From Candidatus Bathyarchaeota archaeon (GTDB lineage Archaea; Thermoproteota; Bathyarchaeia; Bathyarchaeales; Bathycorpusculaceae): DNA of 64,000 bases. The stretch is taken from positions 372,001 to 436,000 of the forward strand of contig JAOZHT010000002.1 of assembly GCA_026014735.1 (NCBI GenBank). Reading direction: 5' to 3'. The notes below the pieces were generated by a model. That model was not told where the DNA came from. It saw nothing but the letters and a program-made list of their open reading frames with translations, and did not search any database. Below, piece after piece: positions 1 to 64,000 of the stretch. The first letter of the stretch is position 1; each line of letters begins with the position of its first letter. The translations under genes and the position numbers were made by a program.

Positions 1-20
1 AAGGAGCAGCAGAAGAAGCC

Positions 21-734
21 ATGATGCGGGCGATGACTCGGCAACTGGCGGGCATCCGCTACCTGCTTTCACATCCCCATCAGCTTAAATGGGTGGTTAC
101 CCGAGAAATCTATTTTGGGCAACGCAAAAAGAGCAAGCGCAAATGGGTGGAGTGGCAAAAATACGATGCTAACATGCATATCATGATGATGGCGTCGCAT
201 CCCGAGGCCATGAGCGTTAACACGTTGAACCTTGACCGCCTCAGAATCTTTCAGGATATGGTGGGAGGCATGGGCGCGGACCTGAAAATCCTCGATGTAG
301 GCTGCGGAGACGGCGTAATCAGCGAACCCCTCATCAAAGCGGGGCATTTTGTTGCCGCGGTGGATTTGCCCACGGTTGCCACATCCGCGCAGCAGAGCAA
401 GGTATCGGCGGTTATGGCGGGTGATGCGGAGACGTTGGCGTTTGGCGACGGCAGCTTCGATTTAGTTATTGCCTCGGAGGTGCTGGAGCATCTTTGGGCG
501 CCGGAATGCTTCATCGACGAAGCCTACCGAACCCTCAAGGCAAAGGGCAGCCTCATCATCGAGACCCCCGAGGGCATGGCTGGGCTAAACTACGATTCAC
601 ACATGAACTTCTACACCGTTGAGAAGCTTCAGAAACTGCTTTCGCCCCGCTTCAGCATGCTCAAAGTGGAGAGGCTGGCGGCGACGGGATCCGCGCAGAC
701 CCCAACTATCATTGTGCTCTTCAAAAAAGCTTAG
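21..734 (+). CDS. Class I SAM-dependent methyltransferase
   Basis: Predicted SAM-dependent methyltransferase with a Rossmann fold. Motif I is ILDVGCGDG at about residues 90-98, followed by an acidic residue in the AAVDLP strand and a SFDLVIASEVLEHL post-motif typical of the Methyltransf_11 type. The substrate cannot be read from the sequence; the basic N-terminal 45 residues are not part of the core fold. The frame is open to the left edge with no stop, so the true start may lie outside the window and ATG 21 is only the first Met seen. It converges with the next gene and overlaps its 3' end by 4 bases. Family call is firm, function unknown. Confidence 0.8.
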   Translation: MMRAMTRQLAGIRYLLSHPHQLKWVVTREIYFGQRKKSKRKWVEWQKYDANMHIMMMASHPEAMSVNTLNLDRLRIFQDMVGGMGADLKILDVGCGDGVISEPLIKAGHFVAAVDLPTVATSAQQSKVSAVMAGDAETLAFGDGSFDLVIASEVLEHLWAPECFIDEAYRTLKAKGSLIIETPEGMAGLNYDSHMNFYTVEKLQKLLSPRFSMLKVERLAATGSAQTPTIIVLFKKA

Positions 735-2083
735 CCCGTAACTTTGCATTGCCGTTTTTCTTCGCGTGTCTGGCTCCGACCGATGTAAGCTATCATCAGC
801 GCCAAAACCACCACGGCGACCACCACGATTATGGCTAGGGCAGGGTCGATTTGGAGGTCAAAGTTGTTCTGTGGCGCAGCTGCGGTGGAGTTTTCGGCTA
901 AGCAGTAGACGTTCCAGTCGTGGTTGCCGATGTAGATTTTGCCGTCGTAGAGCGAAGGCGAAGACCAGCTGCCCGAGGGCAGGGTGTAGTTGTCGAGTTT
1001 GGTGCCCTTGTCGGCTGCGTCGAGGATGAACATGTGGCGTTGGCTAGTCATTAAATAGATTTTGCCCGCCGCATAAGAGAGGGAAGTATACAGTTCATCG
1101 CCGGTAAAGAAGCTCCATTCTATGTCGCCCGTGGCGGCGTCCAGCGTGGTTATGCTGTATTTGTTGATTATGTAGAGGTCGCCGTCCACGTAGAGGGGGC
1201 AGGAAACGATGAATTCCGCGGCGTCGGGCTCCGTGAATGTCCATGCGACTTCGCCGGTTTCTGCGTTTACGCCGTAGTAGGTGCGTAGGTCCGCGGGGAC
1301 AAACACCATGCCGCCTGCAACGGAGGGGGAGCCCATCATTTCGGTGCCGCCGGTGAACTGATGCTCATAGGGGATTGGCAGAGCCCAAATCATGCTGCCG
1401 ACTGCGGCGTCAAGCTTGAAGAGGACACCTGTGCCGGGGGCCTCCGAGGTAAAGTAAACTGCGCCGTCAGATACAGCGGGGGAGGAGAGGATGAAGCCGT
1501 CGGTGTTGTATTTCCAGACGATGTCGCCGCTGTCCGCGTTGAGCGCATAGAGGTAGCCATCTAACGAGCCGACGTAGACGATGCCATCCACCACTGCGGG
1601 GGAGGATTTGAGCACCAGCGAACCATAGGTGTACTCGACGTCGCCGTTAACGAAGGTTTTCCATTGCATCTCGCCGGTTTGGGCGTCTATGCAGTAGACG
1701 TAGCCGTCGTCGCCGCCCGTGTAGACTTTGCCGTCTGCCACCGCGGGGGAGGAAACGATGTAGTCGTTGGTTTTGAATTTCCAAACCAAGGCGCCGCTGT
1801 CCGCGTCGAGCGCATAGAGGTAGGTGTCCTGTGAGCCCACGTAGACTACGCCGTCTACGATGCTGGGGGAAGAGATGACTGCGCCGGCGGTGCTGTAGTT
1901 CCAGGCGAGAGTGAAGTTTGAGGGGCCACTGGCTGCGGTTGAGGAATGCGAGGGGTCACGGCGCCACATGCTCCAGTTTCCATCTGATGTGCCAGTTGAT
2001 GCTGAAGCAGCGGGGGCATACATGGCTAAGGTAACGATGAGGATGGATGCTATGGTTAGCAGGGTTGTGGTTTTGGTTTTCAT
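731..2083 (-). CDS. PQQ-like beta-propeller surface protein (450 aa)
   Basis: Secreted or membrane-anchored beta-propeller. It has an N-terminal signal peptide (about residues 8-29), seven to eight PQQ-like blades of about 40 residues with the pattern VYVGSxDxxLYALxAxxGxxxW, then one C-terminal transmembrane helix (about 420-440) and a short basic tail. Such BamB-like repeats are a fold, not evidence of PQQ binding. A strong Shine-Dalgarno (GGAGGAG) precedes ATG 2083. The start overlaps the stop of the upstream propeller gene (ATGA), so the two are translationally coupled and probably form a pair on the cell surface. Ligand unknown. Confidence 0.82.
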   Translation of the reverse strand: MKTKTTTLLTIASILIVTLAMYAPAASASTGTSDGNWSMWRRDPSHSSTAASGPSNFTLAWNYSTAGAVISSPSIVDGVVYVGSQDTYLYALDADSGALVWKFKTNDYIVSSPAVADGKVYTGGDDGYVYCIDAQTGEMQWKTFVNGDVEYTYGSLVLKSSPAVVDGIVYVGSLDGYLYALNADSGDIVWKYNTDGFILSSPAVSDGAVYFTSEAPGTGVLFKLDAAVGSMIWALPIPYEHQFTGGTEMMGSPSVAGGMVFVPADLRTYYGVNAETGEVAWTFTEPDAAEFIVSCPLYVDGDLYIINKYSITTLDAATGDIEWSFFTGDELYTSLSYAAGKIYLMTSQRHMFILDAADKGTKLDNYTLPSGSWSSPSLYDGKIYIGNHDWNVYCLAENSTAAAPQNNFDLQIDPALAIIVVVAVVVLALMIAYIGRSQTREEKRQCKVTG

Positions 2084-3621
2084 GGATTTCTCCTCCGTTT
2101 CTGGCTGTCATGCCGCTGCACCGCAGCTAAAAACACGATGAATGCAACTGCGATCACCGCGACGATGAGCACAAGGGTCCAGCCGCTTAAAGCGTTTTCA
2201 AGGGGCACTTCAGGAGGCAGGACTGTTGGAGGTGTTATAACTACATCGGGGGGATTTTGTTCACCGATTGCCCAGACCTGATTAAACGTGGTGTACTCGT
2301 TACCCGATATGGCATCCACCGCGTCGGTTACGGTGCCCGGAATCAAGTAGAGACGCCCATAAGCCACCAAGCTGGATTCACGGGGCGCCAACGCCTCGAT
2401 GGGCAACTTCCAGATGACTTCGCCGGTGAAGGCGTTAAGGCAAACATATTCTGAGGTGCCCTGTCCGCCGCCGTACTGGGCGATTTCGCCGCTGGTCACG
2501 TAGAGTTTTCCGTCGGCAACCGAGGCAAACCCAGGCCACAAAAGCGTGCCGGGGCCTTTGTAGCGCCATGCTAACTCGCCGGTGGCGATGTTGATGGCGT
2601 AGATGTAGCCGTCTTTGTTGGGTTCATACACGTTGCCATACGCCACTGAGGTACCGGTGGTGAAGTAGCCGCCGTCGTAGGGGTAATCTTCCTCTGGGGT
2701 GTATGTCCAGATTATCTCGCCTGACGTGGCGTTGAAGCAGTACATGGTGTTATCGTCGGTTCCACCCCGCAGAAACACCCCATCGCTGTAGGAACCGTCG
2801 AAAATCATGGGTCCCCTGGTGCGGGTGCTCCAGAGTACATCGCCTGTTTTGGCGTCCAATGCCATCTGCAGGTTCATAAACGAGCCCACGAAGACTTTGC
2901 CGTCGCCGTAGGTGGTTCCGATGCCGGTTCTGCCGCCGCCGGGCACGTAGGTGCGCCACACAAACGTTGGGGGAGCATCGGGGTTAGCAAAACTCCAGCC
3001 TTCGGTGTAGGAGTTGTTTTTGAGGTAGAACATTTTTTCTTCGGGGCTATACACGTTGGAGCTGAAGATGCCGGTGTCAGCGCTAAAGTCGGAGCTGACC
3101 CAGAGGACTTCGCCGGTTTGGGGGCTTAGGCAGGTGCCCTGCACGACAAGGTGGGAATCGTCGATTTTGTAGATTATAGGCCAAGTATGCACCATCTGGA
3201 TGGGGGTTTCCCAGACTATGCCGCCGGTGTCTTTGTCAAGCGCCACAACTGAGCCGTGGGTGCCAACAAATATCATGCCGTTGAACGCGGAGAGGTACGG
3301 CTGCACGCCTGTAACGTTGGTGCTCCAGAGCAAATTCGGTGTGTTAGGAGCGGGGCCCAAAGAGAAACGTGTGAAGGAGGGGTCGCCCATGAACTGTGGC
3401 CAGTCATACTGCAGTAGACCGCTGGATGCGGTGGTTTGCTGTGCAGCTGCGGAGCCGACGGTTTGTGTGGCGAATGATGAAACCAGAAATAGCGAAACAG
3501 AAAACAAGGCGATTAGGGTTAAGAGATGGATTCTTCTGTTTTGCGTGAAATGTGCCCCCGAGACAGATGGAATAGTCTGTTGTTCTACTATAAACTTTAC
3601 GGAAAACCGCCAGGGAAGCAA
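2080..3621 (-). CDS. PQQ-like beta-propeller surface protein (513 aa)
   Basis: Second propeller of a two-gene operon. After about 30 residues of uncertain N-terminus comes a hydrophobic signal/anchor (about 33-52), then PQQ-like blades (for example VVALDKDTGGIVWETP, YIYAINIATGELAWRY), a linker rich in Pro and Val, and a C-terminal transmembrane helix (about 480-503). The start given is TTG 3621; no ATG precedes the hydrophobic segment, so the exact start is unsure. Its stop overlaps the start of the downstream propeller by 4 bases. Blades are more divergent than in the 450-aa neighbour. Role inferred only as an extracytoplasmic binding or scaffold protein. Confidence 0.78.
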   Translation of the reverse strand: MLPWRFSVKFIVEQQTIPSVSGAHFTQNRRIHLLTLIALFSVSLFLVSSFATQTVGSAAAQQTTASSGLLQYDWPQFMGDPSFTRFSLGPAPNTPNLLWSTNVTGVQPYLSAFNGMIFVGTHGSVVALDKDTGGIVWETPIQMVHTWPIIYKIDDSHLVVQGTCLSPQTGEVLWVSSDFSADTGIFSSNVYSPEEKMFYLKNNSYTEGWSFANPDAPPTFVWRTYVPGGGRTGIGTTYGDGKVFVGSFMNLQMALDAKTGDVLWSTRTRGPMIFDGSYSDGVFLRGGTDDNTMYCFNATSGEIIWTYTPEEDYPYDGGYFTTGTSVAYGNVYEPNKDGYIYAINIATGELAWRYKGPGTLLWPGFASVADGKLYVTSGEIAQYGGGQGTSEYVCLNAFTGEVIWKLPIEALAPRESSLVAYGRLYLIPGTVTDAVDAISGNEYTTFNQVWAIGEQNPPDVVITPPTVLPPEVPLENALSGWTLVLIVAVIAVAFIVFLAAVQRHDSQKRRRNP

Positions 3622-3751
3622 AGAGATGCAAAAAACCTGCAGTTTGCTTTGAAGTTCGGAAATTTAATAAAGCCCTAAACCGCATAAACTTTTTTAACAT
3701 CAAAAGAACCGTTAAAGGAATATACATGGGGAACATAGGGAGAATTCTAAC

Positions 3752-4831
3752 TTGACAGAACAAAAAGGCCCATTACTTATGACTTCTTGGCGCGTCACAG
3801 GCGCCTGCAACGCAAGATGCCGATACTGCAACGTAGACGCAACATGCGAGCATGCACCCCGCGAGATGACAACGCAGGAAGCCTTCCACCTCGTTGATGA
3901 AGTGCAGAAATTCGGGGTCCGATGGTTCGGCCTTAAAGGCGGCGAACCGCTGATGCGCAAGGACATCTTCGAGATCGCGACCTACGCGAAAAGCAAAGGC
4001 CTCAACGTGTGCCTGCTAACCAACGGCACCTTCGTCGACGGATCCATCTACGATAACTTGGTTAAGAACCAGATTTGGTCCTCAGTGAGCATTGATGGCC
4101 CCGAAGAAATCAACGATCAACTCCGCGGCAAAGGCAGCTACCAAAAAGCCGTCGCAGCCATCGAGAAGCTCTCAGCGGGCAAAATCCTAAACGGCTTAGC
4201 CTGCGCCATAACAAAAGTTAACCTCAAACACCTCGATCACGTCGCTGAACTCGCAGAAAAGTATCATGCTAACTTTGTCTGGTACAATGCCCTTGTGCCC
4301 AGTGGCAGAGCAAAAACAACCATGGAGCTTGAGCCCAGCCCTGAAGAGTACGAGTGGGTCCTCAATCACATCTGGGATATCACTGAGAAGTACCGGGGTA
4401 AATTCGAGGTCCATGTGCACTGCCCCTTCTTCGCCCGCGTTGTTAAGCAGCGGCTTCCCGAGAAGGAATTCAACGAGTGGTACGAGAAAGAGTTCCATGG
4501 CAAATGCACCTACTTCGCATTCGGCGGCTACCTGTCGGTAACCGAAAACGGCGACTTAATCCCCTGCTTCTACACTGACCTGCAACCCAACGAACCCATG
4601 ATGCTGGGCAACATCCGCAACAAACCCCTCACACAGGCATGGGAAGAAGTTAAAGCCTCAAAGTACTACAACAGATTCAAAGACCGCAACATCCTCAAAG
4701 GCAAATGCGGCGTCTGCGAATACCGCGACATCTGCGGCGGATGCAGAAACCGAGCCTACGCCTACACAGGCGACATCACCGAATCCGACCCCGCCTGCAA
4801 CTACATACCCCAGGCGCTACGCAACAAGTAG
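3752..4831 (+). CDS. Radical SAM/SPASM protein, NirJ/AhbD-like
   Basis: Radical SAM enzyme with the CX3CX2C cluster motif at C19, C23 and C26 (CNARCRYC), a GGEPL motif for SAM binding at about residue 65, and a C-terminal SPASM-type region with CGVCEYRDICGGCR plus a final Cys in DPACNYIP, expected to bind auxiliary 4Fe-4S clusters. The C-terminal pattern resembles the heme d1/alternative heme enzymes NirJ, AhbC and AhbD, but no AhbA/B decarboxylase is present in the window, so the substrate is not assigned. Start is TTG 3752 with an AGGGAGAA ribosome-binding site. It is divergent from the propeller operon and has a close paralog at 17363-18475. Confidence 0.82.
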   Translation: MTEQKGPLLMTSWRVTGACNARCRYCNVDATCEHAPREMTTQEAFHLVDEVQKFGVRWFGLKGGEPLMRKDIFEIATYAKSKGLNVCLLTNGTFVDGSIYDNLVKNQIWSSVSIDGPEEINDQLRGKGSYQKAVAAIEKLSAGKILNGLACAITKVNLKHLDHVAELAEKYHANFVWYNALVPSGRAKTTMELEPSPEEYEWVLNHIWDITEKYRGKFEVHVHCPFFARVVKQRLPEKEFNEWYEKEFHGKCTYFAFGGYLSVTENGDLIPCFYTDLQPNEPMMLGNIRNKPLTQAWEEVKASKYYNRFKDRNILKGKCGVCEYRDICGGCRNRAYAYTGDITESDPACNYIPQALRNK

Positions 4832-4842
4832 GCAACGGCCCG

Positions 4843-4859
4843 ATTTTTCTTCTTTTTTG
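4843..4859 (+). terminator. Poly-T terminator after SPASM gene
   Basis: Pyrimidine tract of almost pure T starting 12 bases after the stop codon of the radical SAM gene, the form of an archaeal intrinsic terminator. Confidence 0.45.
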
Positions 4860-4958
4860 TCCAAAACCCGAATAAGGCTAAAGCCCAAATAGAATCAGTG
4901 ACAGGGCTGCCGGGGTTACCACACTCACTCGGCACCATAGGTGTAGAGGCGCAAGTAG

Positions 4959-7205
4959 ATGAGAGCAGCTTTGCTGGTTTGCCTATTTCTGGTGTCAGCG
5001 GTTTTGTTTTCAGCCATCATGGAGCATGTTGGCTCAGAGGCACTTCAGTCAGGCGCATCTGAGTGGCCCAAGTTCCACCGCGACTTAGCCAACAGCGGAT
5101 ACACCGATTCATCGTCTCCCCGCACTAACCAGACGCTTTGGGCATTTAACACCGGCGGCCAAGTTGGCTCAGCCAGCATCCATCAAGGAATCGCTTACGT
5201 GGGTTCCTATGACCGCAGCATCTACGCTTTCAACGCCTCAGACGGCAGCCTCATCTGGAAAACCCCCACCGAGGGCATAATAGTCTCTCGTCCCACAGTG
5301 GCGGAGGGAAAAGTCTTCGTGGGCTCGGAGGATAACCACCTCTACGCTCTGGACGCAGCAGATGGAGGGGTGCTTTGGCGCTTCAAAACGGGGTACTATG
5401 TTGATTCTGACCCAGCCTACGCCGACGGGGTGGTTTATGTTGGTTCAGAGGACAGAAACGTGTATGCCCTCGATGCTTCATCGGGCAAGCTGATTTGGAG
5501 CTATGAGACCGGCGGCCAGATAATGCTGTCCTCGCCGACTCTCAGCAGCAATTTAGTTTTCATAGGCGCCTTAGACCATAAAGTCTACGCCCTCAACATC
5601 AAAGACGGCTCATTAGCATGGAGCTTCACCACAAGCGATAAGGTGGTTTCCACACCCATCGTCCATGAAGGCGTGGTCTATGTGGGTTCCTTAGATGACC
5701 ACCTCTATGCCCTAGATGCCGCTAACGGTGGCCAAATGTGGAATTTCACCACCGGAGGCGACGTCTACGCTTCCGCAACCGTAAAAGGCGATGTTGCGTA
5801 TGTGGGGGCGCTGGACGGAAAGCTCTACGCGCTCACCGCAGCAGATGGCAAACCTATCTGGAGCCAAACCTTGGGCAACGCGGTGTCCTCAACTCCAGCG
5901 GTTGAAGGCGGCGGCGTCTATGTGGGGTCGATGGATCACAGCATCTATGCCCTCAACGCTTCAAGCGGCGAACCCATCTGGAGCTACGCAACGGGCAACG
6001 TGGTCATCGCTGAACCCGTAGTGTATGGCGGCGTAGTGTACGCTGGGTCATGGGACGGCGAATTCTACGCCCTAAACGCCTCCAGCGGAGAGCAGGTTTG
6101 GAACTACAGGACAGGCAGCAAAGTGGACTCCTCGCCCACCGCTGCAGATGGCTTGGTTTATGTTGGCGCCCATGATGGCAGAGTTTACGCCTTGAATGCT
6201 TCAACGGGGATGGTGGGGTTTGATTGGGAACTGCATAACGATGTTGTCTGGAGCTTCCAAACCCAAGATATGATTATGTTTTCTGCGCCGGCAGTGGCGG
6301 ACGGAAAAGTCTATGTGGGCAGCTACGACGGCGGCGTCTATGCGCTGAACGCTTCCAGCGGCGATTTGGTTTGGAGTTATATGACGGGTAAACATGTGGT
6401 TTCGTCCCCCGCCGTCGATAATGGAGTGGTGTATGTGGGTTCACAGGACCACAATCTCTACGCCCTAAACGCGTCCACAGGAGAAAAAATTTGGAGCTAC
6501 ACCACCGGCGACGTTATCGTGGTTTCTTCGCCAGCGGTATCTGATGGCAGAGTCTACATTGGCTCAAACGACAAAAACATCCACTGCCTAAACGCCACAA
6601 ATGGAGAGCTGCTCTGGAAATACGCAACCGACGGCTATGTGGTTTCCTCCCCAGCCGTTTCCAAGGGCATAGTCTACGTGGGGTCATATGACCACAAAAT
6701 CTACGCCCTAAACGCGGCCACTGGCGATTTAATTTGGGATTACCGGACCCAAGGCCAAATCGCCTCATCTCCCGCCGTAGCGTCCAATGTGGTTTACGTC
6801 GGTTCAGATGACAGCTGTGTCTACGCGTTGGATGCACAAAGCGGTAATGTTCAGTGGAAATACGCCACAGGCGGAGAGGTGGCTTCCTCGCCAGCGGTAA
6901 GCGAAGGCGCTGTCTATGTGGGTTCGTATGATGGCAAACTATATGCGCTTGACGCATCAGACGGCACGTTAATCTGGAGTTACGCCACAGATGAGAAAGT
7001 GGTCTCGTCTCCTGCCCTCGCGTATGGAGGAGTATACGTGGGCTCATATGACCATGTCGTCTACGCGTTTGGTTCAGCCTCCGCTGTGCCTGAAGATGAA
7101 GATGAAGAACCCGCGGTTTGGGCAGTGGTTATTGTGGCTGCTGTTGCTGTTGCAGCTGCATTAGTCTATATGGCATGGCGCAGGCGCCAGAGAGCTGCGC
7201 GGTAA
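4959..7205 (+). CDS. 16-blade PQQ-like beta-propeller surface protein
   Basis: Large surface protein (748 aa) with a signal peptide (about residues 1-25), sixteen very regular PQQ-like repeats of about 40 residues (VYVGSxDxxLYALNASxGxxxWxYxTGxxVxSSPAVxxG), an acidic linker (EDEDEE) and a C-terminal transmembrane helix followed by a basic stop-transfer tail (WRRRQRAAR). Sixteen blades would fit two eight-bladed propellers; the N-terminal FNTGG strand would close the first ring. Seven blades carry an N-A-S/T sequon at the same position, a possible set of evenly spaced N-glycans. Blade 9 has an insertion of about ten residues. The ligand is unknown. Confidence 0.85.
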   Translation: MRAALLVCLFLVSAVLFSAIMEHVGSEALQSGASEWPKFHRDLANSGYTDSSSPRTNQTLWAFNTGGQVGSASIHQGIAYVGSYDRSIYAFNASDGSLIWKTPTEGIIVSRPTVAEGKVFVGSEDNHLYALDAADGGVLWRFKTGYYVDSDPAYADGVVYVGSEDRNVYALDASSGKLIWSYETGGQIMLSSPTLSSNLVFIGALDHKVYALNIKDGSLAWSFTTSDKVVSTPIVHEGVVYVGSLDDHLYALDAANGGQMWNFTTGGDVYASATVKGDVAYVGALDGKLYALTAADGKPIWSQTLGNAVSSTPAVEGGGVYVGSMDHSIYALNASSGEPIWSYATGNVVIAEPVVYGGVVYAGSWDGEFYALNASSGEQVWNYRTGSKVDSSPTAADGLVYVGAHDGRVYALNASTGMVGFDWELHNDVVWSFQTQDMIMFSAPAVADGKVYVGSYDGGVYALNASSGDLVWSYMTGKHVVSSPAVDNGVVYVGSQDHNLYALNASTGEKIWSYTTGDVIVVSSPAVSDGRVYIGSNDKNIHCLNATNGELLWKYATDGYVVSSPAVSKGIVYVGSYDHKIYALNAATGDLIWDYRTQGQIASSPAVASNVVYVGSDDSCVYALDAQSGNVQWKYATGGEVASSPAVSEGAVYVGSYDGKLYALDASDGTLIWSYATDEKVVSSPALAYGGVYVGSYDHVVYAFGSASAVPEDEDEEPAVWAVVIVAAVAVAAALVYMAWRRRQRAAR

Positions 7206-7297
7206 AGCGGAGAGCCATTTTCTGCGGGGTTAACTAAAAGTTCATAAGGAAAAAACGCATCGTTAGCTGTACCAACCGTTATACCCCAGCAAAGTGT

Positions 7298-8692
7298 ATG
7301 GTGATGTCGATAAACAAAAAAGTAGCCCTTGTAACCCCGCCTATTACACAGAAGGTCGCACATCACCCCCTCTATCCGCCGCTGGGCTTAGCCTACATGG
7401 CCGCGGTGCTGGAGCAGAACAGCTTCGAAGTTAAAATCATCGATTCCCCCGTGCTCGGATTTAACCACCAGCAAATCAAGGCGGAGCTTGAAGCCTACCA
7501 GCCCGCTATAGTCGGCGTCGGCTCCATGACGCCCACCTTTGAGTCAGCCATTGAATGTGCACGGGTAGCCAAGGAAGCGGTGCCTGACGCGCAGGTCATA
7601 ATGGGGGGTCCACATGCCACCTTTGCTGACAGCGAAGTTCTCGCAGCGGAGAAAGCCGTGGACGTCATCGTGCGGGGCGAAGGCGAAGAAACCATCGTTG
7701 AGTTGGCAAAGCAGCGAAAACTCGGCGACGTAAAGGGCATTAGTTTCCGCAAAAACGGAGAAATCATCCGCACAGCCCAGAGGCCCTACATCCAAAACCT
7801 CGACGCGCTCCCCAGACCCGCCTATCATCTGTTGCCCATGAAGAAATACAATATCACGGGACGAAACCTTCTGCCGATTATCAGCAGCCGCGGCTGCCCC
7901 TTCCAGTGTCCCTTCTGCGTTGCCAGCCAGATGTTTGGGCAGCAGTTCCGCGCCCGAAGCCCCAAAAACGTGCTTGACGAATTGGAGTGGCTCAGAGACG
8001 AATACGGCGCAGAGGGCATAACCTTCCAAGATGACACCTTAACCTTTGATAAGAAACGCACCCTTGACATCTGCAACGGCATGATTGAACGCAAAATCGG
8101 GTTGCATTGGGGCTGCGGCACCCGCGCCGACGTCGTCACCAAGGAGGTGATGGCGAAGATGAAGCAGGCGCACTGCGACGAAACAATGTTTGGCGTTGAA
8201 GCCGGCTGCCAACGCATGCGCGACGTACTCAAAAAACGCGTGTCGACTGAGCAGATTGAGAACGCCATCAAATGGACCAAGGAAGTAGGCATATTCGTCA
8301 CGGTTTCAGTTATCCTTGGCTACCCCGGCGAAACCGCAGAAACCCTGCAGGAGTCGCTGGATTTCGTGCGTAAAGTGGAACCCGACGAGGTCTGGTTATG
8401 CCACGCCACGCCGTACCCGGGCACTTGCCTACGCGAGATCGTAAAGCAGAACGGCTGGCAAATGTCGGATAAGTGGGAACTCTACAACACCATGAACCCC
8501 ATCTTCGAGGACCCCAACTTGCCCGCCTCGAAAATCGCGGATATGCGCAGGGACTTCTACAACAAATTCTACTCACCCAAGTACATCCTGCGGCAGACCG
8601 CTAAGGGTTACTTTAGGGGGAACCTCTACAGCAAGATTATGGCTCGGACCGCCGTGAATTATATGCTGTGGCGACTGATGAGCCATCGTTAA
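7298..8692 (+). CDS. B12-binding radical SAM protein
   Basis: Class B radical SAM protein. The N-terminal half (about residues 10-140) is a cobalamin-binding-like Rossmann domain (LYPPLGLAYMAAVLE, MGGPHATF), followed by the radical SAM domain with SRGCPFQCPFC at about residues 197-207 and a GVEAGCQRM segment. Family members (BchE, HpnP/HpnR, P-methylases) carry out methylations or cyclisations of unreactive carbons; the substrate here cannot be told. The N-terminal domain lacks an obvious DxHxxG motif, so B12 may be absent or bound base-off without His. ATG 7298 is used; ATG 7304 is an alternative. It stands alone between two propeller genes. Confidence 0.8.
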   Translation: MVMSINKKVALVTPPITQKVAHHPLYPPLGLAYMAAVLEQNSFEVKIIDSPVLGFNHQQIKAELEAYQPAIVGVGSMTPTFESAIECARVAKEAVPDAQVIMGGPHATFADSEVLAAEKAVDVIVRGEGEETIVELAKQRKLGDVKGISFRKNGEIIRTAQRPYIQNLDALPRPAYHLLPMKKYNITGRNLLPIISSRGCPFQCPFCVASQMFGQQFRARSPKNVLDELEWLRDEYGAEGITFQDDTLTFDKKRTLDICNGMIERKIGLHWGCGTRADVVTKEVMAKMKQAHCDETMFGVEAGCQRMRDVLKKRVSTEQIENAIKWTKEVGIFVTVSVILGYPGETAETLQESLDFVRKVEPDEVWLCHATPYPGTCLREIVKQNGWQMSDKWELYNTMNPIFEDPNLPASKIADMRRDFYNKFYSPKYILRQTAKGYFRGNLYSKIMARTAVNYMLWRLMSHR

Positions 8693-8808
8693 GCAGCCTT
8701 AAAGTCGAATTGCACATCTGAATATCGGCGATTAAGAAATTTTTCATTAAGCTGTTTTCTTAAGTGTTAAATTAAAAAAAGGGAAAGGGGAAATTTGTTT
8801 TGGTTTTT

Positions 8809-11535
8809 TTATGGCCGTTTTCTGAGCAGCAGAACTACCATGATGCCAACAAGTATGATGGCGATGAAGAGGCCAGTGATAGCGGGTAGGAAGTATAGGT
8901 CAGACATTGATTGCACTGGAGTTGGTGATGGGGGCTGTGTTGGTGCTGGCTCTGCCATGTTGAAGGTGGTTTCTGCGTTTGATGGCCAGTAACCGTTGGT
9001 TCCTTCAAACACCGCATAGAGTTTGTAGTCGCCTGGAACGTTGGGGGTCCAAGTTAAGCTGTATTGTCCTTTGTTGTCTGTGGTTGTGGTGCCGAGGTCT
9101 TGGTAGTTGCCGTTGCTGTCGACGACGAATAATTGCACATCAACACCGGTGAAGTTCGAGGGCTTTGGCTGCTGCTGGTGGATGTAGGCCATCCAGTCTT
9201 TCATGCTGCAGTCAGCACAAACTGGGACACCTGTTGGGAAGCGTCCCTCTATTTCAGTGGTCTCTAAACCTACTGAAACATCGTTGACTGTGCCTTCGAT
9301 GACTACGTTGCCGCCGAGAGATTGACTCTTTGGTCCTACTGTAACTGTAGTCGAACTGGGTCCTCTTCCGAGGGTGTAGATGCGTCCGTCGTAGCTGTTG
9401 AAGAAGTTGCTGTAGCCGTCTGCGATGGCAAAGCTGCTTGAGCTGAATTCGCCTGTGGCTGCTGTAAGTGCGTAGATTTCGCTGCCGTCTGAAGCGTTAA
9501 TTGCCAGGGTGCATGCGCCTTTGAAGATTGGGGTTTCGAAGGTGTGCTCTGTAGTGATGGTGTAGACGACTCCCTCGTTGAGGGTGTAGCCGCCGATTGC
9601 TTTGACGAATGTGGGGTAGTGACCTGGAACCTCAAAGCCGCTGTATGTTGAGTTGCCTGGGCCGCCGTTGCCGTATGTCCAAAGGACATTGCCGGTTGAC
9701 ATATCGTAGCAGTATAGTATACCTGCGTAGCCGCTTGCGTATAATCGACCGAAAGCAGCGACTGTGTTTAAGGTGCCTGCGGAGGTGCTGCCGTAGTAGT
9801 CAAGTGCTGGTTGCGGGTCACTGAGTTTGATGAATGCGCCTGTCCTCATGTTGAAGAATGCGACTTGCTGTGTTTGATGGTAAGCTTCACAGAAGTAACC
9901 GGATTTATCTGCGCCTGCAAAGGCGACACCTGCAGCTAATGAGATGGTTGTTATGTTGCCATATACTGGGTCAATTGCGGGTTTAACAGTGTTCCGCCAA
10001 AGAATTGAGCCTATTGCGCCTTTAGATGCGTTGAGGTTAACTGCAAAGTAGTTATATGACGGGTTGCCAGTGGGACCCATGTTAGATGGGTACGAGCCGT
10101 TTCTGCATAGCAGCATGTCACCGTAGAATGCGGCAACAATAGCGGGTGATCCTGCTTGACCGTTGCGCCAGGGTATCGAGATGTTTTGTGTTGATGCGTC
10201 AAGCTGCTCATACATGAAGCTTCTTCTTGTTTCAACCTGAGTTGTTGATGTTGTTTCGTTGTGAGAATAAGTTGTCCTAGAACCGTTAACGTATTCTGTC
10301 GTAGTTACGTTCCTTATCGTTTGGGTAGTTTCTGTACGGAGGGTACGTTGCTGCATGCTTCCTGTCTGCCAGAATCTGCTTGAGTTCCACAAACATAGCC
10401 AATAATCATCTTTGGAGCTGGTGTCGTTGTCATAGAATACGTATTTCATCATTTCTCCGTTCGGGCCAATTACGTTTGTGCCGCTCGGTGGTGAACTACA
10501 ATTGAACACGTTCTTTCCGGTTTGTGCATCCCATACTTGGCCAAAGTTGCTTGTGCACAGGTATGCTGGTCGAACGCCGTGGAAGTCAGGGTTCTGCATG
10601 TCTTGAACGTAGGCAAAGCTGAATGTTGGCGCTGTGGCTGATCTCCAGATTTCTTCTCCTGTGAATAGATCAACGCAGACGGTGTCTCCGCCAGTTCCTG
10701 TGGATTCAAAGGGTTCTCTGTAGACGAGTTTTCCAGCTACAATTATCGGATTGGTGTATCTTTGAGAATATGCTGTGCCTTCAAACCATGTGTTGCCAGG
10801 AATTTCAAGGTTGTTTCCTCCAGCTACGCCTCCAGGTGTGCCATCAGTCTTTGTCCACATAATGTGGGATGTTAAGGAACCGATGCTGTCACCTGAGAAG
10901 GCCATACAGTTTGGTGCAGTCGTGCCGCCGTAACCGGGCATGCCATTTCCTAACCAGTTCGAGGAAACGCGGTACCAAGCTACGTTTTCGCCAAAGATGG
11001 GTCGTGTCCAGTATTCAGATGGTAGCGGCGGGTAAGGAATCTCCGGAACTGGGTCTTCTAGTACGGTGAGGGTTGTGGTGGCGTTACCGCCCATATAGGT
11101 GTCGCCCAAATATTGAGAGTTGTTTAGATGCGAGTAGTCGTTGACCTTTTGCTCAGGGAATATAAAAGTCAAATTGTAGACGCCGACTTCGTCGGGAACA
11201 AATGTGGTTGCCTGGTTAGAGGTGGTGTCCCAGACTGTCTCAAAGACTTGTTCGGTTACTTTGCCGCTGGGAGAGACGATGACGAGTTTGAAGTTGTGGA
11301 ATCTGTAGTCGTTGGTGATGGCTGTGTCCGAGCCACAGTATGTTGGGCAGAGCCACATGTATATGTAAGCTTTCTGACCTATGCCGACTGGGTCGGTTGC
11401 TGCGTAGATGTGGGGGAAGGTGGCGATGGTCCATGCGGGCGTGTGTGCGCTAGTTTCGGTTATGATCAATGTTGTTGCCATTGAAGAGAGTAGTATTATA
11501 GTTATCACTAAAGCCATAGATTTTTTTGTTTGCAT
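8809..11535 (-). CDS. Large propeller and Ig-like surface protein (908 aa)
   Basis: Membrane-anchored surface protein: signal peptide (residues 5-30), an N-terminal Ig-like region with a CPTYCGS cysteine pair, a long central region with degenerate PQQ-like blades (VCVDLFTGEEIW, ILYCYDMSTGNVLWTY), a linker with a second close Cys pair (CADC), a carboxypeptidase-regulatory/Ig-like domain (about 780-860), a TQPPSPTP linker and a C-terminal transmembrane helix. The paired cysteines suggest disulphides outside the cell. ATG 11535 has an AGGAG ribosome-binding site. No enzymatic motif recognised. Composition is more AT-rich than neighbouring enzyme genes. Confidence 0.72.
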   Translation of the reverse strand: MQTKKSMALVITIILLSSMATTLIITETSAHTPAWTIATFPHIYAATDPVGIGQKAYIYMWLCPTYCGSDTAITNDYRFHNFKLVIVSPSGKVTEQVFETVWDTTSNQATTFVPDEVGVYNLTFIFPEQKVNDYSHLNNSQYLGDTYMGGNATTTLTVLEDPVPEIPYPPLPSEYWTRPIFGENVAWYRVSSNWLGNGMPGYGGTTAPNCMAFSGDSIGSLTSHIMWTKTDGTPGGVAGGNNLEIPGNTWFEGTAYSQRYTNPIIVAGKLVYREPFESTGTGGDTVCVDLFTGEEIWRSATAPTFSFAYVQDMQNPDFHGVRPAYLCTSNFGQVWDAQTGKNVFNCSSPPSGTNVIGPNGEMMKYVFYDNDTSSKDDYWLCLWNSSRFWQTGSMQQRTLRTETTQTIRNVTTTEYVNGSRTTYSHNETTSTTQVETRRSFMYEQLDASTQNISIPWRNGQAGSPAIVAAFYGDMLLCRNGSYPSNMGPTGNPSYNYFAVNLNASKGAIGSILWRNTVKPAIDPVYGNITTISLAAGVAFAGADKSGYFCEAYHQTQQVAFFNMRTGAFIKLSDPQPALDYYGSTSAGTLNTVAAFGRLYASGYAGILYCYDMSTGNVLWTYGNGGPGNSTYSGFEVPGHYPTFVKAIGGYTLNEGVVYTITTEHTFETPIFKGACTLAINASDGSEIYALTAATGEFSSSSFAIADGYSNFFNSYDGRIYTLGRGPSSTTVTVGPKSQSLGGNVVIEGTVNDVSVGLETTEIEGRFPTGVPVCADCSMKDWMAYIHQQQPKPSNFTGVDVQLFVVDSNGNYQDLGTTTTDNKGQYSLTWTPNVPGDYKLYAVFEGTNGYWPSNAETTFNMAEPAPTQPPSPTPVQSMSDLYFLPAITGLFIAIILVGIMVVLLLRKRP

Positions 11536-11840
11536 ACTATTTTTTCTCCTAGATTGGTAATTTCAATATATCGATTTAAAATCTTTATAAATTTATGGTA
11601 ATTAATAACCAATAAACACACTACATAACAAAACAGTTATTAATTAAAAATAAAACACAAAAACCACACGCCAAACCGATTTTTTAGACCACCAAAGCAA
11701 AAAAACAATAGCAAAAAACAGAGAAGCCACCCCAAATTAAACAGCAACTTGAGCACCTCAAAGATTTTTGTAAGTTAACGGTTTTTACGGAAACTTTATT
11801 ACGCTAACGAGCGGTTTTTACACTGCAACATGAGGAAACA
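11536..11840. other. AT-rich divergent intergenic region
   Basis: About 300 bases without a supported gene between the 908-aa surface protein and the HemN-like gene. It is strongly AT-rich and should hold both divergent promoters. A TATA-like CTTTATTA at 11794-11801 lies at a fitting distance for the rightward gene; several TATA-like stretches near 11560-11600 could serve the leftward gene. Confidence 0.5.
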
Positions 11841-11843
11841 TTG

Positions 11844-13130
11844 ATGGCTAAAACCTCTGAAGTATACGACACCAGGGAAAACTGGCCACCCTACACCTAT
11901 AGGGATTACCCTGACATAAAACCCGAGACCTACGAAGCATTCATGCAGTTCCTAAAAACCGAAAACACCTCGGGGAGACTCATGGAGTTGCAGCCATGGG
12001 TTTCAGTATGTGACTCCCGATGCGCATTCTGCTATTTCCCAACCACCGCATCCAGCAAAGTACAAATCGACGATTACCTAGATCTGCTTAAAAAAGAACT
12101 GGCAATGTACGCGAAAACCAAGTATGTTCAAACCAGCGTTTTCGACGAGATTGTGCTTGGCGGCGGAACCCCAAGTGTGCTTAGCGCAGAGCAAATCATG
12201 GATTTAATCGACTTCTGCAAAGCCAACTTTGTCACCAGCAAAGAGTACTTCATCAAAGTCACAGGTTCATCTAAAACTTTGGCGCTGCCAAAAATCAAAA
12301 AGCTAGCCGAATACGGCGTTTACCAGATGGACATGGGCGCCCAAACATTCGATGATAAACTAAGAAAAGCCCTCTGTTTACCCGACAGCGCCGCCGATGT
12401 GGAGACAGCCATCAAATACGCCAGGCAGCTGGGCCTGGTGGTCTGCGTGGACCTGATGTATAATCTTCCGGGGCAAACCATGGAAAGCTGGATAGCCACC
12501 CTCAAGAAAACCATCGAGCTAGACGCGGAAATTGACGCTTACTCGCTGCATGTTGACCCCGGCACAATCCTTGAGAAGATGATTAAGAACGGTACTTCTC
12601 CGCCGCAGGGAAACGCAGAATACGAGAAGCAAATGTTCCTCACCGCTCACAAGATGCTAACGGAGGCAGGCTACAAAGCCGTGGGGCATGACCGCTACAG
12701 CCGCGTTGAGTGGCATATGCGCGAGAACTGCCTTAACGGCTGGCCCTGGGGAGGCATCTTAACGACGGGTGCAGGCTGCTTTATGGGGTATCTGCAGAAA
12801 TTCAGTTACTCAAACATAGAAAGCATCGGTGATTACATGGAAACCGTCCGCTCAGGCAAACTGCCTATTTGCCGCTTATCCGAATCCACGATGGAGGATA
12901 TGATGCGGCGCACCATGACTCGGCTGTATCTGCGCTTGCCCGTAAGCAAGAAAGAGTTCATGGAAAAGTTTGGCACAACTCCCGAGCAGGTGTTTCCCAA
13001 GCAGCTCGCTAAGCTAAAGGAGAAGGGACTAATCGAAATTGATGAGAACGAAGTCCGAACAACTAAGCTTGGCGAAGTCTACAAAGGCAACATCGCATGG
13101 GAGTTTGCGCCAAATCAACAGTCAAAATAA
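11844..13130 (+). CDS. HemN/HemW-like radical SAM protein
   Basis: Radical SAM protein of the coproporphyrinogen dehydrogenase/HemW class: CX3CX2C at the N-terminus (CDSRCAFC, about residues 56-63), GGGTPSVL for SAM binding at about 108, the DLMYNLPGQTMESW segment typical of HemN/HemW, and a C-terminal winged-helix-like tail (about 355-420). The aromatic residue that usually follows the third Cys is Tyr here. HemW proteins insert or traffic heme; true HemN needs extra features not visible here, so heme synthesis is not claimed. ATG 11844 is used, one codon after a TTG; GAGGA lies upstream. A T-rich terminator follows. Confidence 0.75.
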   Translation: MAKTSEVYDTRENWPPYTYRDYPDIKPETYEAFMQFLKTENTSGRLMELQPWVSVCDSRCAFCYFPTTASSKVQIDDYLDLLKKELAMYAKTKYVQTSVFDEIVLGGGTPSVLSAEQIMDLIDFCKANFVTSKEYFIKVTGSSKTLALPKIKKLAEYGVYQMDMGAQTFDDKLRKALCLPDSAADVETAIKYARQLGLVVCVDLMYNLPGQTMESWIATLKKTIELDAEIDAYSLHVDPGTILEKMIKNGTSPPQGNAEYEKQMFLTAHKMLTEAGYKAVGHDRYSRVEWHMRENCLNGWPWGGILTTGAGCFMGYLQKFSYSNIESIGDYMETVRSGKLPICRLSESTMEDMMRRTMTRLYLRLPVSKKEFMEKFGTTPEQVFPKQLAKLKEKGLIEIDENEVRTTKLGEVYKGNIAWEFAPNQQSK

Positions 13131-13132
13131 CC

Positions 13133-13147
13133 TTTTCTTTCTTTTTT
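13133..13147 (+). terminator. Poly-T terminator after HemN-like gene
   Basis: T-rich tract right after the stop codon, typical of archaeal intrinsic termination. Confidence 0.4.
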
Positions 13148-13273
13148 AAAATTAGGCATGTTTTTGGGCAGTCACTGATAAGTCCTAATGCATGGACCCA
13201 TAATGCGGTCAGTGATTGAAACAAGACGAATATAAAATTTAGAACCTGAACAAAAAAAGAAAAGAGAGGGATT

Positions 13274-13978
13274 TTATGCGTGTCTCTGTGGCTGCAGACC
13301 ATACCAAGTCATTACTTTTGCAAGAATTGGTACGATTACGCCTAAGAGAATTCCGGGCAGGAAGTTAATTACAATCGCATTAACGGGATCCGCAACCCAA
13401 GCTCCTTGAGCCATACCTCGTGGAGAATATTGGCCCATTACGCCATCTGCGCCTCTGAAATCAAGTGAAATGGTGTAATTCATGTATGCTTGAATGACCG
13501 CCACCATGATTGAAGCTGTTAAGCCTGCGCCGAGCATGCGTTTGAAGTTTGTTGATCCGTTGGTCAGTGACCCTGCGATGTAACCGATGATGATTGCGTT
13601 GACGAGCCAGAAGAGCATGCTGATGTCGCCGTAGAAGTTGACTGAATAGTCTACAGTTCCCGCCATTCCTGCATAGTATCCGTTATAGAGACCTGCGGTT
13701 GAAACGTAGTATAAGCCGCCCATTATGAAGCCTGCTGCACCGCCTGCCCACTTGTTCCAAAGCAAACCAAGAACCAATGGTACGCCAAGAACAATCATTT
13801 GGGCAAAGCCTTGTGTGAAGATAACGCCGAGTGTCGCAACGAAGCCTTCTGTACCGAGCACGTGATATTGTCCGCTGGGGTTAACGTAGATTGCGAGAAC
13901 ATAGATCAAGAGCACTAGAATTAGTGGTATTACTATACCGCCGAATATGTCTGCCAGTTTAAATTTTGGTGCTTCCAT
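13274..13978 (-). CDS. Six-TM membrane protein, unknown function
   Basis: Hydrophobic protein of 234 aa with about six predicted membrane helices (about residues 14-34, 45-72, 78-95, 117-137, 148-168 and 202-225). No family recognised. It is Gly- and Tyr-rich between helices 3 and 4. It lies downstream of rnfD-rnfC in the same orientation but has its own TATA-like box 36-46 bases upstream, so it may be separately transcribed. Its place next to an Rnf-like pair makes an energy-coupling role possible, but nothing in the sequence proves it; a small-solute carrier is equally possible. Confidence 0.65.
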   Translation of the reverse strand: MEAPKFKLADIFGGIVIPLILVLLIYVLAIYVNPSGQYHVLGTEGFVATLGVIFTQGFAQMIVLGVPLVLGLLWNKWAGGAAGFIMGGLYYVSTAGLYNGYYAGMAGTVDYSVNFYGDISMLFWLVNAIIIGYIAGSLTNGSTNFKRMLGAGLTASIMVAVIQAYMNYTISLDFRGADGVMGQYSPRGMAQGAWVADPVNAIVINFLPGILLGVIVPILAKVMTWYGLQPQRHA

Positions 13979-14013
13979 TTTTATCCCTTTTTATTATCTT
14001 TACGTAGCGGCGA

Positions 14014-14024
14014 GTTTATAAGCT
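14014..14024 (-). promoter_or_regulatory. TATA box for 6-TM protein gene
   Basis: Reads GCTTATAAAC on the minus strand, centred about 40 bases upstream of the ATG, giving a predicted start of transcription about 15 bases before the gene. Confidence 0.45.
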
Positions 14025-14160
14025 TAATGCTTACAGGCTTGGCTCCAGCAAGCTAATTATGTGAATTAAAGCAAAAAAGGGTTTTTTCGGCTAATTTTGA
14101 AAAAATGTCTAATTTTAAAAAGATAAAAGAAAGAAGTGAAAGTTGATTTCACAGTTTGCT

Positions 14161-15444
14161 TTAGCTTATGGATTTGATTGTCGATGACAACGGCAGTCTA
14201 GATGGACAGACGTAGGAGCAGGTTCCGCATTTTATGCAGTCGTGAGCCCAAAGTTTCTCCGCCGTAGCGAAGTCACCTTTCGTGATTGCGGCATAGAGTA
14301 ATGCTGGCTGTAGTCTCACTGGGCACGCGGATATGCATCTGGAGCAGTGTATGCAGGCAGTGGTTTTCTGTTCCTTCTTTTTGCTCTTAGCAAAGACAAT
14401 GATGCTGCTGGTGCGTTTAGTCAACGGTGCCTCGAGGTTAGCGATTGCATCGCCCATCATAACTCCGCCGACAACGACTTTTTTGAGGCCGCTGGAGTCG
14501 ACGTTGCTTGCTGCAAGGATGTCGCTGATTGGAGTCCCGATTTTCACGAGCAGGTTCTTGGGTTCTGCAACGTCTCCGTTGAGTGTGGTGACTCTGGAGA
14601 TGAGGGGTTCGCCTTCAAATACTGCATTTGCGATGGCGTTGAGGGTTGCGACGTTCTGGACGATGGTGCCCATTTCGTAGCTGCGTTTGCCAGGGGGCGT
14701 CTCGTAGCCGAGGATAGCTTTCTGCAGTACGCTTGCGTCTCCCTGTTGGTAGGTGAGGTGCAATGCGCGGACTTCGGTGTCGGGTTCTTTGCTGAAGACT
14801 TCCTGGAGTTTAGGAACAGCTTCGGCTTTGCTTTCTTTGGTTGCAACGATGACTTTGGGGTTGCCTAAGAGTTTGCGGAGGACTTTAACGCCTCTGAGCA
14901 GATTCGCGGTTTTCTCAATCATCAATCGCTCGTCTGCTGTATCGTAGGGTTCGCCTTCTGCGCCGTTAACGATGATGGTTTTGATCGGCTTGTCAGCTGG
15001 AACAGCAAGTTTAACGCTTGTCGGGAAACCTGCGCCGCCTAAGCCAATGATGCCGGCTTCGCGTATCCGTTTAAGCAGAACTTCGTTTGAGGTTTTTTCA
15101 AGTTCAGCTTCGGATATGGGGGCAAGCGATTTGTCCTTGGTTTTTTTGCCGTCGTTCTCGATGAAGATGGCGTCGGTTTCGGTGCCGTAGCAGCTGTTGT
15201 AGACGTTGGCGATTTTTATGACTTTGCCGCATATGGGGCTGTGGACGGGTGCGCTGACGCGTTCTTTGGAGTCTGCGATTTTTTGGCCGATGATGACTGA
15301 GTCGCCGACTTCAACGATGGGGGTGTTGTTTGCCCCTGATTGCATGTTGACTAAGACGACTGCGATTTTGGGGTCCGGGAAGACTTCGATGGGTGTAACG
15401 CGGGCTTTATCTTTAACTTCTTTTATTGGTACAAGGTTTGCCAT
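14161..15444 (-). CDS. rnfC: Electron transport complex subunit RnfC-like
   Basis: RnfC-like NADH-dehydrogenase-type subunit of an Rnf complex: N-terminal barrel-sandwich region, the Rossmann-like section with GLGGAGFPTSVKL (about 137-149) and NGAEGEPY, a SLBB region, and two C-terminal 4Fe-4S motifs, CIHCSRCISACP (about 364) and CIKCGTCSYVCP (about 403). In known complexes RnfC passes electrons between NADH and the membrane module. ATG 15444 is preferred: GGAGATGA lies 5 bases upstream, whereas the first ATG (15453) sits in that site and overlaps the rnfD stop. The gene is coupled to rnfD. PduS-like proteins share the domain set, but pairing with rnfD favours Rnf. Confidence 0.85.
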   Translation of the reverse strand: MANLVPIKEVKDKARVTPIEVFPDPKIAVVLVNMQSGANNTPIVEVGDSVIIGQKIADSKERVSAPVHSPICGKVIKIANVYNSCYGTETDAIFIENDGKKTKDKSLAPISEAELEKTSNEVLLKRIREAGIIGLGGAGFPTSVKLAVPADKPIKTIIVNGAEGEPYDTADERLMIEKTANLLRGVKVLRKLLGNPKVIVATKESKAEAVPKLQEVFSKEPDTEVRALHLTYQQGDASVLQKAILGYETPPGKRSYEMGTIVQNVATLNAIANAVFEGEPLISRVTTLNGDVAEPKNLLVKIGTPISDILAASNVDSSGLKKVVVGGVMMGDAIANLEAPLTKRTSSIIVFAKSKKKEQKTTACIHCSRCISACPVRLQPALLYAAITKGDFATAEKLWAHDCIKCGTCSYVCPSRLPLSSTIKSIS

Positions 15445-15449
15445 TTTAA

Positions 15450-16577
15450 TCATCTCCCAAAGGGTTTGCGGACAGTAAAGCGGTCGATAAGTGGTACTGT
15501 CAGGTTCATGATGATCAGTGCTAGTAATGCGCCGCCGAAGAAGTTCATATATGTTTGTATCAGAATGGTCAAAATTGCCAGACCAACACCAAAGACGATT
15601 TGTCCGATGCTGCTGAATGGTGTAGTAGCTGGATCAGTTGCCATGAAGAACGCCATGAATATTGAGCTGCCGATGAAGACCTCGAAGAGAAGCCTTGTGA
15701 ATAAGTCACTGTCTCCGAATGCGAATGAGAATATCACTGAGAGAATCGCGATGGCGACGAGGTAGCTGACGGTAATCTTCCACTTGATGTATTTGCGTGC
15801 CAAAACAAAGAGTGCGATACCTGCGACGATAACTGCAACGCTGCATGCTCCGCCGGCCCATCCGTGGTACTTATCAAGAATCATCAGCGAGGCGATGTCA
15901 TTAAGACTTGGCAAGCCAGCGGCCATATTTGCCGGGTTTGCATAGCAGCCTTGCAGGTAAGTGCCAAACGACGCTGCGCCGTTGGTTCCTATGGCTGTTG
16001 CGCCGTTGCCAATTGGGCCTGCTAATGCTGGAACGCCAAGGGGCCCTGTGGAGAGGTGGTCAACTGCAAGTAGAGTGGTCATTGCTGCGGGAAGGAGCAC
16101 GAGGAATTTTGCGGTGGCGGCGGGGTTAACGAGTTTTCTGCCTGCTAAACTCATGACTTTCTTGAAGAAGACTATACCGATAAGTGTCATAACTGCGACA
16201 TAAATCAGTGCCATGGGGCCTTCAACGGGGAGACCCATCTCGGTGTTCATTGCGGGGACGCCGAATGTAAAACAGGCGGTTACGATTAAGCCGAAAACTG
16301 CAGCGGACCAAGTGTTAACTTCGCTGTCAGCGGCTGTTTTGCCGATGAGGAAGTCAATTAGTACGGCTAAGCCTACTGATATGAGTGCACTTGCAGCAAT
16401 TGTTGCGCCCAGGTTCCATCCTGAGGTGGTAGTGACTTGTGACCATATAGCAGCTGAAACGATGAGGACAGCCAGAATCGCGAAGAAGGTGAATTGCATA
16501 AGACGGTTTTTTGTCATTGGTGCGTTAATGTGGGGTGCTGGATTAACAACTAGTTCTTTAGAGGTTTCGTTACTCAT
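15450..16577 (-). CDS. rnfD: Electron transport complex subunit RnfD-like
   Basis: Polytopic membrane protein of the RnfD/NqrB family (375 aa, about nine to ten helices). The C-terminal half has the family segment FMATDPATTPFSSIGQ and a further IxNLTVPLIDR ending. RnfD normally carries a covalent FMN on Thr in an SGAT-P-L like motif; the matching place here reads DHLSTGPLG, one residue short, so flavinylation is doubtful. It is the first gene of a coupled rnfD-rnfC pair. The usual partners rnfA, rnfB, rnfE and rnfG are not in this window. A TATA box lies about 34 bases upstream of the start. Confidence 0.82.
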   Translation of the reverse strand: MSNETSKELVVNPAPHINAPMTKNRLMQFTFFAILAVLIVSAAIWSQVTTTSGWNLGATIAASALISVGLAVLIDFLIGKTAADSEVNTWSAAVFGLIVTACFTFGVPAMNTEMGLPVEGPMALIYVAVMTLIGIVFFKKVMSLAGRKLVNPAATAKFLVLLPAAMTTLLAVDHLSTGPLGVPALAGPIGNGATAIGTNGAASFGTYLQGCYANPANMAAGLPSLNDIASLMILDKYHGWAGGACSVAVIVAGIALFVLARKYIKWKITVSYLVAIAILSVIFSFAFGDSDLFTRLLFEVFIGSSIFMAFFMATDPATTPFSSIGQIVFGVGLAILTILIQTYMNFFGGALLALIIMNLTVPLIDRFTVRKPFGR

Positions 16578-16606
16578 TTGGTTTTTACCTTCTCAAATGG
16601 AGATGT

Positions 16607-16616
16607 CTATAAAAGG
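16607..16616 (-). promoter_or_regulatory. TATA box for rnfDC
   Basis: CCTTTTATAG on the minus strand, centred about 34 bases upstream of the rnfD ATG, placing the transcript start only a few bases before the gene. Confidence 0.5.
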
Positions 16617-16804
16617 CAAGGATATTAAGCTTTTTCGTAAAGTGGGCTTGCTGTAAACCGCAAGTTTTCCTATTAAGGGCTGCACTAAAAAAATTCAAAA
16701 CTGCCTTTGCGCGGGCTGTTTCAGCAATTGAACGGGTATCTAAACGCGTTCTGGCTGGGTAAAGCTAATACAGGTAGAGTGCAGCTATCATGTAGGGGCT
16801 AACT

Positions 16805-17257
16805 TTGACCAGCGCAGATAACGACGCATTGGAAGGATTAACCTTACAGGTGTACCTTTACGTGGTAAGCCAGGGTAAACCCACGGGTCCCCGAGAGGTA
16901 ACAAAAGGCGCGAAACTCAGCAGCCCCAGCGTCGCCTACCGTCACCTCCAAAAACTCGAAGACCTCGGCTACCTCGCCAAAAACGAGTTCGGGGAATATC
17001 TCGTACAGAAGAAGGCGCATCTGAGGGATATGATTTGGCTTGGGCACCGCTTGGTTCCTAAAATGTGGGTTTATGCCTTAGCTTTTCTGGCTGGGTTACT
17101 GGTTGAGTTTGTAATTTTAGCTGTGCACTTTAGTTATGAGACACCAGAGTTCAAAGTTTTCTTTCTGCTGCTAACGTTGGTGACGGGTCTGGCGTTTGCG
17201 GTTTTTGCAGTTGAGGGCGCGTTGGCGAGGCGACGCAGACGGGGTGGGCCAGAGTAG
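16805..17257 (+). CDS. Membrane-anchored winged-helix regulator
   Basis: N-terminal winged helix-turn-helix (about residues 10-70; GPREVTKGAKLSSPSVAYRH as the recognition region) followed by two predicted transmembrane helices (about 84-105 and 115-138) and a very basic tail (RRRRR). This architecture suggests a DNA-binding protein tethered to the membrane. TTG 16805 is the start. The gene is divergent from rnfDC, separated by about 225 bases, so it is a candidate regulator of that pair or of itself. No ligand-binding domain is seen. Confidence 0.7.
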   Translation: MTSADNDALEGLTLQVYLYVVSQGKPTGPREVTKGAKLSSPSVAYRHLQKLEDLGYLAKNEFGEYLVQKKAHLRDMIWLGHRLVPKMWVYALAFLAGLLVEFVILAVHFSYETPEFKVFFLLLTLVTGLAFAVFAVEGALARRRRRGGPE

Positions 17258-17317
17258 CGGCGCCTAAAATGCATCTGCCTCTTTCACTTGCATAGGGAAA
17301 ATCGGTTTCTTAGAGTA

Positions 17318-17328
17318 AATTTTATATC
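17318..17328 (+). promoter_or_regulatory. TATA box for second SPASM gene
   Basis: AATTTTATATC, centred about 40 bases upstream of ATG 17363, consistent with a short leader. Confidence 0.5.
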
Positions 17329-17362
17329 ACCTAGGCAGTTCTATCTTTGAACTGTGACTTAA

Positions 17363-18475
17363 ATGAACCCAACTACGGCACCATTGTTTATGGTGGTTTG
17401 GCGTTGTACCCGTAACTGCGTGGGCACTTGCACCTACTGCAGCTACATTAAAGATTACGCAAAAGACCAGGAGTTAACCACGGAGCAAGCCAAGCACATG
17501 GTTGATGAAATGGCAGATTTTGGCTCTCAGTGGTTTGGAATCAGCGGCGGAGAACCCCTGGTTCGCCCAGACATCTGGGAAATCATTGAGTACGCCGAGA
17601 AGGAACATGGTTTAAACGTGAGTCTCATCACAAGCGGCTATGCATGGGATAAAGAGCGCTTTGATAAATTAACTAAATATAACGTGAAAACCGCCATAAG
17701 TATCGATGGCACCAAAGAGACAAACGACAAAATCAGGCGCCAAGGCGGCTACGATAAGGCTCTGCATGCCATGCAGCAGCTTAGCAGCGTCGGATTGCTG
17801 GATTGCCTCGTCACAACCATGACTAAATTCAACATCAAAGACCTGCCTCATACCGCTCAGTTGGCAGAGCAGTACCACGCTCGCTCAGTAGTATACCATA
17901 ACCTTGTTCCAGTGGGACGCGCAGGCGAACACATGGAAGACATCGCCCCAACCCCCGAAGAATACGAAACCGCCTTCAACGAAGTCTACAATATCCAACG
18001 TCGACTCTACGGCAAAGTCAAAGTCAACGTTTACTCACCCTTCTACGCCCGAATCGTCAAACAGAAGAACACCTCTGACTTCTGGGAATGGTACAACGAA
18101 GGCTACCTCGGCAGATGCACAATCGGCGGCAACTACATCGGCATCACCGAAAACGGCGACTACCGAAGCTGCGGCTTCCATGAAGGCTACCGAGTCGGCA
18201 ACGTCAAAGAAACCCATCTGCGCGACGCATGGGAAAACCTGCAGCGCAGCGAGTTCCACCTCAAGCTACGTGACAAGAACAACCTCAAGGGCAGATGCGG
18301 TTACTGTGAGTACCGGGAAATCTGCGGTGGATGCAGAACACGCGCTGAATTCTACACAGGCGACCTGTTTGCCTCTGACCCAGCATGCAACTATATCCCC
18401 AAGGTTCTCAAAGATAACCCCAAGTTGCTTGAGGAAGTCATGAAGGCAGAAAAACTCGCACAAATCAAACACTGA
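17363..18475 (+). CDS. Radical SAM/SPASM protein, paralog of 3752 gene
   Basis: Paralog of the enzyme at 3752-4831, aligning over its whole length. Radical SAM cluster motif CX3CX2C at C19, C23 and C26 with an additional Cys at 15, SGGEPLVRPDI for SAM binding, GITENGDY, and a SPASM-type C-terminus (CGYCEYREICGGCR ... DPACNYIP) as in NirJ/AhbC/AhbD. It lacks the Cys-bearing IPCFYT loop of its paralog but has RSCGFHEGY at that place, so both keep a Cys there. Heme or another ring-modifying substrate is possible but unproven. A TATA box and a downstream T-rich tract suggest a single-gene transcript. Confidence 0.82.
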   Translation: MNPTTAPLFMVVWRCTRNCVGTCTYCSYIKDYAKDQELTTEQAKHMVDEMADFGSQWFGISGGEPLVRPDIWEIIEYAEKEHGLNVSLITSGYAWDKERFDKLTKYNVKTAISIDGTKETNDKIRRQGGYDKALHAMQQLSSVGLLDCLVTTMTKFNIKDLPHTAQLAEQYHARSVVYHNLVPVGRAGEHMEDIAPTPEEYETAFNEVYNIQRRLYGKVKVNVYSPFYARIVKQKNTSDFWEWYNEGYLGRCTIGGNYIGITENGDYRSCGFHEGYRVGNVKETHLRDAWENLQRSEFHLKLRDKNNLKGRCGYCEYREICGGCRTRAEFYTGDLFASDPACNYIPKVLKDNPKLLEEVMKAEKLAQIKH

Positions 18476-18478
18476 AGA

Positions 18479-18502
18479 GTTTCTTCTTCATTTTTTAATT
18501 TT
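18479..18502 (+). terminator. T-rich terminator after SPASM paralog
   Basis: TTTCTTCTTCATTTTTTAAT-like tract immediately after the stop codon. Confidence 0.4.
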
Positions 18503-18597
18503 TATTAATTAATTAGGCAATTCTTTAACTCGGCAGGGTCTCTATAGAGCACGAATATCCTAAAGAGCTTCCGTGAATTGTTTTTCACAAAAAATTT

Positions 18598-18726
18598 TGG
18601 TAGACGGATCTAGCCCCGTGTTAACCATGGGGAAGGCTAAAATCAGGTGAAAGGGGAACGTCCATGTGCCTTCTCCGCGGTTAACAGCCAAACCCGCTTA
18701 ACGATGGCTATCCCTTGCTCTTACCA
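18598..18726 (+). ncRNA. Candidate structured RNA (unassigned)
   Basis: A 129-base block whose ends can pair (TGGTAG at 18599-18604 with TTACCA at 18721-18726). Inside, GGA..TAGCC (18607-18615) can pair with GGCTATCC (18706-18713), GGGGAAGGC (about 18629-18637) with GCCTTCTCC (about 18668-18676), and GCGGTT with AACCCGC (about 18677-18697), giving a closed three-way junction. An alternative hairpin CCCCGTG/CATGGGG competes with the third stem, so a two-state fold is possible. The strand is chosen arbitrarily as +. No known RNA family matched by eye. Pairing was judged by hand, not computed. Confidence 0.3.
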
Positions 18727-18846
18727 TCTATGCATGCTTATTTGATATAAGCAAATGTGACTGTATGATGACTACAACAATTAACCAGCGGCATGCATGC
18801 TTGATGGTCTGGATAAATAAAAAATAAAAAGAAAAGTTGGGGGAAA

Positions 18847-19749
18847 CTACTTGTAGATCTTTTCCCATCTGGCGAAGAGGTCGAGAACATCATCGCCGCC
18901 ATGGCCCTTGAGGAACTCGCGTGTTTCCTTGTCCTCTGCGGCTTCCTTCTGGAACTTGTGGATGTACTCGGCTTTCTCAGCGAGGAAGATGATGCCGTCA
19001 ACGCCTTGGCGTGCAACGCGGGTGGCAACAGTCATGACTTGCTTGGTGGTTGCAACGGTGTCCCATGTTTCGTTTGGTCCTCGGACGTAGAAGTTGACCA
19101 TAACGGGCTTTTTGAGTTGGCTCTTAAAGCCGCGTGCGATGGTTTCCCAGTACCATGGAGTCGGGTATGCCTTGCTGAACATGGGTATGACGAAATAGTC
19201 AGCGTACTGTGCCAGCGCCTCGAAGTCGTAGCCGAAGCGGACTTTGCCCATAAGTGGGTCCGGGAGCAAGTTAACGAAGAGGGGTTTGCCCGAGACGATT
19301 TCTTTGACTTCAGCGAGGAAGTCGGTGACGGTTTTGGCGCGCCATTCTACCCAGCTTAAGCCGCTTTTGGCTTGTGCAGCGATGCATCTTGGGCAGGTGC
19401 AGAAGCCTTGGTCAGCGAAGTGTTGGCTGCTGATGCTTATGCCTGGGGTGAGGCGGGCTGATTCCTTGATGATTTTGAGGTTGTATTCGCGGGCTTCGGG
19501 GTTGGTCATGCAGACCACGTCCCAGCGGAGATTGAAGCGTTTGTTGGTGCGTAGGGCTGGGCCGAAGCTGCTTACGGATACCCAGTCGGGGCGCTGCGCG
19601 GCCATGTTGTTGTCGCCGAAGACTGCGATGTTTGTGTACATTTCAGGGTTTGCTTTTCCGACTATGCCGCTTTCGGATTTCTGTCGGTAAAAGTTGTAAT
19701 CGACGCCTTTTGCAGGCTCAGGTTGATAAAGGAATACGCCGAATTTCAA
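18847..19749 (-). CDS. Barrel-like protein with CTCPRC motif (paralog A)
   Basis: Unrecognised protein of about 300 aa, paralogous to the gene at 22371-23255. Shared motifs in order: SxxGPALRxNxRxNL, SSQHFADQGFCTCPRC with a probable metal-binding CxCxxC, KSGLSWVEWRAKTVTDFLAE, PDPLMGKVRFGYDFEALA, and LKKPVMVNF. The alternating strand/helix pattern and the CxC motif before an acidic stretch recall TIM-barrel glycoside-hydrolase-like proteins, but no catalytic pair is proven. TTG 19749 is chosen because it aligns with the paralog's start and the codons before it are AT-rich and unlike the gene; GTG 19848 is the longer alternative and fits the TATA box better. Likely cytosolic: no signal peptide. 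Confidence 0.6.
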   Translation of the reverse strand: MKFGVFLYQPEPAKGVDYNFYRQKSESGIVGKANPEMYTNIAVFGDNNMAAQRPDWVSVSSFGPALRTNKRFNLRWDVVCMTNPEAREYNLKIIKESARLTPGISISSQHFADQGFCTCPRCIAAQAKSGLSWVEWRAKTVTDFLAEVKEIVSGKPLFVNLLPDPLMGKVRFGYDFEALAQYADYFVIPMFSKAYPTPWYWETIARGFKSQLKKPVMVNFYVRGPNETWDTVATTKQVMTVATRVARQGVDGIIFLAEKAEYIHKFQKEAAEDKETREFLKGHGGDDVLDLFARWEKIYK

Positions 19750-19900
19750 GTTTTTTAATCCACCATTATTCGAGTTTACCAAAACATTCCGTCGGAGCCT
19801 TATTAAGTCTTCGTAAAATCCATCAAAAAACCGATTTTCCAAGTGCACAGCTCAGCTTCCAGGCTTGCTAACCTCAGCTGCACCCACAACCGATAGGCCC

Positions 19901-19913
19901 CTTATTTATAGGC
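19901..19913 (-). promoter_or_regulatory. TATA box for paralog A
   Basis: GCCTATAAATAAG on the minus strand, followed by a GGGG run. Predicted transcript start near 19882. Confidence 0.45.
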
Positions 19914-20093
19914 TCCACATCTGCAGAGCCCGAGGGCAGTTGCGGCTGCACAAGCCATGTTTTCGCCTAATCTTTTGGGCGTTTGCTGGGATAAGATGGT
20001 TTTTTATGTGCGTTTGCCGCCGCTCCGCAGCAGACCCGCCGAGTTACAGCAAATCTACCGCAACCCAGATAGGCGCATTCAGCAGATGCAGGG

Positions 20094-20858
20094 TTATATT
20101 TTCTGCAGCACATAGAAGGCGTAGCCGTAGTAGCTGCTGTAGTGGCGGAACATGCTGATTTCTTTTTCTTCGCTGTCAAGATATGCCATTGCGTCGGCGT
20201 CGCCGTGATGCTTGGCTCGTAGCCCGGGCAGTTTGGCCTCGATGGGCGTGTAGTAGTTATCCCACCAGCCGCTGTCGGGAAGCTTAAAGGAGCCCACAAC
20301 GCCGTAGCCCAGCTTCCGGGCGGTTTCCAGATTCTCCTCTACGGTGTTAGCCGAGGAGTTCTCCATTCCCGCATACATCTCAGCAAGAAAAGCCTTGACC
20401 TCCAGAGGCGCAGCGTCCCTGTTAAACCACGAAAGCTCCGAAGCCACCAAGTACCCGCCCCGCCTCAGCAGCGGCTGCCACTCCCGCAGGCCCCGCCCAA
20501 ACCCAATGACGAATATGGCGCCCTCGCACCAGACCAAATCGAAGCTTTCCTTGGGGTACTGCAGGTTAAACATATCGCCGCGGACAGCATGGATTCTGCT
20601 GCTTACGCCTGCTTTCTGGGCGGCGGCCTCAAGCTCGTCGAGGAAGGGCTGATGGAAATCCACGGCCTCAATCTGCACGCCGGAGAGCTTGGCTAACTCG
20701 ATGGTTTGCATGCCTGGTCCGCAGCCGACGTCGAGGATGCGGGGCTTTGGCGGCAACCCTTTGAGCATATGGAAGGCTTTAGCTGTTGATTGGCTATCGC
20801 CAGGGCCTTCCCGTGGAAGGTCGCTGTGCACTTCAAAGAATATAGCAGGCAAATCCAT
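20094..20858 (-). CDS. SAM-dependent methyltransferase
   Basis: Class I methyltransferase (254 aa) with motif I RILDVGCGPGMQTIELA (about residues 39-55), motif II acidic loop VEAVDFHQPFL, and FDLVWCEGAIFVIGF as motif IV region, then GGYLVASELSW. The pattern is that of small-molecule Methyltransf_11/25 enzymes. The substrate is unknown. It sits between the two CTCPRC barrel genes, on its own transcript, followed by a 220-base gap to the next gene on the left. Confidence 0.78.
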   Translation of the reverse strand: MDLPAIFFEVHSDLPREGPGDSQSTAKAFHMLKGLPPKPRILDVGCGPGMQTIELAKLSGVQIEAVDFHQPFLDELEAAAQKAGVSSRIHAVRGDMFNLQYPKESFDLVWCEGAIFVIGFGRGLREWQPLLRRGGYLVASELSWFNRDAAPLEVKAFLAEMYAGMENSSANTVEENLETARKLGYGVVGSFKLPDSGWWDNYYTPIEAKLPGLRAKHHGDADAMAYLDSEEKEISMFRHYSSYYGYAFYVLQKI

Positions 20859-20938
20859 AGATAATCAAACCCTTAGTTGATGCAATGATAATTAGGTACT
20901 GGTAGAAAAAAATTGCTGAACAAAGACTGGTTACAGCG

Positions 20939-22087
20939 CTATAGGGAGTTATTTGACGTACTATCCTCATCGAAGGTTCTGCCGTAGTTTGCTTCTCTTT
21001 CGGCAGCTATCTGCTTTTTTAACGCCTCTAGCTGCAGCTTATCTTCCTTTAGGAAGCCTGCGAATTTCATAATTTTCGATTTATGGGCTGACTCTATTAT
21101 TTGGATTAACGCCTCTTTTATGAAAGGCGGCAAGTCAACTGCGCTGGTATCAGGCGTATTTTCACCTTTTGCATTGACGCTGCTCCAGTCCTCAAAGTCC
21201 GTGGGCAACAGGTTCTTCTTGTAGTCCTCGTCGAGTCTCGATGCCGCCAGCAGTTGCCAGCCATAGACGGGATTTTGCCTTAAAATCGCGGATAGCCCCT
21301 CAGCCGACACCTCCAAACCCTCTATTTTGCTGACCTCCGCCGCCAGCTTCTCCAGCGGCAGATGCCTCTCCCGCAGCCGATCCGCCACGCTCCTTGCACC
21401 CCAAAACGGCTCCTGCTTAAGCAGCGCCTCAGCCACCGCCTGCCGCGTGCATGCACCCACGAGCTTACCCAACTTCGAGGCGGGACCGCCCAGAACCACA
21501 GGTTTGCCCTTGCCGTTTGTTGCCACCGTTACGCTGTCGGTGATGGAGCCCGTGGCGGAGTCGCCGGTGTAGCGGCTGCGCACGTCAAGGTCTCGGAGCG
21601 CCGCGGTTTTGGCTTCGGTGGCGGTGATCAGCGAGGCGACCATGCAGCTTTCTGCGGGGTTGCCGTCGATGAAGACTATGATGTTTATGGTGCCGGCGAT
21701 TTCCTGTACATCCATGTCTTCGCCGCTGGATTCGCCATGCTGGCAGCCTGCGGTGGCGGCTACGGTGACGGAGAAGTCGGTGGCTTTTTGGGTTTTTAGG
21801 CTGTAGTTTTTGATGTTGGCGGCGGTGACCATGGCGAGGTAATCGTCGGTTAAACCCAGTTTAAGCGCAGAGGAAGTTATGAGTTGCAGCGGGTCAAGGT
21901 GCAAAGAAAGGTCGCTGTAACCCTCCGGCACCCCTATGTTAAGGACGGCTTTAACCGGTCTGCACCCGCCGTTAAAGATGGCTGAGCTAACTGTCTTTAA
22001 AGGATTATCACAAATTACGGCTAGCACGTTGTCTTTGCGGATAAGTCTGGTGCCTTCAGCTAAATCATGCTGCATCAAATTAGCCAC
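20939..22087 (-). CDS. cbiZ: Adenosylcobinamide amidohydrolase CbiZ
   Basis: CbiZ hydrolyses the amide bond of adenosylcobinamide to give adenosylcobyric acid, letting archaea salvage incomplete corrinoids. Diagnostic stretches are present: AGTINIIVFIDGNP, SLITATEAKTAALRDLDVRS, YTGDSATGSITDSVTVATNG and GPASKLGKLVGACTRQAV. The core covers about residues 1-240; the C-terminal 140 residues form a longer helical extension than in short CbiZ forms. Its start lies 7 bases after the ferredoxin stop, so the two are probably one transcript. The need for corrinoid fits the CdhD/CdhE corrinoid protein encoded at the right end. Confidence 0.85.
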   Translation of the reverse strand: MANLMQHDLAEGTRLIRKDNVLAVICDNPLKTVSSAIFNGGCRPVKAVLNIGVPEGYSDLSLHLDPLQLITSSALKLGLTDDYLAMVTAANIKNYSLKTQKATDFSVTVAATAGCQHGESSGEDMDVQEIAGTINIIVFIDGNPAESCMVASLITATEAKTAALRDLDVRSRYTGDSATGSITDSVTVATNGKGKPVVLGGPASKLGKLVGACTRQAVAEALLKQEPFWGARSVADRLRERHLPLEKLAAEVSKIEGLEVSAEGLSAILRQNPVYGWQLLAASRLDEDYKKNLLPTDFEDWSSVNAKGENTPDTSAVDLPPFIKEALIQIIESAHKSKIMKFAGFLKEDKLQLEALKKQIAAEREANYGRTFDEDSTSNNSL

Positions 22088-22093
22088 CCATAG

Positions 22094-22312
22094 CTACTTG
22101 GGGGATTTGCCTGCATTTAAGCTGATGGCTTTGCCGGGGCACAAATTCACGCATATCCCGCAGCTGGTGCACTGCACTAAAGCGATAACTTGGGGTTTGC
22201 GGTTTTTGCCTTCCTCGAAAACGCCCTGTGGACAGACACCGATGCAGATTTGCCCCGTGCATGGCTGGCACTTAGCAAGGTCGATGGTTATCGGTGAATT
22301 AGCTTTGCCCAT
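22094..22312 (-). CDS. Small 2x[4Fe-4S] ferredoxin
   Basis: Ferredoxin-like protein of about 72 aa. The second cluster motif is standard (CTSCGICVNLCP); the first is unusual in spacing (CQPCTGQICIGVCP, CX2CX4CX3CP). ATG 22312 gives MGKANS; ATG 22324 is four codons earlier. It precedes cbiZ by 7 bases in the same direction. A possible role is to deliver electrons for corrinoid or radical SAM chemistry, but this is inference from position. Confidence 0.75.
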   Translation of the reverse strand: MGKANSPITIDLAKCQPCTGQICIGVCPQGVFEEGKNRKPQVIALVQCTSCGICVNLCPGKAISLNAGKSPK

Positions 22313-22370
22313 GCGAATCAACAATTAAATAAGCGCCAAGAATATATCTGTTGCGAGCAGAGGGGTATGC

Positions 22371-23255
22371 ATGAAAATCGGCTTAGTCACCTATAAACCC
22401 GAATTCGTCGAAGGCTACGATGTTCACGTTTACTACAGCAAATGGGCAGATGGACAAGCAAACCCCGCCGCCGTCGGTATGCAGAATGATGTGACGGTTT
22501 TCTGCGACGCCAAAGCCATCCGCGAGGACCCCGCGATGGTTTCCACCTCCAAGTATGGTCCCGCATTGCGGCGTAACAGACGCAACAACCTGCCCTTTGA
22601 CTATGTTTGCCCCACACATCCGGGGTACCGACAAAAAGTCTACAGCTACCTTGACAGCCTCACAGAACAGGACATAGAGGGCATTACACTTAACCTCTAC
22701 CACTTTGCCGACCAGGACTTCTGCACCTGCCCCAGATGCACCCAGATGCGCCAGAAAAGCGGGCTGGGCTGGACGGAGTGGCGAGCCAAAGTCGTCACGG
22801 ATTTTCTCGCCGAAGCCAAAACCCACACCAAAGGCACCTTCGCCGTGGAAATGTTCCCTGACCCCGTGCTAGCTAAGGAACGATTCGGCATAGACTTCGA
22901 AGCCATCGCGGAGCTGGTGGATTACTTCCATGTGCCCCTCTCCTCAAGAGACTACTTTACCAACTACTGGGTTGACACCATAACCCGCGACTTCTGCGCT
23001 ACGCTTAAAAAACCCGTGGTTGTGGAACTTAGCTCCGAACTACCCACCGACGAGAAACTCGACGCGCTCCTCAAAACCGTGAGCTACATCTCCCGCCATG
23101 ACCTGATGGCGACGCTGCTTCTGGTCCATGACTCAGAAAACGCAAGGCAAGTTGCTTCCTTCGCGGTTCACAACGCTGCTTTCCGCGAGTGGCTAGACAC
23201 CTACGAGTTTAGCAAGATGCAGAAAATCGTGGATAACTGGGCAAAAATCTACTAG
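22371..23255 (+). CDS. Barrel-like protein with CTCPRC motif (paralog B)
   Basis: Paralog of the gene at 18847-19749, 294 aa, begins MKIGLVTYKPEF. Shared motifs: SKYGPALRRNRRNN, NLYHFADQDFCTCPRC, KSGLGWTEWRAKVVTDFLAE, FPDPVLAKERFGIDFEAIA, DYFHVPL, and LKKPVVVELS. CxCxxC suggests a bound metal near a strand end of an alpha/beta barrel. No signal peptide, so cytosolic. GAGGGG upstream is a good ribosome-binding site. The gene is divergent from ferredoxin-cbiZ and converges on the nitrilase gene. Family not recognised; a glycoside-hydrolase-like fold is the best guess. Confidence 0.62.
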   Translation: MKIGLVTYKPEFVEGYDVHVYYSKWADGQANPAAVGMQNDVTVFCDAKAIREDPAMVSTSKYGPALRRNRRNNLPFDYVCPTHPGYRQKVYSYLDSLTEQDIEGITLNLYHFADQDFCTCPRCTQMRQKSGLGWTEWRAKVVTDFLAEAKTHTKGTFAVEMFPDPVLAKERFGIDFEAIAELVDYFHVPLSSRDYFTNYWVDTITRDFCATLKKPVVVELSSELPTDEKLDALLKTVSYISRHDLMATLLLVHDSENARQVASFAVHNAAFREWLDTYEFSKMQKIVDNWAKIY

Positions 23256-23261
23256 CCCAAA

Positions 23262-24017
23262 CTACCGATTTTTGTGTAGGCTGGCGCGATAAGCTTTTAG
23301 CCGCGTCATATCCAGATCCGCTGACAAAACCGAGTCCTCCGCTGCGTCAGATACCTCGCCTAGCACACCCCACGGCGCAATGATGGCGCTTCTGCCGCCC
23401 CGCATGTTGCTGCTGACGTTGCCCACTTTTATGACAAACACACCGTAATCCCGCGCAATCGCCTCCGTCAACGGATGCCCCTTCACCACGGGATGCGTAC
23501 CCATAGCGGCAACGGGCAACGTGAGAATTTCCGCGCCCATCGCAGCGACCTTTTTGATTAATTCCGGGTCGAAGCTGTCAGCGCAGACGATGAGCCCGAT
23601 TTTGCCGACTTCCGTATCCACCACAAGCGGTGTACAGCCCCTAGCGACGCCCGCTTGGACTTCAGCCTGGATAGGATTGATTTTCTTATACTTCGCAACA
23701 AGCGCTCCGTTGCGCCAAAGCGTACTGGTGTTAAAGAATTTGCCGCCATCTTCCTCAAGCACAGAGCCGCCGAGGAGGTAGATGTCGCCGATTTGGGAGG
23801 ATATTTCTTGGAGGAACTGGAGTGTTTTTTGGCAGGTGCCGCGGCTGATTTTGGGGGCGTCTGAGAAGTTGGCCATGCAGTCGGGGACAGTGAAGTACTC
23901 GGGTAACGCGATGAGGGCGGGTTTTTCTTTGGCTGCTCGGAGCACGGCTGCTCTGGCTGCGGCGAGGTTTTTTTGTAGGGTGTCTCGGATTTCCATGTGG
24001 AGCAAGCTGACTTTCAC
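23262..24017 (-). CDS. Carbon-nitrogen hydrolase (nitrilase superfamily)
   Basis: Nitrilase/omega-amidase type enzyme (251 aa) with the Glu-Lys-Cys triad visible: E40 in LPEYF, Lys in AKYKKINP (about 114) and Cys in LIVCADSFDPEL (about 148). The Cys motif CADSFDPE deviates from the usual CYDxRFPE. These enzymes hydrolyse amides such as 2-oxoamides or N-carbamoyl compounds; the substrate here is not known. It converges on paralog B with only 6 bases between the stops. Confidence 0.82.
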   Translation of the reverse strand: MKVSLLHMEIRDTLQKNLAAARAAVLRAAKEKPALIALPEYFTVPDCMANFSDAPKISRGTCQKTLQFLQEISSQIGDIYLLGGSVLEEDGGKFFNTSTLWRNGALVAKYKKINPIQAEVQAGVARGCTPLVVDTEVGKIGLIVCADSFDPELIKKVAAMGAEILTLPVAAMGTHPVVKGHPLTEAIARDYGVFVIKVGNVSSNMRGGRSAIIAPWGVLGEVSDAAEDSVLSADLDMTRLKAYRASLHKNR

Positions 24018-24258
24018 TGTGTGTGCCTCTTACTTTTGAGACGGTTTGTTATCTTTTAAAGGTGCTGTTGGCTGGTTCTTGTTTGATGGCTGTTTGGTGT
24101 TTTGCTGCGGGTGGTGGTTTGTGTGGTTGGGGCGTTTTTGGCGTCGGCAAGGGGGCTTTCCTGTACGCGTCCAGGCCCAGACAGCGCGTTTGTTCAATGT
24201 TTAGCCTGGTATCAGCACAGTTGTTTACCATTTTGTGCCTTTTATATGCATAAGTAAA

Positions 24259-24269
24259 ACTATATATAG
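24259..24269 (+). promoter_or_regulatory. TATA box for asparagine-synthase-like gene
   Basis: ACTATATATAG, centred about 44 bases upstream of ATG 24308, followed by a GAGGGAGA ribosome-binding site. Confidence 0.55.
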
Positions 24270-24307
24270 GGCTGGAGCGACAAACACAGTAATATCGAGG
24301 GAGAGAA

Positions 24308-25285
24308 ATGGCTCTTAACGAAACAGAAGTAAATAAACTCTTACCAGGCATCAAAACCCTGGTCAACAAAATCGTCAAAAAGAACCTCGCCGACGGCTTC
24401 CTCTTCTCCGCAGGAACCGACACCCAAATCATCGCCTACGAAGCAGTCAAATACAAACCCGACATCCCCTGCCTCACCTTAGCCTTCAAACACGGCCAAC
24501 CCAAAGACACCGAATACGTCAAAAAAATGGTTGAGCTCCTACACCTCAAACATGAAACCTACCAGTTCGGCAAAGAAGACGTCTACAAATTCTACCCCAA
24601 AGTCGTCGAAGCACTCAAAAAATATGACCCTATGGAAATCCGCAACAGCCTTCCAGTCTACATCGGCTTAACCCTACTGAAACCCAAGGGCATAAAAACC
24701 GTCTTCACCGGCGACGCACTCGACGAGCTTTTCGGTTACCCCTGGCAGTTCCACCTCACTGAGGAACAATTCGCAGTCAAGCAACAGGAAATGTGGGCTG
24801 AGATGGGTTTCTCCTCGTTCCCGATGGCTGAATCTATGGGCATGCAGATCAAGGCGCCCTACCGTGACCCCGAATTTATGGATTGGGCCATGAAGCTGCC
24901 GATCAAGTACAAGATCAACATGTACAACGGCGTAAAATACGGCAAATGGATTCTACGCAAAGCCTACGAGGACGTTATCCCCAAAGACATCATCTGGAGA
25001 CCCAAAGCGCCCCTTGAAGCCGGAACCGGAACCGAAACCCTGCGCACCTACTTCAACGACTTAGTCGAAGACAAAGAATTCAACGAAAAGAAAGCAGCAA
25101 TCAAAGCCGAGGACGACGTGGAAATCCAAGATAAAGAGCAACTCCTCTACTACGAGGTCTTCCGCAAAAAGTTCGGCAAACCCAAAGAAGTCTTCCCCAA
25201 AGGCTCAGTTGAATGCCCCAAATGCCACAGCCGCATGAACACGAAAATCCAGTTCTGCAAAATCTGCGGAGCTTACCCAATCTAA
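24308..25285 (+). CDS. Asparagine-synthase-like protein with zinc ribbon
   Basis: PP-loop ATP pyrophosphatase of the asparagine synthase (C-terminal domain) family, 325 aa. The PP-loop reads FSAGTDTQ (about residues 33-40) instead of SGGxDS, and FTGDALDELFGYPW matches the family's second conserved block. There is no N-terminal glutaminase domain, so it would use free ammonia or another amine, or adenylate another acid. The C-terminus (about 302-322) is a zinc ribbon, CPKCHS...CKICG, not part of AsnB. The product is uncertain: asparagine synthesis is possible but an RNA- or protein-modifying role is not excluded. A poly-T terminator follows. Confidence 0.75.
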   Translation: MALNETEVNKLLPGIKTLVNKIVKKNLADGFLFSAGTDTQIIAYEAVKYKPDIPCLTLAFKHGQPKDTEYVKKMVELLHLKHETYQFGKEDVYKFYPKVVEALKKYDPMEIRNSLPVYIGLTLLKPKGIKTVFTGDALDELFGYPWQFHLTEEQFAVKQQEMWAEMGFSSFPMAESMGMQIKAPYRDPEFMDWAMKLPIKYKINMYNGVKYGKWILRKAYEDVIPKDIIWRPKAPLEAGTGTETLRTYFNDLVEDKEFNEKKAAIKAEDDVEIQDKEQLLYYEVFRKKFGKPKEVFPKGSVECPKCHSRMNTKIQFCKICGAYPI

Positions 25286-25288
25286 CCT

Positions 25289-25302
25289 CTTCTTCTTTTT
25301 TT
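25289..25302 (+). terminator. Poly-T terminator
   Basis: CTTCTTCTTTTTTT-like tract just after the stop of the asparagine-synthase-like gene. Confidence 0.4.
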
Positions 25303-25330
25303 AACAAAAAAAATTATTGAAAAGAAAAAT

Positions 25331-26203
25331 TTAGGTCGCTGTTGGCGACTTTGGTTTTGAGCGGCTTATCACTAAAACAATCACGATCCCGACGACAACT
25401 ATCACGGTCACGGCTACGATAACCACCGCGGCGGTTGGGGATAACGAGGATTCCTCCACGGTTGGTGAAGGCTGAAGAGACGGCGTAACTGTAGGCTGCG
25501 AGGGTATGGTGGGGTAAGCTGTTGGAGCAGGGGTAGGCGTGGGGGTTGCCGGGGCAACGATGGGTACTTTTACCCAGAAGCTACAATTGGCGGTGTTTCC
25601 CGCTAAGTCAGTGACTTTCAGATATCCCGTGTAGTTTCCTTCGCCAGTGTAGGTGTGGTTGGTTGTTAATCCAGTGGCGTTGTGGCCGTCGCCGTAGTCC
25701 CAATAGTAACTTGCTATGGCAACGTCATCTGTGCTGTAGCCGCCGTAAAACAGGACTTGATTATCGGCAGCGGAGATGACGTCCATGTAGGCATAGGCCG
25801 TAGGCGCAACGGGGTCAACGATGATTGAATCGGTAGCGGCGCCAGTTTCGTTTGCGGCGTCACGGAAATTAACGTAGACGGTTCTTTCGGCTGTGCTGTC
25901 TGTTTCAGTTAGGTTCCAAGCTTTTGTGGTGCTGTATGTTTCCCAATCTGACCATACTGAGTTGTCGTTGGAGAACTGCATGTCAACCGCGGTGTCACAT
26001 GACAGGGTGAGCGTAACGTTGACGGATTTAGCGTAGGCTGCGTCGCCGTTGATAGTTACTGTGCCCGTGACTTCAGCTTGGGCTCCCTGCGGATAGAGAT
26101 TGCCTATAAGGGTTACCGTTAACATAAGGGTCAAAGTGAAGAGGATAAGACCAGATTTAGAATGCTTAAGCGAGACCAATGTGTTGATACCTCTTAGAGG
26201 CAT
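25331..26203 (-). CDS. PKD-domain surface protein
   Basis: Surface protein of 290 aa: N-terminal signal segment (about residues 16-41), an Ig-like repeat region with NSVWSDWETY, one PKD domain (about 128-210; YYWDYGDGHNATG and NHTYTGEGNYTGYLKVTD are classic), a Pro/Thr linker (ATPTPTPAPTAYP) and a C-terminal transmembrane helix with a basic tail. Such proteins mediate adhesion or cell-surface interactions. The annotated ATG 26203 has a weak ribosome-binding site; TTG 26179 is a later alternative. It is divergent from htpX. Confidence 0.75.
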   Translation of the reverse strand: MPLRGINTLVSLKHSKSGLILFTLTLMLTVTLIGNLYPQGAQAEVTGTVTINGDAAYAKSVNVTLTLSCDTAVDMQFSNDNSVWSDWETYSTTKAWNLTETDSTAERTVYVNFRDAANETGAATDSIIVDPVAPTAYAYMDVISAADNQVLFYGGYSTDDVAIASYYWDYGDGHNATGLTTNHTYTGEGNYTGYLKVTDLAGNTANCSFWVKVPIVAPATPTPTPAPTAYPTIPSQPTVTPSLQPSPTVEESSLSPTAAVVIVAVTVIVVVGIVIVLVISRSKPKSPTAT

Positions 26204-26324
26204 CTTTCATGCGAGTGAGTTATAAAACTTGCCCAGAATTACGCCCAAAGCGACGAGAAGATTTGGGAGAAAGACTTAATTCTTAATGCAAATATTTCAC
26301 TCAAAAGAAAGAGAGAGTAAAAAG

Positions 26325-27374
26325 ATGGCTAACCTGTCACAACTCAAGTTTGCAATGGCCCTGTCGATTTTCCTATCCTCCTTCATCTTCGCCCTCTTCG
26401 TATTCGCCATCGTCTACTTCCTACAGCTAGACGTTTACATGGGCCTTTTGATTGCAGTGGGAGGCTCAGCGCTCTTTATCCTCTTCCAGTACGCAGTCGG
26501 CCCAGCCATAGTTGCCGCAACCACCCGCCTCCACTACCTCAAGCCCGGAGAGAACCCGTGGCTGGAACGTATGGTCAAGGAATTAGCGGATAAAGCGGGG
26601 TTGCCTATGCCACGGTTGGCGACGGTTCCCAGCAACACACCTAACGCCTTCACGTTTGGCAGAACCACCAGCAGCGCCACCTTAGCTGTCCATGAGGGGC
26701 TGCTACGTCAGCTTAACGAGAACGAGGTGAAAACGGTTATCGCCCACGAGTTGGGCCACATCAAGCATAAGGATTACATAGTTATGACGGTGCTTTCTGC
26801 GCTTCCGCTTATCGCCTACTACATTGCTCAGATTACCCTGTATGCAGGCGCCTTCAGCGGCGGAGGCAGAAGGGGAAACGACCGCGATAACGGCGGCGCA
26901 ATCCTTGTCATCATCGGCATCATCTCCTTTGCCGTCTACATAATCACCTTCCTCATAGTCATGCGTCTTAGCCGCCTACGCGAGCACTACGCCGACGCCT
27001 TCTCCGCCTACCTCACCGGTTCACCCCGAGGACTAGAAAGCGCCCTGTCAAAGATCACCTATGGCCTCTCGATTTCGCCAAAGCCACCGGAGGGAGCACG
27101 CGCATTCTACATCGAAGACCCCGGCATGGCTAAACGAGAAATCGCACAGATAATGGAGAATAAAAACAAGTACGACTTAGACAACGACGGCGTCCTCGAC
27201 GAGCACGAATTGCAGTTGGCTATGGAGAAGGAAGCCAAATCCACATGGGTGCAGATGAACAGCCTCTTTGCCACGCATCCGCCGACCTTCAAACGTATCC
27301 TGCTGCTGCGGGACATCGAAGCAGAAATGGACACAGGCAAGTACAGCAGCAACAACATGTACGTCCACGTTTAA
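26325..27374 (+). CDS. htpX: M48 zinc metalloprotease HtpX with EF-hand
   Basis: Membrane-embedded protease of the M48B family that degrades misfolded membrane proteins. Two N-terminal helices (about residues 7-50), zinc motif HELGH with VIAHELGHIKHKD at about 138-150, two further helices (about 155-215), the third zinc-ligand Glu in REHYADAFSAY, and GSPRGLESAL. Unusually, a canonical EF-hand loop (DLDNDGVLDEHE, about 284-295) is inserted near the C-terminus, before THPPTFKRI. ATG 26325 is preferred over 26286 because AGAGAG precedes it and the family starts near the first helix. Calcium control of the protease is an inference. Confidence 0.85.
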   Translation: MANLSQLKFAMALSIFLSSFIFALFVFAIVYFLQLDVYMGLLIAVGGSALFILFQYAVGPAIVAATTRLHYLKPGENPWLERMVKELADKAGLPMPRLATVPSNTPNAFTFGRTTSSATLAVHEGLLRQLNENEVKTVIAHELGHIKHKDYIVMTVLSALPLIAYYIAQITLYAGAFSGGGRRGNDRDNGGAILVIIGIISFAVYIITFLIVMRLSRLREHYADAFSAYLTGSPRGLESALSKITYGLSISPKPPEGARAFYIEDPGMAKREIAQIMENKNKYDLDNDGVLDEHELQLAMEKEAKSTWVQMNSLFATHPPTFKRILLLRDIEAEMDTGKYSSNNMYVHV

Positions 27375-27422
27375 CCCTGCATATTCTAAGCGGCAACGCA
27401 GCAACCGCCCTTTCGGAGAGTC

Positions 27423-28826
27423 TCAAATTCTGTGTTTCCGGCCCAGATGCCGCGGATGCCCGCCCCGTCTGAAGTGGCCCTCAATTTGCTCAAGCGTTAA
27501 GCCCTTGGTTTCAGGCACCAACCGCAGGGTAAATATAAACGCCACCACACCGATGGCGGCGAAAAGCCAGAATGTTCCTGACTGCCCCAACACGGCAACC
27601 AACCCCAAAAACAGCAGCGTTATGGCGAAGTTGGCGCTCCAGTTTGCAATTGTGGCAAGACTCATCGCGGCTCCCCTTACCTGCAGGGGAAAGATTTCTG
27701 ATATCAGCAGCCAAAAAACGGGGCCTAAACCGATTGCAAAAAAAGAAATGTAGGCGATTAAGCTGACAGCTGTAATGACGCCCACGGAGGACCCGACAGA
27801 GCTGGAAGCATAGAAAAAGCCTGCGCCCAAAACAATCAACGAGCACACCATACCCGCAATGCCCACCAGCAGCAGCGGACGACGCCCAACTTTATCCACC
27901 AAACCCAAGGCGAGGGCGGTTACTAAAAAATTAGCCAATCCCACGCCGGTGGTTGCAGCGATAGCCGCGGTCGCGGAGTCTAAGCCTGCAAACTGGAAGA
28001 TGGTGGGGGCATAGTAGATTATGGTGTTTACGCCGGTTATCTGCTGGAAAATCGCCAGGCTTAATCCAACGATGAGGGGATACTTAACGGCACTTGTCCG
28101 CAGCATCCCCAATCCTTTAGATTCGGTTTGGATGGCTGTTTGGATCTCCCGCATTTCAGCGGACACGTCTTTTTGGCCGCGTACTCTCTCCAGGACTTTT
28201 TTGGCTTTTTCCGGTTGATGCTTAAAAACCAGCCATCGGGGGCTGTTGGGCATAAACGCTATTCCCACAAGCAGGATTGCGGCGGGAATCAGCCCCACGG
28301 CAAACATGTCTTTCCAAGCGCCGCTTGCAGAGAAAATGTTGTCAACCCCGTAGGATACGAGAATGCCCAGTGTGACAAAGAGTTGGTTTAGCGACACCAA
28401 AGCGCCCCTGATCCGTTCAGGCGCAAGCTCAGAAATGTACATGGGTACAATGAAGGAGGCTAACCCGATTGCTACGCCGATAAGCACGCGTCCCACAACG
28501 AATACTCCAAGCCCATTTGACCCCAACAGAATGAGAGTCCCGATTATGAAGGAAACTGACCCTGCAATGATGGATCGTTTGCGGCCTAAGCGGTCAGCTA
28601 AAACCCCGCCTAGGATGGCCCCCAGAATTGCGCCAATCAAGACGGCGCTAGTGGCGATTGATTCTTCAGCGGAGTTAAGGCTCCAATCCTTAACGATGTA
28701 GAGGATTGCCCCTGAGATTACGCCGGTGTCAAACCCGAAAAGGATTCCGCCTACAGCAGCAATCGCCGTGGCAACTATTAGAATGGCAGTTATTTTTTGT
28801 TTGGTTGGCTTGCTCACAGTTATCAA
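27423..28826 (-). CDS. MFS sugar porter (XylE/GalP-like)
   Basis: Twelve-helix proton:sugar symporter of the major facilitator superfamily, SP family, 467 aa. Signatures: GGILFGFDTGVISGA near the N-terminus, GGVLADRLGRKRSI after helix 2, PESPRWL-like PNSPRWLVFKH, QQITGVNTIIYYAP in helix 7, DKVGRRPLLL, and VPETKGLTLEQIE at the end. It would import a hexose or pentose. Such porters are common in bacteria and less so in archaea, so horizontal transfer is plausible. Two palindromes lie 90-120 bases upstream of the start. Confidence 0.87.
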   Translation of the reverse strand: MITVSKPTKQKITAILIVATAIAAVGGILFGFDTGVISGAILYIVKDWSLNSAEESIATSAVLIGAILGAILGGVLADRLGRKRSIIAGSVSFIIGTLILLGSNGLGVFVVGRVLIGVAIGLASFIVPMYISELAPERIRGALVSLNQLFVTLGILVSYGVDNIFSASGAWKDMFAVGLIPAAILLVGIAFMPNSPRWLVFKHQPEKAKKVLERVRGQKDVSAEMREIQTAIQTESKGLGMLRTSAVKYPLIVGLSLAIFQQITGVNTIIYYAPTIFQFAGLDSATAAIAATTGVGLANFLVTALALGLVDKVGRRPLLLVGIAGMVCSLIVLGAGFFYASSSVGSSVGVITAVSLIAYISFFAIGLGPVFWLLISEIFPLQVRGAAMSLATIANWSANFAITLLFLGLVAVLGQSGTFWLFAAIGVVAFIFTLRLVPETKGLTLEQIEGHFRRGGHPRHLGRKHRI

Positions 28827-28917
28827 GTTCTAAAAAGGCTACGAAGTTGCTGTGCAACTGGATAAGGATAGAAGGTGTTGTTTAATAATCGTGTGTGTAT
28901 TCAGCCGTGAAGCCACA

Positions 28918-28945
28918 ATCGGCAAGCCGATGTTGCGTATGCAAC
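28918..28945. repeat. Twin palindromes upstream of sugar porter
   Basis: Two adjacent perfect inverted repeats: ATCGGC-AA-GCCGAT at 28918-28931 and GTTGC-GTAT-GCAAC at 28932-28945, with a further TATGCAAC half site at 28948-28955. They lie just upstream of a TATA-like ATTATTAAA (minus strand, about 28880) for the porter gene and may be regulator-binding sites. Confidence 0.4.
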
Positions 28946-29087
28946 CTATGCAACGACAAATTACCTGAATCTTGCTGATCTATGGTCTGATGCATGTGCT
29001 TTGTCCATGTTCAAAAAATTTTTCTAACCGCATAAACCTAATATTGATGCAGCATGGATTAGATAGCCAAACCAGAAGTGAATAGAC

Positions 29088-29288
29088 ATGGTGAATTACT
29101 GTCCTGAATGCGGCGGAGAAATGCAGTACATATCTCTCACCAAGAAGTACTGCTGCAAAAGCTGCGGTTTATACTGCACGGGACAAGAACTAAACGACGA
29201 ACACGACAAACGCCAACCTGACGAAGAAGAAGACGCCAAAGCAGCCCGCCGCAAAGAATACCTCAAATGGTACCTTAGCAAAAAATAA
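29088..29288 (+). CDS. Small zinc-ribbon protein
   Basis: 66-aa protein with a four-Cys zinc ribbon (CPECGG ... CCKSCG, residues 5-24) and a highly charged helical C-terminal half (QPDEEEDAKAARRKEY). The start ATG follows a weakly conserved leader. Zinc ribbons of this size often bind RNA, RNA polymerase or the ribosome; the function is unknown. It precedes the CinA-like gene by about 110 bases and may share its transcript. Confidence 0.7.
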   Translation: MVNYCPECGGEMQYISLTKKYCCKSCGLYCTGQELNDEHDKRQPDEEEDAKAARRKEYLKWYLSKK

Positions 29289-29400
29289 ACCCGCCTAAGA
29301 AGCGGATGAAGACTTTTCTTTAGCGTTGACTCTGCATCCACAGGTTTTGTTGGGAAGCCTACTTAAGAAACCCCGCCGCCCTATAAGTCAGGGAACCCTC

Positions 29401-30213
29401 TTGACCGCAGACATCGAAGTCATCTGCATAGGCAACGAGTTACTCATCGGCAAAGTCGAAAACACCAACGCCTACTGGCTAGCCCAGCAAATCACAGGTT
29501 TAGGCGGAAACCTCAGACGCATAACCGTCGTCGCCGACACAATCCAGGAAATTTCAGGCGCCATCCTTGAAGCAAAAAGCCGCGGATGCGACCTCATCAT
29601 AACCACCGGCGGCTTGGGACCCACCTTCGACGATATGACGCTGCAGGGACTGGCGGCAGCGCTGGGGCAGAAGCTGATTGTTAACGCCGAGGCCCTCGAG
29701 ATGGTTAAGCAGAGATGCATTGAGTATGCCCAGAAGCGGGGGATGCCCACTGAAATCGAGATGACGCCGCCCCGGCTAAAGATGGCGATTTTTCCAGAGG
29801 CAGCCCAGCCCGTCATCAACCCCATCGGGACAGCGCCTGCCGCTCGGGCAACGCTGGATGCGTCGTTGCTGTTTTCTTTGCCGGGGGTGCCGATGGAGAT
29901 GGAGGCGATTTTTATGCAGACTCTTGCGCCTTTGATTCGGGGGATGGTGGGGGAGGCGGTGTTTTGTGAGTGCAGCGTGTTTGTGGAGGGGATTTTTGAG
30001 TCTCGGTTGGCTCCGCTGATTGACCGTGTGATGGCTGATAATGTGGGGGTTTATGTTAAGTCGCATCCTATGCGTTGTGATGGTAAGCCGGGGGCGGAGT
30101 TGCATCTTACTATGTGGGCGCCGGCGGGGCAGAGGCCTGCTGAGGTGCTTGTTAAGGCGGCGAGGGAGCTTTCGGGTTTGGTTGTGGTTAACGGTGGTAT
30201 TGTGCAGGCGTAG
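29401..30213 (+). CDS. CinA-like MoaB/Mog-domain protein
   Basis: Protein of the CinA N-terminal (molybdopterin-binding MoaB/Mog fold) family, about 270 aa. IGNELLIGKVENTNAYWLA near the N-terminus and TTGGLGPTFDDMT (about 64-76) are the family signatures; LPGVPMEMEAIF is the second conserved block. Members are annotated as nicotinamide-nucleotide-amidase-related or ADP-ribose pyrophosphatase domains; the exact reaction is not certain without the C-terminal amidase domain, which is absent here. TTG 29401 is chosen because homology begins at the second codon and AGGGAA precedes it. The coding strand shifts from A/C-rich at the 5' end to G/T-rich after about 29640. Confidence 0.8.
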   Translation: MTADIEVICIGNELLIGKVENTNAYWLAQQITGLGGNLRRITVVADTIQEISGAILEAKSRGCDLIITTGGLGPTFDDMTLQGLAAALGQKLIVNAEALEMVKQRCIEYAQKRGMPTEIEMTPPRLKMAIFPEAAQPVINPIGTAPAARATLDASLLFSLPGVPMEMEAIFMQTLAPLIRGMVGEAVFCECSVFVEGIFESRLAPLIDRVMADNVGVYVKSHPMRCDGKPGAELHLTMWAPAGQRPAEVLVKAARELSGLVVVNGGIVQA

Positions 30214-30281
30214 CAAGGCTTAAGTCGGGAATAACCATATAAGCGATAACGCATATGTATTATGTGTTCGGCTGACTATCC

Positions 30282-31439
30282 TTGCGCATAAAAGACATCT
30301 ACCTACAGGCCATAAGCCTAACCATGATCGTGGTCTTCTGCCTTTCCATATCAACGATTGGAAAAACCCAAGGGGAACCCCAAGCCTACACAAACTCATA
30401 CCTTCTCCTCAACCACCCCGGCGGCAACGTCGGCTACCAACTCAACATAACCATACCCTACACGGTAATCCAAACCTACAGCATGCAAAGCCACACAGTA
30501 TATTCAAGCCACGACTTCCCCAAATACGTCACACCCTACACCCTCAAACCCATCGCCGACCGCCTCTGGCAAATCTACAACAACACCGAAGACTTCACCA
30601 ACGGCGTTTTGATGCTTGTCCACCAGATAACCTACGAGGAAACCGAAGAGGGCAAGTACCCCGTGGAAACCTTAGCCGCCGGCAAAGGCGACTGCGACCT
30701 CTTCGCATACATTGCAGCATCGATTCTGAAGGCAGGCGAAGTACCCACGGTGCTTCTCTACTACAAAGACCAGCAGCATATGGAAATCGGCGTTGACCTC
30801 GGTGCAGAACCCGCGGATGCACGCAGCAGCGTTCACAGCGTCACCTTCGAGAATGCATCTTACTATGTGGCGGAGTGCACGGGCAGCAAGTGGCGGGATG
30901 GCTGGCGCGTCGGCGAATGCCCAAGCCAGTACCAGAACGTAACTGTCCAGGTTGTATCGCTGGAAAAGGTGGAGGACACCTCGGCGGGGCAGGTTAGCGC
31001 GAGCCTAAGGGAACTCGATGCCAGCAGCTTATCGCTGGATGTCTCTTCAGGCTTTATTGTTGAAAACGGCAAGGTGACTTTAAGCGGCCAGATTCTGCCC
31101 AATACGGCTGGCGAGAACGTGACGTTGCAGGCCAACGTGAACAACGGCGGCTGGAGCACAATCGGCACGGTTGAAACAGGAAAAGACGGCGACTTCAGCT
31201 TCAGTTGGGCGCCGGGGCTTGGCGCATTTGATGTCCAGGCAAGCTGGGTTGGCAACCGCGAACTCAACGGCGCAACCAGCCAAAAAAGCAGCATACTTGT
31301 TTTGCCCTACTATCTCATCGCGCTTATCTTCACTGCAGTTTTGGCGGTGGCGATGCTTGCGGTGACGGTTGTGGTTACCAGACGCAGAAGAGCCCATGCG
31401 CTGGGGCTGCCAAATCAATCCGCAGAATCTCAGGTGTAG
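30282..31439 (+). CDS. Transglutaminase-like surface protein
   Basis: Anchored extracytoplasmic protein (385 aa): signal segment (residues 9-28), a transglutaminase/cysteine-protease-like domain with GKGDCDLFAYIAASIL (candidate catalytic Cys at about 138) and QQHMEIGVDL (candidate His at about 165), an Ig-like domain (about 265-340, VTLSGQILPNTAGENVTLQA) and a C-terminal transmembrane helix with basic tail. Transglutaminase-like folds in archaea are usually proteases or amidases. TTG 30282 is the start, about 45 bases after a TATA-like CCATATAAG. Confidence 0.72.
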   Translation: MRIKDIYLQAISLTMIVVFCLSISTIGKTQGEPQAYTNSYLLLNHPGGNVGYQLNITIPYTVIQTYSMQSHTVYSSHDFPKYVTPYTLKPIADRLWQIYNNTEDFTNGVLMLVHQITYEETEEGKYPVETLAAGKGDCDLFAYIAASILKAGEVPTVLLYYKDQQHMEIGVDLGAEPADARSSVHSVTFENASYYVAECTGSKWRDGWRVGECPSQYQNVTVQVVSLEKVEDTSAGQVSASLRELDASSLSLDVSSGFIVENGKVTLSGQILPNTAGENVTLQANVNNGGWSTIGTVETGKDGDFSFSWAPGLGAFDVQASWVGNRELNGATSQKSSILVLPYYLIALIFTAVLAVAMLAVTVVVTRRRRAHALGLPNQSAESQV

Positions 31440-31503
31440 ACCCCTACTCTATCGTTGACTGGTCTGCAAGTTTTGGTTCGGGCGTAATTTTGCTAATTGG
31501 GTT

Positions 31504-31521
31504 CTATATATAGAGGGGGGT
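31504..31521 (+). promoter_or_regulatory. TATA element with G-run, facing metK 3' end
   Basis: CTATATATAGAGGGGGGT, a strong TATA box directly followed by six G. It points right, into the 3' end of the oppositely oriented metK. No annotated gene follows. A 35-codon open frame without a start codon lies just downstream (to TAA at 31621). Confidence 0.35.
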
Positions 31522-31617
31522 CTATGAGCAAGCACAGCAGACAAAGACCGAAGCATCTAAGAAGCCTAAATCGATAAATCAGGTGCTGACAAAGAAAAAC
31601 GAAAAGGAAGAGGCAGC

Positions 31618-32787
31618 TTAAGCTGTCTCAAGGGCTTTTTTAAGGACCGCCGCCTTGTCGGTGCGTTCCCAGGGGAACTCGACGTCGTCGCGTCCGAAGT
31701 GTCCGAAGGCAGCGGTTTTCTTGTAGATTGGCCGCAGCAGATCAAGCGTGGTGATGATGCCTCTTGGTCGCATGTCAAAGTTGGCTTTCACGAGTTCAAG
31801 GATTTTTTCGTCCGATATCTTGCCTGTTTCGTAGGTGTTAACCAGAACCGAGATGGGTTGGGCGACGCCGATGGCGTAGCTGATTTGGATTTCGCATTGA
31901 TCCGCGAGCCCCGCAGCCACGATGTTTTTGGCGATGTAGCGGGCCATGTAGCAGCCGCTGCGGTCAACTTTGGAGGGGTCCTTGCCGCTGAAGCATCCGC
32001 CGCCGTGGCTTCCGACTCCGCCGTAGGTGTCCACGATGATTTTGCGTCCGGTTAAACCTGAGTCAGCCAGGGTGCCGCCGATGACGAAGCGTCCGGTGCC
32101 GTTGATAACGTAGTTTATGTCTGGCGCCATCATCTCCGCGGGGATGACGCATTTGATGACTTTCTCGATGATTTGTTTTTTGAGAACTGCGTCTTCCACT
32201 GAACCGTTGTTTTGGGCTGCTATGACGACGGTTTTGACGCATTTGGGTTTGCCGTTTTCGTATTCGACGGTAACTTGGGATTTGCAGTCGGGCCGCAGAT
32301 AGGGCATGGTGCCGTTGTGGCGGAGGTCCGCGAGGCGCTTTACGAGGCGGTGAGCCAGCAGAATCGGCAGAGGCATAAGTTCCTTGGTTTCGTTTGAGGC
32401 GTAGCCGAAAACCATGCCTTGGTCGCCGGCGCCCTGCTCGTGGCCGTTGGATTCGTTAACGCCCATGGCGATGTCGGGTGACTGCTCAGTGAGCGAAACC
32501 AGAATACCGCAGGTTTCCCAGTCGAGGCCGTCTTTTGCGTTGTCAAAGCCGATTTCCGAGAGGGTTTTGCGCACGATCTTTGGGATGTTTACATATGCGC
32601 AGGTTGTGATTTGCCCCGTGATAACTACGGTGCCCTGCATAACGAGGGTTTCGCAGTCAACATGTGCTTTGGGGTCACGGGAAAAAATCTCGTCTAGGAC
32701 GCTGTCTGATATTTGGTCTGCTACTTTGTCAGGGTGGCCTTCGCCAACTGATTCAGAGGTGAACAAGTATTTTCCGTTTCTTTTCAT
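31618..32787 (-). CDS. metK: S-adenosylmethionine synthetase, bacterial type
   Basis: Makes SAM from methionine and ATP. It is the bacterial MetK type, not the divergent archaeal [23 protein letters not shown] at the N-terminus, [17 protein letters not shown], the phosphate loop [19 protein letters not shown] (Ala to Cys change in the usual GGGAFSGKD), and [15 protein letters not shown] 32787 gives [13 protein letters not shown], matching the family start; an in-frame ATG 32799 is four codons earlier, and the upstream TATA box at 32837-32845 excludes the longer open frame. Probably acquired from bacteria. It would feed the many radical SAM and methyltransferase genes nearby. Confidence 0.9.
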
Positions 32788-32836
32788 AGGGATATCCATC
32801 CAAGCTAACAGTTGGCATAGGTAACTCGGCGGTTTT

Positions 32837-32846
32837 CTTATATGGT
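32837..32846 (-). promoter_or_regulatory. TATA box for metK
   Basis: CCATATAAG on the minus strand with a BRE-like A-rich flank, giving transcription start near 32815, shortly before ATG 32799/32787. Confidence 0.45.
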
Positions 32847-32939
32847 TTTCTGATAAAAATATTCCAAACGAAATATCAAACATAGCCGCTATTCCAAAAA
32901 CGATTTAAACCCGCAGACGCCAAGGACACTGGATAAGCC

Positions 32940-33317
32940 ATGAAGAAAACAATCCACAGCCCCAAAGCGCCAACGCCCATCGGACCCTACAGCCAAGCAG
33001 TGCAGGCAGGCGGCTTCCTCTACATTTCAGGGCAACTCGCCATAAACCCAGAAAGCGGCAAGCTAATCGGGGAAGACGCGGCGGCGCAGACAAAGCAGGT
33101 TATGGAGAACATCCAAGCCATCCTGGAAGCGGCGGGCTACGGTTTAGGCGATGTGGTGCAGGTCAACGTGTACCTTGCATCCATGACGGATTTCGAGGGC
33201 TTTAACCGCGAATACGCCAGATACTTCAGCGGCTACTTTCCCGCCCGCGCAACCGTCGCCTGCACCCTTAAAGCGGGGGCGCTATTGGAGATTTCCGCTA
33301 CTGCCTATAGAGAGTAA
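32940..33317 (+). CDS. ridA: RidA family enamine/imine deaminase
   Basis: RidA/YjgF/YER057c family protein (125 aa) that hydrolyses reactive enamine/imine intermediates released by PLP enzymes. Family signatures: APTPIGPYSQAVQAGGFLYI at the N-terminus, SGQLAINPESG, and FPARATVACTLKAGALLEI with the catalytic-site Arg (about residue 103). It is divergent from metK with about 150 bases between. Confidence 0.9.
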   Translation: MKKTIHSPKAPTPIGPYSQAVQAGGFLYISGQLAINPESGKLIGEDAAAQTKQVMENIQAILEAAGYGLGDVVQVNVYLASMTDFEGFNREYARYFSGYFPARATVACTLKAGALLEISATAYRE

Positions 33318-33376
33318 CCGTGCAAGCGTGACAAATTATAAAGCCTACCTAACGCTAAATATTAAGAGGCGTAAAT

Positions 33377-34006
33377 ATGGCGACTTCACTTAAGAGGTAC
33401 ATGCAGCAGCTTTCAGGCAAAAAAGCCCCCGGCCCCTCCACCAGCTTCACCATATTCCACGTGTACTATGCACTGGAGCTTATGGCGCAAAAACCGCTGG
33501 GCAGAAACCGGCTTGCCGAGCAACTCCACGTGGGAGACGGAGCCGTCCGCACCATAATCAGCCGCCTCAGAGACGCCGAGTTAATCGAAACCTCCAAGGA
33601 AGGCTGCAACCTCACCGAGAAGGGCAGAGGCATCTGGCGGCAATTCGAAGAAATCTTCCCCTGTCAAGCTGACTTGCCACGATCCGAACTTTACCCCTCC
33701 GAGTATAACCATGCGTTTTTGGTGAAGAACAGCGGCCAAAAAGTCAGCTCAGGCATCGATCAACGCGACGCCGCCATCATTGCGGGTGCACGCAAAGCCA
33801 TAGTGATTGTTTACAAGAAGGGGCATCTATGCATCGAATCCATCAGCGATGACGTTGCAAAGCAGTATCCTCAGGCGGCAAAGCAGATAATGGATCGGCT
33901 CGAGCCCAAAGAAAACGATGTGGTTGTGGTTGCAGGCGCCGAGACCGCGATGAAGGCTAAGCGGGGCGCGTTCGCCGCGAGTTGGTCACTGGTCAGCGCT
34001 GTTTAA
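33377..34006 (+). CDS. Winged-helix regulator, DUF4443-like
   Basis: Archaeal protein (209 aa) with an N-terminal winged helix (about residues 27-90: NRLAEQLHVGDGAVRTIISR as turn and recognition helix) and a C-terminal alpha/beta domain (about 115-205) of the DUF4443 type with RDAAIIAGARKAIVIVYK. It probably binds DNA and a small ligand. Targets unknown. It follows ridA by 59 bases with a TATA-like AATTATAAAG between, and overlaps the end of the convergent GPN gene by 4 bases. Confidence 0.72.
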   Translation: MATSLKRYMQQLSGKKAPGPSTSFTIFHVYYALELMAQKPLGRNRLAEQLHVGDGAVRTIISRLRDAELIETSKEGCNLTEKGRGIWRQFEEIFPCQADLPRSELYPSEYNHAFLVKNSGQKVSSGIDQRDAAIIAGARKAIVIVYKKGHLCIESISDDVAKQYPQAAKQIMDRLEPKENDVVVVAGAETAMKAKRGAFAASWSLVSAV

Positions 34007-34791
34007 GTGGTGTATTTTTCGCCCTCGTTTAAGATGCGCTCAAGCACAGTGTTAACGTTAACCATGCCCTCGTTGGATTTAGATGAAACCGGCATAAGCA
34101 GAAACTTTAGCCCCAGCTTATCGATGGCCTGCATCATGTTGCGGCTGAACAGGCGCTTGGTACCCTCCAACCTGGCTTCGATGGCGTCCTCCAGCGCCAT
34201 GGGACTCGCCGACCACGACGCGATTGCCTGCACATCCTTTTTGGGGACCAAGTCGGCTTTGCTGAGCACATGCAGCTGCGGCTGGAAGAAGCGGTTGTAG
34301 ACTGCTGCGGAGAGGAACATGTTGGAGACGTAGTTGAGGGGGTTAATTGAGAAGACGGCGTCGAAGAGGTAAATCAATGCTTTGGGTTCTTTGGTTAACT
34401 CGTTGACGATGTAGGGGCCGGAGGCGCGGAAGGCAAACAGCTCCATCTGCCCGGGCGTATCCACCAAAACGATGTCGGCGTGGGCTTCCTCGATGTCGCG
34501 GGTCAGGTTTTCAACTTCATCGGCGATTAAATCCGCCGCCATAATCAAGGCGCCGTTAGGCCCCAAACCATACTTCTCCATTATGTTGCCTACATCCACG
34601 TAGTTGCGGACGTCCACGTCGGGTTGATAGGGCAGCTTTAATGCGCCGGGGTCAAGGTTAACGATGGCTACGTCTTGTTTGCTCATTTTAAGCCACTCTG
34701 CGAAGGCGGCGGTGAAAAGCGATTTGCCGCTGCCCGCGGTTCCGATGATAAATGCTAAAGGCACAGGGATACTCTCCGCTATGGTGTGCAT
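34003..34791 (-). CDS. GPN-loop NTPase
   Basis: GPN-loop GTPase family (XAB1/PAB0955), 262 aa. P-loop GTAGSGKS at residues 17-24, NLDPGA as the G2-like motif, the diagnostic GPN in YGLGPNGAL (about 75-83), DTPGQMELF as G3 and LSKADLV as the guanine-recognition motif. Eukaryotic relatives assist RNA polymerase II assembly; archaeal ones are dimeric GTPases of unknown client. The family assignment is firm. Confidence 0.88.
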   Translation of the reverse strand: MHTIAESIPVPLAFIIGTAGSGKSLFTAAFAEWLKMSKQDVAIVNLDPGALKLPYQPDVDVRNYVDVGNIMEKYGLGPNGALIMAADLIADEVENLTRDIEEAHADIVLVDTPGQMELFAFRASGPYIVNELTKEPKALIYLFDAVFSINPLNYVSNMFLSAAVYNRFFQPQLHVLSKADLVPKKDVQAIASWSASPMALEDAIEARLEGTKRLFSRNMMQAIDKLGLKFLLMPVSSKSNEGMVNVNTVLERILNEGEKYTT

Positions 34792-34833
34792 CGATAGATG
34801 TAATGAAGTTTTCTACTGACCTAACCGATTGAG

Positions 34834-37041
34834 TCAGTTTGCCGCCCTTTTTCTCTTTAAAGCAAGTGTACCTGCTAAAACCAATACAACCAAAGAGGCG
34901 ACAACGCCGAGTATTATCCATTGGTTAAAGCCCTCCGCTGTTTCGGTTGCTGGGGTACCAACAGCTATTGTTACCTTATGGGCGCTATGGTGGTAGGTGA
35001 AGGTAACTAGTATTGAGTCCCCTTGCTCTGTTGCAGTGTATGTTATGGGGGTCTCGTCGAGATAGATTTTAAGTGATGAAGTATTGCTGACTAAAGTTTT
35101 AGGTATGAATATGCTTACGTATCCTGTTGTGCCTGTGGTTCCGTTAACTGAAAAGCTGAGTTCTTGGCTGGTTGAGTTGAAGATAAGTGACGTTAACGTT
35201 GAGTTGGAGGTTAACGAGAACGTATTTGCTGTGTCTGCGTTTTGTTGTGACCCTTGGCATGCCAATACAGCAAAGGTTACCGCTTTGCTAACGGAGCCGT
35301 AGATGGCGTTGCCTGCGTAGGTTGCTTTAAGCATATAGCTGCCTGTAACCTGCAGATTCCACGATTCAGCGAATTCTCCGTTGTTATCCGTGACGGCGGT
35401 TGTTAAGTCAACCCAGGTGTTTCCAGCGTTAACACTGTATGACAGGAAGAGCTGTGCATCACTTATAGGGGCGCCATTGTAGGTTATGCTTCCAGTTATG
35501 TCAACTCTGTAGGTTGCGTCTAAGGCGATGCTGCGGCAGATGATGTCTATTTGGGGAGTTGGTTTGGATTGTGGCGGAGGTGTTGAAGTAGGCGCAACTG
35601 TGGATGCTGGGGTTTGGGTTTGAGTTGGAGCTTGAGTTGGAGTTGGGGTTGGGGTTTGAGTAGGGGTTGGGGTTGGAGTCGGTGATGAGGTAGGGGAAGG
35701 CGTGGGCGTTGTTTTTACTGCAAACGTAGGAGAGATATCAGTGCCGCCTCGAATATCAAGCAATAAGCAGGAGCTATCAGCCTCAACGGAGGTCCCGTTG
35801 ACTTTAACCGCTAAAATCTGATACCCACTGTTTGCTTCTATAGTAAAACATTGGTTGCTGCCATAATCAACTCGGATGTAGCCATTTGGAAAAATTGAGC
35901 CGCCAACGCCTGCAGATGCCTTGATGTAAGTTGGAGCTTCCATGTTTGGCGCCGTCAAGAATGCGGCAAATGCTACAGTACCCAAGTTAAAATCATCGTA
36001 GTAGTCATAGATTGTTTGGTTGATTGCTTGCGGGTTGGTTGTTCCCCACCAGTTAGATGAAGCGTTAAGGTTTGTGTAGTAACTTGTTTCGAGGTTACAT
36101 TGGCTATTGTCGAACAGATTATTGTTTCCGATTAAGGGTCCATTTTCTATCTGGTGGTCGGTATGTTCCGAATCCAAAAGCAGCCCCCGGACATTTTTGG
36201 TAACCGTATTGTCTTGGATAATAAACTTGACATTCGGGGTGTCATCGTGGTTAAGACCCTGAAAAACGCGGATGCCGATGCGGTTATTCACGATTAGATT
36301 TCCAGTTATACGAGTCGTAAAATTATGTGTGCTGCCATTGTCATGGCATAAAATACCCTGATCTGAACCGCTTAAAGAGTTATTAGCAACTATCGCGTTT
36401 CCGCCTATGTTTAAAGCTATTTGGGAAGGACTCACGATTGTGTTGTTAGCGATTATTGCATAGCCACCATAACAATGGCTCAGGACTTTTCCCTGAATAT
36501 AATTGTTGGTAACTGTCGTGTTTCCATCGTACCAGAACTCGATTCCTCCATCAGAGGGACATTTTATGGTGTTGCTATCTATTTTAGGTGAAGCAGAATT
36601 CGCTTCTATCGTTGGATAGTAGGTGCGGTTGCTTGTGATAAGGGCATATTGTATTATTGAGCCTGTGCCTGTTTGGTTGTTCCAACCGTTACAGCTGCTC
36701 GTAAAATCAATTCCCGCATAATACGTCCCTGAAGAATCTATGTTGATTACAATCTTGTTATCGGGTGTTCCCCGAGCGTTTAAGGTACCGTTTACCCTTA
36801 GGTAGTAGCTGTTAATGTTTACTGTGACTCCGGGCTGAATAGTTAAGCTGGCACCTTCATTCACTAACACATTTCCAGTTAAACTGTATGGGCTGTTTAC
36901 CTGTGTCCAAGTTGTATCTACACTGATTATTCCGCTGACGTTTGTACCGACAGCCTGAGCTTGAAGCGAGTTCGATTGGACTAAGATTAAGGAAAATAAA
37001 ACACAGGTTACTAAAAATGCGCTTAACCGAAACTTACCCAA
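34834..37041 (-). CDS. Right-handed beta-helix surface protein
   Basis: Surface protein of 735 aa: signal peptide (about residues 5-32), a parallel beta-helix region (about 45-360) with NosD/PbH1-type turns (NTIVSPSQIALNIGGNAIVA, NLFDNSQCN), a short Ig-like domain, a long Pro/Thr/Ser linker (about 445-500), a second Ig-like domain (about 510-590) and a C-terminal transmembrane helix. Such beta-helices often bind polysaccharides. TTG 37041 is the start; GGAGAGGAT lies upstream. The repetitive linker suggests a cell-wall-spanning stalk. Confidence 0.75.
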   Translation of the reverse strand: MGKFRLSAFLVTCVLFSLILVQSNSLQAQAVGTNVSGIISVDTTWTQVNSPYSLTGNVLVNEGASLTIQPGVTVNINSYYLRVNGTLNARGTPDNKIVINIDSSGTYYAGIDFTSSCNGWNNQTGTGSIIQYALITSNRTYYPTIEANSASPKIDSNTIKCPSDGGIEFWYDGNTTVTNNYIQGKVLSHCYGGYAIIANNTIVSPSQIALNIGGNAIVANNSLSGSDQGILCHDNGSTHNFTTRITGNLIVNNRIGIRVFQGLNHDDTPNVKFIIQDNTVTKNVRGLLLDSEHTDHQIENGPLIGNNNLFDNSQCNLETSYYTNLNASSNWWGTTNPQAINQTIYDYYDDFNLGTVAFAAFLTAPNMEAPTYIKASAGVGGSIFPNGYIRVDYGSNQCFTIEANSGYQILAVKVNGTSVEADSSCLLLDIRGGTDISPTFAVKTTPTPSPTSSPTPTPTPTQTPTPTPTQAPTQTQTPASTVAPTSTPPPQSKPTPQIDIICRSIALDATYRVDITGSITYNGAPISDAQLFLSYSVNAGNTWVDLTTAVTDNNGEFAESWNLQVTGSYMLKATYAGNAIYGSVSKAVTFAVLACQGSQQNADTANTFSLTSNSTLTSLIFNSTSQELSFSVNGTTGTTGYVSIFIPKTLVSNTSSLKIYLDETPITYTATEQGDSILVTFTYHHSAHKVTIAVGTPATETAEGFNQWIILGVVASLVVLVLAGTLALKRKRAAN

Positions 37042-37594
37042 TCTATCCTCTCCGAGCTTACTTTAACTCTACAACTAAGTCCACCTTAACGCCGTAATAT
37101 AATTTACGGTGATCCGAAAAACATAAAACAAAAATGACAAATATAGCTAACTTAAGATACAAAACTTCGGCAAACTTGCCTTTTTTGAAGGATGTTATAA
37201 TAAGATACTTTCTGCAAATTCGGAATCTCCGCTGCCAACGGTTCCAGTGAAAGGAAATAAACGCAGGATACATCGTTAGCAAGTGCATCACCAAGTCATG
37301 ACCTTTTTGCTCTGCAATAACCCCCCGCCCCTATAGTACCAAAATTTTTTGCTGTTCTGCTTGTGGCAGATTGCACAACCCGCCAGCAACCGTCTTGGCA
37401 GCCTGAAACGGAAAAGCAGCCGCCCACCAATCGCTTAGGTAGTTGTTGTGTAAAGCCGCCTTGCCACAACAACAACTATAGAAAAAACAAACCCACCAAA
37501 TTTTGGATCCACTGCCAAAAAAATAGCATAAGCAAATCAGCGCCAAAAAACCCAGCTAACCTGCACTTGGCTGCCCGGCGGGAAGCGGGTTTGT
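37042..37594. other. Intergenic region without supported gene
   Basis: About 550 bases. Short open frames here have no recognisable similarity or ribosome-binding sites. A TATA-like TACTATAGGGG reads left at about 37328-37338. An imperfect inverted repeat, TAGTTGTTGTG / CACAACAACAACTA, spans about 37439-37479 and could form a hairpin in either strand's RNA. The rest has no structure seen by eye. Confidence 0.4.
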
Positions 37595-37972
37595 TTAGCT
37601 TTGTGGTTTTCGGCGGCGCTTCTTCTTGCGGTTTAATGTGCGCACGGGTTCCCAGATGCATTCGGTGTAGGAGCCGGGTACAATCAGCGAAAGGAACTCG
37701 GCACGTAAATCCGCCTGCTCCTTAACATCCACAAAACCCTGCTCCCACTGCTCGGCATCCTCTAAACTGTCAAATTTCCACATGGCAGTGAAGCCGCCGA
37801 CGTTTCCGCCGTACTTGTGACGCAGCACCCGCATGGACCGCACATCCGCGAAGGGTTTAGGCTGCTTTTTCATCAGCGCAACAAGTTTTTTGCCCCATGC
37901 CAGATGCTCTTTTTGTTTGTCTGGTTTAACCACGTAGGTTCTCACGATAAAAACCGTCAATATCTCGCCCAC
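37595..37972 (-). CDS. Dimeric alpha/beta-barrel (ABM-like) protein
   Basis: 125-aa protein with a ferredoxin-like beta-alpha-beta-beta-alpha-beta pattern (VFIVRTYVVKPDKQKEHLAW ... GGFTAMWKFDSLEDAEQW) of the antibiotic-monooxygenase/NIPSNAP-like class and a very basic tail (NRKKKRRRKPQS). The function is unknown. GTG 37972 is the start; GTG at codon 10 is an alternative. Confidence 0.6.
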   Translation of the reverse strand: MGEILTVFIVRTYVVKPDKQKEHLAWGKKLVALMKKQPKPFADVRSMRVLRHKYGGNVGGFTAMWKFDSLEDAEQWEQGFVDVKEQADLRAEFLSLIVPGSYTECIWEPVRTLNRKKKRRRKPQS

Positions 37973-38028
37973 GTAGAATAGGTTAAGCAGGTTTAATATT
38001 CTTACCCAAAACAGGGGAAAGCTTCGGT

Positions 38029-38400
38029 TTAGGTGCCGGCTAACTGGACCACCGCAGCCACAAAATCCTCCTTGCTGACCACGCGGGTCGTATGCCCCCT
38101 GCCTGAGGTGTCCTCTAAAAGAAAAACCTCGCCTGACCGAAAACGCCGCGTCTCCCCATCGCCCACTATAATTTCAACTTCGCCTTTGAGGCAGCAGAAG
38201 AACTGCTTTTTAGGTGCAGGATGCCAGTCGCCAAACCAGCCTGCAGAGATGCAAAACAGCACCATTTTGCCTACATCATAGTATTTTGATAGCCCTACAG
38301 GCGGGGCTGGGGGAGCAAAATTGACGGATTCAAAGGAGAAGGCGTCCTCTCTAAAGTGGGATTCGCCTTGGTTGTCGGTGTATACAACTGTGTATTTCAT
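38029..38400 (-). CDS. Cupin-domain protein
   Basis: Small single-domain cupin (123 aa) with cupin motif 1 degenerate as GDWHPAPKKQFFCCLKGEVEI and motif 2 as GEVFLLEDTSGRGHTTRVV; a few His and acidic residues could bind metal. Likely a small-molecule binding or isomerase-type protein; the substrate is unknown. It ends 56 bases before the start of the gene to its left and may be cotranscribed with it. Confidence 0.72.
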   Translation of the reverse strand: MKYTVVYTDNQGESHFREDAFSFESVNFAPPAPPVGLSKYYDVGKMVLFCISAGWFGDWHPAPKKQFFCCLKGEVEIIVGDGETRRFRSGEVFLLEDTSGRGHTTRVVSKEDFVAAVVQLAGT

Positions 38401-38507
38401 CAGACCGCCAAAAGTAAGTAGGTTAATCGAGAATTAATGTTTTACAATTCAGGCGCCGGCTTGTCACTGAAAAGGGATTTAAGGCAACCGCTACAATAGG
38501 CAGTTGG

Positions 38508-39464
38508 ATGAACAAGCATTTGAAGAGAACCCGACTAATCCTTGCGGCTGCATGCACACTACTGCTGATTGCTTATGTGGCGCCTGCGTTATGCTGGAGC
38601 AACGGCGGCTACTCCGCTGACCCCGCAGTCCCCGACTATGGCACCCACGACTGGATCGCAGAGCATGCCCTCAGCTATCTGCCCGCGGAGGAAAAACAGT
38701 ACCTGACCAGCAACCTCGCCGCTTACCTCTACGGCACCGAACTGCCGGATTTACCGGCCAGCCAAGGCGGCATAGGCGACACCACCAAACACCACATATA
38801 CTATACCGCTTCCGGAGAGATTGCCGATGATGCTTCGGCGCAGAGAGCGCAGGCAATGTATACGCAGGCGCAAAGTTTCCTGCAAACCCAAAACTACACA
38901 TATGCCGCTCGAGCCGCCGGCGCCATGACCCATTACATCGCGGACTTAGCGGTGTTTGGGCATGTTATGGGCGCTTCGACGACTTGGGGCACAGAAGTCC
39001 ACCATAGCGACTACGAAAGCTACGTTACAGACAAAACCTCAAGTTACAGTAGCAGCTTTGACGGTTACCTCTCATTCGACGGCAGCTTAACAGTGCTTTC
39101 AGCCCACGACGCCACCGTAACCTTAGCCTACGACACCACCTTCGGCGGCGCAAGCCACCGCAACTGCACCTGGATGGACGCTAACTATGGCTGGAGCAAC
39201 CCAGACTTCAAAAGCAGATGTGGAGAATCACTCAATCTGGCAGTGAACATGGTGGCGGATGCACTGCATAGCCTCTACGTGGAAACATACCCTGCGCAGA
39301 TTACCCCAAGCCCAGCGCCGACAGACACGCCTTCGCCCTCCACATCCCCCACAGCTACACCCGCGGTTCCCGAGTTTCCAGTGGTCCAAATCCTGCTTGC
39401 AGCAATGGCGGCGCTTCTGGCATTAACTATTGCCTCCAAAAAATATGTGCCTAAACCTCGATGA
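38508..39464 (+). CDS. Zinc-dependent phospholipase C-like surface protein
   Basis: Secreted or anchored protein (318 aa). After a signal peptide (residues 9-30) the mature chain begins near CWSNGGY, with the zinc-ligand pattern of the phospholipase C/P1-nuclease fold: GTHDWIAEHAL, YGTELPD, TKHHIYY, AGAMTHYIADLAVFGHVMG and EVHHSDYE. A Pro/Ser/Thr linker leads to VPEFPVVQILLAAM and a basic end, resembling a PEF-CTERM sorting tail as seen in some archaea. It probably hydrolyses phosphodiester bonds outside the cell. Confidence 0.75.
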   Translation: MNKHLKRTRLILAAACTLLLIAYVAPALCWSNGGYSADPAVPDYGTHDWIAEHALSYLPAEEKQYLTSNLAAYLYGTELPDLPASQGGIGDTTKHHIYYTASGEIADDASAQRAQAMYTQAQSFLQTQNYTYAARAAGAMTHYIADLAVFGHVMGASTTWGTEVHHSDYESYVTDKTSSYSSSFDGYLSFDGSLTVLSAHDATVTLAYDTTFGGASHRNCTWMDANYGWSNPDFKSRCGESLNLAVNMVADALHSLYVETYPAQITPSPAPTDTPSPSTSPTATPAVPEFPVVQILLAAMAALLALTIASKKYVPKPR

Positions 39465-39472
39465 AGCTGTAG

Positions 39473-39700
39473 CTAGAGGTCTTGGCTTTTTCCCTGCATG
39501 CAATAGTAGAGTTGGCTCAGCGAGTTGTTAAGGTAGACGGGGCAGGTGGCGCAGATGCAGCCTACGGAGCTGGCGTTCTGGTTTGCTTTGCCTCGGGCAC
39601 AGAAGAGGGTGCCGGTTAATTTCGATTTTAGGTATGTGGGGCAGCTGGGACAGATGCATAACGCTGCGTTTTCTTGGTTATCTAAAACTGGGTTACCCAA
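39473..39700 (-). CDS. Cys-rich DUF2769-like protein
   Basis: 75-aa protein with two copies of a Cys motif, CICPSCPTYLKS...FCARGK and CICATCPVYLNN...YCMQGK, typical of DUF2769. Eight cysteines could bind two metals or clusters. The function is unknown. It converges on the PLC-like gene with 8 bases between. Confidence 0.75.
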   Translation of the reverse strand: MGNPVLDNQENAALCICPSCPTYLKSKLTGTLFCARGKANQNASSVGCICATCPVYLNNSLSQLYYCMQGKSQDL

Positions 39701-39841
39701 TAGCTCACCATAACCAAGTGGCGATGCAGACGTAATATGGATATGTGGCTAACACAGAGCAGTTACATTAATTATCAAGTAAAAAGCCGTTTCAGCTCTG
39801 AGACCTTGATGCGCACTCGGTGCTGCGATTGGGCTATTCCT

Positions 39842-39860
39842 TGTGCATTACTAATGCACA
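39842..39860. repeat. Palindrome beside tRNA-Gly 3' end
   Basis: Perfect inverted repeat TGTGCATTA-C-TAATGCACA, starting 12 bases beyond the encoded CCA of the tRNA. It could be a processing/termination hairpin or an integration scar; nothing else supports either. Confidence 0.35.
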
Positions 39861-39872
39861 CCATATGAATTT

Positions 39873-39948
39873 TGGTGCGGTTGCCGGGATTTGAACCCGG
39901 GTGGCCAGCTTGGGAAGCTGGAGTCCTACCGAGCTAGACTACAACCGC
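39873..39948 (-). tRNA. tRNA-Gly (CCC anticodon)
   Basis: Full cloverleaf on the minus strand: acceptor GCGGTTG/CAACCGC, D arm GTC..GAC, anticodon stem CCAGC/GCTGG with loop TTCCCAA (anticodon CCC), T arm CCGGG-TTCAAAT-CCCGG, discriminator A and an encoded CCA (39873-39875). No intron. Confidence 0.95.
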
Positions 39949-39983
39949 GCTGAGCCGATGCCCTGTTTTTGGTGTGGCTCGGG

Positions 39984-39993
39984 GAATATATTG
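39984..39993 (+). promoter_or_regulatory. TATA box for purM
   Basis: GAATATATTG, centred about 31 bases before ATG 40020, which fits a near-leaderless transcript starting at that ATG. Confidence 0.4.
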
Positions 39994-40019
39994 GTTTTGT
40001 GACGGAAACGGATTACAAA

Positions 40020-41246
40020 ATGCCTGAATTTGCCGAGCCAGCGCAACCGTATACAAAAGCATCAACAACCCTGCAGCTAACCCCCTTCAACCCCGCAGGC
40101 TACGCTGAATGGAAACAAAATCGTTATCAGACAGAAACCTACACATTAAGCAGGCGAATTGGCATGCCCAAAAACTACACTTACACCGATGCAGGCGTCA
40201 ACCGGGAACAGCGCCACCAATCCAAAAAAGCCCTCTCAACCCTAAAAGCCACCTACAAACACATCAGCTTTGGCGGCATCATGCATCTACCCTACAGCAA
40301 CCTCTTCCCCGTCGGAGAAAACTCGTTTTTGGACCTGGAAATCGAGGGCGTAGGCACCAAAGTATTGCTCGCTGAACTCGTGGGTAAACACGACACCATA
40401 GGCGTAGACGCAGTCGCCATGGTGGTAAACGACGTAATCCGCAGCGGCGCCAAACCCCTTGCATTGGCAGATAACATTCACGCCGTAGCCAGCGAACCCG
40501 CTTTAGTTAACGCTTGGCTTAAAGGCCTAATCGAGGGCGCCGAGCAATCCATGTGCCCCATCGTGAACGGCGAAACCGGCGACGTCGCAGAAATCATCCG
40601 GGGCATCAAACCCAACTGTGGTTTTGACATGGTGGCGTCCTGCGTGGGCACTGTGGAGCGAGAGGACATCATAACAGGGCAGGGCATCAAACCCGGCGAC
40701 CCCATCATCGGGTTGGCGAGCAGTGGTTTGCACAGCAACGGCATCACGATGGCACGCAAAATCCTCTTCAAGCAGTGGGGCGGCAAATACGAAGCCACCG
40801 ACGTACCTGAGGGCTTGGACCGCGAAGTCGGATTGGAAGCGCTGGAGCCCACCAAAATCTACGTTAAACCGCTCCTTAAACTGGCACATGAAGTCAAAAT
40901 TAAAGGCGCCGTCCACATCACAGGCGACGCCTACACCAAATTCAACAACCTCGCAGGCTTCTCGCCGGGCATAGGGTTTTGCTTTAGCAATTTTAGTCCG
41001 CCTCCGATTTTTGGTTTGCTCCAGAGAATAGCTGCGGAACTGGGCTTAACGGTGACGGATGAGGAGATGTTTAGGACTTTTAACATGGGCTGGGGCTTTG
41101 GCATCATAGTGGACAAATGCGATGGAGACAAAGCGTTGCAGGCGTTAGCTGGGGACCCTCATAGGCCACAGGTAATTGGGGAAGTCACAGACAAAGAACG
41201 AATTGTTGAAATAAAATACCAAAATAAACACATGTACCTAACCTAG
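40020..41246 (+). CDS. purM: Phosphoribosylformylglycinamidine cyclo-ligase
   Basis: PurM (AIR synthetase) closes the imidazole ring of AIR from FGAM with ATP. Family blocks: TYTDAGVNREQ, DLEIEGVGTKVLLAEL, IGVDAVAMVVNDVIRSGAKPL, NGETGDVAEIIRG and GLASSGLHSNGITMARKI. Compared with the usual 330-350 aa it has about 48 extra N-terminal residues if ATG 40020 is used; ATG 40164, just before the conserved core, is the shorter choice but has no good ribosome-binding site. The TATA box position favours 40020. It is convergent with purQ and lies just beside tRNA-Gly. Confidence 0.85.
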   Translation: MPEFAEPAQPYTKASTTLQLTPFNPAGYAEWKQNRYQTETYTLSRRIGMPKNYTYTDAGVNREQRHQSKKALSTLKATYKHISFGGIMHLPYSNLFPVGENSFLDLEIEGVGTKVLLAELVGKHDTIGVDAVAMVVNDVIRSGAKPLALADNIHAVASEPALVNAWLKGLIEGAEQSMCPIVNGETGDVAEIIRGIKPNCGFDMVASCVGTVEREDIITGQGIKPGDPIIGLASSGLHSNGITMARKILFKQWGGKYEATDVPEGLDREVGLEALEPTKIYVKPLLKLAHEVKIKGAVHITGDAYTKFNNLAGFSPGIGFCFSNFSPPPIFGLLQRIAAELGLTVTDEEMFRTFNMGWGFGIIVDKCDGDKALQALAGDPHRPQVIGEVTDKERIVEIKYQNKHMYLT

Positions 41247-41372
41247 ACCCCTTGCTTCAGCTGGCTACAAACGCATAATGATCCCCAAGGTTCACCCACA
41301 ATCGCATACACTTCAATGCTGAGGAAACAGCAGTTTTCCGCTGTTCACAATGTTTCTTTTACATTTGTTTAG

Positions 41373-41390
41373 CCTATATATAAGGGGGTA
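41373..41390 (+). promoter_or_regulatory. TATA element with G-run, facing purQ 3' end
   Basis: CCTATATATAAGGGGGTA, nearly the same arrangement as at 31504. It points right, into the 3' end of oppositely oriented purQ; no gene follows in that direction. Confidence 0.35.
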
Positions 41391-41412
41391 TAGAATCGGG
41401 TGAGCAGCAGAG

Positions 41413-42228
41413 CTATGTTTTTGCGAGTTTGTCGATGATGCTTTGGAATATGAGTTTGCCGTCGCCGTAGAGGAGCTTCCTGTTTTGGCTTGTCCAGTCG
41501 GGTTGCTGCCACCAGTACATGGCGCGCTCCGGATGAGGCATCAGGCCAAAGATGTTGCCTTCGCTGTTGCATATGCCTGCGATGTCATGGAAGCTGCCGT
41601 TGGGGTTATCGGGGTATTTGCCCTCTGCCACTGCGCCGTCTCTGCTGCAGTAACGGAAAACCAGCATGTCCTCGTCGATGAGTTTTTGGAGCAGCGCAAC
41701 TTCTTTTTCTTTGGGAAACAGCAGTCTGCCCTCGCCATGCGCAATCGGCAGCCGGATGGTTTTGCCTGCCCGAATCGCCGAGGTAAAAGCGCATTTGCCG
41801 CGGTTCTCCTGTTTAAGGTAGACCCATTTGCATTTGAATCCTGCGGGTTCATTGGTGCTCAAGGTGGCTTCGGGGTATGCGCTGACTCCGCTGAAACCCG
41901 GCAGCAACCCGTACTCAACCAGGATTTGAAAGCCGTTGCAGATGCCTAAGATGGGTCTGCCCTCGTCGACGAACTTTGCGATTTCTTTTCCCAGATTCGC
42001 CGCAAGATGCCGCGCGAAGATGACGCCGCTGCGGACATAGTCGCCGTAGCTGAAGCCGCCTGGAAAAACCAGCACACTGTAGTCGAGGAGGTTTTTTTGT
42101 TTGATGAGTTCGCTGACCTGCAGGGTTTCGGCTTGGACGCCTAGTTCCTGGAAGGCACGTTTGGTTTCCTGGTCGCAGTTGGTTCCGCCGACGCGCAGCA
42201 CGCAAACGCGGATGTCTTCTAGCTTCAT
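41413..42228 (-). CDS. purQ: FGAM synthase subunit PurQ (glutaminase)
   Basis: Glutamine amidotransferase class I subunit of phosphoribosylformylglycinamidine synthase (271 aa), which supplies ammonia to PurL. Nucleophile elbow GICNGFQIL (Cys about 98), oxyanion GGFSYGDYVRSG, and His-Glu pair in LMPHPERAMY. Its start overlaps the purL stop by one base (TAATG), so the subunits are translationally coupled. The length is the archaeal/Gram-positive small-PurQ type. Confidence 0.93.
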   Translation of the reverse strand: MKLEDIRVCVLRVGGTNCDQETKRAFQELGVQAETLQVSELIKQKNLLDYSVLVFPGGFSYGDYVRSGVIFARHLAANLGKEIAKFVDEGRPILGICNGFQILVEYGLLPGFSGVSAYPEATLSTNEPAGFKCKWVYLKQENRGKCAFTSAIRAGKTIRLPIAHGEGRLLFPKEKEVALLQKLIDEDMLVFRYCSRDGAVAEGKYPDNPNGSFHDIAGICNSEGNIFGLMPHPERAMYWWQQPDWTSQNRKLLYGDGKLIFQSIIDKLAKT

Positions 42229-44609
42229 TAGATGTCCTCCTTGGGGTTAAGGGTGGCTTTCCAGCTGTGCCGAAGCTTGTCAACTGGGGCATCGACTATG
42301 ACTTTGCCGGTTAAGCCCTTGATGCGTAGCCTAGGTTCCTGGGTTACTTTTCCGATTAGTTTACTGTGTTTGCCCATGAGGTCTTCGTAGAGTTCCTGGT
42401 TTTGGGGTGCGATTTCGATTAGGAAGCGGCTGTTAGACTCCGAGAACAGCACGAAATCGTCTCGCAAGACATCTTTGCATGGAACATCCTTCAAATCGAT
42501 TTCTAAGCCAAAGTCGCTTGCAAAAGCCATCTCTGCAGCCGCCACCGCCAACCCGCCCTCGGAGAGGTCATGGCAGGATTTAACGATGCCTTCGCCCATG
42601 GCTTTGGTGAGGTTGTAGTAGCTTTTTCTGGCTTTGGAGGTGTGGAGTTTAGGGACGGATTTGCCGAGGTGGCCTTTAAGCTTGTAGTATTCGCTGCCGC
42701 CGAGTTCAGGGTAGGTTTCGCCGATTATGTAAAGCAGGTTGCCTGCGGCTTTGAGGTCCACGGAGACGGTTTTGTCTATGTCGGGGACTATTCCGATGGC
42801 TGTGATGAGCAGGGTGGGTGTTACGGGTCCCATGGGGGATTCATTGTAGAGGCTGTCTTTACCTGAAATGAACGGGGTGCGGAAACTAGTGGCTACATCA
42901 TAGCAGGCTTCGCAGGCCCGCACCAACGAGCCGAGGCGCTCGGGCTTCTCAGGGTTACCCCAAGTGAAATTGTCCAGCAACGCGATTCTTCTGCCGCCTA
43001 CAGCTAAATTGTTACGTATGGCTTCGTCGATTGCTGAAGCCGCCATCCAGTAAGCGTCGATTTTACCGTAGTTGGGGTTCATGCCGCAGCTAATCGCCAG
43101 TCCCTTCACGGAGTCATCGACGGGTTTAAGCACTGCCGCATCGTTGGGGCCAGCATAGTCGCCCTGCAGCGGCTTTAGAAGCGTGTTGCCTTTGACTTCA
43201 TGGTCATAGGTGCGTACGACGGCTTCTTTGCTGGCGATGTTGGGAGCCGCTAGCAGCTGCAACAGCACTTCAGTGAGGTCTTTGGGCTCGGCAAACTCGG
43301 GCTCAACCAGCTTGGGTGATTCGATAACTGCGACCTTGCTGCTCTCGCAGGGGTTAAACATGAAGTCCATATCGATGTCAGCCACCACTTCCTCGCCAAA
43401 GGTTAACTGCAACCTGCGTTCACCAATAAGCTGACCTATCGCGGTGGCTTTCACGTCTTCTTTTTCAAAAACCGCCATAACCCGCTCCAGATTCTGGGGC
43501 GGAACAGTCATCAACATGCGCTCCTGGGATTCAGAGAGGTAAATTTCCCATGGCGTCAGCCCCTGATACTTCAGCGGCACCTTCGCCAAATCCACCCGCA
43601 CCCCACAGCCAAAGCGCTCCCCGGTTTCACCTACTGCCGAGGATAATCCTCCTCCGCCGATGTCCGTTATTGCCGAGCCAAGCTGGAGGTCGCGGATTTC
43701 CACCACGGCACGTTTGACTTTTTCTTCCTCGATGGGGTCTGCGATTTGGACGGCGGGGCGGCTGATTTCCTCGGATTTCTCGGTGAGTTCGGCTGAGGCG
43801 AAGGTTACGCCGTGGATGCCGTCGCGTCCGGTTTTGCCGCCTGATAGCACGATGATGTCGCCGACTTGGGCGGTTTTGGTGTATTTGTTAAGGGGCAGCA
43901 GTCCGATGCAGCCGCAGTAGACGATGACGTTGCCGGTGTAGGATTCATCGAAGTATATGGCGCCGTTAACTGTTGGGATGCCCATGTTGTTACCATAGGC
44001 GCTGATGCCCGCGGTAACGCCCATGTAAACGTATTTGGGGTGCTTAACGCCTGGGGGCAACTTTGTGTAGTCATAGTTGAGGGGACCAAACCCCAGCACG
44101 TCGGTGCATGCGATGGGATCCGCCCACACGCCCAGTATGTCGCGGATTACGCCGCCGACGCCGGTTGCTGCGCCGCCGAAGGGCTCCACCGCCGAGGGAT
44201 GATTATGCGTTTCAACCTTAGCTGCGATGCCGTAGCCCTTGTCGAATTTAACGATGCCTGCGTTGTCTTCAAAGACGCTAAAGCACCAGGGCGCCTTGAT
44301 TTGTTTAGTTGCTCTGGAGATGTAGGTTTTAAAGAGGCTCTGGATGGTTTTTCCGTCAAGCTCGATTTTGCCTTTGAAGGTTTTGTGGCAGCAGTGCTCG
44401 CTCCAGGTTTGGCTGATGGTTTGGAGTTCCACGTCGGTTGGGCTGCGGTTTTCGGTTTTAAAGTAAGTTTGAATTGACAAAAGCTCATCGAGGCTAAAGC
44501 CTAATGCGAGTTCGCTGTTAACTGCGCCAAGCTGCTCTTTGGTGGCGTTTGCTGTGGCGAACTCGAGGACTTGGCTGGTTTTGCGTTGGGTGATGAGGTC
44601 AGCGCTCAT
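42228..44609 (-). CDS. purL: FGAM synthase subunit PurL
   Basis: Synthetase subunit of FGAM synthase (793 aa, the small PurL type that needs PurQ and PurS). Conserved blocks: SEHCCHKTFKGKIEL, KVETHNHPSAVEPFGGAATG (ATP site), GIGxxxAYGNNMGIPTVNGA-like stretch, ISDIGGGGLSSAVGE-like ITDIGGGGLSS, and SGKDSLYNE. It is the middle gene of purS-purL-purQ with overlaps of 4 and 1 bases. It converts FGAR, ATP and ammonia to FGAM. Confidence 0.94.
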   Translation of the reverse strand: MSADLITQRKTSQVLEFATANATKEQLGAVNSELALGFSLDELLSIQTYFKTENRSPTDVELQTISQTWSEHCCHKTFKGKIELDGKTIQSLFKTYISRATKQIKAPWCFSVFEDNAGIVKFDKGYGIAAKVETHNHPSAVEPFGGAATGVGGVIRDILGVWADPIACTDVLGFGPLNYDYTKLPPGVKHPKYVYMGVTAGISAYGNNMGIPTVNGAIYFDESYTGNVIVYCGCIGLLPLNKYTKTAQVGDIIVLSGGKTGRDGIHGVTFASAELTEKSEEISRPAVQIADPIEEEKVKRAVVEIRDLQLGSAITDIGGGGLSSAVGETGERFGCGVRVDLAKVPLKYQGLTPWEIYLSESQERMLMTVPPQNLERVMAVFEKEDVKATAIGQLIGERRLQLTFGEEVVADIDMDFMFNPCESSKVAVIESPKLVEPEFAEPKDLTEVLLQLLAAPNIASKEAVVRTYDHEVKGNTLLKPLQGDYAGPNDAAVLKPVDDSVKGLAISCGMNPNYGKIDAYWMAASAIDEAIRNNLAVGGRRIALLDNFTWGNPEKPERLGSLVRACEACYDVATSFRTPFISGKDSLYNESPMGPVTPTLLITAIGIVPDIDKTVSVDLKAAGNLLYIIGETYPELGGSEYYKLKGHLGKSVPKLHTSKARKSYYNLTKAMGEGIVKSCHDLSEGGLAVAAAEMAFASDFGLEIDLKDVPCKDVLRDDFVLFSESNSRFLIEIAPQNQELYEDLMGKHSKLIGKVTQEPRLRIKGLTGKVIVDAPVDKLRHSWKATLNPKEDI

Positions 44610-44857
44610 TTTGCCTCAGCGACGCTTATGCTGTAGTTATCTTTAGTTGGGTTAGCAAGGAGCCGCTTGCTCATTTCCTCTGCCTGCGCCTTTGCCTCTG
44701 CGGCGCTACTGGCTTCTAAATAGACGGTGTAGACTTTGCTGACATCCACCGCTGATGCTTTGTAGCCGAGTTCGATGAGGAGTCGCTGGGTGGTTTCGCC
44801 TTCCGGGTTGCTGTGTCCGGGTTTGAGGCTGACTTCGATTTTGGCAGCGTATTTCAT
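44606..44857 (-). CDS. purS: FGAM synthase subunit PurS
   Basis: Small structural subunit (83 aa) that bridges PurL and PurQ. Typical sequence pattern KIEVSLKPGHSNPEGETTQRL and VSKVYTVYLEA. First gene of the purSLQ operon; its stop overlaps the purL start by 4 bases. Confidence 0.92.
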   Translation of the reverse strand: MKYAAKIEVSLKPGHSNPEGETTQRLLIELGYKASAVDVSKVYTVYLEASSAAEAKAQAEEMSKRLLANPTKDNYSISVAEAK

Positions 44858-45030
44858 AAGCCTTTAAATTAAGCACTTGGGATTTAAACGCTTTCGTCAC
44901 CAAAAATGCAAAATCCTACGGCAAAAACGGTGTTTGATGCATTTCTTTTTGGAGGCGACGGCGGTTCTGCGGCAAAACAGACTGCGCCTGTGAGACGGTT
45001 GCTGTTGCTCACACACACCTACCCCCCCTC

Positions 45031-45041
45031 TATTTATAGGG
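45031..45041 (-). promoter_or_regulatory. TATA box for purSLQ
   Basis: CCTATAAATAG on the minus strand, followed by a run of G, with transcription predicted to begin near 45010. Confidence 0.45.
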
Positions 45042-45043
45042 TC

Positions 45044-45062
45044 AACGATGGGTTCAATCGTT
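45044..45062. repeat. Inverted repeat just upstream of purS TATA box
   Basis: AACGAT-(7 bases)-ATCGTT, ending 3 bases from the TATA box. It is a candidate operator for purine control or an extended BRE. Confidence 0.35.
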
Positions 45063-45207
45063 AGTTCAAAAAAAGAGTTGGCGGCGAAGCAGAATCTGCA
45101 AAGATGCACCAGAACACATCGGTAAATTTGTTAAAAACAAATAATGAATTGAGGATACATAATGATTTTATAATATTTTACTTAAATTTATCTCTGAGTG
45201 CATTCCC

Positions 45208-46347
45208 TTGGAGCCAAACCCATTAACCCAGCAGAACTTCCACGTTAGCCTACTTGACCACATCGGGCAAGCCGTCATGATGGTTGATGCAACCCGCAAA
45301 ATTACCTTCTGGAACAGCGCCTCCGAGAACCTCTTAGGCTACACAAAAAAAGAGGCACTGGGCCAAGATGCAGCTGAAGTGCTGGCTGGCTCCAACGCCA
45401 AAGAAGACTGCGAAACCATCACAAAATGGCTAAACCCCCAAGAAGCAGTAAAAGCAGAATTTTTGGCGCAGCGAAAAGACGGTTCACTGGTTCCGCTTCT
45501 GGTTAACTGCGCACCGTTTCATGATGAAGCAGGCGGCTTCGTCGGCACCGCCGTCGGCGCCACCGACATCACGGAACAGAAAATCTGCGAAAAAGACATG
45601 ACCGTGGCGCTCGAGTACCTCTCCGCTAACATAGACAAGATTGAAGAGTTAAATGAGAAACTAAAGGTCGTCGGCAGCTTAACCCGCCATGACGTCAGAA
45701 ACAAACTCAGCGCCGTAACAGGTTACAGCTATATCCTAAAAAGGCGCCACTACGACCTCGCAGACGTCGTGGACGGCCTTGATAAGATGTCGCAGGCAGT
45801 TACTGATTCCATGAAGATTTTCGAGATCGCCAGCACATACGAGCAGGTAGGCATGGAAGCGCTGGTTGACGTTGACGTGGGAAAAGCCCTCGACGGCGCG
45901 GTTGAGATGTTCCCGGATTTACCCTTCAAAGTCGTTAATGACTGCCACGGCATAATCGTCCACGCTGACTCGTTGCTTCGCCAGCTTCTCTTCAACTTCA
46001 TCGATAACACAAGAAAATACGGTAAAACAACCCGAAACGTCTGGGTCCACTACAAGGACGTACCCGGAGGGGACCTTCAGTTGATCTATGAAGACGACGG
46101 CGTAGGGATACCGCAGCAGTCTAAGCAGCAACTCTTCAGGCAGGGCTTCTCCACTGGCGGCAGCACAGGCTTTGGCTTGTTCCTCTCCAAAAAAATCGTG
46201 CAGGTCTACGGCTGGAGCATACGGGAGGAAGGAGAAGAGGGGAAAGGCACCAAGTTTGTGATGACTGTGCCGAGCCTTGTTTTTTTTAAGCCCAAGACCT
46301 GTTATTGCATAAACAGGGCAGCACCGCCCCAATCAGATGAGCACTAA
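45208..46347 (+). CDS. PAS-domain sensor histidine kinase
   Basis: Soluble sensor kinase (379 aa). N-terminal PAS domain (about residues 14-125: AVMMVDATRKITFWNSASENLLGY), a short coiled region, a dimerisation/phosphoacceptor helix with LTRHDVRNKLSAV (His about 161) and a HATPase domain with NFIDNTRKYG (N box), YEDDGVGIP (G1) and GSTGFGLFLSKKIV (G2). No membrane segment, so it senses a cytosolic signal. TTG 45208 is the start. No response regulator is adjacent. Confidence 0.85.
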   Translation: MEPNPLTQQNFHVSLLDHIGQAVMMVDATRKITFWNSASENLLGYTKKEALGQDAAEVLAGSNAKEDCETITKWLNPQEAVKAEFLAQRKDGSLVPLLVNCAPFHDEAGGFVGTAVGATDITEQKICEKDMTVALEYLSANIDKIEELNEKLKVVGSLTRHDVRNKLSAVTGYSYILKRRHYDLADVVDGLDKMSQAVTDSMKIFEIASTYEQVGMEALVDVDVGKALDGAVEMFPDLPFKVVNDCHGIIVHADSLLRQLLFNFIDNTRKYGKTTRNVWVHYKDVPGGDLQLIYEDDGVGIPQQSKQQLFRQGFSTGGSTGFGLFLSKKIVQVYGWSIREEGEEGKGTKFVMTVPSLVFFKPKTCYCINRAAPPQSDEH

Positions 46348-46493
46348 TCTACCCATGAATGCGTCGCCTTCCCCTGTTGACGGCTGGTCTTGCCTGCATT
46401 CTTAGTGCGTAATCCAGCGCGTTTCTTGGGTTTGATGTGTGCAAAATTAAAATAGCTGTTGACTAGCTTGGGTTAGAGCCTCGAGGAAATACT

Positions 46494-48077
46494 ATGAGCC
46501 GAGTATTTGAAAAACCCATCCCCCGCACCATGTCCACTCAGCATCCGGATAATGCAAATACTCCAGCTTGGAGCAACGACGAAGTAATCAACGGCAACCT
46601 GGAAGTCTACGAGGCCCTCTACGCCTACGAAAAGCTGGGTTGCCAAGAAATCATGTGGGACTCCGAAGGCAAAGACACCGACACCCGCGTGGTCCGAAAG
46701 CTCCTCCAGAAGCACTGGGACTTCTTTGCAGGCCGAACAATCGGCGAAGACATCTTCCTAACCTACCGCATCCCCAACCCCAAAATCGAGGGCGCAGAGA
46801 AAAAATACATCGTGGAAACCCTCCAGAACATCCCCGTGGCTCATGACGTTGCTTCGTTGGCTTACAAGAGGCAGGTTTCCCCGATTTTCGAGGTAATCTT
46901 GCCCTTCACAACGGGCGCGGAGGAGCTAATAATGCTTTTCAATTACTACAGAAAAGCCATTGTTTCGGCTGAAGACTCCGTGCTGTATGAGTCAACAACC
47001 GCAAAGGATTGGATTGGGACCTTTGAGCCTAAAGCCATAAAAGTAATTCCCTTAGTCGAGGACTTCGACAGCATCCTAAACGTAGACAGCATAGTCAGCG
47101 CCTACATAAAAGCCGTCAAGCCCAAGCAGCAACGCGTCTTCATCGCACGCTCCGACCCCGCACTCAACTATGGCTTGCTCTGCGCCGTTTTGCTTTCCAA
47201 AATCGGCTTAAGCAAACTTAAAGCGCTAGAAACAAGCCAGGAAACTGAAATACACCCCATCTTGGGGGTAGGCTCAAAGCCCTTCAGGGGCCATCTCTCC
47301 CCAGACAACGTCGAGAACTTCCTTCAAGAATACAGGGGACTCTCGACCGCAACTATCCAATCCGCCTTCCGCTATGATTACCCAACCGAGCAAGTTCAAG
47401 AAGCCATAAACACCCTAAACCAGCGATTGCCAAACGGCACCCCCCAACCTATAAGCGCAGAGGAAGAAAAGGCGCTGCGGGGTATACTTGCCAAATGCAG
47501 AGCAGCATACGAGAAGCAAATCGAGGCTCTAGCGCCCCTCATCAACAGCTTCGCCGCCTATGTTCCGCAGAGAAGAGCCCGCAAACTCCACATTGGATTA
47601 TTCGGGTATAGCCGCTGCGTCGCCGGAGTCTGCTTGCCCCGCGCCATATCGTTCTCAACGGTGATGTATAGCATCGGGTTGCCCCCGGAGTTTTTGGGCA
47701 TGAAAGCATTGGGCAGCCTCAACGAGGCGGAATGGGGTTTGCTCAACAAGCACTACGTAAAAATGGAGTACGACCTCAAATTGGCAGGGGAATATGTTTC
47801 ATGGGATAACCTGGACTTGCTTTTGGAGATGAGCCAGAAAACCGCTAAACGCGCCAACATGAACGAGGACGAGCTAAAAAGGGGCCTGGCGGAACTCAAA
47901 GTCAACCTTGCCGCGGTAGAGGAGAAATTCAACTTTAAACTCTGCCCCAAAGGCATCGCGCAACGCAAACACGCTAACTACACAAACCTGTTTTTGCTCT
48001 CCTACCTTCAAAAAGACGACGCTGAAGCGAAAGAGGCGCTGTTTGAGTCAGCTAAACTGAGACGGTGCCTTGGCTGA
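46494..48077 (+). CDS. ppcA: Phosphoenolpyruvate carboxylase, archaeal type
   Basis: Archaeal-type PEP carboxylase (PpcA, 527 aa), which fixes bicarbonate onto PEP to form oxaloacetate. It opens with RTMSTQHPDNANTPAW, an almost invariant family start, and carries FIARSDPALNYG and RAISFSTVMYSIGLPPEFLG. A GAGGAAAT ribosome-binding site precedes the ATG. Much shorter than bacterial PEPC, as expected for this type. With the Wood-Ljungdahl genes it would supply C4 units. Confidence 0.93.
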   Translation: MSRVFEKPIPRTMSTQHPDNANTPAWSNDEVINGNLEVYEALYAYEKLGCQEIMWDSEGKDTDTRVVRKLLQKHWDFFAGRTIGEDIFLTYRIPNPKIEGAEKKYIVETLQNIPVAHDVASLAYKRQVSPIFEVILPFTTGAEELIMLFNYYRKAIVSAEDSVLYESTTAKDWIGTFEPKAIKVIPLVEDFDSILNVDSIVSAYIKAVKPKQQRVFIARSDPALNYGLLCAVLLSKIGLSKLKALETSQETEIHPILGVGSKPFRGHLSPDNVENFLQEYRGLSTATIQSAFRYDYPTEQVQEAINTLNQRLPNGTPQPISAEEEKALRGILAKCRAAYEKQIEALAPLINSFAAYVPQRRARKLHIGLFGYSRCVAGVCLPRAISFSTVMYSIGLPPEFLGMKALGSLNEAEWGLLNKHYVKMEYDLKLAGEYVSWDNLDLLLEMSQKTAKRANMNEDELKRGLAELKVNLAAVEEKFNFKLCPKGIAQRKHANYTNLFLLSYLQKDDAEAKEALFESAKLRRCLG

Positions 48078-48265
48078 TCCTTCCGCTGAATTGGGCCTGG
48101 TTCAGCTTTACGTTAGCGCCGAGTGTTCCCGCTTGCTGGAAGCTAGGTTAGTATTCTGCAGGGTTATACGAGGTTCTGCTCGTTGTCTATGGATGAGTTT
48201 GCGGCTTATTACACGGTTTGCCTTGAGGCTTACTTTGCAATGTTTTTGGTTCAACCAGAAAGGTT

Positions 48266-48294
48266 AAGTTGTACTTTTGAGATTGGTACAACTT
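48266..48294. promoter_or_regulatory. Inverted repeat operator of AbrB/PIN pair
   Basis: AAGTTGTAC-(11 bases)-GTACAACTT, perfect 9-base arms, ending 19 bases before the AbrB-like ATG; another AAGTTGAAC half site follows at about 48304-48312. The position is that of an autoregulatory toxin-antitoxin operator. Confidence 0.5.
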
Positions 48295-48312
48295 GAAGGT
48301 CGAAGTTGAACT

Positions 48313-48543
48313 ATGGAAGAGGTTCTGGTTACCCGTAAGGGCCAAATCACCGTCCCCATCCACTTAAGGCGCAAGTACGGCATAAAGGAAGGAATGAAAA
48401 TCACCGTGGAAGACTCGGGGTCAAGCTTAGTTCTGAAGGTTATTCCTCGCTTTCAAGATTTGATCGGAGCCGACGCTGAAACCGAAGATTTAGAGCAAAC
48501 ACTGAAAAAACTAGATAAGATGCGTTCAGAAGACAGGTACTGA
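48313..48543 (+). CDS. AbrB/SpoVT-family antitoxin
   Basis: 76-aa DNA-binding swapped-hairpin protein: VLVTRKGQITVPIHLRRKYGIKEG is the AbrB/MazE/VapB fold signature, followed by an acidic C-terminal tail that would bind the toxin. Its stop overlaps the PIN-domain start by one base, forming a VapBC-like operon, with an inverted repeat upstream. Confidence 0.85.
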   Translation: MEEVLVTRKGQITVPIHLRRKYGIKEGMKITVEDSGSSLVLKVIPRFQDLIGADAETEDLEQTLKKLDKMRSEDRY

Positions 48544-48947
48544 TGAAGGCAGTCTTGGATACGCGATTCTTCATCGAGAGTCTAGAAAGCAAGGATTTAG
48601 AGTTCAGGAAACGTTCAAGGGCAATGCTGGATAATCTTGAAGGAAAAGGTAACTTGGGCATTATTCCTTCGATAGTTATTCTTGAAATGTACAAGTTACA
48701 GTTGGAGAAATTCGGTTCTGATGTAGCTGAACTCAGAGTTAATTCCCTACTCAAATTAAACATGGATATCGCCAATCTTGATTCACCCATCGCTGTGGAG
48801 GCGGCTAAACTCCGCTGCAGGTACGCTGAGTTGCCCACTGCCGACGCCATCATCGCTGCAACCGGGATTGTTCTGGGCTGCGATTGCGTTGTGACCGATG
48901 ATAGGCACATCCGGCAGGTTAGGGAAGTTAAGACAAGATGGATTTAG
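48543..48947 (+). CDS. PIN-domain toxin (VapC-like)
   Basis: PIN-domain ribonuclease (134 aa) with the acidic metal-binding residues D6 (VLDTRFFIES), E about 44 (VILEMYK), D about 99 (PTADAIIAATG) and D about 117 (CVVTDDRHI). VapC-type toxins cleave RNA such as tRNA. It is coupled to the AbrB-like antitoxin. D6 is followed by Thr instead of the more usual Ser/Thr-Asn-Val, within the family range. Confidence 0.85.
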   Translation: MKAVLDTRFFIESLESKDLEFRKRSRAMLDNLEGKGNLGIIPSIVILEMYKLQLEKFGSDVAELRVNSLLKLNMDIANLDSPIAVEAAKLRCRYAELPTADAIIAATGIVLGCDCVVTDDRHIRQVREVKTRWI

Positions 48948-48992
48948 AAAAATGCCGCAGAGGAACTTAACCGTCCTCCGCTCTGCTATCAA

Positions 48993-49904
48993 TCAGGTCA
49001 ACGGTAAATCTTTCTCAATCGGTAAACCATCGCGTGCCCCCATCTTCATGACGCTCCGCGACGCCACATAGTTGCCTAGGCGCCCGCATTCAAAGAGGGA
49101 TTTATTCTGGATTAAGCCGTAGAGGAAGCCCGCGTTGAAGGCGTCGCCTGCACCGGTGGTGTCGACGGCGGTGACTTTGAAGGGTTGAATGGTGGCTTTT
49201 TCGGCTCCGTTGGTAACATAACAGCCCTTCTCGCCGAGTTTAACAGCGACGATTTGCACGCCCATATCCAGCAGTGCCTGCGCCGCCTTGGGGACGTTGG
49301 ATTCGCCCGTGATAAGCTCCAGCTCCAGAGAGTTAGGCATCATAACAAAGCTGTTCTGGATAATCGGCTCGATCGCTGAGAGCCCCTTCTGCGCGTAGAG
49401 TGAACCGGGGTCGAAGCTGACCTTCACCGAATCGGGGAGGAAACTCATGAGCTTCTTTTGGGTGCGGAAGCTTTTTTCGCCCACAAAGCTGGAGAGGTGC
49501 AGGAACTGGGTGTCGGTGATGTATTTGGCGTTGAGTTCACGGAATTCGACGGTGTCGTTGACGCCGGGGTTAATGTAGAGTGCCCGAGCTCCCTTTTTGT
49601 CGACGAATCCCAGGCAGACCCCGCTTTTGCCCTTCGCCGCGGATATGATGCCGTCGGTGTCCACGCCCTCGCCTTTGAAGCAGTCAATTTGCATTTTACC
49701 CTCATGGTCATCGGCGACTTTACCTACAAAGCCCACTTTGCAGCCCAGCCGCGCCAAGCCGACCATGGTGTTTGCCGCTGAGCCCCCGCAGGCCTCCGTG
49801 TAGTCATGGATGAAGCTTTCTTCCTCGGCGCCCGCGATCTTGTCCACTTTAAGAAGCGTGTCCACGTTGAGCGCGCCAAAGCCGACTACATCAAAGCGGG
49901 TCAT
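48993..49904 (-). CDS. PfkB-family (ribokinase-like) sugar/nucleoside kinase
   Basis: PfkB-type kinase (303 aa): [16 protein letters not shown] and [17 protein letters not shown] at the N-terminus, and the C-terminal [16 protein letters not shown] with the catalytic Asp. The substrate might be ribose, adenosine or another nucleoside; archaeal nucleoside kinases look like this, which would suit a purine operon. It is the last gene of purD-HAD-ftr-pfkB and overlaps the ftr stop by 4 bases. Confidence 0.83.
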
Positions 49905-50806
49905 GGAAAAATCTCCTTCAGCGATATTTGGTATTTGCCCAGTTTGCCCCCGTAGTTGCCCGCGGATACCCGCACAACGCCTGGCACGTTTAGGGCGGCT
50001 TCGATGCCTACTTTGGTGGCGGCTTTAAGCGCATCCAGCGAGGTGGCGTCGTAGACGATTTCGGCGATGTAGTTTACGCCATCAGGCACCCAGCTGTCCT
50101 TGCCGAGTTTAGCTTTAAGCGAGGGACAGTAATGGTGGTTTGTGGTGGGCCCGATTTCTGGAAAATGCGTTTCGGGTTTGCTGCCTGCTGAGCAGATGTC
50201 AAAGGTGGTGACTACGCCCTCAACTTCATGGATGGCATCCAGCGCCGCTTTGCCGGCTTGCTTGAGGGCTTCTTTGGTGGTACACAGAAGCCAAAAGTTG
50301 CCGCCTGCCACCCCGCGTCCATAGCCGATGGCGCGTTCGATGACAAAGTCAGGAACCATCAGGGGAACCACGATGACTTCGCGTCCATGCCGCTGCTCAA
50401 CCCATTCGTAGCCGTCGCCGCAGTGCCCGACGCGGGTCATCATGTCAAATTTGCCCTCGGCGTTGGGTAGAGCATCATAGACGGCGGTGAAGGGTTTAAC
50501 GAGTATGTCTTGGCGTATGCGGTAGCTGAGTTCCTTTTCGAATTTCTCCAATGACTGCTGGAAGGTTTTTTTTGGGTCAATTTGCCCCCAGAACTGCAAT
50601 ATAGCGCCGACTCTGCCGTCGGGGGTGTCGTCTTCGCATAGGTAACGTTCGACGCCGCCTTCGGTTCGGCCGATGACGGTGGCTGGCGTGGCGGTTGAAT
50701 CCGATGCGGCTTTGCATAGGGTCTCCACATCGTCGGCTGTTACGATTATTCGGCAGTAGATGCCCTCGAAGGCTTCAATGTATGTATCATCAATTTTCTT
50801 ATCCAT
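49901..50806 (-). CDS. ftr: Formylmethanofuran:H4MPT formyltransferase
   Basis: FTR (301 aa) moves the formyl group from formylmethanofuran to tetrahydromethanopterin, step two of the archaeal C1 (methyl) branch. Family stretches: [43 protein letters not shown]-like [12 protein letters not shown] and [15 protein letters not shown]. Start immediately follows the HAD gene stop (no gap) and its stop overlaps pfkB. Its presence supports a H4MPT-based Wood-Ljungdahl pathway. Confidence 0.93.
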
Positions 50807-51886
50807 CTATCCCAGTCTCCCAATACTGACGCCCCGCACCATCCGGCGGAACTCGCTGCTTTCCTTAACTATTGCCTCCATATTTTGGGCTGTGACTATT
50901 TGAACTTTCGGCAGCCCCTCCGTGTAGACCTTGATGAATTGCTTTGCAAGCGCCTCCTCAACGCCGCTTTGAGCTAGGGTTTGGCTGCTCCAGTCGGCAA
51001 GGAACTCTAAAGTCCGCTCCCTGCCCAATCTGCAGAATAAGTCGGCAATCACAGCGGTCACCGTGTTACTCTCCGACATAACCGCCACATCCGCATTGCG
51101 GACCGCGTAGCCGTTGCCGTTAAACGAAACCGCTAAGCCGCCGCTCTCCTTTACCAGACGGAAAGCCTCCACGTCGGTTATGCTGTCGCCAACGTAAATC
51201 GCCTCTGAGAGGTCTGCGCCGAGTTTTCTGGCTGCGTCACGGATGGATTCGGCTTTCTGTTCGCCGCCCACCGTTACAACATCGAGAAATTTGCCCACAA
51301 ACATCTTGGGGATTTCTGTCCAGAAGATCTCATCTAGCCGCTGTATCAGGGTTTGGTCGCAGTGAGAGAACTCGTCAAGTGAGGTGGCGCCGCTGGGGAT
51401 GTCGATTTGGCGCATCTGGCTGATTTCCTGCGCAGTGACACGGAGTTGGTCGCGTTCCTGCGGCGTGATGGGGATTTTGTCTAGGCTTAGGTGGGTGCAG
51501 TAGGTGTTTTTGAAGGGGAAATCCACGGCTTTGCAGAGAGCGCGGATGTAGTGCTCGTAGCTAGTGCTGACGATGAAGGCGTCGGCGATGCGTTGCACAT
51601 GCTGCAGGGTGGCGCGGCTGTTGGCGATAAGCAGGATGTTTTGCTCCGAGAAGGCTTCGAGGTCATGGTCGGTGAGGCGGTACGCTTTAAAGAAGGGCAG
51701 AATCAGCCGAAGCGTGCTGCCCGCCGTGTAAGCCTCCCTATGCACGATGTCCGCCAACACATCGTCGTATCGGCTGATGTTAGAGAAGAATTTGCCTCCA
51801 TTAGGGATGAAGTTCTCGGCGATTTCGTAGGCGTTATCGTTTTTGCTTATGGGGCCTTCGCAGTCGGAGACAAAGAGCCGCTTCAA
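50807..51886 (-). CDS. HAD-family hydrolase, EhaR-like
   Basis: HAD-superfamily protein (about 359 aa). Motif I reads FVSDCEGPISKNDNAYE, with D-C-E in place of DxD, motif III-IV VGGEQKAESIRDAA and VGDSITDVEAF. The DCEGPIS start resembles archaeal proteins named energy-converting hydrogenase A subunit R, whose role is not established. TTG 51886 is chosen: it overlaps the purD stop (TTGA), has GAGGG upstream and begins at the conserved core; a longer frame inside purD is spurious. Glu in place of the second Asp may mean altered catalysis. Confidence 0.75.
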   Translation of the reverse strand: MKRLFVSDCEGPISKNDNAYEIAENFIPNGGKFFSNISRYDDVLADIVHREAYTAGSTLRLILPFFKAYRLTDHDLEAFSEQNILLIANSRATLQHVQRIADAFIVSTSYEHYIRALCKAVDFPFKNTYCTHLSLDKIPITPQERDQLRVTAQEISQMRQIDIPSGATSLDEFSHCDQTLIQRLDEIFWTEIPKMFVGKFLDVVTVGGEQKAESIRDAARKLGADLSEAIYVGDSITDVEAFRLVKESGGLAVSFNGNGYAVRNADVAVMSESNTVTAVIADLFCRLGRERTLEFLADWSSQTLAQSGVEEALAKQFIKVYTEGLPKVQIVTAQNMEAIVKESSEFRRMVRGVSIGRLG

Positions 51887-53298
51887 ACCGTTGCCCTCAG
51901 CTGCTGCATGCGGCGGATGCTTGCTGCGATATGGGTGCGGCTGGCGATGTCGCCTCGGTTCCACATGGCTCCGCCACGGATGGCTGCGGCTCCTTCCTGG
52001 CTGATTTGGCGGGCTTCCTCGATCGATGCGCCGATGCCTAAAACGCCGATGGCGCGGCTTTTAAGCGCGTAGTTGCTGCCGCCACGTATCTCCATGGAGC
52101 CGGGGTAGACGCGGATTTTGTCCCCATATTTTTTGGTTAATGCCTCTGCCCCTGAGAGGTCGACGGGTCCATTAACTGCGGAGTTATCCACCAAACCCGC
52201 GTGGACCTCCTGGAAACCGCCGTAGCTGGGCGGAACCTTATAGGTAAGCACCGTCGCCGCCTTCTCCATCTCGACGCCCCGCAATGTGCCATCGACCATG
52301 CGGAGGCAAACATCGACGAAGTCGTCTTTGATGATGGGGAGCAGATTCATGATTTCGGGGTCACCGGGGCGGCTGTTGATTTCCAGAATCTTGATGCCTC
52401 TGCCCGTATGCATAAACGCAAGGTACAGTGGAACACCACGTAGCGCGGTGTCGTCGGGGATTTTGCGCCTCCAACCATTGAAAACTTTGCTGGCAAGTGC
52501 CAATTCTGCTTCGCGGTCAGCGGCGGTGAGGAAAGGCAGGTAATCTTGGGCGTCTTTGTAGGAGCCCATTCCGCCGGTGTTGGGTCCTCGGTCGCCGTCG
52601 AAGGCGCGTTTGTAGTCGCGGGTGTCGGGGAGGGTGATGAAGTGTTTGCCGTCGCAGAAGCCCATGCAGCTGGATTCTTCCCCAGGCACTTTTTCCTCGA
52701 TGATTACGCTGCTGTATTTGAAGTTAGATTGGAAATGCTCAAAGAGCTGCTCGCGGGTTTGGAAGTGGTCACCCCATACTCCCACGCCTTTGCCTAACGC
52801 GGGTTTGTCAGGTTTCACCACTGCCTGGTTATCCAGTTCAGCTAGCCATTTGTAAACCGCTGCTTTCACGTCGGCTTTGGATTTGTAATCGGCTGGATCA
52901 AAAACCTTGAAGCGGGGGTTAGCTTCAGGAGCAATCTCCTCAAAAAGTATCCGCTGCGCCACCTTGCTTTCCTCGATGGCATAGGCCTTTTTGGGGCAGA
53001 TAACGGGGACGCCGACTTTTTCCTCGATGAGGTCACGGATGCCCTTGATGATGGGGGTCTCAGAGCCTACCAAAACGAAGTCGAGGCTGCCTTTGTTTGC
53101 GGCTGCGAATTTGCAGATTTCCTCGACGTCGAGGCTGGGGATGACTGCGTGTTTGGCGGCGTGGGCTGCGTTGAAGGGGTTGCGTTGCTTGTCAGCTACG
53201 TAGAGTTCAACTTTGTAGTTGGGGCTGCGCAGAAGCGTATCTGCCATAGCGACTTCTCGTGCGCCGTAAGAAACCAAGAGTACACCGATCTTTTCCAT
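51883..53298 (-). CDS. purD: Phosphoribosylamine-glycine ligase
   Basis: PurD/GARS (471 aa), ATP-grasp enzyme joining glycine to phosphoribosylamine. Signatures: VLVGSETPIIKGIRD, VVKPDKPALGKGVGVW (ATP-grasp), DYKRAFDGDRGPNTGGMGSY and RPGDPEIMNLLP. N-terminal residues match the family (KIGVLLVSYGAREVAMADTL) but with V-S-Y-G-A-R instead of the common G-x-G-x-R-E-H-A. It follows purF by about 50 bases and its stop overlaps the HAD gene. Confidence 0.92.
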   Translation of the reverse strand: MEKIGVLLVSYGAREVAMADTLLRSPNYKVELYVADKQRNPFNAAHAAKHAVIPSLDVEEICKFAAANKGSLDFVLVGSETPIIKGIRDLIEEKVGVPVICPKKAYAIEESKVAQRILFEEIAPEANPRFKVFDPADYKSKADVKAAVYKWLAELDNQAVVKPDKPALGKGVGVWGDHFQTREQLFEHFQSNFKYSSVIIEEKVPGEESSCMGFCDGKHFITLPDTRDYKRAFDGDRGPNTGGMGSYKDAQDYLPFLTAADREAELALASKVFNGWRRKIPDDTALRGVPLYLAFMHTGRGIKILEINSRPGDPEIMNLLPIIKDDFVDVCLRMVDGTLRGVEMEKAATVLTYKVPPSYGGFQEVHAGLVDNSAVNGPVDLSGAEALTKKYGDKIRVYPGSMEIRGGSNYALKSRAIGVLGIGASIEEARQISQEGAAAIRGGAMWNRGDIASRTHIAASIRRMQQLRATV

Positions 53299-53347
53299 CC
53301 CGATACACCGTTACTGCACTATGTCTGTAAGGGAACGCTTAAAGCGG

Positions 53348-54859
53348 TTACGGCTGGACATCTTCACTCTCGTAGATGCGGCCTTTCTCCTCGTAGCCTT
53401 CCATGAAACGTTTTTTCATGGCATCCGCCATTTTCTGGGCGCAAGGCGTGGGATACTTGCCGGTGATGCAGGCTAAGCAAAGCTCGTTTTCCGTGTGCCC
53501 CGAAGCCCGGATTAAGCCATCGAGAGATTGGTAGCATACGCCGTCGGCGCCGATGATTTTGGCGATTTCCGCTGCGTTGTGGCGGCTGCCTACGAGTTGG
53601 CCGTAGCTGGACATGTCGATGCCGTAGAAGCATGGACCGATGATACGGGGGAAAGTCACGAAGACATAAACTTTCTTGGCGCCTGCCCTGCGCATCTTTT
53701 CGATGATGACTTTGGTTGTGTCGCCTCGGACGATGCTGTCCTCGGTTATGATGACGTTTTTGTCCTTGACTTTGGCGCCTAAAATGTTGATTTTCTTGTC
53801 GATGGTCGAGTAACGTTCCATGTTAAGCAGGATAAACGCGCGTTCAGTCACGTAGCGGTGTCGACGCGAGGCACGTTCCCAGCGTAGACCTGACTCTTCA
53901 TGGACACCCATCGCGGAGTCATCGCCGGTTTCAGGCACCGACATAATGATGTCGCCCTCCGCAACGATATCGGGGTTCTCCCGCACAATGTTACGGCCAT
54001 ATTCCTCGCGGACTTCATAGACGTATTTGCCGTCGAAAATCGAGTCGGGCCTAGCAAAGTAAGCATATTCAAAGGCGCAGAAGGCGGGGCGGGGATTCTT
54101 GATGAGTTGGCTGCGTTTAAAGCCGTCTTTGGTGGCTAAAACAAATTCACCGGGGTTTAATTCAAAATCACGCACAAAACTGTTCATATCTAAACTGGCG
54201 GTTTCGGAGGAAAACGCGAAGGTTTTGGTTTCAGGGTCATGTCCTGCGCAGAGCGGTTTTATGCCATGGGGGTCTTTGAAGGCGAAAAAGTCTCCTTCGC
54301 CAGTGACGCCCGTCACCGAGAAGGCTCCGTCGAGGCTCTCCATCACGTATTTAGCTGCCTCCTTCAAATCTTTTCCCTGCTTGAGGGCTAGGAGCATTTT
54401 GTGGCAGACGATGTCGGAGTCGCAGTTGTAGAGGAAATCGGAGAAATTCTCAATGATCTCTTTTTTGAGGGGCATGGTGTTGACGATGTTGCCGTTGAAG
54501 GAAAGCGCGAGTTTGATGTTGCCAAAGGAGGCCGTTACAGGCTGGGTGCCCTGGATGATGGATACTTCGTCGCATTTGCCCGAGGTTGTGTATCGGACGT
54601 TGCCGATGCCTATGGAGCCTGGCAAGCGCCCAAACCACTCGTTTATGGCGTTGCTTTTCACTTTCGGAACAAGGTCAAGGTTCTTGTAGGAAAAGAACTG
54701 CTTGTTGTTGTAGGTGAGGAAGCCATGTGATTGGTGTCCTCGATGGTTCTGTGCCCTTAGTCCCCAGTAAACGTAGGGGAAGACGGGCTGGTTTTCATAG
54801 TTTATTGCCCCAAAGATGCCGCAGCCTATGTTTGGTCCCTTCTCGAATTGAGTACGCAT
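53348..54859 (-). CDS. purF: Amidophosphoribosyltransferase
   Basis: PurF (503 aa) makes phosphoribosylamine from PRPP and glutamine, the first purine step. The N-terminal Ntn-hydrolase nucleophile is Cys13 in GCGIFGAI, so a 12-residue propeptide must be removed, as in the Bacillus type. Further motifs: GIGNVRYTTSG, FNGNIVN, the PRPP loop VIITEDSIVRGDTTK, and C-terminal Cys-containing CYQSLDG and CLACITGKYP suggesting an Fe-S cluster. First gene of the purF-purD-HAD-ftr-pfkB run. Confidence 0.93.
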   Translation of the reverse strand: MRTQFEKGPNIGCGIFGAINYENQPVFPYVYWGLRAQNHRGHQSHGFLTYNNKQFFSYKNLDLVPKVKSNAINEWFGRLPGSIGIGNVRYTTSGKCDEVSIIQGTQPVTASFGNIKLALSFNGNIVNTMPLKKEIIENFSDFLYNCDSDIVCHKMLLALKQGKDLKEAAKYVMESLDGAFSVTGVTGEGDFFAFKDPHGIKPLCAGHDPETKTFAFSSETASLDMNSFVRDFELNPGEFVLATKDGFKRSQLIKNPRPAFCAFEYAYFARPDSIFDGKYVYEVREEYGRNIVRENPDIVAEGDIIMSVPETGDDSAMGVHEESGLRWERASRRHRYVTERAFILLNMERYSTIDKKINILGAKVKDKNVIITEDSIVRGDTTKVIIEKMRRAGAKKVYVFVTFPRIIGPCFYGIDMSSYGQLVGSRHNAAEIAKIIGADGVCYQSLDGLIRASGHTENELCLACITGKYPTPCAQKMADAMKKRFMEGYEEKGRIYESEDVQP

Positions 54860-55008
54860 GTTAGTAAACGAGGGGGTTTATCAATTTTTAGTACAAATTT
54901 AACTAAAAACCACGTATATTTTAACAGCAAACAGTTTGAACCTGGCTTGGGTTCGGGCGGTAACTTTTTCCTAAAGTAGCTAAAGACAAGATACATGGAA
55001 AGCCTAGA

Positions 55009-55842
55009 CTACTTGATTCTGGTTGTTCCCTGCTCAATGATCCGCTCAAACAATATCCGCTGCACCATAGGCAACCCAGGAATCCTCAAAGTCAACCCCG
55101 CACTCTTCGAAGCATCGGAAAGATCAGGCAAAAACAGAAAAGCCTCCGAATCATCAACGATAGTTAAACTTGATTTCTTCCCTAACACAGCGGTAATCAT
55201 CTTCTCAAAGGCAGCCGTGACTTCTTCGCCTATATCAGAAAAATCCCCCAAACCCGTCATCCGCCTGAACTCTATATAATCTTCCCTTCTTAAATCGTTA
55301 TCAACTTGTTGGCCGGGCCTTAACACGCAGATAGCTTTAACCTGAATGTTCTTTTGAATCTGAGATTTCAGAATCGAACAGACCGATAGCATCAACTTCG
55401 GAGGATACTGCTCAACGATGATTATGCGTTCCTTGGCGGAGGCGATGGTGAGCGCGAGTTTTCTTCGCACCGCAAACATGCCTCTGACAGTCCACACTAA
55501 ATCCTCGGCGGTGCTCTTCTCGGTCTGCTGCATCTCCGCCAAAAGCCTAGTTGCGTCGTCGGCTGCTGCCAAGTAAGAGTTTCTCATGCGGTCAACTACT
55601 ATGCTTGGGGAGATGGCATTGTAGAATACGGGTCTGCCGCTTTGGTACTCCACGGCGCCCATGTCGAGTAGTTGGTCGAGGACTTCGTAGATTTTTGTTC
55701 GGGGGACGCCGGAGAGTTTCTGGATGTCGGCGACGCCTGAGGGGCCTAGGGCGGCTAGGGCGGAGTAGACTTTGGCTTGGTAGAGGCTTAGTCCGAGTTT
55801 GGTGAGGGCTTGGGTTAGCTGTTCCTGCTGCTCAACAATCAT
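55009..55842 (-). CDS. TrmB-family transcriptional regulator
   Basis: TrmB-like regulator (about 277 aa): N-terminal winged helix (residues 8-75, LGLSLYQAKVYSALAALGPSG and LSGVPRTKIYEVLDQL), then an effector-binding region with coiled segment and RRKLALTIASAKERIIIV. TrmB proteins sense sugars or other ligands and control transporters or metabolism. ATG 55842 is chosen because GGAGTGA (55854-55848) overlaps the GTG 55851 and sits 5 bases before this ATG. It is divergent from the ABC exporter, with 59 bases between, and may control it. Confidence 0.85.
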   Translation of the reverse strand: MIVEQQEQLTQALTKLGLSLYQAKVYSALAALGPSGVADIQKLSGVPRTKIYEVLDQLLDMGAVEYQSGRPVFYNAISPSIVVDRMRNSYLAAADDATRLLAEMQQTEKSTAEDLVWTVRGMFAVRRKLALTIASAKERIIIVEQYPPKLMLSVCSILKSQIQKNIQVKAICVLRPGQQVDNDLRREDYIEFRRMTGLGDFSDIGEEVTAAFEKMITAVLGKKSSLTIVDDSEAFLFLPDLSDASKSAGLTLRIPGLPMVQRILFERIIEQGTTRIK

Positions 55843-55910
55843 TTTTGTCACTCCAATAGTAACAACAAAATTATAAGAAGAAACCGCTTAATAACAATTG
55901 AGGAAAAAAC

Positions 55911-56660
55911 ATGACAACACAACCCGCCATCCAAACCCAAAACCTCACAAAAATATACAAAGAAGGCAAAATCAAAGCCGTCGACAACCTCAACCTAAAA
56001 ATCCAAAAAGGAGAAATCTACGCCCTCATCGGCGGCAACGGCTCGGGCAAAACCACCACCATCAACATGCTAACAGGCTCACTGTACCCCACCACAGGCC
56101 AAATCCACGTGCTAGACCTACCAATCCCCAAACAGCGCCGAGCAGCCGCAGCCCAAATCGGCGTCGCCCCCCAAGAATACGCACTCTACAGCGACCTCTC
56201 AGTTGAAGAAAACATCTGGTTCTTCGCCCAACTCAACAACATGAAACACACAGAATTCGATAAGCGACTCGACGAGTTGCTGCCCATACTTAAGCTGGAC
56301 GAACGGCGAAAAACCGTGGTTTCCAACCTCTCCGGCGGCATGAAGCGGCGAACCAGCATCGCCTGTGCTTTGGTGCATCAACCAAAAATCGTGTTTTTCG
56401 ATGAAGCCACCGTGGGCATCGATCCGGTGCTCCGAGCTTTCTTCTGGGATTATTTCCGTTCGCTGGCAAAAGAGGGCTTAACGATTGTTCTCACCTCGCA
56501 TGTGATGGATGAGGCAGAGCGCGCGGATAGGATTGGTTTGATGCGGGGCGGCAAACTCATCGAGGAGGGGTCGCCTGCGGAGATCAAACGAGCCTATAAG
56601 GCAGGCTCCATCGAGGATGTTTTCATTAAACTCAGCGTGGAGGCGGCTTTAGATGAGTAA
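55911..56660 (+). CDS. ABC transporter ATP-binding protein
   Basis: ATPase of an ABC-2-type exporter (249 aa). Walker A GGNGSGKTTT (about residues 41-50), Q-loop APQEYALY, signature NLSGGMKRR (about 136-144), Walker B KIVFFDEATVGIDPV and H-loop LTSHVMDEAER. The signature matches multidrug/antibiotic export ATPases such as DrrA/NatA. Its end overlaps the permease start by 8 bases. The 5' half is strikingly A/C-rich and the 3' half G-rich on the coding strand. Confidence 0.92.
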   Translation: MTTQPAIQTQNLTKIYKEGKIKAVDNLNLKIQKGEIYALIGGNGSGKTTTINMLTGSLYPTTGQIHVLDLPIPKQRRAAAAQIGVAPQEYALYSDLSVEENIWFFAQLNNMKHTEFDKRLDELLPILKLDERRKTVVSNLSGGMKRRTSIACALVHQPKIVFFDEATVGIDPVLRAFFWDYFRSLAKEGLTIVLTSHVMDEAERADRIGLMRGGKLIEEGSPAEIKRAYKAGSIEDVFIKLSVEAALDE

Positions 56661-57927
56661 GCAGGGCTTCTCTTTTAGCCGTGTGGGAGCTGTGGCGTGG
56701 CGGGTTATGAAGCAGATTACCCGGGACCGACGCACTCTGGGGATGATTATTATGATGCCGGCGATAATCATGCTTATCTTTGGGTTTGCTTTGGGCGGCG
56801 AAGTTAAAAATGTCCCCGTAGTCGTTGACAACCAAGACGCAGGCTACAGCGTCACTGGCGCCTCAAGTGATGTCTCGGTGTTTTTTGGCGGCAACATCAC
56901 CCAGGCCCTGCAAAGCGACGATAGGGTTAAAGTTACCCAGTGCAGCTTCGAAGAGGGCAGATGCGGCGTAGACAACGGAACATGCTTTGCAGCCCTTGAA
57001 ATACCTGCGAATTTCTCTGAGGTTCTCTTTAAAAGAAGTTTAGGAGCCGCGGCAACTCAGCTTGCCAACATACAAGTTGTTATCAACACAACCGCCAACG
57101 CCAGCAGCAGTCAACCAGCCCAGATAAGTATTCCTGCAAGCCTCACTGAAGCATTAACTGCAATCGAAGAAGACCAAAACGCCACCCTTATCCTCTACAT
57201 CGATGGAACCAAGCCCCTCAACCAAGCCAGCGTTTTAGCAGCGGTTCAGAATGCCCTGCAGACATCGTTTGGGGCAACCAGCGTTGAACTAGATAAGGAA
57301 TATGCGTTTGGCAACCTGGAGTTTTCGGGGCTGGATGTTAGCATTCCCTCGGTTATCGCGTTTGTGCTGACTTTTCTTGTGCTGCTTATCTCACTGATAA
57401 TCATCACCCGCGAATCCACCTCGGGCGTGCTGGCGCGTCTCTATGCGACGCCACTGTCAGCTATCGAGCGGCTGCTGGGCTACTCCGCGGGTCTTCTGGT
57501 GCTCGGCATCGTTATGGCAGGGGTAATCTTAGGCATCGGAGTGGGCGTATTTGGCGCGGCGGTGCAGGGTAACCTCGCACTGCTGTTCTCCGCCATGGTG
57601 CTCTATGCATTGGCGCATATTTTCATGGCGGTGTTCCTGTCCAACTTCGCCAAAAACGAGTTGCAAGCCGTCCAGATGGCGCCGCTCATAGCGTTGCCCA
57701 GCATGGCCTTAAGCGGCATGCTCATCCCCATAAACGCTTTTCCCGAGTGGGTACAGACCATCAGCAAATTTGTACCCATGTACTATGGCAACCAAATCTT
57801 CGAGGGCATCATGCTCAAAGGCTATGGCATCGTGGAGTTAGGCCTTGATTTCGCAGTTATCGGCGGCATCGCGGCGCTGTTCTTTGCGTTGGCGGTTATG
57901 ACGGTTAAAGATAGAATCCCCAGTTAA
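56653..57927 (+). CDS. ABC-2 type permease
   Basis: Membrane permease (424 aa) of the ABC-2 exporter class (DrrB/YhgE-like): one N-terminal helix (about 30-50), a large extracytoplasmic domain (about 55-225) with several NxS/T sequons, and five C-terminal helices (about 230-415; ITRESTSGVLARLYATPLS is the family motif, followed by LLGYSAG). It works with the preceding ATPase to expel a lipid or drug. Stop overlaps the convergent VOC gene by 4 bases. Confidence 0.85.
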   Translation: MSKQGFSFSRVGAVAWRVMKQITRDRRTLGMIIMMPAIIMLIFGFALGGEVKNVPVVVDNQDAGYSVTGASSDVSVFFGGNITQALQSDDRVKVTQCSFEEGRCGVDNGTCFAALEIPANFSEVLFKRSLGAAATQLANIQVVINTTANASSSQPAQISIPASLTEALTAIEEDQNATLILYIDGTKPLNQASVLAAVQNALQTSFGATSVELDKEYAFGNLEFSGLDVSIPSVIAFVLTFLVLLISLIIITRESTSGVLARLYATPLSAIERLLGYSAGLLVLGIVMAGVILGIGVGVFGAAVQGNLALLFSAMVLYALAHIFMAVFLSNFAKNELQAVQMAPLIALPSMALSGMLIPINAFPEWVQTISKFVPMYYGNQIFEGIMLKGYGIVELGLDFAVIGGIAALFFALAVMTVKDRIPS

Positions 57928-58310
57928 GCCTGGAGGGGAACCGATTCAAAAATCCCAAACACGTTGCCTTCAGGGTCCTTGGCTAACGCAAACCAACCCA
58001 TCTGGGGAATCTCCATTTTTGGAGCAACTATTTGACCTCCCAAGGCAACTACTTTTTTGCTGTACTCATCAACCGATTCCACGTTGATGTAGTTAACGGG
58101 TTGCTGCTGGGGCTGCTCTTTTTTGTACATGCCGCCATTTACACCGGGCCTCAGAAGGTTACCTTTCTCATCACTGGGTACGGTTGTGATGCCATAGTAC
58201 TCCATGATGGGGGTTTTCTCGATTTTCCAATCAAAAAGGCCCGAGTAAAATTTCTTGAGTTTCTCCACATCGTTTGCGGGGATTTCAAAATGTATGACTG
58301 TATGATCCAC
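57924..58310 (-). CDS. VOC-family (glyoxalase-like) protein
   Basis: Vicinal oxygen chelate fold, 128 aa, two babbab modules (HFEIPANDVEKLKKFYSGLFDW and NVESVDEYSKKVVALGGQIV ... DPEGNVFGIFES). The metal ligands include His8 and Glu near 122. Substrate unknown; the predicted lyase/dioxygenase-like role is generic. Confidence 0.78.
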   Translation of the reverse strand: MDHTVIHFEIPANDVEKLKKFYSGLFDWKIEKTPIMEYYGITTVPSDEKGNLLRPGVNGGMYKKEQPQQQPVNYINVESVDEYSKKVVALGGQIVAPKMEIPQMGWFALAKDPEGNVFGIFESVPLQA

Positions 58311-58356
58311 TAAAAATCACCAAACTCTAGAAGAAGGGGAAATTATTAAAGCGTTG

Positions 58357-58842
58357 CTAAACCTTTGATGCGGCGTCTTTTAGGCGGCTGCACCAGTCAG
58401 CGATTTTCTTTTCTGTTTCCTCTTTGCTGTTGAAGGGGTCTTTTAGGGCTAACTCGCCGGCGACTTCTATGTTGGGCAGCATTTCACGGATTTTTTGGCT
58501 GGCTTGCTTTGGGTCAGAATCAAACGTGTAGAACAGAGCCACTTTCTTGCCTTCCAAACTGTTCTTGGAAAGGTAGGTGCGCACGGCGGGTGATGGAGCC
58601 CAAGCCCAGATAGGTGTACCTAAAACGATAAGGTCATAATCAGCAGGGTTGCATTTTGAGGGGGCAATCTCGGTGAGGCGCTTTTGGGTTGCGTCTTTGC
58701 CGCCCATGATCCAGCCTATTTTGCCCTCGCGCTTTTTAAGGTCTACAACCTGCTCTATGTCTGCACCGAGTTCAGCGGCGATGGCTTCGGCGGCAAACTT
58801 GGTTTTGCCTGTTCTTGTATAGTAGACAACTAAGGATTTCAT
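58357..58842 (-). CDS. Flavodoxin-like protein
   Basis: Flavodoxin family (161 aa): FMN-phosphate loop YYTRTGKTKFAA at residues 8-19, aromatic loop TPIWAWAPSPAVRTYL and a C-terminal flavin-side segment. Likely a soluble electron carrier or flavin reductase with FMN. It is 41 bases from the VOC gene in the same direction. Confidence 0.83.
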   Translation of the reverse strand: MKSLVVYYTRTGKTKFAAEAIAAELGADIEQVVDLKKREGKIGWIMGGKDATQKRLTEIAPSKCNPADYDLIVLGTPIWAWAPSPAVRTYLSKNSLEGKKVALFYTFDSDPKQASQKIREMLPNIEVAGELALKDPFNSKEETEKKIADWCSRLKDAASKV

Positions 58843-58908
58843 GTGTGGTCATAATGGGTTTGTTTGTAGGTGTATAAGAAACTTGCCAATGCGGAAACTG
58901 CAGCGGCG

Positions 58909-58959
58909 CTTACGTCCCGTAATTAGCTTACGCCCCGTAAGTATTTACACCCTGTAAGT
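58909..58959. repeat. Three tandem palindromic repeats after the ATPase gene
   Basis: Three copies at 17-18-base period starting at 58909 (CTTACGTCCCGTAATT), 58927 (CTTACGCCCCGTAAGT) and 58944 (TTTACACCCTGTAAGT). The middle copy matches the two copies upstream of the ATPase gene; the others are diverged. They begin 8 bases beyond the stop codon of the ATPase. Confidence 0.85.
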
Positions 58960-58966
58960 AAAAGCA

Positions 58967-60031
58967 TTATCGAAGAACAAAGGACCGCAACATCGGATCC
59001 CCAACAAAATAACGCCCCTTGCTCTGCTGAAGCAGCATACCTGCCTGAAGATTCTTAATTATCCTATCCACAGTAACATCATTAACAATCGTATCCTTAG
59101 CAAACGATACCGACCTTTTAATTTCCGTCCAACTAGAAGGGACAGAAGCCTGTCTAAGCGCTGCAAGATACGCTGAACGGTCCCGGTTACGTAAGAAATG
59201 TTCAAGTTCATCCGCTACGATTTGCGAGGCTTCTTTCACAGTTTCTTCAAGGGCGCGTTCATGTGAAAGACGTTGCACACAAACTTTGTTTCCATATAAT
59301 GTTAGCCAACCGGGGATACCGTCCAAACGTTCAACCGCATCGTTTATCTTCTTGCTGGAAACCTCCATACTGCATTGTAAGAAACCCTTCCCAAGAAACT
59401 TTTTAGATTGCTCCTCCTTGAATGGATTCACTTCAATAATGGCAGGTGAGCGCCCATAGAGGGGTGAAGCGGAGTTGGGCTCTAAAAGTGTTTTCATTAG
59501 ACCAAACATAGATCCCGTAAAAACGAAGGTCAAGTTGCTGTGGGTGTTAAATAGATTTGCCAAAATTCTTAACAAACGCCCTGAAATGGCTGCGAGTTCC
59601 TGTACCTCATCGAGTTCAATTGCATAAGGCTCCTTTTGTCTTCCCAGTGCATCAAGTAAATCCCATGCGGTTCCCATCGGCTTTTTAGAGAGAGTAATAC
59701 TTATGCCGTTGGAACCGACTGTCGCGCCTTCGAGTGTTATGTTCTTGATTTTGTTTATGATACTTTTTTCTTCGTTGATTGCTCTGGCTAACGCTTTTAG
59801 AAAATCGTCTGTTCCCTTCGCACCCCAGAGGTTAACGTATATGACTTTAATGTTTCGACGTGTCAGGGTTGGAGCAGCCGCTTTTAGAAGGCTTGTTTTG
59901 CCTACCATTCGGGGTCCTTTGAGGGCAACCCAGCGTTTTGCTTCTATTAACCGAATGAGGTCTGATAGTTCTTGTTCGCGACCGAAGAGTTCTTTGGGTG
60001 ACTCTTTGGGTTTGAGATCAAACAATGACAT
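58967..60031 (-). CDS. Archaeal AAA ATPase with C-terminal winged helix
   Basis: Archaeal ATPase_2 family protein (354 aa). Walker A GPRMVGKTSLL (about 39-49), Walker B AIELDEVQEL (about 134-143), sensor FVFTGS, and a C-terminal winged helix (about 285-350: SSWTEIKRSVSF as the turn) typical of archaeal DEXX/STAND-like ATPases. Members are often scattered and mobile; their function is not settled. The ATG lies 3 bases from a perfect palindrome and the stop 8 bases from three more, so the gene is bracketed by tandem repeats. The palindromes may be its own operator. Confidence 0.8.
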   Translation of the reverse strand: MSLFDLKPKESPKELFGREQELSDLIRLIEAKRWVALKGPRMVGKTSLLKAAAPTLTRRNIKVIYVNLWGAKGTDDFLKALARAINEEKSIINKIKNITLEGATVGSNGISITLSKKPMGTAWDLLDALGRQKEPYAIELDEVQELAAISGRLLRILANLFNTHSNLTFVFTGSMFGLMKTLLEPNSASPLYGRSPAIIEVNPFKEEQSKKFLGKGFLQCSMEVSSKKINDAVERLDGIPGWLTLYGNKVCVQRLSHERALEETVKEASQIVADELEHFLRNRDRSAYLAALRQASVPSSWTEIKRSVSFAKDTIVNDVTVDRIIKNLQAGMLLQQSKGRYFVGDPMLRSFVLR

Positions 60032-60033
60032 TT

Positions 60034-60068
60034 ACTTACGCCCCGTAAGTTACTTACGCCCCGTAAGT
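60034..60068. repeat. Two perfect 17-bp palindromes at ATPase start
   Basis: Two copies of ACTTACG-CCC-CGTAAGT, at 60034-60050 and 60052-60068, period 18 bases. They lie immediately before the ATPase ATG on the minus strand, overlapping where its promoter or leader must be. Confidence 0.9.
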
Positions 60069-60129
60069 TAAAGAGCTTTTCGGAAAAATAACTCTGAACA
60101 AAACACAAAAAATGAAAAAGGAAAATGGC

Positions 60130-61563
60130 TTATGGTTGCCATTTATCGATGATGTACTTGGGGATTTCGCTGCTGTCGCGTGGACCAACCAGCACTTTCC
60201 AGCCAGATAGTTCTTCGATTTCGCCGCTGATACGTGAGGCTTTGCCTGGGCTGATGATTTTGCGGTGCTTAACTTTGCCTTCGATGCCGCTTAGCTTGAT
60301 GGCGTCTGCGATTTTCTCTGCGGTGAGTTTGCGTCCTGCAACGCCGCTGTCGATGGCGCTGCCTTCTGCGTCGACGACGATTAGGTAAGCGTTGGTTTTG
60401 CTTGATTCGATGTCTGAGGCGACGGTGTAGTAGGTTAAGGCGAAGTTGCTGGTGAACATGACTGGGCTGTTCTCGTCGGGGGTGCCGAAGACTTTGAGGC
60501 CTGGTGCAACTGCGACTGGTTTACGTGGGTCAGTGTAGATGTTTTGGCGTAGTACAGCGATAGGCAGTAGACTCCAACCGTCGTTACCGTGGAGGATGAT
60601 TGCGTCTGTGTAGCGGACAATCAGCATGGAGGCGATGTAGGATTCGCGCCATTTGATGAGGTCGTCTGCGGTTTCGCCCTTGTTTGCCCAAGCAACCATC
60701 GGTATGCCGAGCAAGGGTAGGCCTGCGAGTTCGTCGCCTGCTTTTGTGGCTGCTCGCCGTAGCATGGTAAAGTTGTTTAGTGTATCCTGTAAGCCTTCGC
60801 TGGCGAAGGTGCCGGGGTCAAGAACGATGTCTTTTACGCCGTAGCTCTGCAGGGTCTTTGCCAGGGAAGCCAGCGCGTTGAGGTCGTTTGGTGCTGATGC
60901 AACTAGGGGTGCATCGTACATGATTGCGAGTTCTGCCATTTCTTTCCAGTTTGCGGTGGTTGCTGCGTAGAGTAGTGGGCGCGCTTTAGGTGCAGCCATG
61001 ATGCCTGCCTCCATGACCTGTGGGTTTAAGGCGCAGAGGATCATGGGAAGCTTGGTGGTTTCGGAGACTTTCTTGACGCATGCCTTGAATTTGTCTGCGT
61101 CCTCGCTTGTGCAGCGGACGGCGATCATGTCGAGTTTAAGGGTGTTGCCGATGTATTCGTAGCTGAAGTTCTCGGTTTTCTGAACCCGAGCGACAACTTC
61201 GCTTTCGGGCATTTCGTCGGTTACGTCAATGGCTATGGCCGTTGGGTTCTTGTAGGTGAATTCATGGCGGTACATGACGAGTTTGCCACCGATTTTCTTG
61301 GCTTTCTCGCCGACACCGACAGTGACTTCTTTTACCGCTGGCTTAAGCATTTCTTTAAGTGTAGCATACTGCTTTGCAAATTCGGGTTTAAGCAGAGGTT
61401 TGCAAGCTTCGAGTTCGACTTCGCGGTTAACAATCTTTGTGGCGAATGCCATGCAGTTGTCTTGGCCGCATTCTTTGCAGTTAGTTTTCGGTAAGTTCTT
61501 GTAGATTGCGATTGGGCTAAGTTCTTTTAATCCGCCTTTTTTGGTTTCTGCCATATCAGTCAT
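60130..61563 (-). CDS. cdhE: ACDS gamma subunit (corrinoid Fe-S protein, CdhE)
   Basis: Large corrinoid iron-sulfur protein subunit (477 aa) of acetyl-CoA decarbonylase/synthase. The N-terminal 4Fe-4S motif CKECGQDNCMAFA (about residues 31-43) and the TIM-barrel stretches VLDPGTFASEGLQDT, WRESYIASMLIVRYTDAI and the C-terminal corrinoid-binding part are typical. It accepts the methyl group from methyl-H4MPT and passes it to the beta subunit. It follows cdhD by 6 bases, with AGGAG before ATG 61563. Confidence 0.93.
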   Translation of the reverse strand: MTDMAETKKGGLKELSPIAIYKNLPKTNCKECGQDNCMAFATKIVNREVELEACKPLLKPEFAKQYATLKEMLKPAVKEVTVGVGEKAKKIGGKLVMYRHEFTYKNPTAIAIDVTDEMPESEVVARVQKTENFSYEYIGNTLKLDMIAVRCTSEDADKFKACVKKVSETTKLPMILCALNPQVMEAGIMAAPKARPLLYAATTANWKEMAELAIMYDAPLVASAPNDLNALASLAKTLQSYGVKDIVLDPGTFASEGLQDTLNNFTMLRRAATKAGDELAGLPLLGIPMVAWANKGETADDLIKWRESYIASMLIVRYTDAIILHGNDGWSLLPIAVLRQNIYTDPRKPVAVAPGLKVFGTPDENSPVMFTSNFALTYYTVASDIESSKTNAYLIVVDAEGSAIDSGVAGRKLTAEKIADAIKLSGIEGKVKHRKIISPGKASRISGEIEELSGWKVLVGPRDSSEIPKYIIDKWQP

Positions 61564-61569
61564 GTCTCC

Positions 61570-62796
61570 TTAAGCTTTCACCTTGACCCAGTCGAGGAAT
61601 TTTGCCGGGTCAGCTTTCTTGTTAGCTGTCAAGTAGTTAGTTACGTCCTTGAGGGTTTTTACGGCTGCGGGATGCATCATCATGAACATGTCGACGCCTG
61701 CGGTTAGCAGAGTGAGAGCGGTTGTGACTTCCCAAAGTGGACCTCTGAGTTCACGGGGTTCCCAGTCAGCTGACATCTTCAGCCATGCTTCACGGGCTGC
61801 CCACGCGTTGGTTGTTCCAGAGGACATTGGTTGAGCTAACTCTAAGTCGCCCATTAATCCGCCGATGCGTGCGCGTTCCATGTTGGTGAATGCGTAGTCT
61901 AAGCCGTAGCCGAGGGCTGCGGTTGTCAAGTCCATAATGATGTCTTCGCGTTTAAGGTAGTCGAAGAGGTGCCTGTTTAGTTCACGTGCAAAGTTAAGGT
62001 CCATGGGTGTGAAGGCGAGGACTGCGTGGCCTGCGGGCTTGATGAATTTAACGCATTTTTCTACGTCCATATCGCGTGTAACGGAGCTGATGAGGAAACG
62101 TTCACCGGGGAACTGTGCGCATACCTCTTCGAAGAGTGCAGTGTCTTTAACTGGGTCACCGCATCCGCCGATAACGAGGGGCACATCGACTGCCTGCAGA
62201 ACCTTCTCTATGGTTTTGCATGCGTCTTTGGGTGTTGCGTCCTTTAGCAGGGGGTCAACGCTGATAAGGTGCATTGTAACCATGTCTGCGCCGAACTTTT
62301 CAACTGCAAGCTTTGCCCATGCCGCGGGGTCGCCGACGACGTCTTTAACATGCATCTTCACGGCCTTGGACAGGGGAACTTCCATGTCGAAAACGTCTAA
62401 GGTGATGATTGGCTTGTGGGGCGTTGGATTCTCAAAGCTGTAGAAGGCAGGAGAAAGTTCTCCGCCTATGGTAAGGGTTTTGCCGCGTGTGCCGCCTTCG
62501 CTCTTGGTTGCGCCTAGTTTGACTGTTGCGATTTGGTTGGGGTACTTTTCGACTGGTGGCATGAATGATTGCTGTAGGAGGCTGGTTGGTTTGCCTGCTG
62601 CGACGCCGGCTGGGAGCTTGAGTTTTGGCAGGACGGTTGCCGCCATGCCGGGCTCAAAGAGTATCTGCAGCTCCTTAGCTTCAAGCTGGAAGTCCTCCAG
62701 CTCGATTTGCTTGAATTTTGCAAGCGCGGCTAGGAGGTCGTCTGTTAGCTGCAGACCCTCAGCGTCTTTCTTTTTGTCTGTGTCGTGGTGAGTCGT
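61570..62796 (-). CDS. cdhD: ACDS delta subunit CdhD with apparent ACG start
   Basis: Small corrinoid protein subunit (delta) of acetyl-CoA decarbonylase/synthase, TIM-barrel type. Signatures: TLDVFDMEVPLSKAVK, GGCGDPVKDTALFEE, and TTAALGYGLDYAFTNMERAR. The first ATG (62646) lies 50 codons inside the conserved sequence: upstream codons read LTDDLLAALAKFKQIELEDF then QLEAKELQILFEPG, which belongs to the family N-terminus. The frame closes at TGA 62803 with no ATG, GTG or TTG. The best start is ACG 62796, six bases after a GGTGA ribosome-binding site; it would give about 408 aa. A base change from ATG or an assembly error is possible. Confidence 0.85.
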   Translation of the reverse strand, partial: TTHHDTDKKKDAEGLQLTDDLLAALAKFKQIELEDFQLEAKELQILFEPGMAATVLPKLKLPAGVAAGKPTSLLQQSFMPPVEKYPNQIATVKLGATKSEGGTRGKTLTIGGELSPAFYSFENPTPHKPIITLDVFDMEVPLSKAVKMHVKDVVGDPAAWAKLAVEKFGADMVTMHLISVDPLLKDATPKDACKTIEKVLQAVDVPLVIGGCGDPVKDTALFEEVCAQFPGERFLISSVTRDMDVEKCVKFIKPAGHAVLAFTPMDLNFARELNRHLFDYLKREDIIMDLTTAALGYGLDYAFTNMERARIGGLMGDLELAQPMSSGTTNAWAAREAWLKMSADWEPRELRGPLWEVTTALTLLTAGVDMFMMMHPAAVKTLKDVTNYLTANKKADPAKFLDWVKVKA

Positions 62797-62811
62797 TTTA
62801 TGTCACCAGGT

Positions 62812-64000
62812 CTATGCTTTCTTTTCGTCCTTGACGGTTTGGATGATGACTTTGTTGGCGTAGATCTTGGCGTCTTTGAGGATGATTTTGAATCCGCCGG
62901 CCATAATTGGCAGGGATCCAGCTGTGGCAACTGGCATCATGGTGCCTGCTGCTTCCTCATTAACGGTGACCGCTGCTGTTTCTTCTGCTGCTGGGGCTTC
63001 TGTTTCCCATCTTGCAACGACCGGGTGGTTCTTTGCCTTCAGGAACGCCTTGAGTTCGTCAACGTTCTTTGCATCCTCTTCGGTGGCGATTTTGTCGACG
63101 ACGTCTGCTGGGATGAAGTCTTTGACTTTCTCTTTGACTTCTTTAGGTACCCAAACGATTCGGTTCCAGCCACCGTCTGCTGCGAAGAATTTGCTGCTTC
63201 GCATGTATTCGATGGACATGCCGTGGAAGCCGTCGATTTGTCTGCCGCCTGCCGCGGAGTCTGCGATGGTGCTGAAGGGTAAGCCGTTCACGGTTGCGCC
63301 CTTGAAGTTGCGTTGCACGACTGCTAAGCCGTCGACTTCTGGAACATAGAAAGTTACTGCTTCGAAGCATCCGCAGCTTGTGTGTGGATGATCAAAGGCT
63401 GTATAGAGCCAGACTTTGCTGACTTCGCCCATGCTGCGTTTCTTTGCTGCTTCGTTGACGCCGCTGAATTCACCTTTTTCTTCGTTGAGCATTTCGCCTC
63501 TTGGAATCGCGAAGACTGGGCCCTTGGGGTCGATGCTTGCGGAGGCTTTACCGTCGAACCAGCTGATGGCGCCGCAGTTGCTGTATCTTTGGGGTGTGAT
63601 GACGCAGACGTGGCTTGGCGCGAATGATTGGCACAAAGCGCAGCCGTAGAATTCAGAGACTTCGGAGTCTTTGAGTCCACGGGCTTTGGAGTCGCGTGCC
63701 TCGTAGGCTTGGATTGCTGCAGGGGTCATTTCGTCTAGTTTAGCGGGGTCTGTGATGAAGGTAACCTGTAGTTTCTCGACGATTGGCAATTCGCTCTTGA
63801 ATAGGCGATAGATAACTTTGCCGATTGGCTCAAAGCTGTTGAGGCCTTTCTGGAAGGATTTCTTGCCGATGCGTATCCAGATATCATAGCGCTGGTTTAG
63901 GTGCATGAAGCCCTCGATGTAGTTGAGGTAACCGTGAATGCGCCTTTCAAGGACACCTTCAAGGCCTGCATCGAGTTTCTCGCCTGCCGCTTCGATAAGG
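62812..64000 (-). CDS. cdhC: ACDS beta subunit CdhC (acetyl-CoA synthase), partial
   Basis: Acetyl-CoA synthase subunit that joins methyl, CO and CoA at the Ni-Fe-S A cluster. A-cluster ligands appear in YGCALCQSFAPSHVC and HTSCGCFEA; QRYSNCGAISWFDG is also typical. The open frame continues past the first ATG (63906) to the right edge with conserved upstream residues (RIHGYLNYIEGFMHLNQRYD), so the start lies outside the window. The C-terminus is Ala/Glu-rich then KIILKDAKIYANKV. It is the first gene in view of cdhC-cdhD-cdhE; the stop lies 15 bases before the cdhD start. Confidence 0.93.
   Translation of the reverse strand, partial: LIEAAGEKLDAGLEGVLERRIHGYLNYIEGFMHLNQRYDIWIRIGKKSFQKGLNSFEPIGKVIYRLFKSELPIVEKLQVTFITDPAKLDEMTPAAIQAYEARDSKARGLKDSEVSEFYGCALCQSFAPSHVCVITPQRYSNCGAISWFDGKASASIDPKGPVFAIPRGEMLNEEKGEFSGVNEAAKKRSMGEVSKVWLYTAFDHPHTSCGCFEAVTFYVPEVDGLAVVQRNFKGATVNGLPFSTIADSAAGGRQIDGFHGMSIEYMRSSKFFAADGGWNRIVWVPKEVKEKVKDFIPADVVDKIATEEDAKNVDELKAFLKAKNHPVVARWETEAPAAEETAAVTVNEEAAGTMMPVATAGSLPIMAGGFKIILKDAKIYANKVIIQTVKDEKKA

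Follow-up and report, generated by a model that had tools for sequence, protein, structure and literature searches.

The paralogous proteins encoded by orfA and orfB, in a window of 64,000 nucleotides of Candidatus Bathyarchaeota DNA, almost certainly belong to the MtgB family of Bathyarchaeia-specific substrate methyltransferases (MT1). This identification rests on converging properties and not on an alignment with the published MtgB. Two further paralogs are found elsewhere in the genome, which gives this Bathycorpusculum-like bathyarchaeon four family members in total. It is very probable that the four are MtgB-family MT1 enzymes, with orfA putatively methylating CoP and MtrH acting as the MT2. 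The sequence-only reading had not recognised the family, and saw its context as corrinoid salvage; the best-supported job is instead corrinoid-dependent methyl transfer, neither salvage nor glycoside hydrolysis. The genes concerned are as follows.

18847..19749, minus strand: orfA, MtgB-family barrel, of the same clade as the MtgB_1/MtgB_2-like copies, ~300 aa
20094..20858, minus strand: class I SAM methyltransferase, lying between orfA and cbiZ; among the loci searched, seen in this genome only
20939..22087, minus strand: cbiZ, CbiZ-domain protein (adenosylcobinamide amidohydrolase domain; C-terminal part partly CbiS-like; PF01955, 5e-48)
22094..22324, minus strand: 2[4Fe-4S] ferredoxin, encoded between orfB and cbiZ; might donate the electrons for reactivating the corrinoid
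22371..23255, plus strand: orfB, a 294-aa barrel from a divergent branch of the MtgB family, probably the 'group 3' described by Yu et al.
23262..24017, minus strand: nitrilase/CN_hydrolase, present in 20/23 fetched barrel stretches and 0/6 barrel-less cbiZ loci
24308..25285, plus strand: neighbouring Asn-synthase-like ATP-PPase with a zinc ribbon

The open reading frame for orfA spans 18847-19848 on the minus strand (333 aa, GTG start); its relatives begin M-K-F-G, so that the start is most likely the TTG at 19749, giving 300 aa. Both reading frames are present, and their proteins share 115 of 304 positions (38%, E 2e-66, BLASTP), which bears out the paralogy proposed from the sequence. Each of the blocks HFADQ-x-FCTCPRC, KSGL-x-W-x-EWRAK, PDP...RFG-x-DFEA and LKKPV is found in both. 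A methyltransferase, a ferredoxin and cbiZ do lie between the paralogs, the corrinoid context holds, and no export signal was seen, which fits the suggested cytosolic location.

MtgB is described in Yu 2023 (PMC10989822) as an MT1 for the O-demethylation of methoxylated aromatics, with a corrinoid protein as the methyl acceptor. MtgB_2, the only copy for which O-demethylation is there reported as measured, transfers the methyl group of guaiacol or vanillin to a small corrinoid protein with its cobalt as Co(I). The same text gives MtgB as ~300 aa in length, without homology to known MT1 families, restricted to one order of Bathyarchaeia, divided into three groups, and encoded by two adjacent copies clustered with an MT2, a corrinoid protein and a membrane protein. 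The present family resembles MtgB in length (orfA 300 aa, orfB 294 aa), lineage, division into three clades, Bathy-6 copy pattern and clustering with an MtrH-type MT2, a B12-binding protein and a membrane protein, and neither orfA nor orfB matched a known MT1 family in Pfam and NCBIfam scans. In BIN-L-1/Bathyarchaeum, the genus to which the published organism belongs, neighbouring barrels in loci L068 and L120 are 44.850% identical over 301 columns; this is a BLASTP identity (positives 63-64%), whereas the 44.85% between MtgB_1 and MtgB_2 is printed as 'similarity' (PMC10989822). Adjacent barrels in L039/L121 and L119 (B. tardum and one more) show 45.515% identity. Since MtgB requires a corrinoid protein, the characterised function is not one unrelated to the neighbourhood.

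The window also departs from the published arrangement. Its two copies are parted by cbiZ and the ferredoxin and lie ~28 kb from MtrH and CoP, the genes DUF1616-MtrH-CoP being found upstream on the same contig and not adjoining the barrels, while relatives carry a contiguous cluster B-Fd-CbiZ-A(-C)-DUF1616-MtrH-CoP. Family homologs were found outside the order, and orfB, unlike MtgB_2, belongs to a divergent clade of putative function that is probably the 'group 3' described by Yu et al. By sequence, orfA groups with the MtgB_1/2-like clades.

Family members number 3-5 or 0 per genome in the window's genus, MtrH being retained in the zero class; this agrees with an ISME Commun 2024 report of 2-5 copies in Bathy-6A/6C and none in 6B. 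The wider search found the family in 62 of 256 genomes (66 matching, minus the partial matches G485, G429, G430 and G154 at E 1e-7 to 1e-12), and a further genome search gave 40 matching, strong in 28. Multi-copy members are confined to families f1 and f4 of the order; four single-copy homologs (G027, G043, G415 and G535) belong to other families of the same class. B. tardum M17C, shown to convert dimethoxybenzoate to dihydroxybenzoate, has four barrels, and neither it nor the window's genome has a match to MttB (PF06253) or URO-D (PF01208). To our knowledge, the known MT1 types that act on compounds of this kind all fall within MttB and URO-D. The role inferred here, transfer of a substrate methyl group to a corrinoid protein, is like theirs, without a sequence match.

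Structure prediction upheld the earlier guess of a glycoside-hydrolase-like barrel. Both models are GH-like TIM barrels (pLDDT 96), and their nearest folds among the VIA-align matches listed are glycosidases, not known MT1 enzymes: PgaB, Cwp19 and 6tvk at Z about 19-21, and GH42 at about 17-18. No known MT1 structure is among the best 50 matches listed for either model, which excludes nothing. The fold is that of GHL10 (PF02638), DUF4015, PgaB/GH153, Cwp19, the GH151 fucosidase 6tvk and GH42. Searches of NCBIfam and PDB sequences gave no match for orfA, and a family profile gave marginal PDB matches only. Pfam matches to DUF4015 and DUF4838 are weak and below the cut-offs for both proteins; for DUF4015 (PF13200) orfA scores 21 bits against a gathering cut-off of 27 and orfB has no match, while homologs L050 (36.4) and L197 (27.7) exceed it.

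The CxCxxC motif is not specific to this methyl-transfer function: GHL10-type proteins from the same order have it, two of three with the upstream Cys as well, and so does 6tvk; a corrinoid-specific or iron-sulfur signature is thereby rejected. The four-Cys site may bind zinc in a structural role, like that of GH42, an idea for which a literature search found nothing. At the end of strand β4, GHL10-type relatives carry an Asp, presumably catalytic, which is retained in the homologs from f9, f10 and f15; orfA has Ser there instead, and orfB has Asn. The family thus appears to be a GH-derived barrel that has inherited a four-Cys, probably zinc, site and lost the GH acidic residue; the substitution, sub-cut-off Pfam scores and corrinoid gene context set it apart from the other GH-like barrels. 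A reading of the proteins as sugar-cleaving glycoside hydrolases of the cytosol, with no tie to corrinoids, would accord with the fold, the faint Pfam matches and the Cys pattern common with 6tvk, but we reject it as extremely improbable given the Pfam cut-offs, the β4 substitution and the co-occurrence of CbiZ and MtrH in 28/28 genomes with full-length barrel matches (30 matching genomes minus G006 and G110, partial at E about 1e-4).

CbiZ and MtrH persist in six relatives without a barrel, which argues against a second alternative, that the family is a corrinoid-salvage enzyme, such as a cobamide-remodelling hydrolase or a ligand-removing enzyme, whose co-occurrence with MtrH and CoP is secondary. 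This alternative draws on the position of CbiZ beside the barrels in clusters with A and B, on the settings of the homologs outside the order, which lie between btuF and btuC in f9 and f10 and adjoin a cobalamin adenosyltransferase in f15, and on the precedent of CbiR, described in the accessible part of PMC7733943 as a TIM barrel able to remodel cobamides and, like the present family, tied to corrinoid genes. CbiR is there placed in the AP endonuclease 2 superfamily, with a His/Asp/Glu metal site; AP_endonuc_2 (PF01261) is not among the Pfam matches of orfA or orfB at E up to 1, and CbiR-like membership is rejected. The stand-alone paralogs C and D lack a queried corrinoid gene in most fetched stretches, as do both f4 E-type stretches, and the measured O-demethylation by MtgB_2 (PMC10989822) also points away from salvage, which we consider very unlikely.

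Together, orfB and the ferredoxin adjoin cbiZ in 23/23 barrel genomes examined from f1 and f4 (26 in all; G124 and G266 were not fetched and G396 is broken at contig ends), and the ferredoxin adjoins it in 0/6 barrel-less cbiZ loci. These six include L078, with a length of just 3.1 kb, and L074, whose cbiZ is ~1 kb from its contig end, so that absence of ferredoxin or nitrilase from this set is weak. In a second collection, which shares loci with the first and is counted separately, the ferredoxin is present in 37/39 loci with barrel and CbiZ matches, L125 and L130 (3.0 and 5.4 kb) being those without. CbiZ is a member of this conserved block, yet is retained in barrel-less genomes too. The ATP-PPase is also kept in barrel-less cbiZ loci and is thus not barrel-specific, and the SAM methyltransferase, for which a search of 133 other loci gave no match reaching 80 bits, is probably outside the module.

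RACo, the usual corrinoid activator, is absent from the window's genome and from most barrel genomes tested, and the ferredoxin is therefore a possible source of electrons for Co(I). It is possible, though we doubt it, that only orfA is an MT1, and that orfB and the ferredoxin serve the corrinoid itself, in reactivation or loading. The constant pairing beside cbiZ and the lack of RACo are consistent with this, and orfB differs from A, C and D at several conserved places: it is without their TPWYWE and GPGD features and has the T-x-YW and shortened loop of the btu-linked homologs. Against it, orfB retains the family's invariant residues, and the ferredoxin alone could carry out reactivation.

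The homologs outside the order appear to be basal relatives in B12-uptake or adenosyltransferase settings. Support for the A-D group is 93/94 in a tree with GHL outgroups; long branches leave the base unsure, and support values, like E-values, ignore shared ancestry. The B12-uptake clusters around these homologs are unexplained by a purely lignin-related role. An origin of MtgB within B12 salvage is conceivable, if unlikely: a glycosidase-like barrel would have become an enzyme for imported cobamides, the state of the btuF/btuC homologs, and later copies would have taken on free methoxylated aromatics as substrates, RACo being replaced by the module ferredoxin, possibly with orfB. In one version the ancestor would demethylate the cobamide itself, for example at the methoxy group where 5-methoxybenzimidazole is the lower ligand, or at an upper methyl ligand; a literature search found no paper joining O-demethylation, 5-methoxybenzimidazole and cobamides.

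For the preferred assignment to MtgB, we propose by analogy with MtgB_2 that orfA would pass methyl groups from its own methoxylated substrate or substrates to the CoP encoded ~28 kb upstream, from which the neighbouring MtrH-type MT2 would transfer them to tetrahydromethanopterin and on to acetyl-CoA. The catalytic face would be that of a GH-type barrel with its β4 acidic residue replaced and the four-Cys, probably zinc, site inherited. As a divergent member of the same block, orfB may provide a third MT1 specificity or a corrinoid-side role, and the adjacent ferredoxin may donate the electrons that keep cobalt as Co(I).

Two 'unknown' genes are thereby linked to a family of measured chemistry, that of abundant sediment and gut archaea living on lignin methoxy groups. 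Apparently new, relative to the accessible portions of the MtgB literature, are a methyltransferase built on a glycosidase-type barrel, a ferredoxin beside cbiZ that is a candidate for the missing corrinoid activator, and basal relatives linked to vitamin B12 uptake.

Both barrel paralogs of the window, orfA and orfB, and every motif named for them in the sequence-only reading are found in the sequence, and the two barrels are 38% identical. The 2.9 Mb genome holds four barrels: copies A (orfA) and B (orfB) of the window and two elsewhere, C (contig 4) and D (contig 1). C and D are possibly MT1 enzymes (substrate methyltransferases) for other substrates. The best 80 of 116 confirmed relatives come from Bathyarchaeota/MCG MAGs, including Ca. 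Bathycorpusculum species, or carry the broader names Crenarchaeota and Nitrososphaerota archaeon.

Features (window coordinates unless a locus is given)
15450-16577, minus strand: RnfD/NqrB-type membrane protein (PF03116, 6.6e-41)
17363-18475, plus strand: radical SAM/SPASM protein of AhbD/NirJ type, adjoining orfA
18847-19749, minus strand: orfA
20094-20858, minus strand: SAM-dependent methyltransferase between orfA and cbiZ, among the loci searched in this genome only
22371-23255, plus strand: orfB
L034 and L035 (contigs 4 and 1 of this genome): paralogs C and D, outside the cbiZ block
L040:8727-9620 and L069:8904-9797: E-type barrels, a further type, in Bathyarchaeum

Comparison with the published description and figures, not alignment, points strongly to the identity of this family with MtgB, the MT1 of Bathyarchaeia. 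The accessible parts of Yu et al. 2023 (PMC10989822) describe two MT1 proteins of ∼300 residues, without homology to known MT1 and 44.85% similar to each other, which are clustered with an MT2, a corrinoid protein and a membrane protein; expressed MtgB_2 was active on guaiacol and vanillin. Over 301 columns, copies A and C, which are neighbours in L068 and L120 (BIN-L-1), share 44.850% identity there; those of L039/L121 (B. tardum) and L119 share 45.515%. B. tardum, for which conversion of dimethoxybenzoate to dihydroxybenzoate is published, has four barrels and neither an MttB nor a URO-D match. The MT1 of Bathy-6 was still unidentified in Loh et al. 2021.

The distribution of the barrels agrees with that of MtgB. 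Strong matches to orfA occur in 28 of the 398 phylum genomes searched (two further, weak genome matches were left out), comprising 22 genomes of the window's family, f1, with 3-5 copies each, four of f4 with four copies each and two of f10 with one each; all 28 also have CbiZ and MtrH (MT2) matches. Six genomes of the window's genus have CbiZ and MtrH without a barrel, and nine others of its family have neither barrel nor CbiZ, with MtrH in one (G297). The available part of ISME Commun 2024 gives the same pattern: Bathy-6A and 6C have 2-5 MtgB homologs each, and Bathy-6B, which yet retains MtgA and MtgC, has none. We conclude that the family is real and almost certainly an already published enzyme family, of which orfB is a divergent member of putative function.

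The block B-ferredoxin-CbiZ-A recurs across the window's family and in many relatives is directly continued by DUF1616-MtrH-CoP (CoP, corrinoid protein), identities backed by Pfam for MtrH, DUF1616 and the B12-binding protein. MtrH lies inside the examined stretch in 10 of 23 barrel genomes; in the window's genome the trio is at C2:360796-362468, beyond the limits of the window and ∼28 kb upstream of orfA. A ferredoxin separates B from CbiZ in all 23 and was not found at six barrel-less cbiZ loci (0/6), and a nitrilase is present in 20 of the 23 stretches versus none of those six. Barrel-less relatives (L074-L079) retain cbiZ and an Asn-synthase-like gene, with histidine-biosynthesis genes close by in L074-L077 and L079. 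In L039, L068, L075-L077, L109 and L120, genes resembling the window's radical SAM gene occur close to the mtg cluster. The SAM-dependent methyltransferase weakly resembles the NCBIfam models DVU_1556 and corrinoid-protein-associated CpaM, and the RnfD/NqrB-type protein is possibly a component of an Rnf-like complex. The L040 E-type barrel is accompanied by a GDSL lipase and an acyltransferase, without any of the corrinoid genes searched for.

RACo (PF14574), the usual corrinoid activator, is absent from eight of 12 genomes tested, including the window's, and present in G321, G027, G043 and G535; the first three of these RACo-bearing genomes also have URO-D or MttB matches. The missing activator is remarked on in the accessible parts of Yu et al. 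2023 (PMC10989822) and Khomyakova et al. The conserved ferredoxin would be the simplest candidate substitute.

AlphaFold models of orfA and orfB (pLDDT 96.0 and 95.7) are TIM barrels whose closest folds are of glycosidase type, bearing out the earlier guess of a glycoside-hydrolase-like barrel. Cwp19 and PgaB (Z ∼19-21) and the GH151 fucosidase 6tvk (∼19) rank highest as structural neighbours, followed by GH42 enzymes (∼17-18). Invariant residues in 28 diverse members include C81, C118/C120/C123, K25, D47, P164-D165-P166, R172 and Y196 (residue 1 being codon 33 of the ORF); judged by secondary structure, most invariant residues fall at or just past strand ends, which would place them on the active-site face of such barrels. 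The CxCxxC motif is shared by GHL10-type proteins of the same order, two of three also having the upstream Cys, and 6tvk has a similar pattern. The Asp ending β4, catalytic in glycosidases, is present in these GHL10-type proteins and retained in the f9, f10 and f15 homologs. In its place, orfA has Ser, orfB has Asn, as do copies C and D, and the f4 E-type has Glu.

Of 256 genomes in the class, 62 have strong barrel matches to a family profile; G535 (f9) and G415 (f15) are among them, each with a single copy. Across the 398 phylum genomes, the same profile found nothing better than weak partial matches beyond the class. Homologs occur beyond one order, and Yu et al. 2023 (PMC10989822), in the parts available, place MtgB in three groups confined to Bathyarchaeia and to one order only. 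The f10 copy follows btuF and precedes a radical SAM gene, btuC and btuD, with cbiB, cobT, cbiS/cbiZ, cobS and cobY opposite; in f9 the order btuF-barrel-btuC-btuD adjoins a CobD-like aminotransferase, a CobQ-like protein, cbiB, cbiZ and cobS; and the f15 barrel adjoins a PF01923 cobalamin adenosyltransferase. With GHL10 proteins as outgroups, the tree puts these copies outside A-D (93/94), in a base that is unresolved; the clades B and A/C/D have support of 100/99 and 100/100. Their B12 clusters and place in the tree suggest that a corrinoid-linked role may be older than O-demethylation. No mention of the f9, f10 and f15 homologs was found in the available parts of the literature searched. 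Within that literature, the MtgB enzyme family is known, and features of its fold, partner gene and ancestry appear to be new.

Follow-up and report, generated by a model that had tools for sequence, protein, structure and literature searches.

The ATPase gene at 58967–60031 (minus strand) of the window, by which we mean the whole stretch of 64,000 nucleotides analysed, carries tandem palindromes on both sides. We read it as a solitary, horizontally moving, STAND/Orc1-like ATPase gene of the SSO1545/PABY2304 type, which would carry its own operator, regulate itself and be moved passively; we put the probability of this reading at roughly two in three. The unit measures ~1.1-1.4 kb, and the loci that hold it are unrelated to one another, in many cases with a tRNA gene or tRNA end alongside. 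The ordinary half of this picture is a self-regulated gene. The unusual half is the gene plus operator as a solitary mobile unit, closed in by a second array in two clades.

Two perfect 17-bp palindromes precede the ATG, the first 2 bp away from it (60034–60050) and the second following with an 18-bp period (60052–60068). Both read ACTTACG CCC CGTAAGT. A putative BRE/TATA element (CCGAAAAGCTCTTTA, 60069–60083, minus strand), recognised from sequence, lies directly 5' of them. Past the stop codon, three related copies follow one another with 17/18-bp periods: 58943–58959 (3 mismatches), 58926–58942 (1 mismatch) and 58908–58924 (2 mismatches). These coordinates bear out the layout given in the initial annotation, with two perfect palindromes before the ATG and three related ones beginning 8 bp past the stop. 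When up to 3 mismatches are allowed, the window contains five matches to the motif, a count that is mildly unusual (5 of 100 shuffles had as many). All five fall at the ATPase gene, as two tandem sets. A repeat common throughout the genome would have spoken against a specific link with the gene, as the annotation had pointed out; the core CTTACGNNNCGTAAG is confined to the window ATPase locus, with all 3 of its occurrences in the 2,913,801-base genome found there and 0 occurrences of the reversed control pattern in the same bases. ACTTACGCCCCGTAAGT is the predicted target of the window ATPase. Folded as RNA, the upstream palindromes are stable (z -4.0), which is expected of any perfect palindrome pair. 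The downstream array is not (z -1.0), and a terminator or RNA role was set aside.

The protein is composed of 354 residues and matches the PF01637 profile with 74.4 bits (gathering cut-off 33.2). All its Pfam matches above cut-off are to P-loop ATPases. The Walker A motif GPRMVGKTS (residues 39-47; 59891–59917, minus strand), positioned by alignment, and the Walker B motif LDEVQ are intact, and G44, K45 and S47 are invariant in the family alignment. An AlphaFold model built on an alignment of 19 family members (mean pLDDT 89.4) places a C-terminal winged-helix domain at residues 285-342 (59006–59179, minus strand), as judged from its secondary structure. It is this domain that presumably reads the palindromes. 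Among solved structures, SSO1545 (2FNA, TM 0.83) and PABY2304 (2QEN, TM 0.77) are nearest, and Cdc6/Orc1 initiators come next, at a distance. SSO1545 and PABY2304 also match in full-length sequence profiles (E 1e-90 and 1e-85, respectively), and the window ATPase presumably belongs to the same family. We take these PF01637 ATPases to be the MNS clade of STAND. A literature search, which covered few subscription journals, found no description of operator arrays or mobility for this family. No nuclease, recombinase or transposase domain was found in the window protein by Pfam search and in the structure model, and the Pfam search found no HuH/Y1 transposase. A scan of genome contigs with the single ATPase protein as query gave no match. 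Since the matches in PADLOC and PHROGs are weak and run through the shared ATPase part only, we do not claim membership of a defence system.

The upstream array is a family trait. Tandem palindromes were scored within 50 bp before the start codon, with a cut-off of 18 or more. This score is reached by 44 of 53 relatives (23/30 at class level and 21/23 among further phylum-level members) and by 1 of 164 starts of control genes taken from the retrieved loci. The control set originally held 168 starts, 5 of them reaching 18, and 4 of these were ATPases themselves and were removed. Family members below the cut-off are mostly truncated, frameshifted or mis-started genes, or carriers of a single palindrome. 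In most of the 44 relatives, the array is wedged between a T/A-rich, TATA-like stretch on its 5' side and the start codon on its 3' side; the candidate binding sites are thus predicted, from sequence, to overlap the core promoter of the ATPase itself. The motif varies by clade (ACTTAAGGGGGTTAAGT, AGTAGGGGTACCCCTACT, AGTATCATGTGATACT, CTGGTGGTACCACCAG and others), and array sequence tracks protein identity (Mantel r=0.73, with 0 of 5000 permutations as high). For pairs below 45% protein identity the correlation drops to 0.29, and the signal is therefore mainly within clades. We infer that the upstream array has the anatomy of an autoregulatory operator, which the winged helix of the ATPase would read. 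Alternatively, another regulator that co-varies with the ATPase could read it. The initial annotation had regarded palindromes on both sides as unusual for simple autoregulation. This view does not hold for the upstream array, which is near-universal in the family and placed like an operator; the downstream array alone is clade-specific. The suggestion in the annotation that the ATPase might contact both flanks with a C-terminal winged helix is plausible, given that domain in the model and the co-variation of array and protein sequence.

Downstream copies beyond the local null are found in clade A (the window gene, both G066 copies, G049 and G020) and in clade B (G025, the paralogue in this genome, G019 and G040). 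They do not exceed it in clade C and most other members. The downstream array is absent or at background in about half of the family, so it is not needed for function or movement, and clade C units do move without it. When clade B loci are aligned, homology begins at the TATA box and stops where the downstream array ends.

Several observations argue for movement. The ATPase is sporadic, present in 16 of 91 genomes of the taxonomic family and 27 of 257 of the class, and several members of the protein family have inner stops or frameshifts. Five clade C copies of the same genus share only 0-522 bp of flanks out of up to 18 kb, whereas in these genome pairs the flanks of the control gene cdhE have 7.2-15.3 kb in common. 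A single empty site came to light: the joined flanks of the G013 copy match a single contiguous stretch in G026, G029, G025 and G037, and two convergent genes adjoin in the first three where G013 holds the unit. At sites compared for target duplication, the empty-site relatives are only ~65-79% identical. The clade B copy of this genome gave no contiguous empty site in relatives with its joined flanks because the two flanks lie apart there. G049 and G071, which belong to different genera, share 827 bp at 99.8% identity with an abrupt left edge; contamination is a possible cause. A unit outside the class (G350) has 88.8% DNA identity to that of G049, and its protein is 90-92% identical to those of G049 and G066b. 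The comparison genomes are nearly all draft assemblies, in which the G049, G071 and G001 loci lie at contig ends. Taken with the clade B homology of array, gene and array and with the tRNA-end junctions described below, these comparisons support well, for the family, the suggestion in the annotation of a compact mobile unit, with gene and operator together at non-orthologous sites. At the site in the window, neither a tRNA fragment nor a target duplication nor a clean empty site was seen, and mobility of this copy is argued from relatives. No real ATPase relative was found in 50,697 phage records, nor in IMG/VR with one conserved peptide pattern, and 72,556 plasmid records gave one partial match only, at 27% identity.

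A tRNA library built from G066 revealed tRNA fragments that Rfam missed. With it, tRNA genes or fragments were located at most 600 bp from nine ATPase members. Near the ATPases, 10 tRNA segments are found in 26.9 kb, as compared with 7 in 320.7 kb elsewhere (P = 9e-8, treating segments within one locus as independent). Three different tRNAs (Glu, Gly and Ser) supply the 3'-terminal pieces of 24-28 nt that follow the clade A unit in G350, G049 and G066b. In G350, the unit joins a 28-nt piece, from tRNA-Glu. The examined part of this contig (~88 of 94.5 kb) yielded no intact tRNA-Glu, so this tRNA end is apparently either carried along by the unit or a relic. At G066a, the 5' end of tRNA-Glu is repeated perfectly over 24 nt at a distance of ~3.7 kb from the intact gene, and an integrase fragment lies in the interval. 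In G019, the ATPase adjoins a ~5.5-kb tRNA-Val element (L061:3866-9403) with a PF16795-like integrase. PF16795 integrases and tRNA direct repeats thus occur in both G019 and G066. Archaeal integrases prefer tRNA 3' ends, and pTN3-like ones use 5' halves (PMC8371274). The G019 element also encodes a CAP12/Pycsar TIR-domain protein (PF10137), possibly a defence cargo. As for the edges of clade A units, a conserved purine-rich stretch ending in GGGAGAGATCACCAATGGTCGTTGTT precedes the tRNA end on the right (L060:1335-1375, L295:9296-9338), and the left edge carries the similar TTAGTCGCTGATA. The two are possibly imperfect terminal repeats.

Palindromes also occur without the gene. Solo palindromes are located 3' of cdhE as pairs in G018 and G030 and as single copies in G029 and G020. 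No ATPase homologue was found in G018, G029 and G030. The annotation had held that closely related genomes with the same locus and no repeats would weaken a link between palindromes and gene, and here the outcome is divided: closely related G026 has no array at cdhE, and the four genomes above have arrays at that place but no ATPase. In this genome, an intact tRNA-Val(TAC) is followed at 67 bp by a clade A-type tandem pair (L104:3081-3114; C2:748080-748113) with no ATPase nearby, and a second solo pair in G030 adjoins a tRNA-Val fragment. No ATPase remnant was found beside the solo arrays. Single palindromes found with a loose pattern in the genus are no commoner than the control rate; consequently, only tandem or positionally recurrent solo arrays were counted. 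Such arrays may have been left by deletion between flanking arrays, or may serve as targets.

The reading to which we give most weight combines autoregulation with passive transfer by tRNA-targeting elements. The ATPase would bind the palindromes via its C-terminal winged helix, one dimer per palindrome, and would thereby repress the core promoter of its own gene. In the window gene and the rest of clades A and B, the array after the stop would be bound too, closing a loop or insulating the gene. The unit would move by riding tRNA-targeting integrated elements and by recombination at flanking arrays, and recombination between these arrays could delete the gene, leaving a solo array.

A bolder reading sees in the unit a mobile element of a new kind, with a single gene. 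Its STAND/Orc1-like ATPase would recognise palindromic arrays at the ends, and the element would move, or be reduced to a solo array, without an encoded recombinase. We consider this unlikely. A related proposal makes the ATPase itself the mobility protein: the arrays would form the ends of a transposable unit with a single gene, and the ATPase would bind both ends and, helped by a nuclease that is borrowed or belongs to the host, excise and insert the unit. Solo arrays would be left behind or used as targets. In Tn7-like elements, the choice of target depends on ATPases with partners that bind DNA. The limits of homology in clade B, TATA and array at the start and downstream array at the end, fit such ends, as do solo arrays at sites where other genomes hold the gene. 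However, the protein has no nuclease or recombinase domain, clade C dispenses with the downstream array, clade A units reach past their arrays to the tRNA end, and no target duplication was seen, which makes this proposal improbable. The unit might also be a minimal replicon, that is, an Orc1/Cdc6-like initiator with palindromes as iterons, integrated as a relic of small tRNA-site plasmids. The fold similarity to Cdc6/Orc1, the tandem repetition of the palindromes, the position beside tRNA ends and the two genomes with integrases are consistent with this idea. It is nevertheless very improbable: the closest structures are 2FNA and 2QEN rather than initiators, the arrays lie exactly on the promoter in every clade, the phage and IMG/VR searches were empty and the plasmid search nearly so, and an AT-rich unwinding region was not identified. 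Simple autoregulation combined with ordinary gene loss and rearrangement, the second array being a roleless duplicated promoter fragment, accounts for the widespread upstream operator and for a downstream array that is degenerate in the window and absent in many relatives, but has little probability in view of same-genus positions without common flanking genes (unlike the control gene), of the close DNA match to a unit outside the class and of the fact that clades A and B both retain downstream arrays right at the stop codon.

Known systems resemble the unit in part. Archaeal Orc1/Cdc6 initiators combine, like the ATPase, AAA+ and winged-helix domains and are structural matches. Their genes sit next to repeated binding sites, the origin repeats. 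The ATPase belongs to another sequence family, and its palindromes lie on the promoter instead of forming origin boxes. Bacterial REP/RAYT systems (REPtrons) are similar in layout. According to two accounts (PMC8266576, PMC2817692), the gene has palindromes on either side, presumably recognised by its product, and REP palindromes also exist without a RAYT gene, like the solo arrays. The RAYT is, however, a tyrosine transposase and REPs are abundant, whereas the unit encodes an AAA/STAND ATPase with no nuclease and its core is found only at the locus. Elements integrated at tRNA genes by archaeal tyrosine recombinases (PMC8371274) share with the ATPase units their position against tRNA 3' ends, the 24-nt tRNA 5' end being the one exception. 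In contrast to them, the unit lacks its own integrase and the window copy is not at a tRNA. For a common archaeal ATPase family that is structurally solved and functionally obscure, the arrays provide a testable handle, each member having its own predicted DNA target. The findings suggest that these genes, of which a genome may hold several copies, are mobile units that regulate themselves and not ordinary housekeeping ATPases. The arrays also offer dozens of natural pairs of protein and predicted operator for studying the evolution of winged-helix specificity.

Other repeats were observed as well. In G025, a clade A-type array (ACTTACGTCCCGTAAGT plus a partial copy; contig 112, L074:15339-15373) precedes an apparent AbrB-type gene start; a clade B ATPase is 5.6 kb away. 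In G066, a regular repeat that translates as CENTYKGLK (L058:10410-10790) is probably a CRISPR array read as an ORF. Finally, a ~30-bp motif occurs many times in this genome, G025 and G026, including the right flank of the clade B ATPase (C3, ~210,567-210,604). The region contains CCCTATAAATAAGGGG and may be a repeated promoter element.
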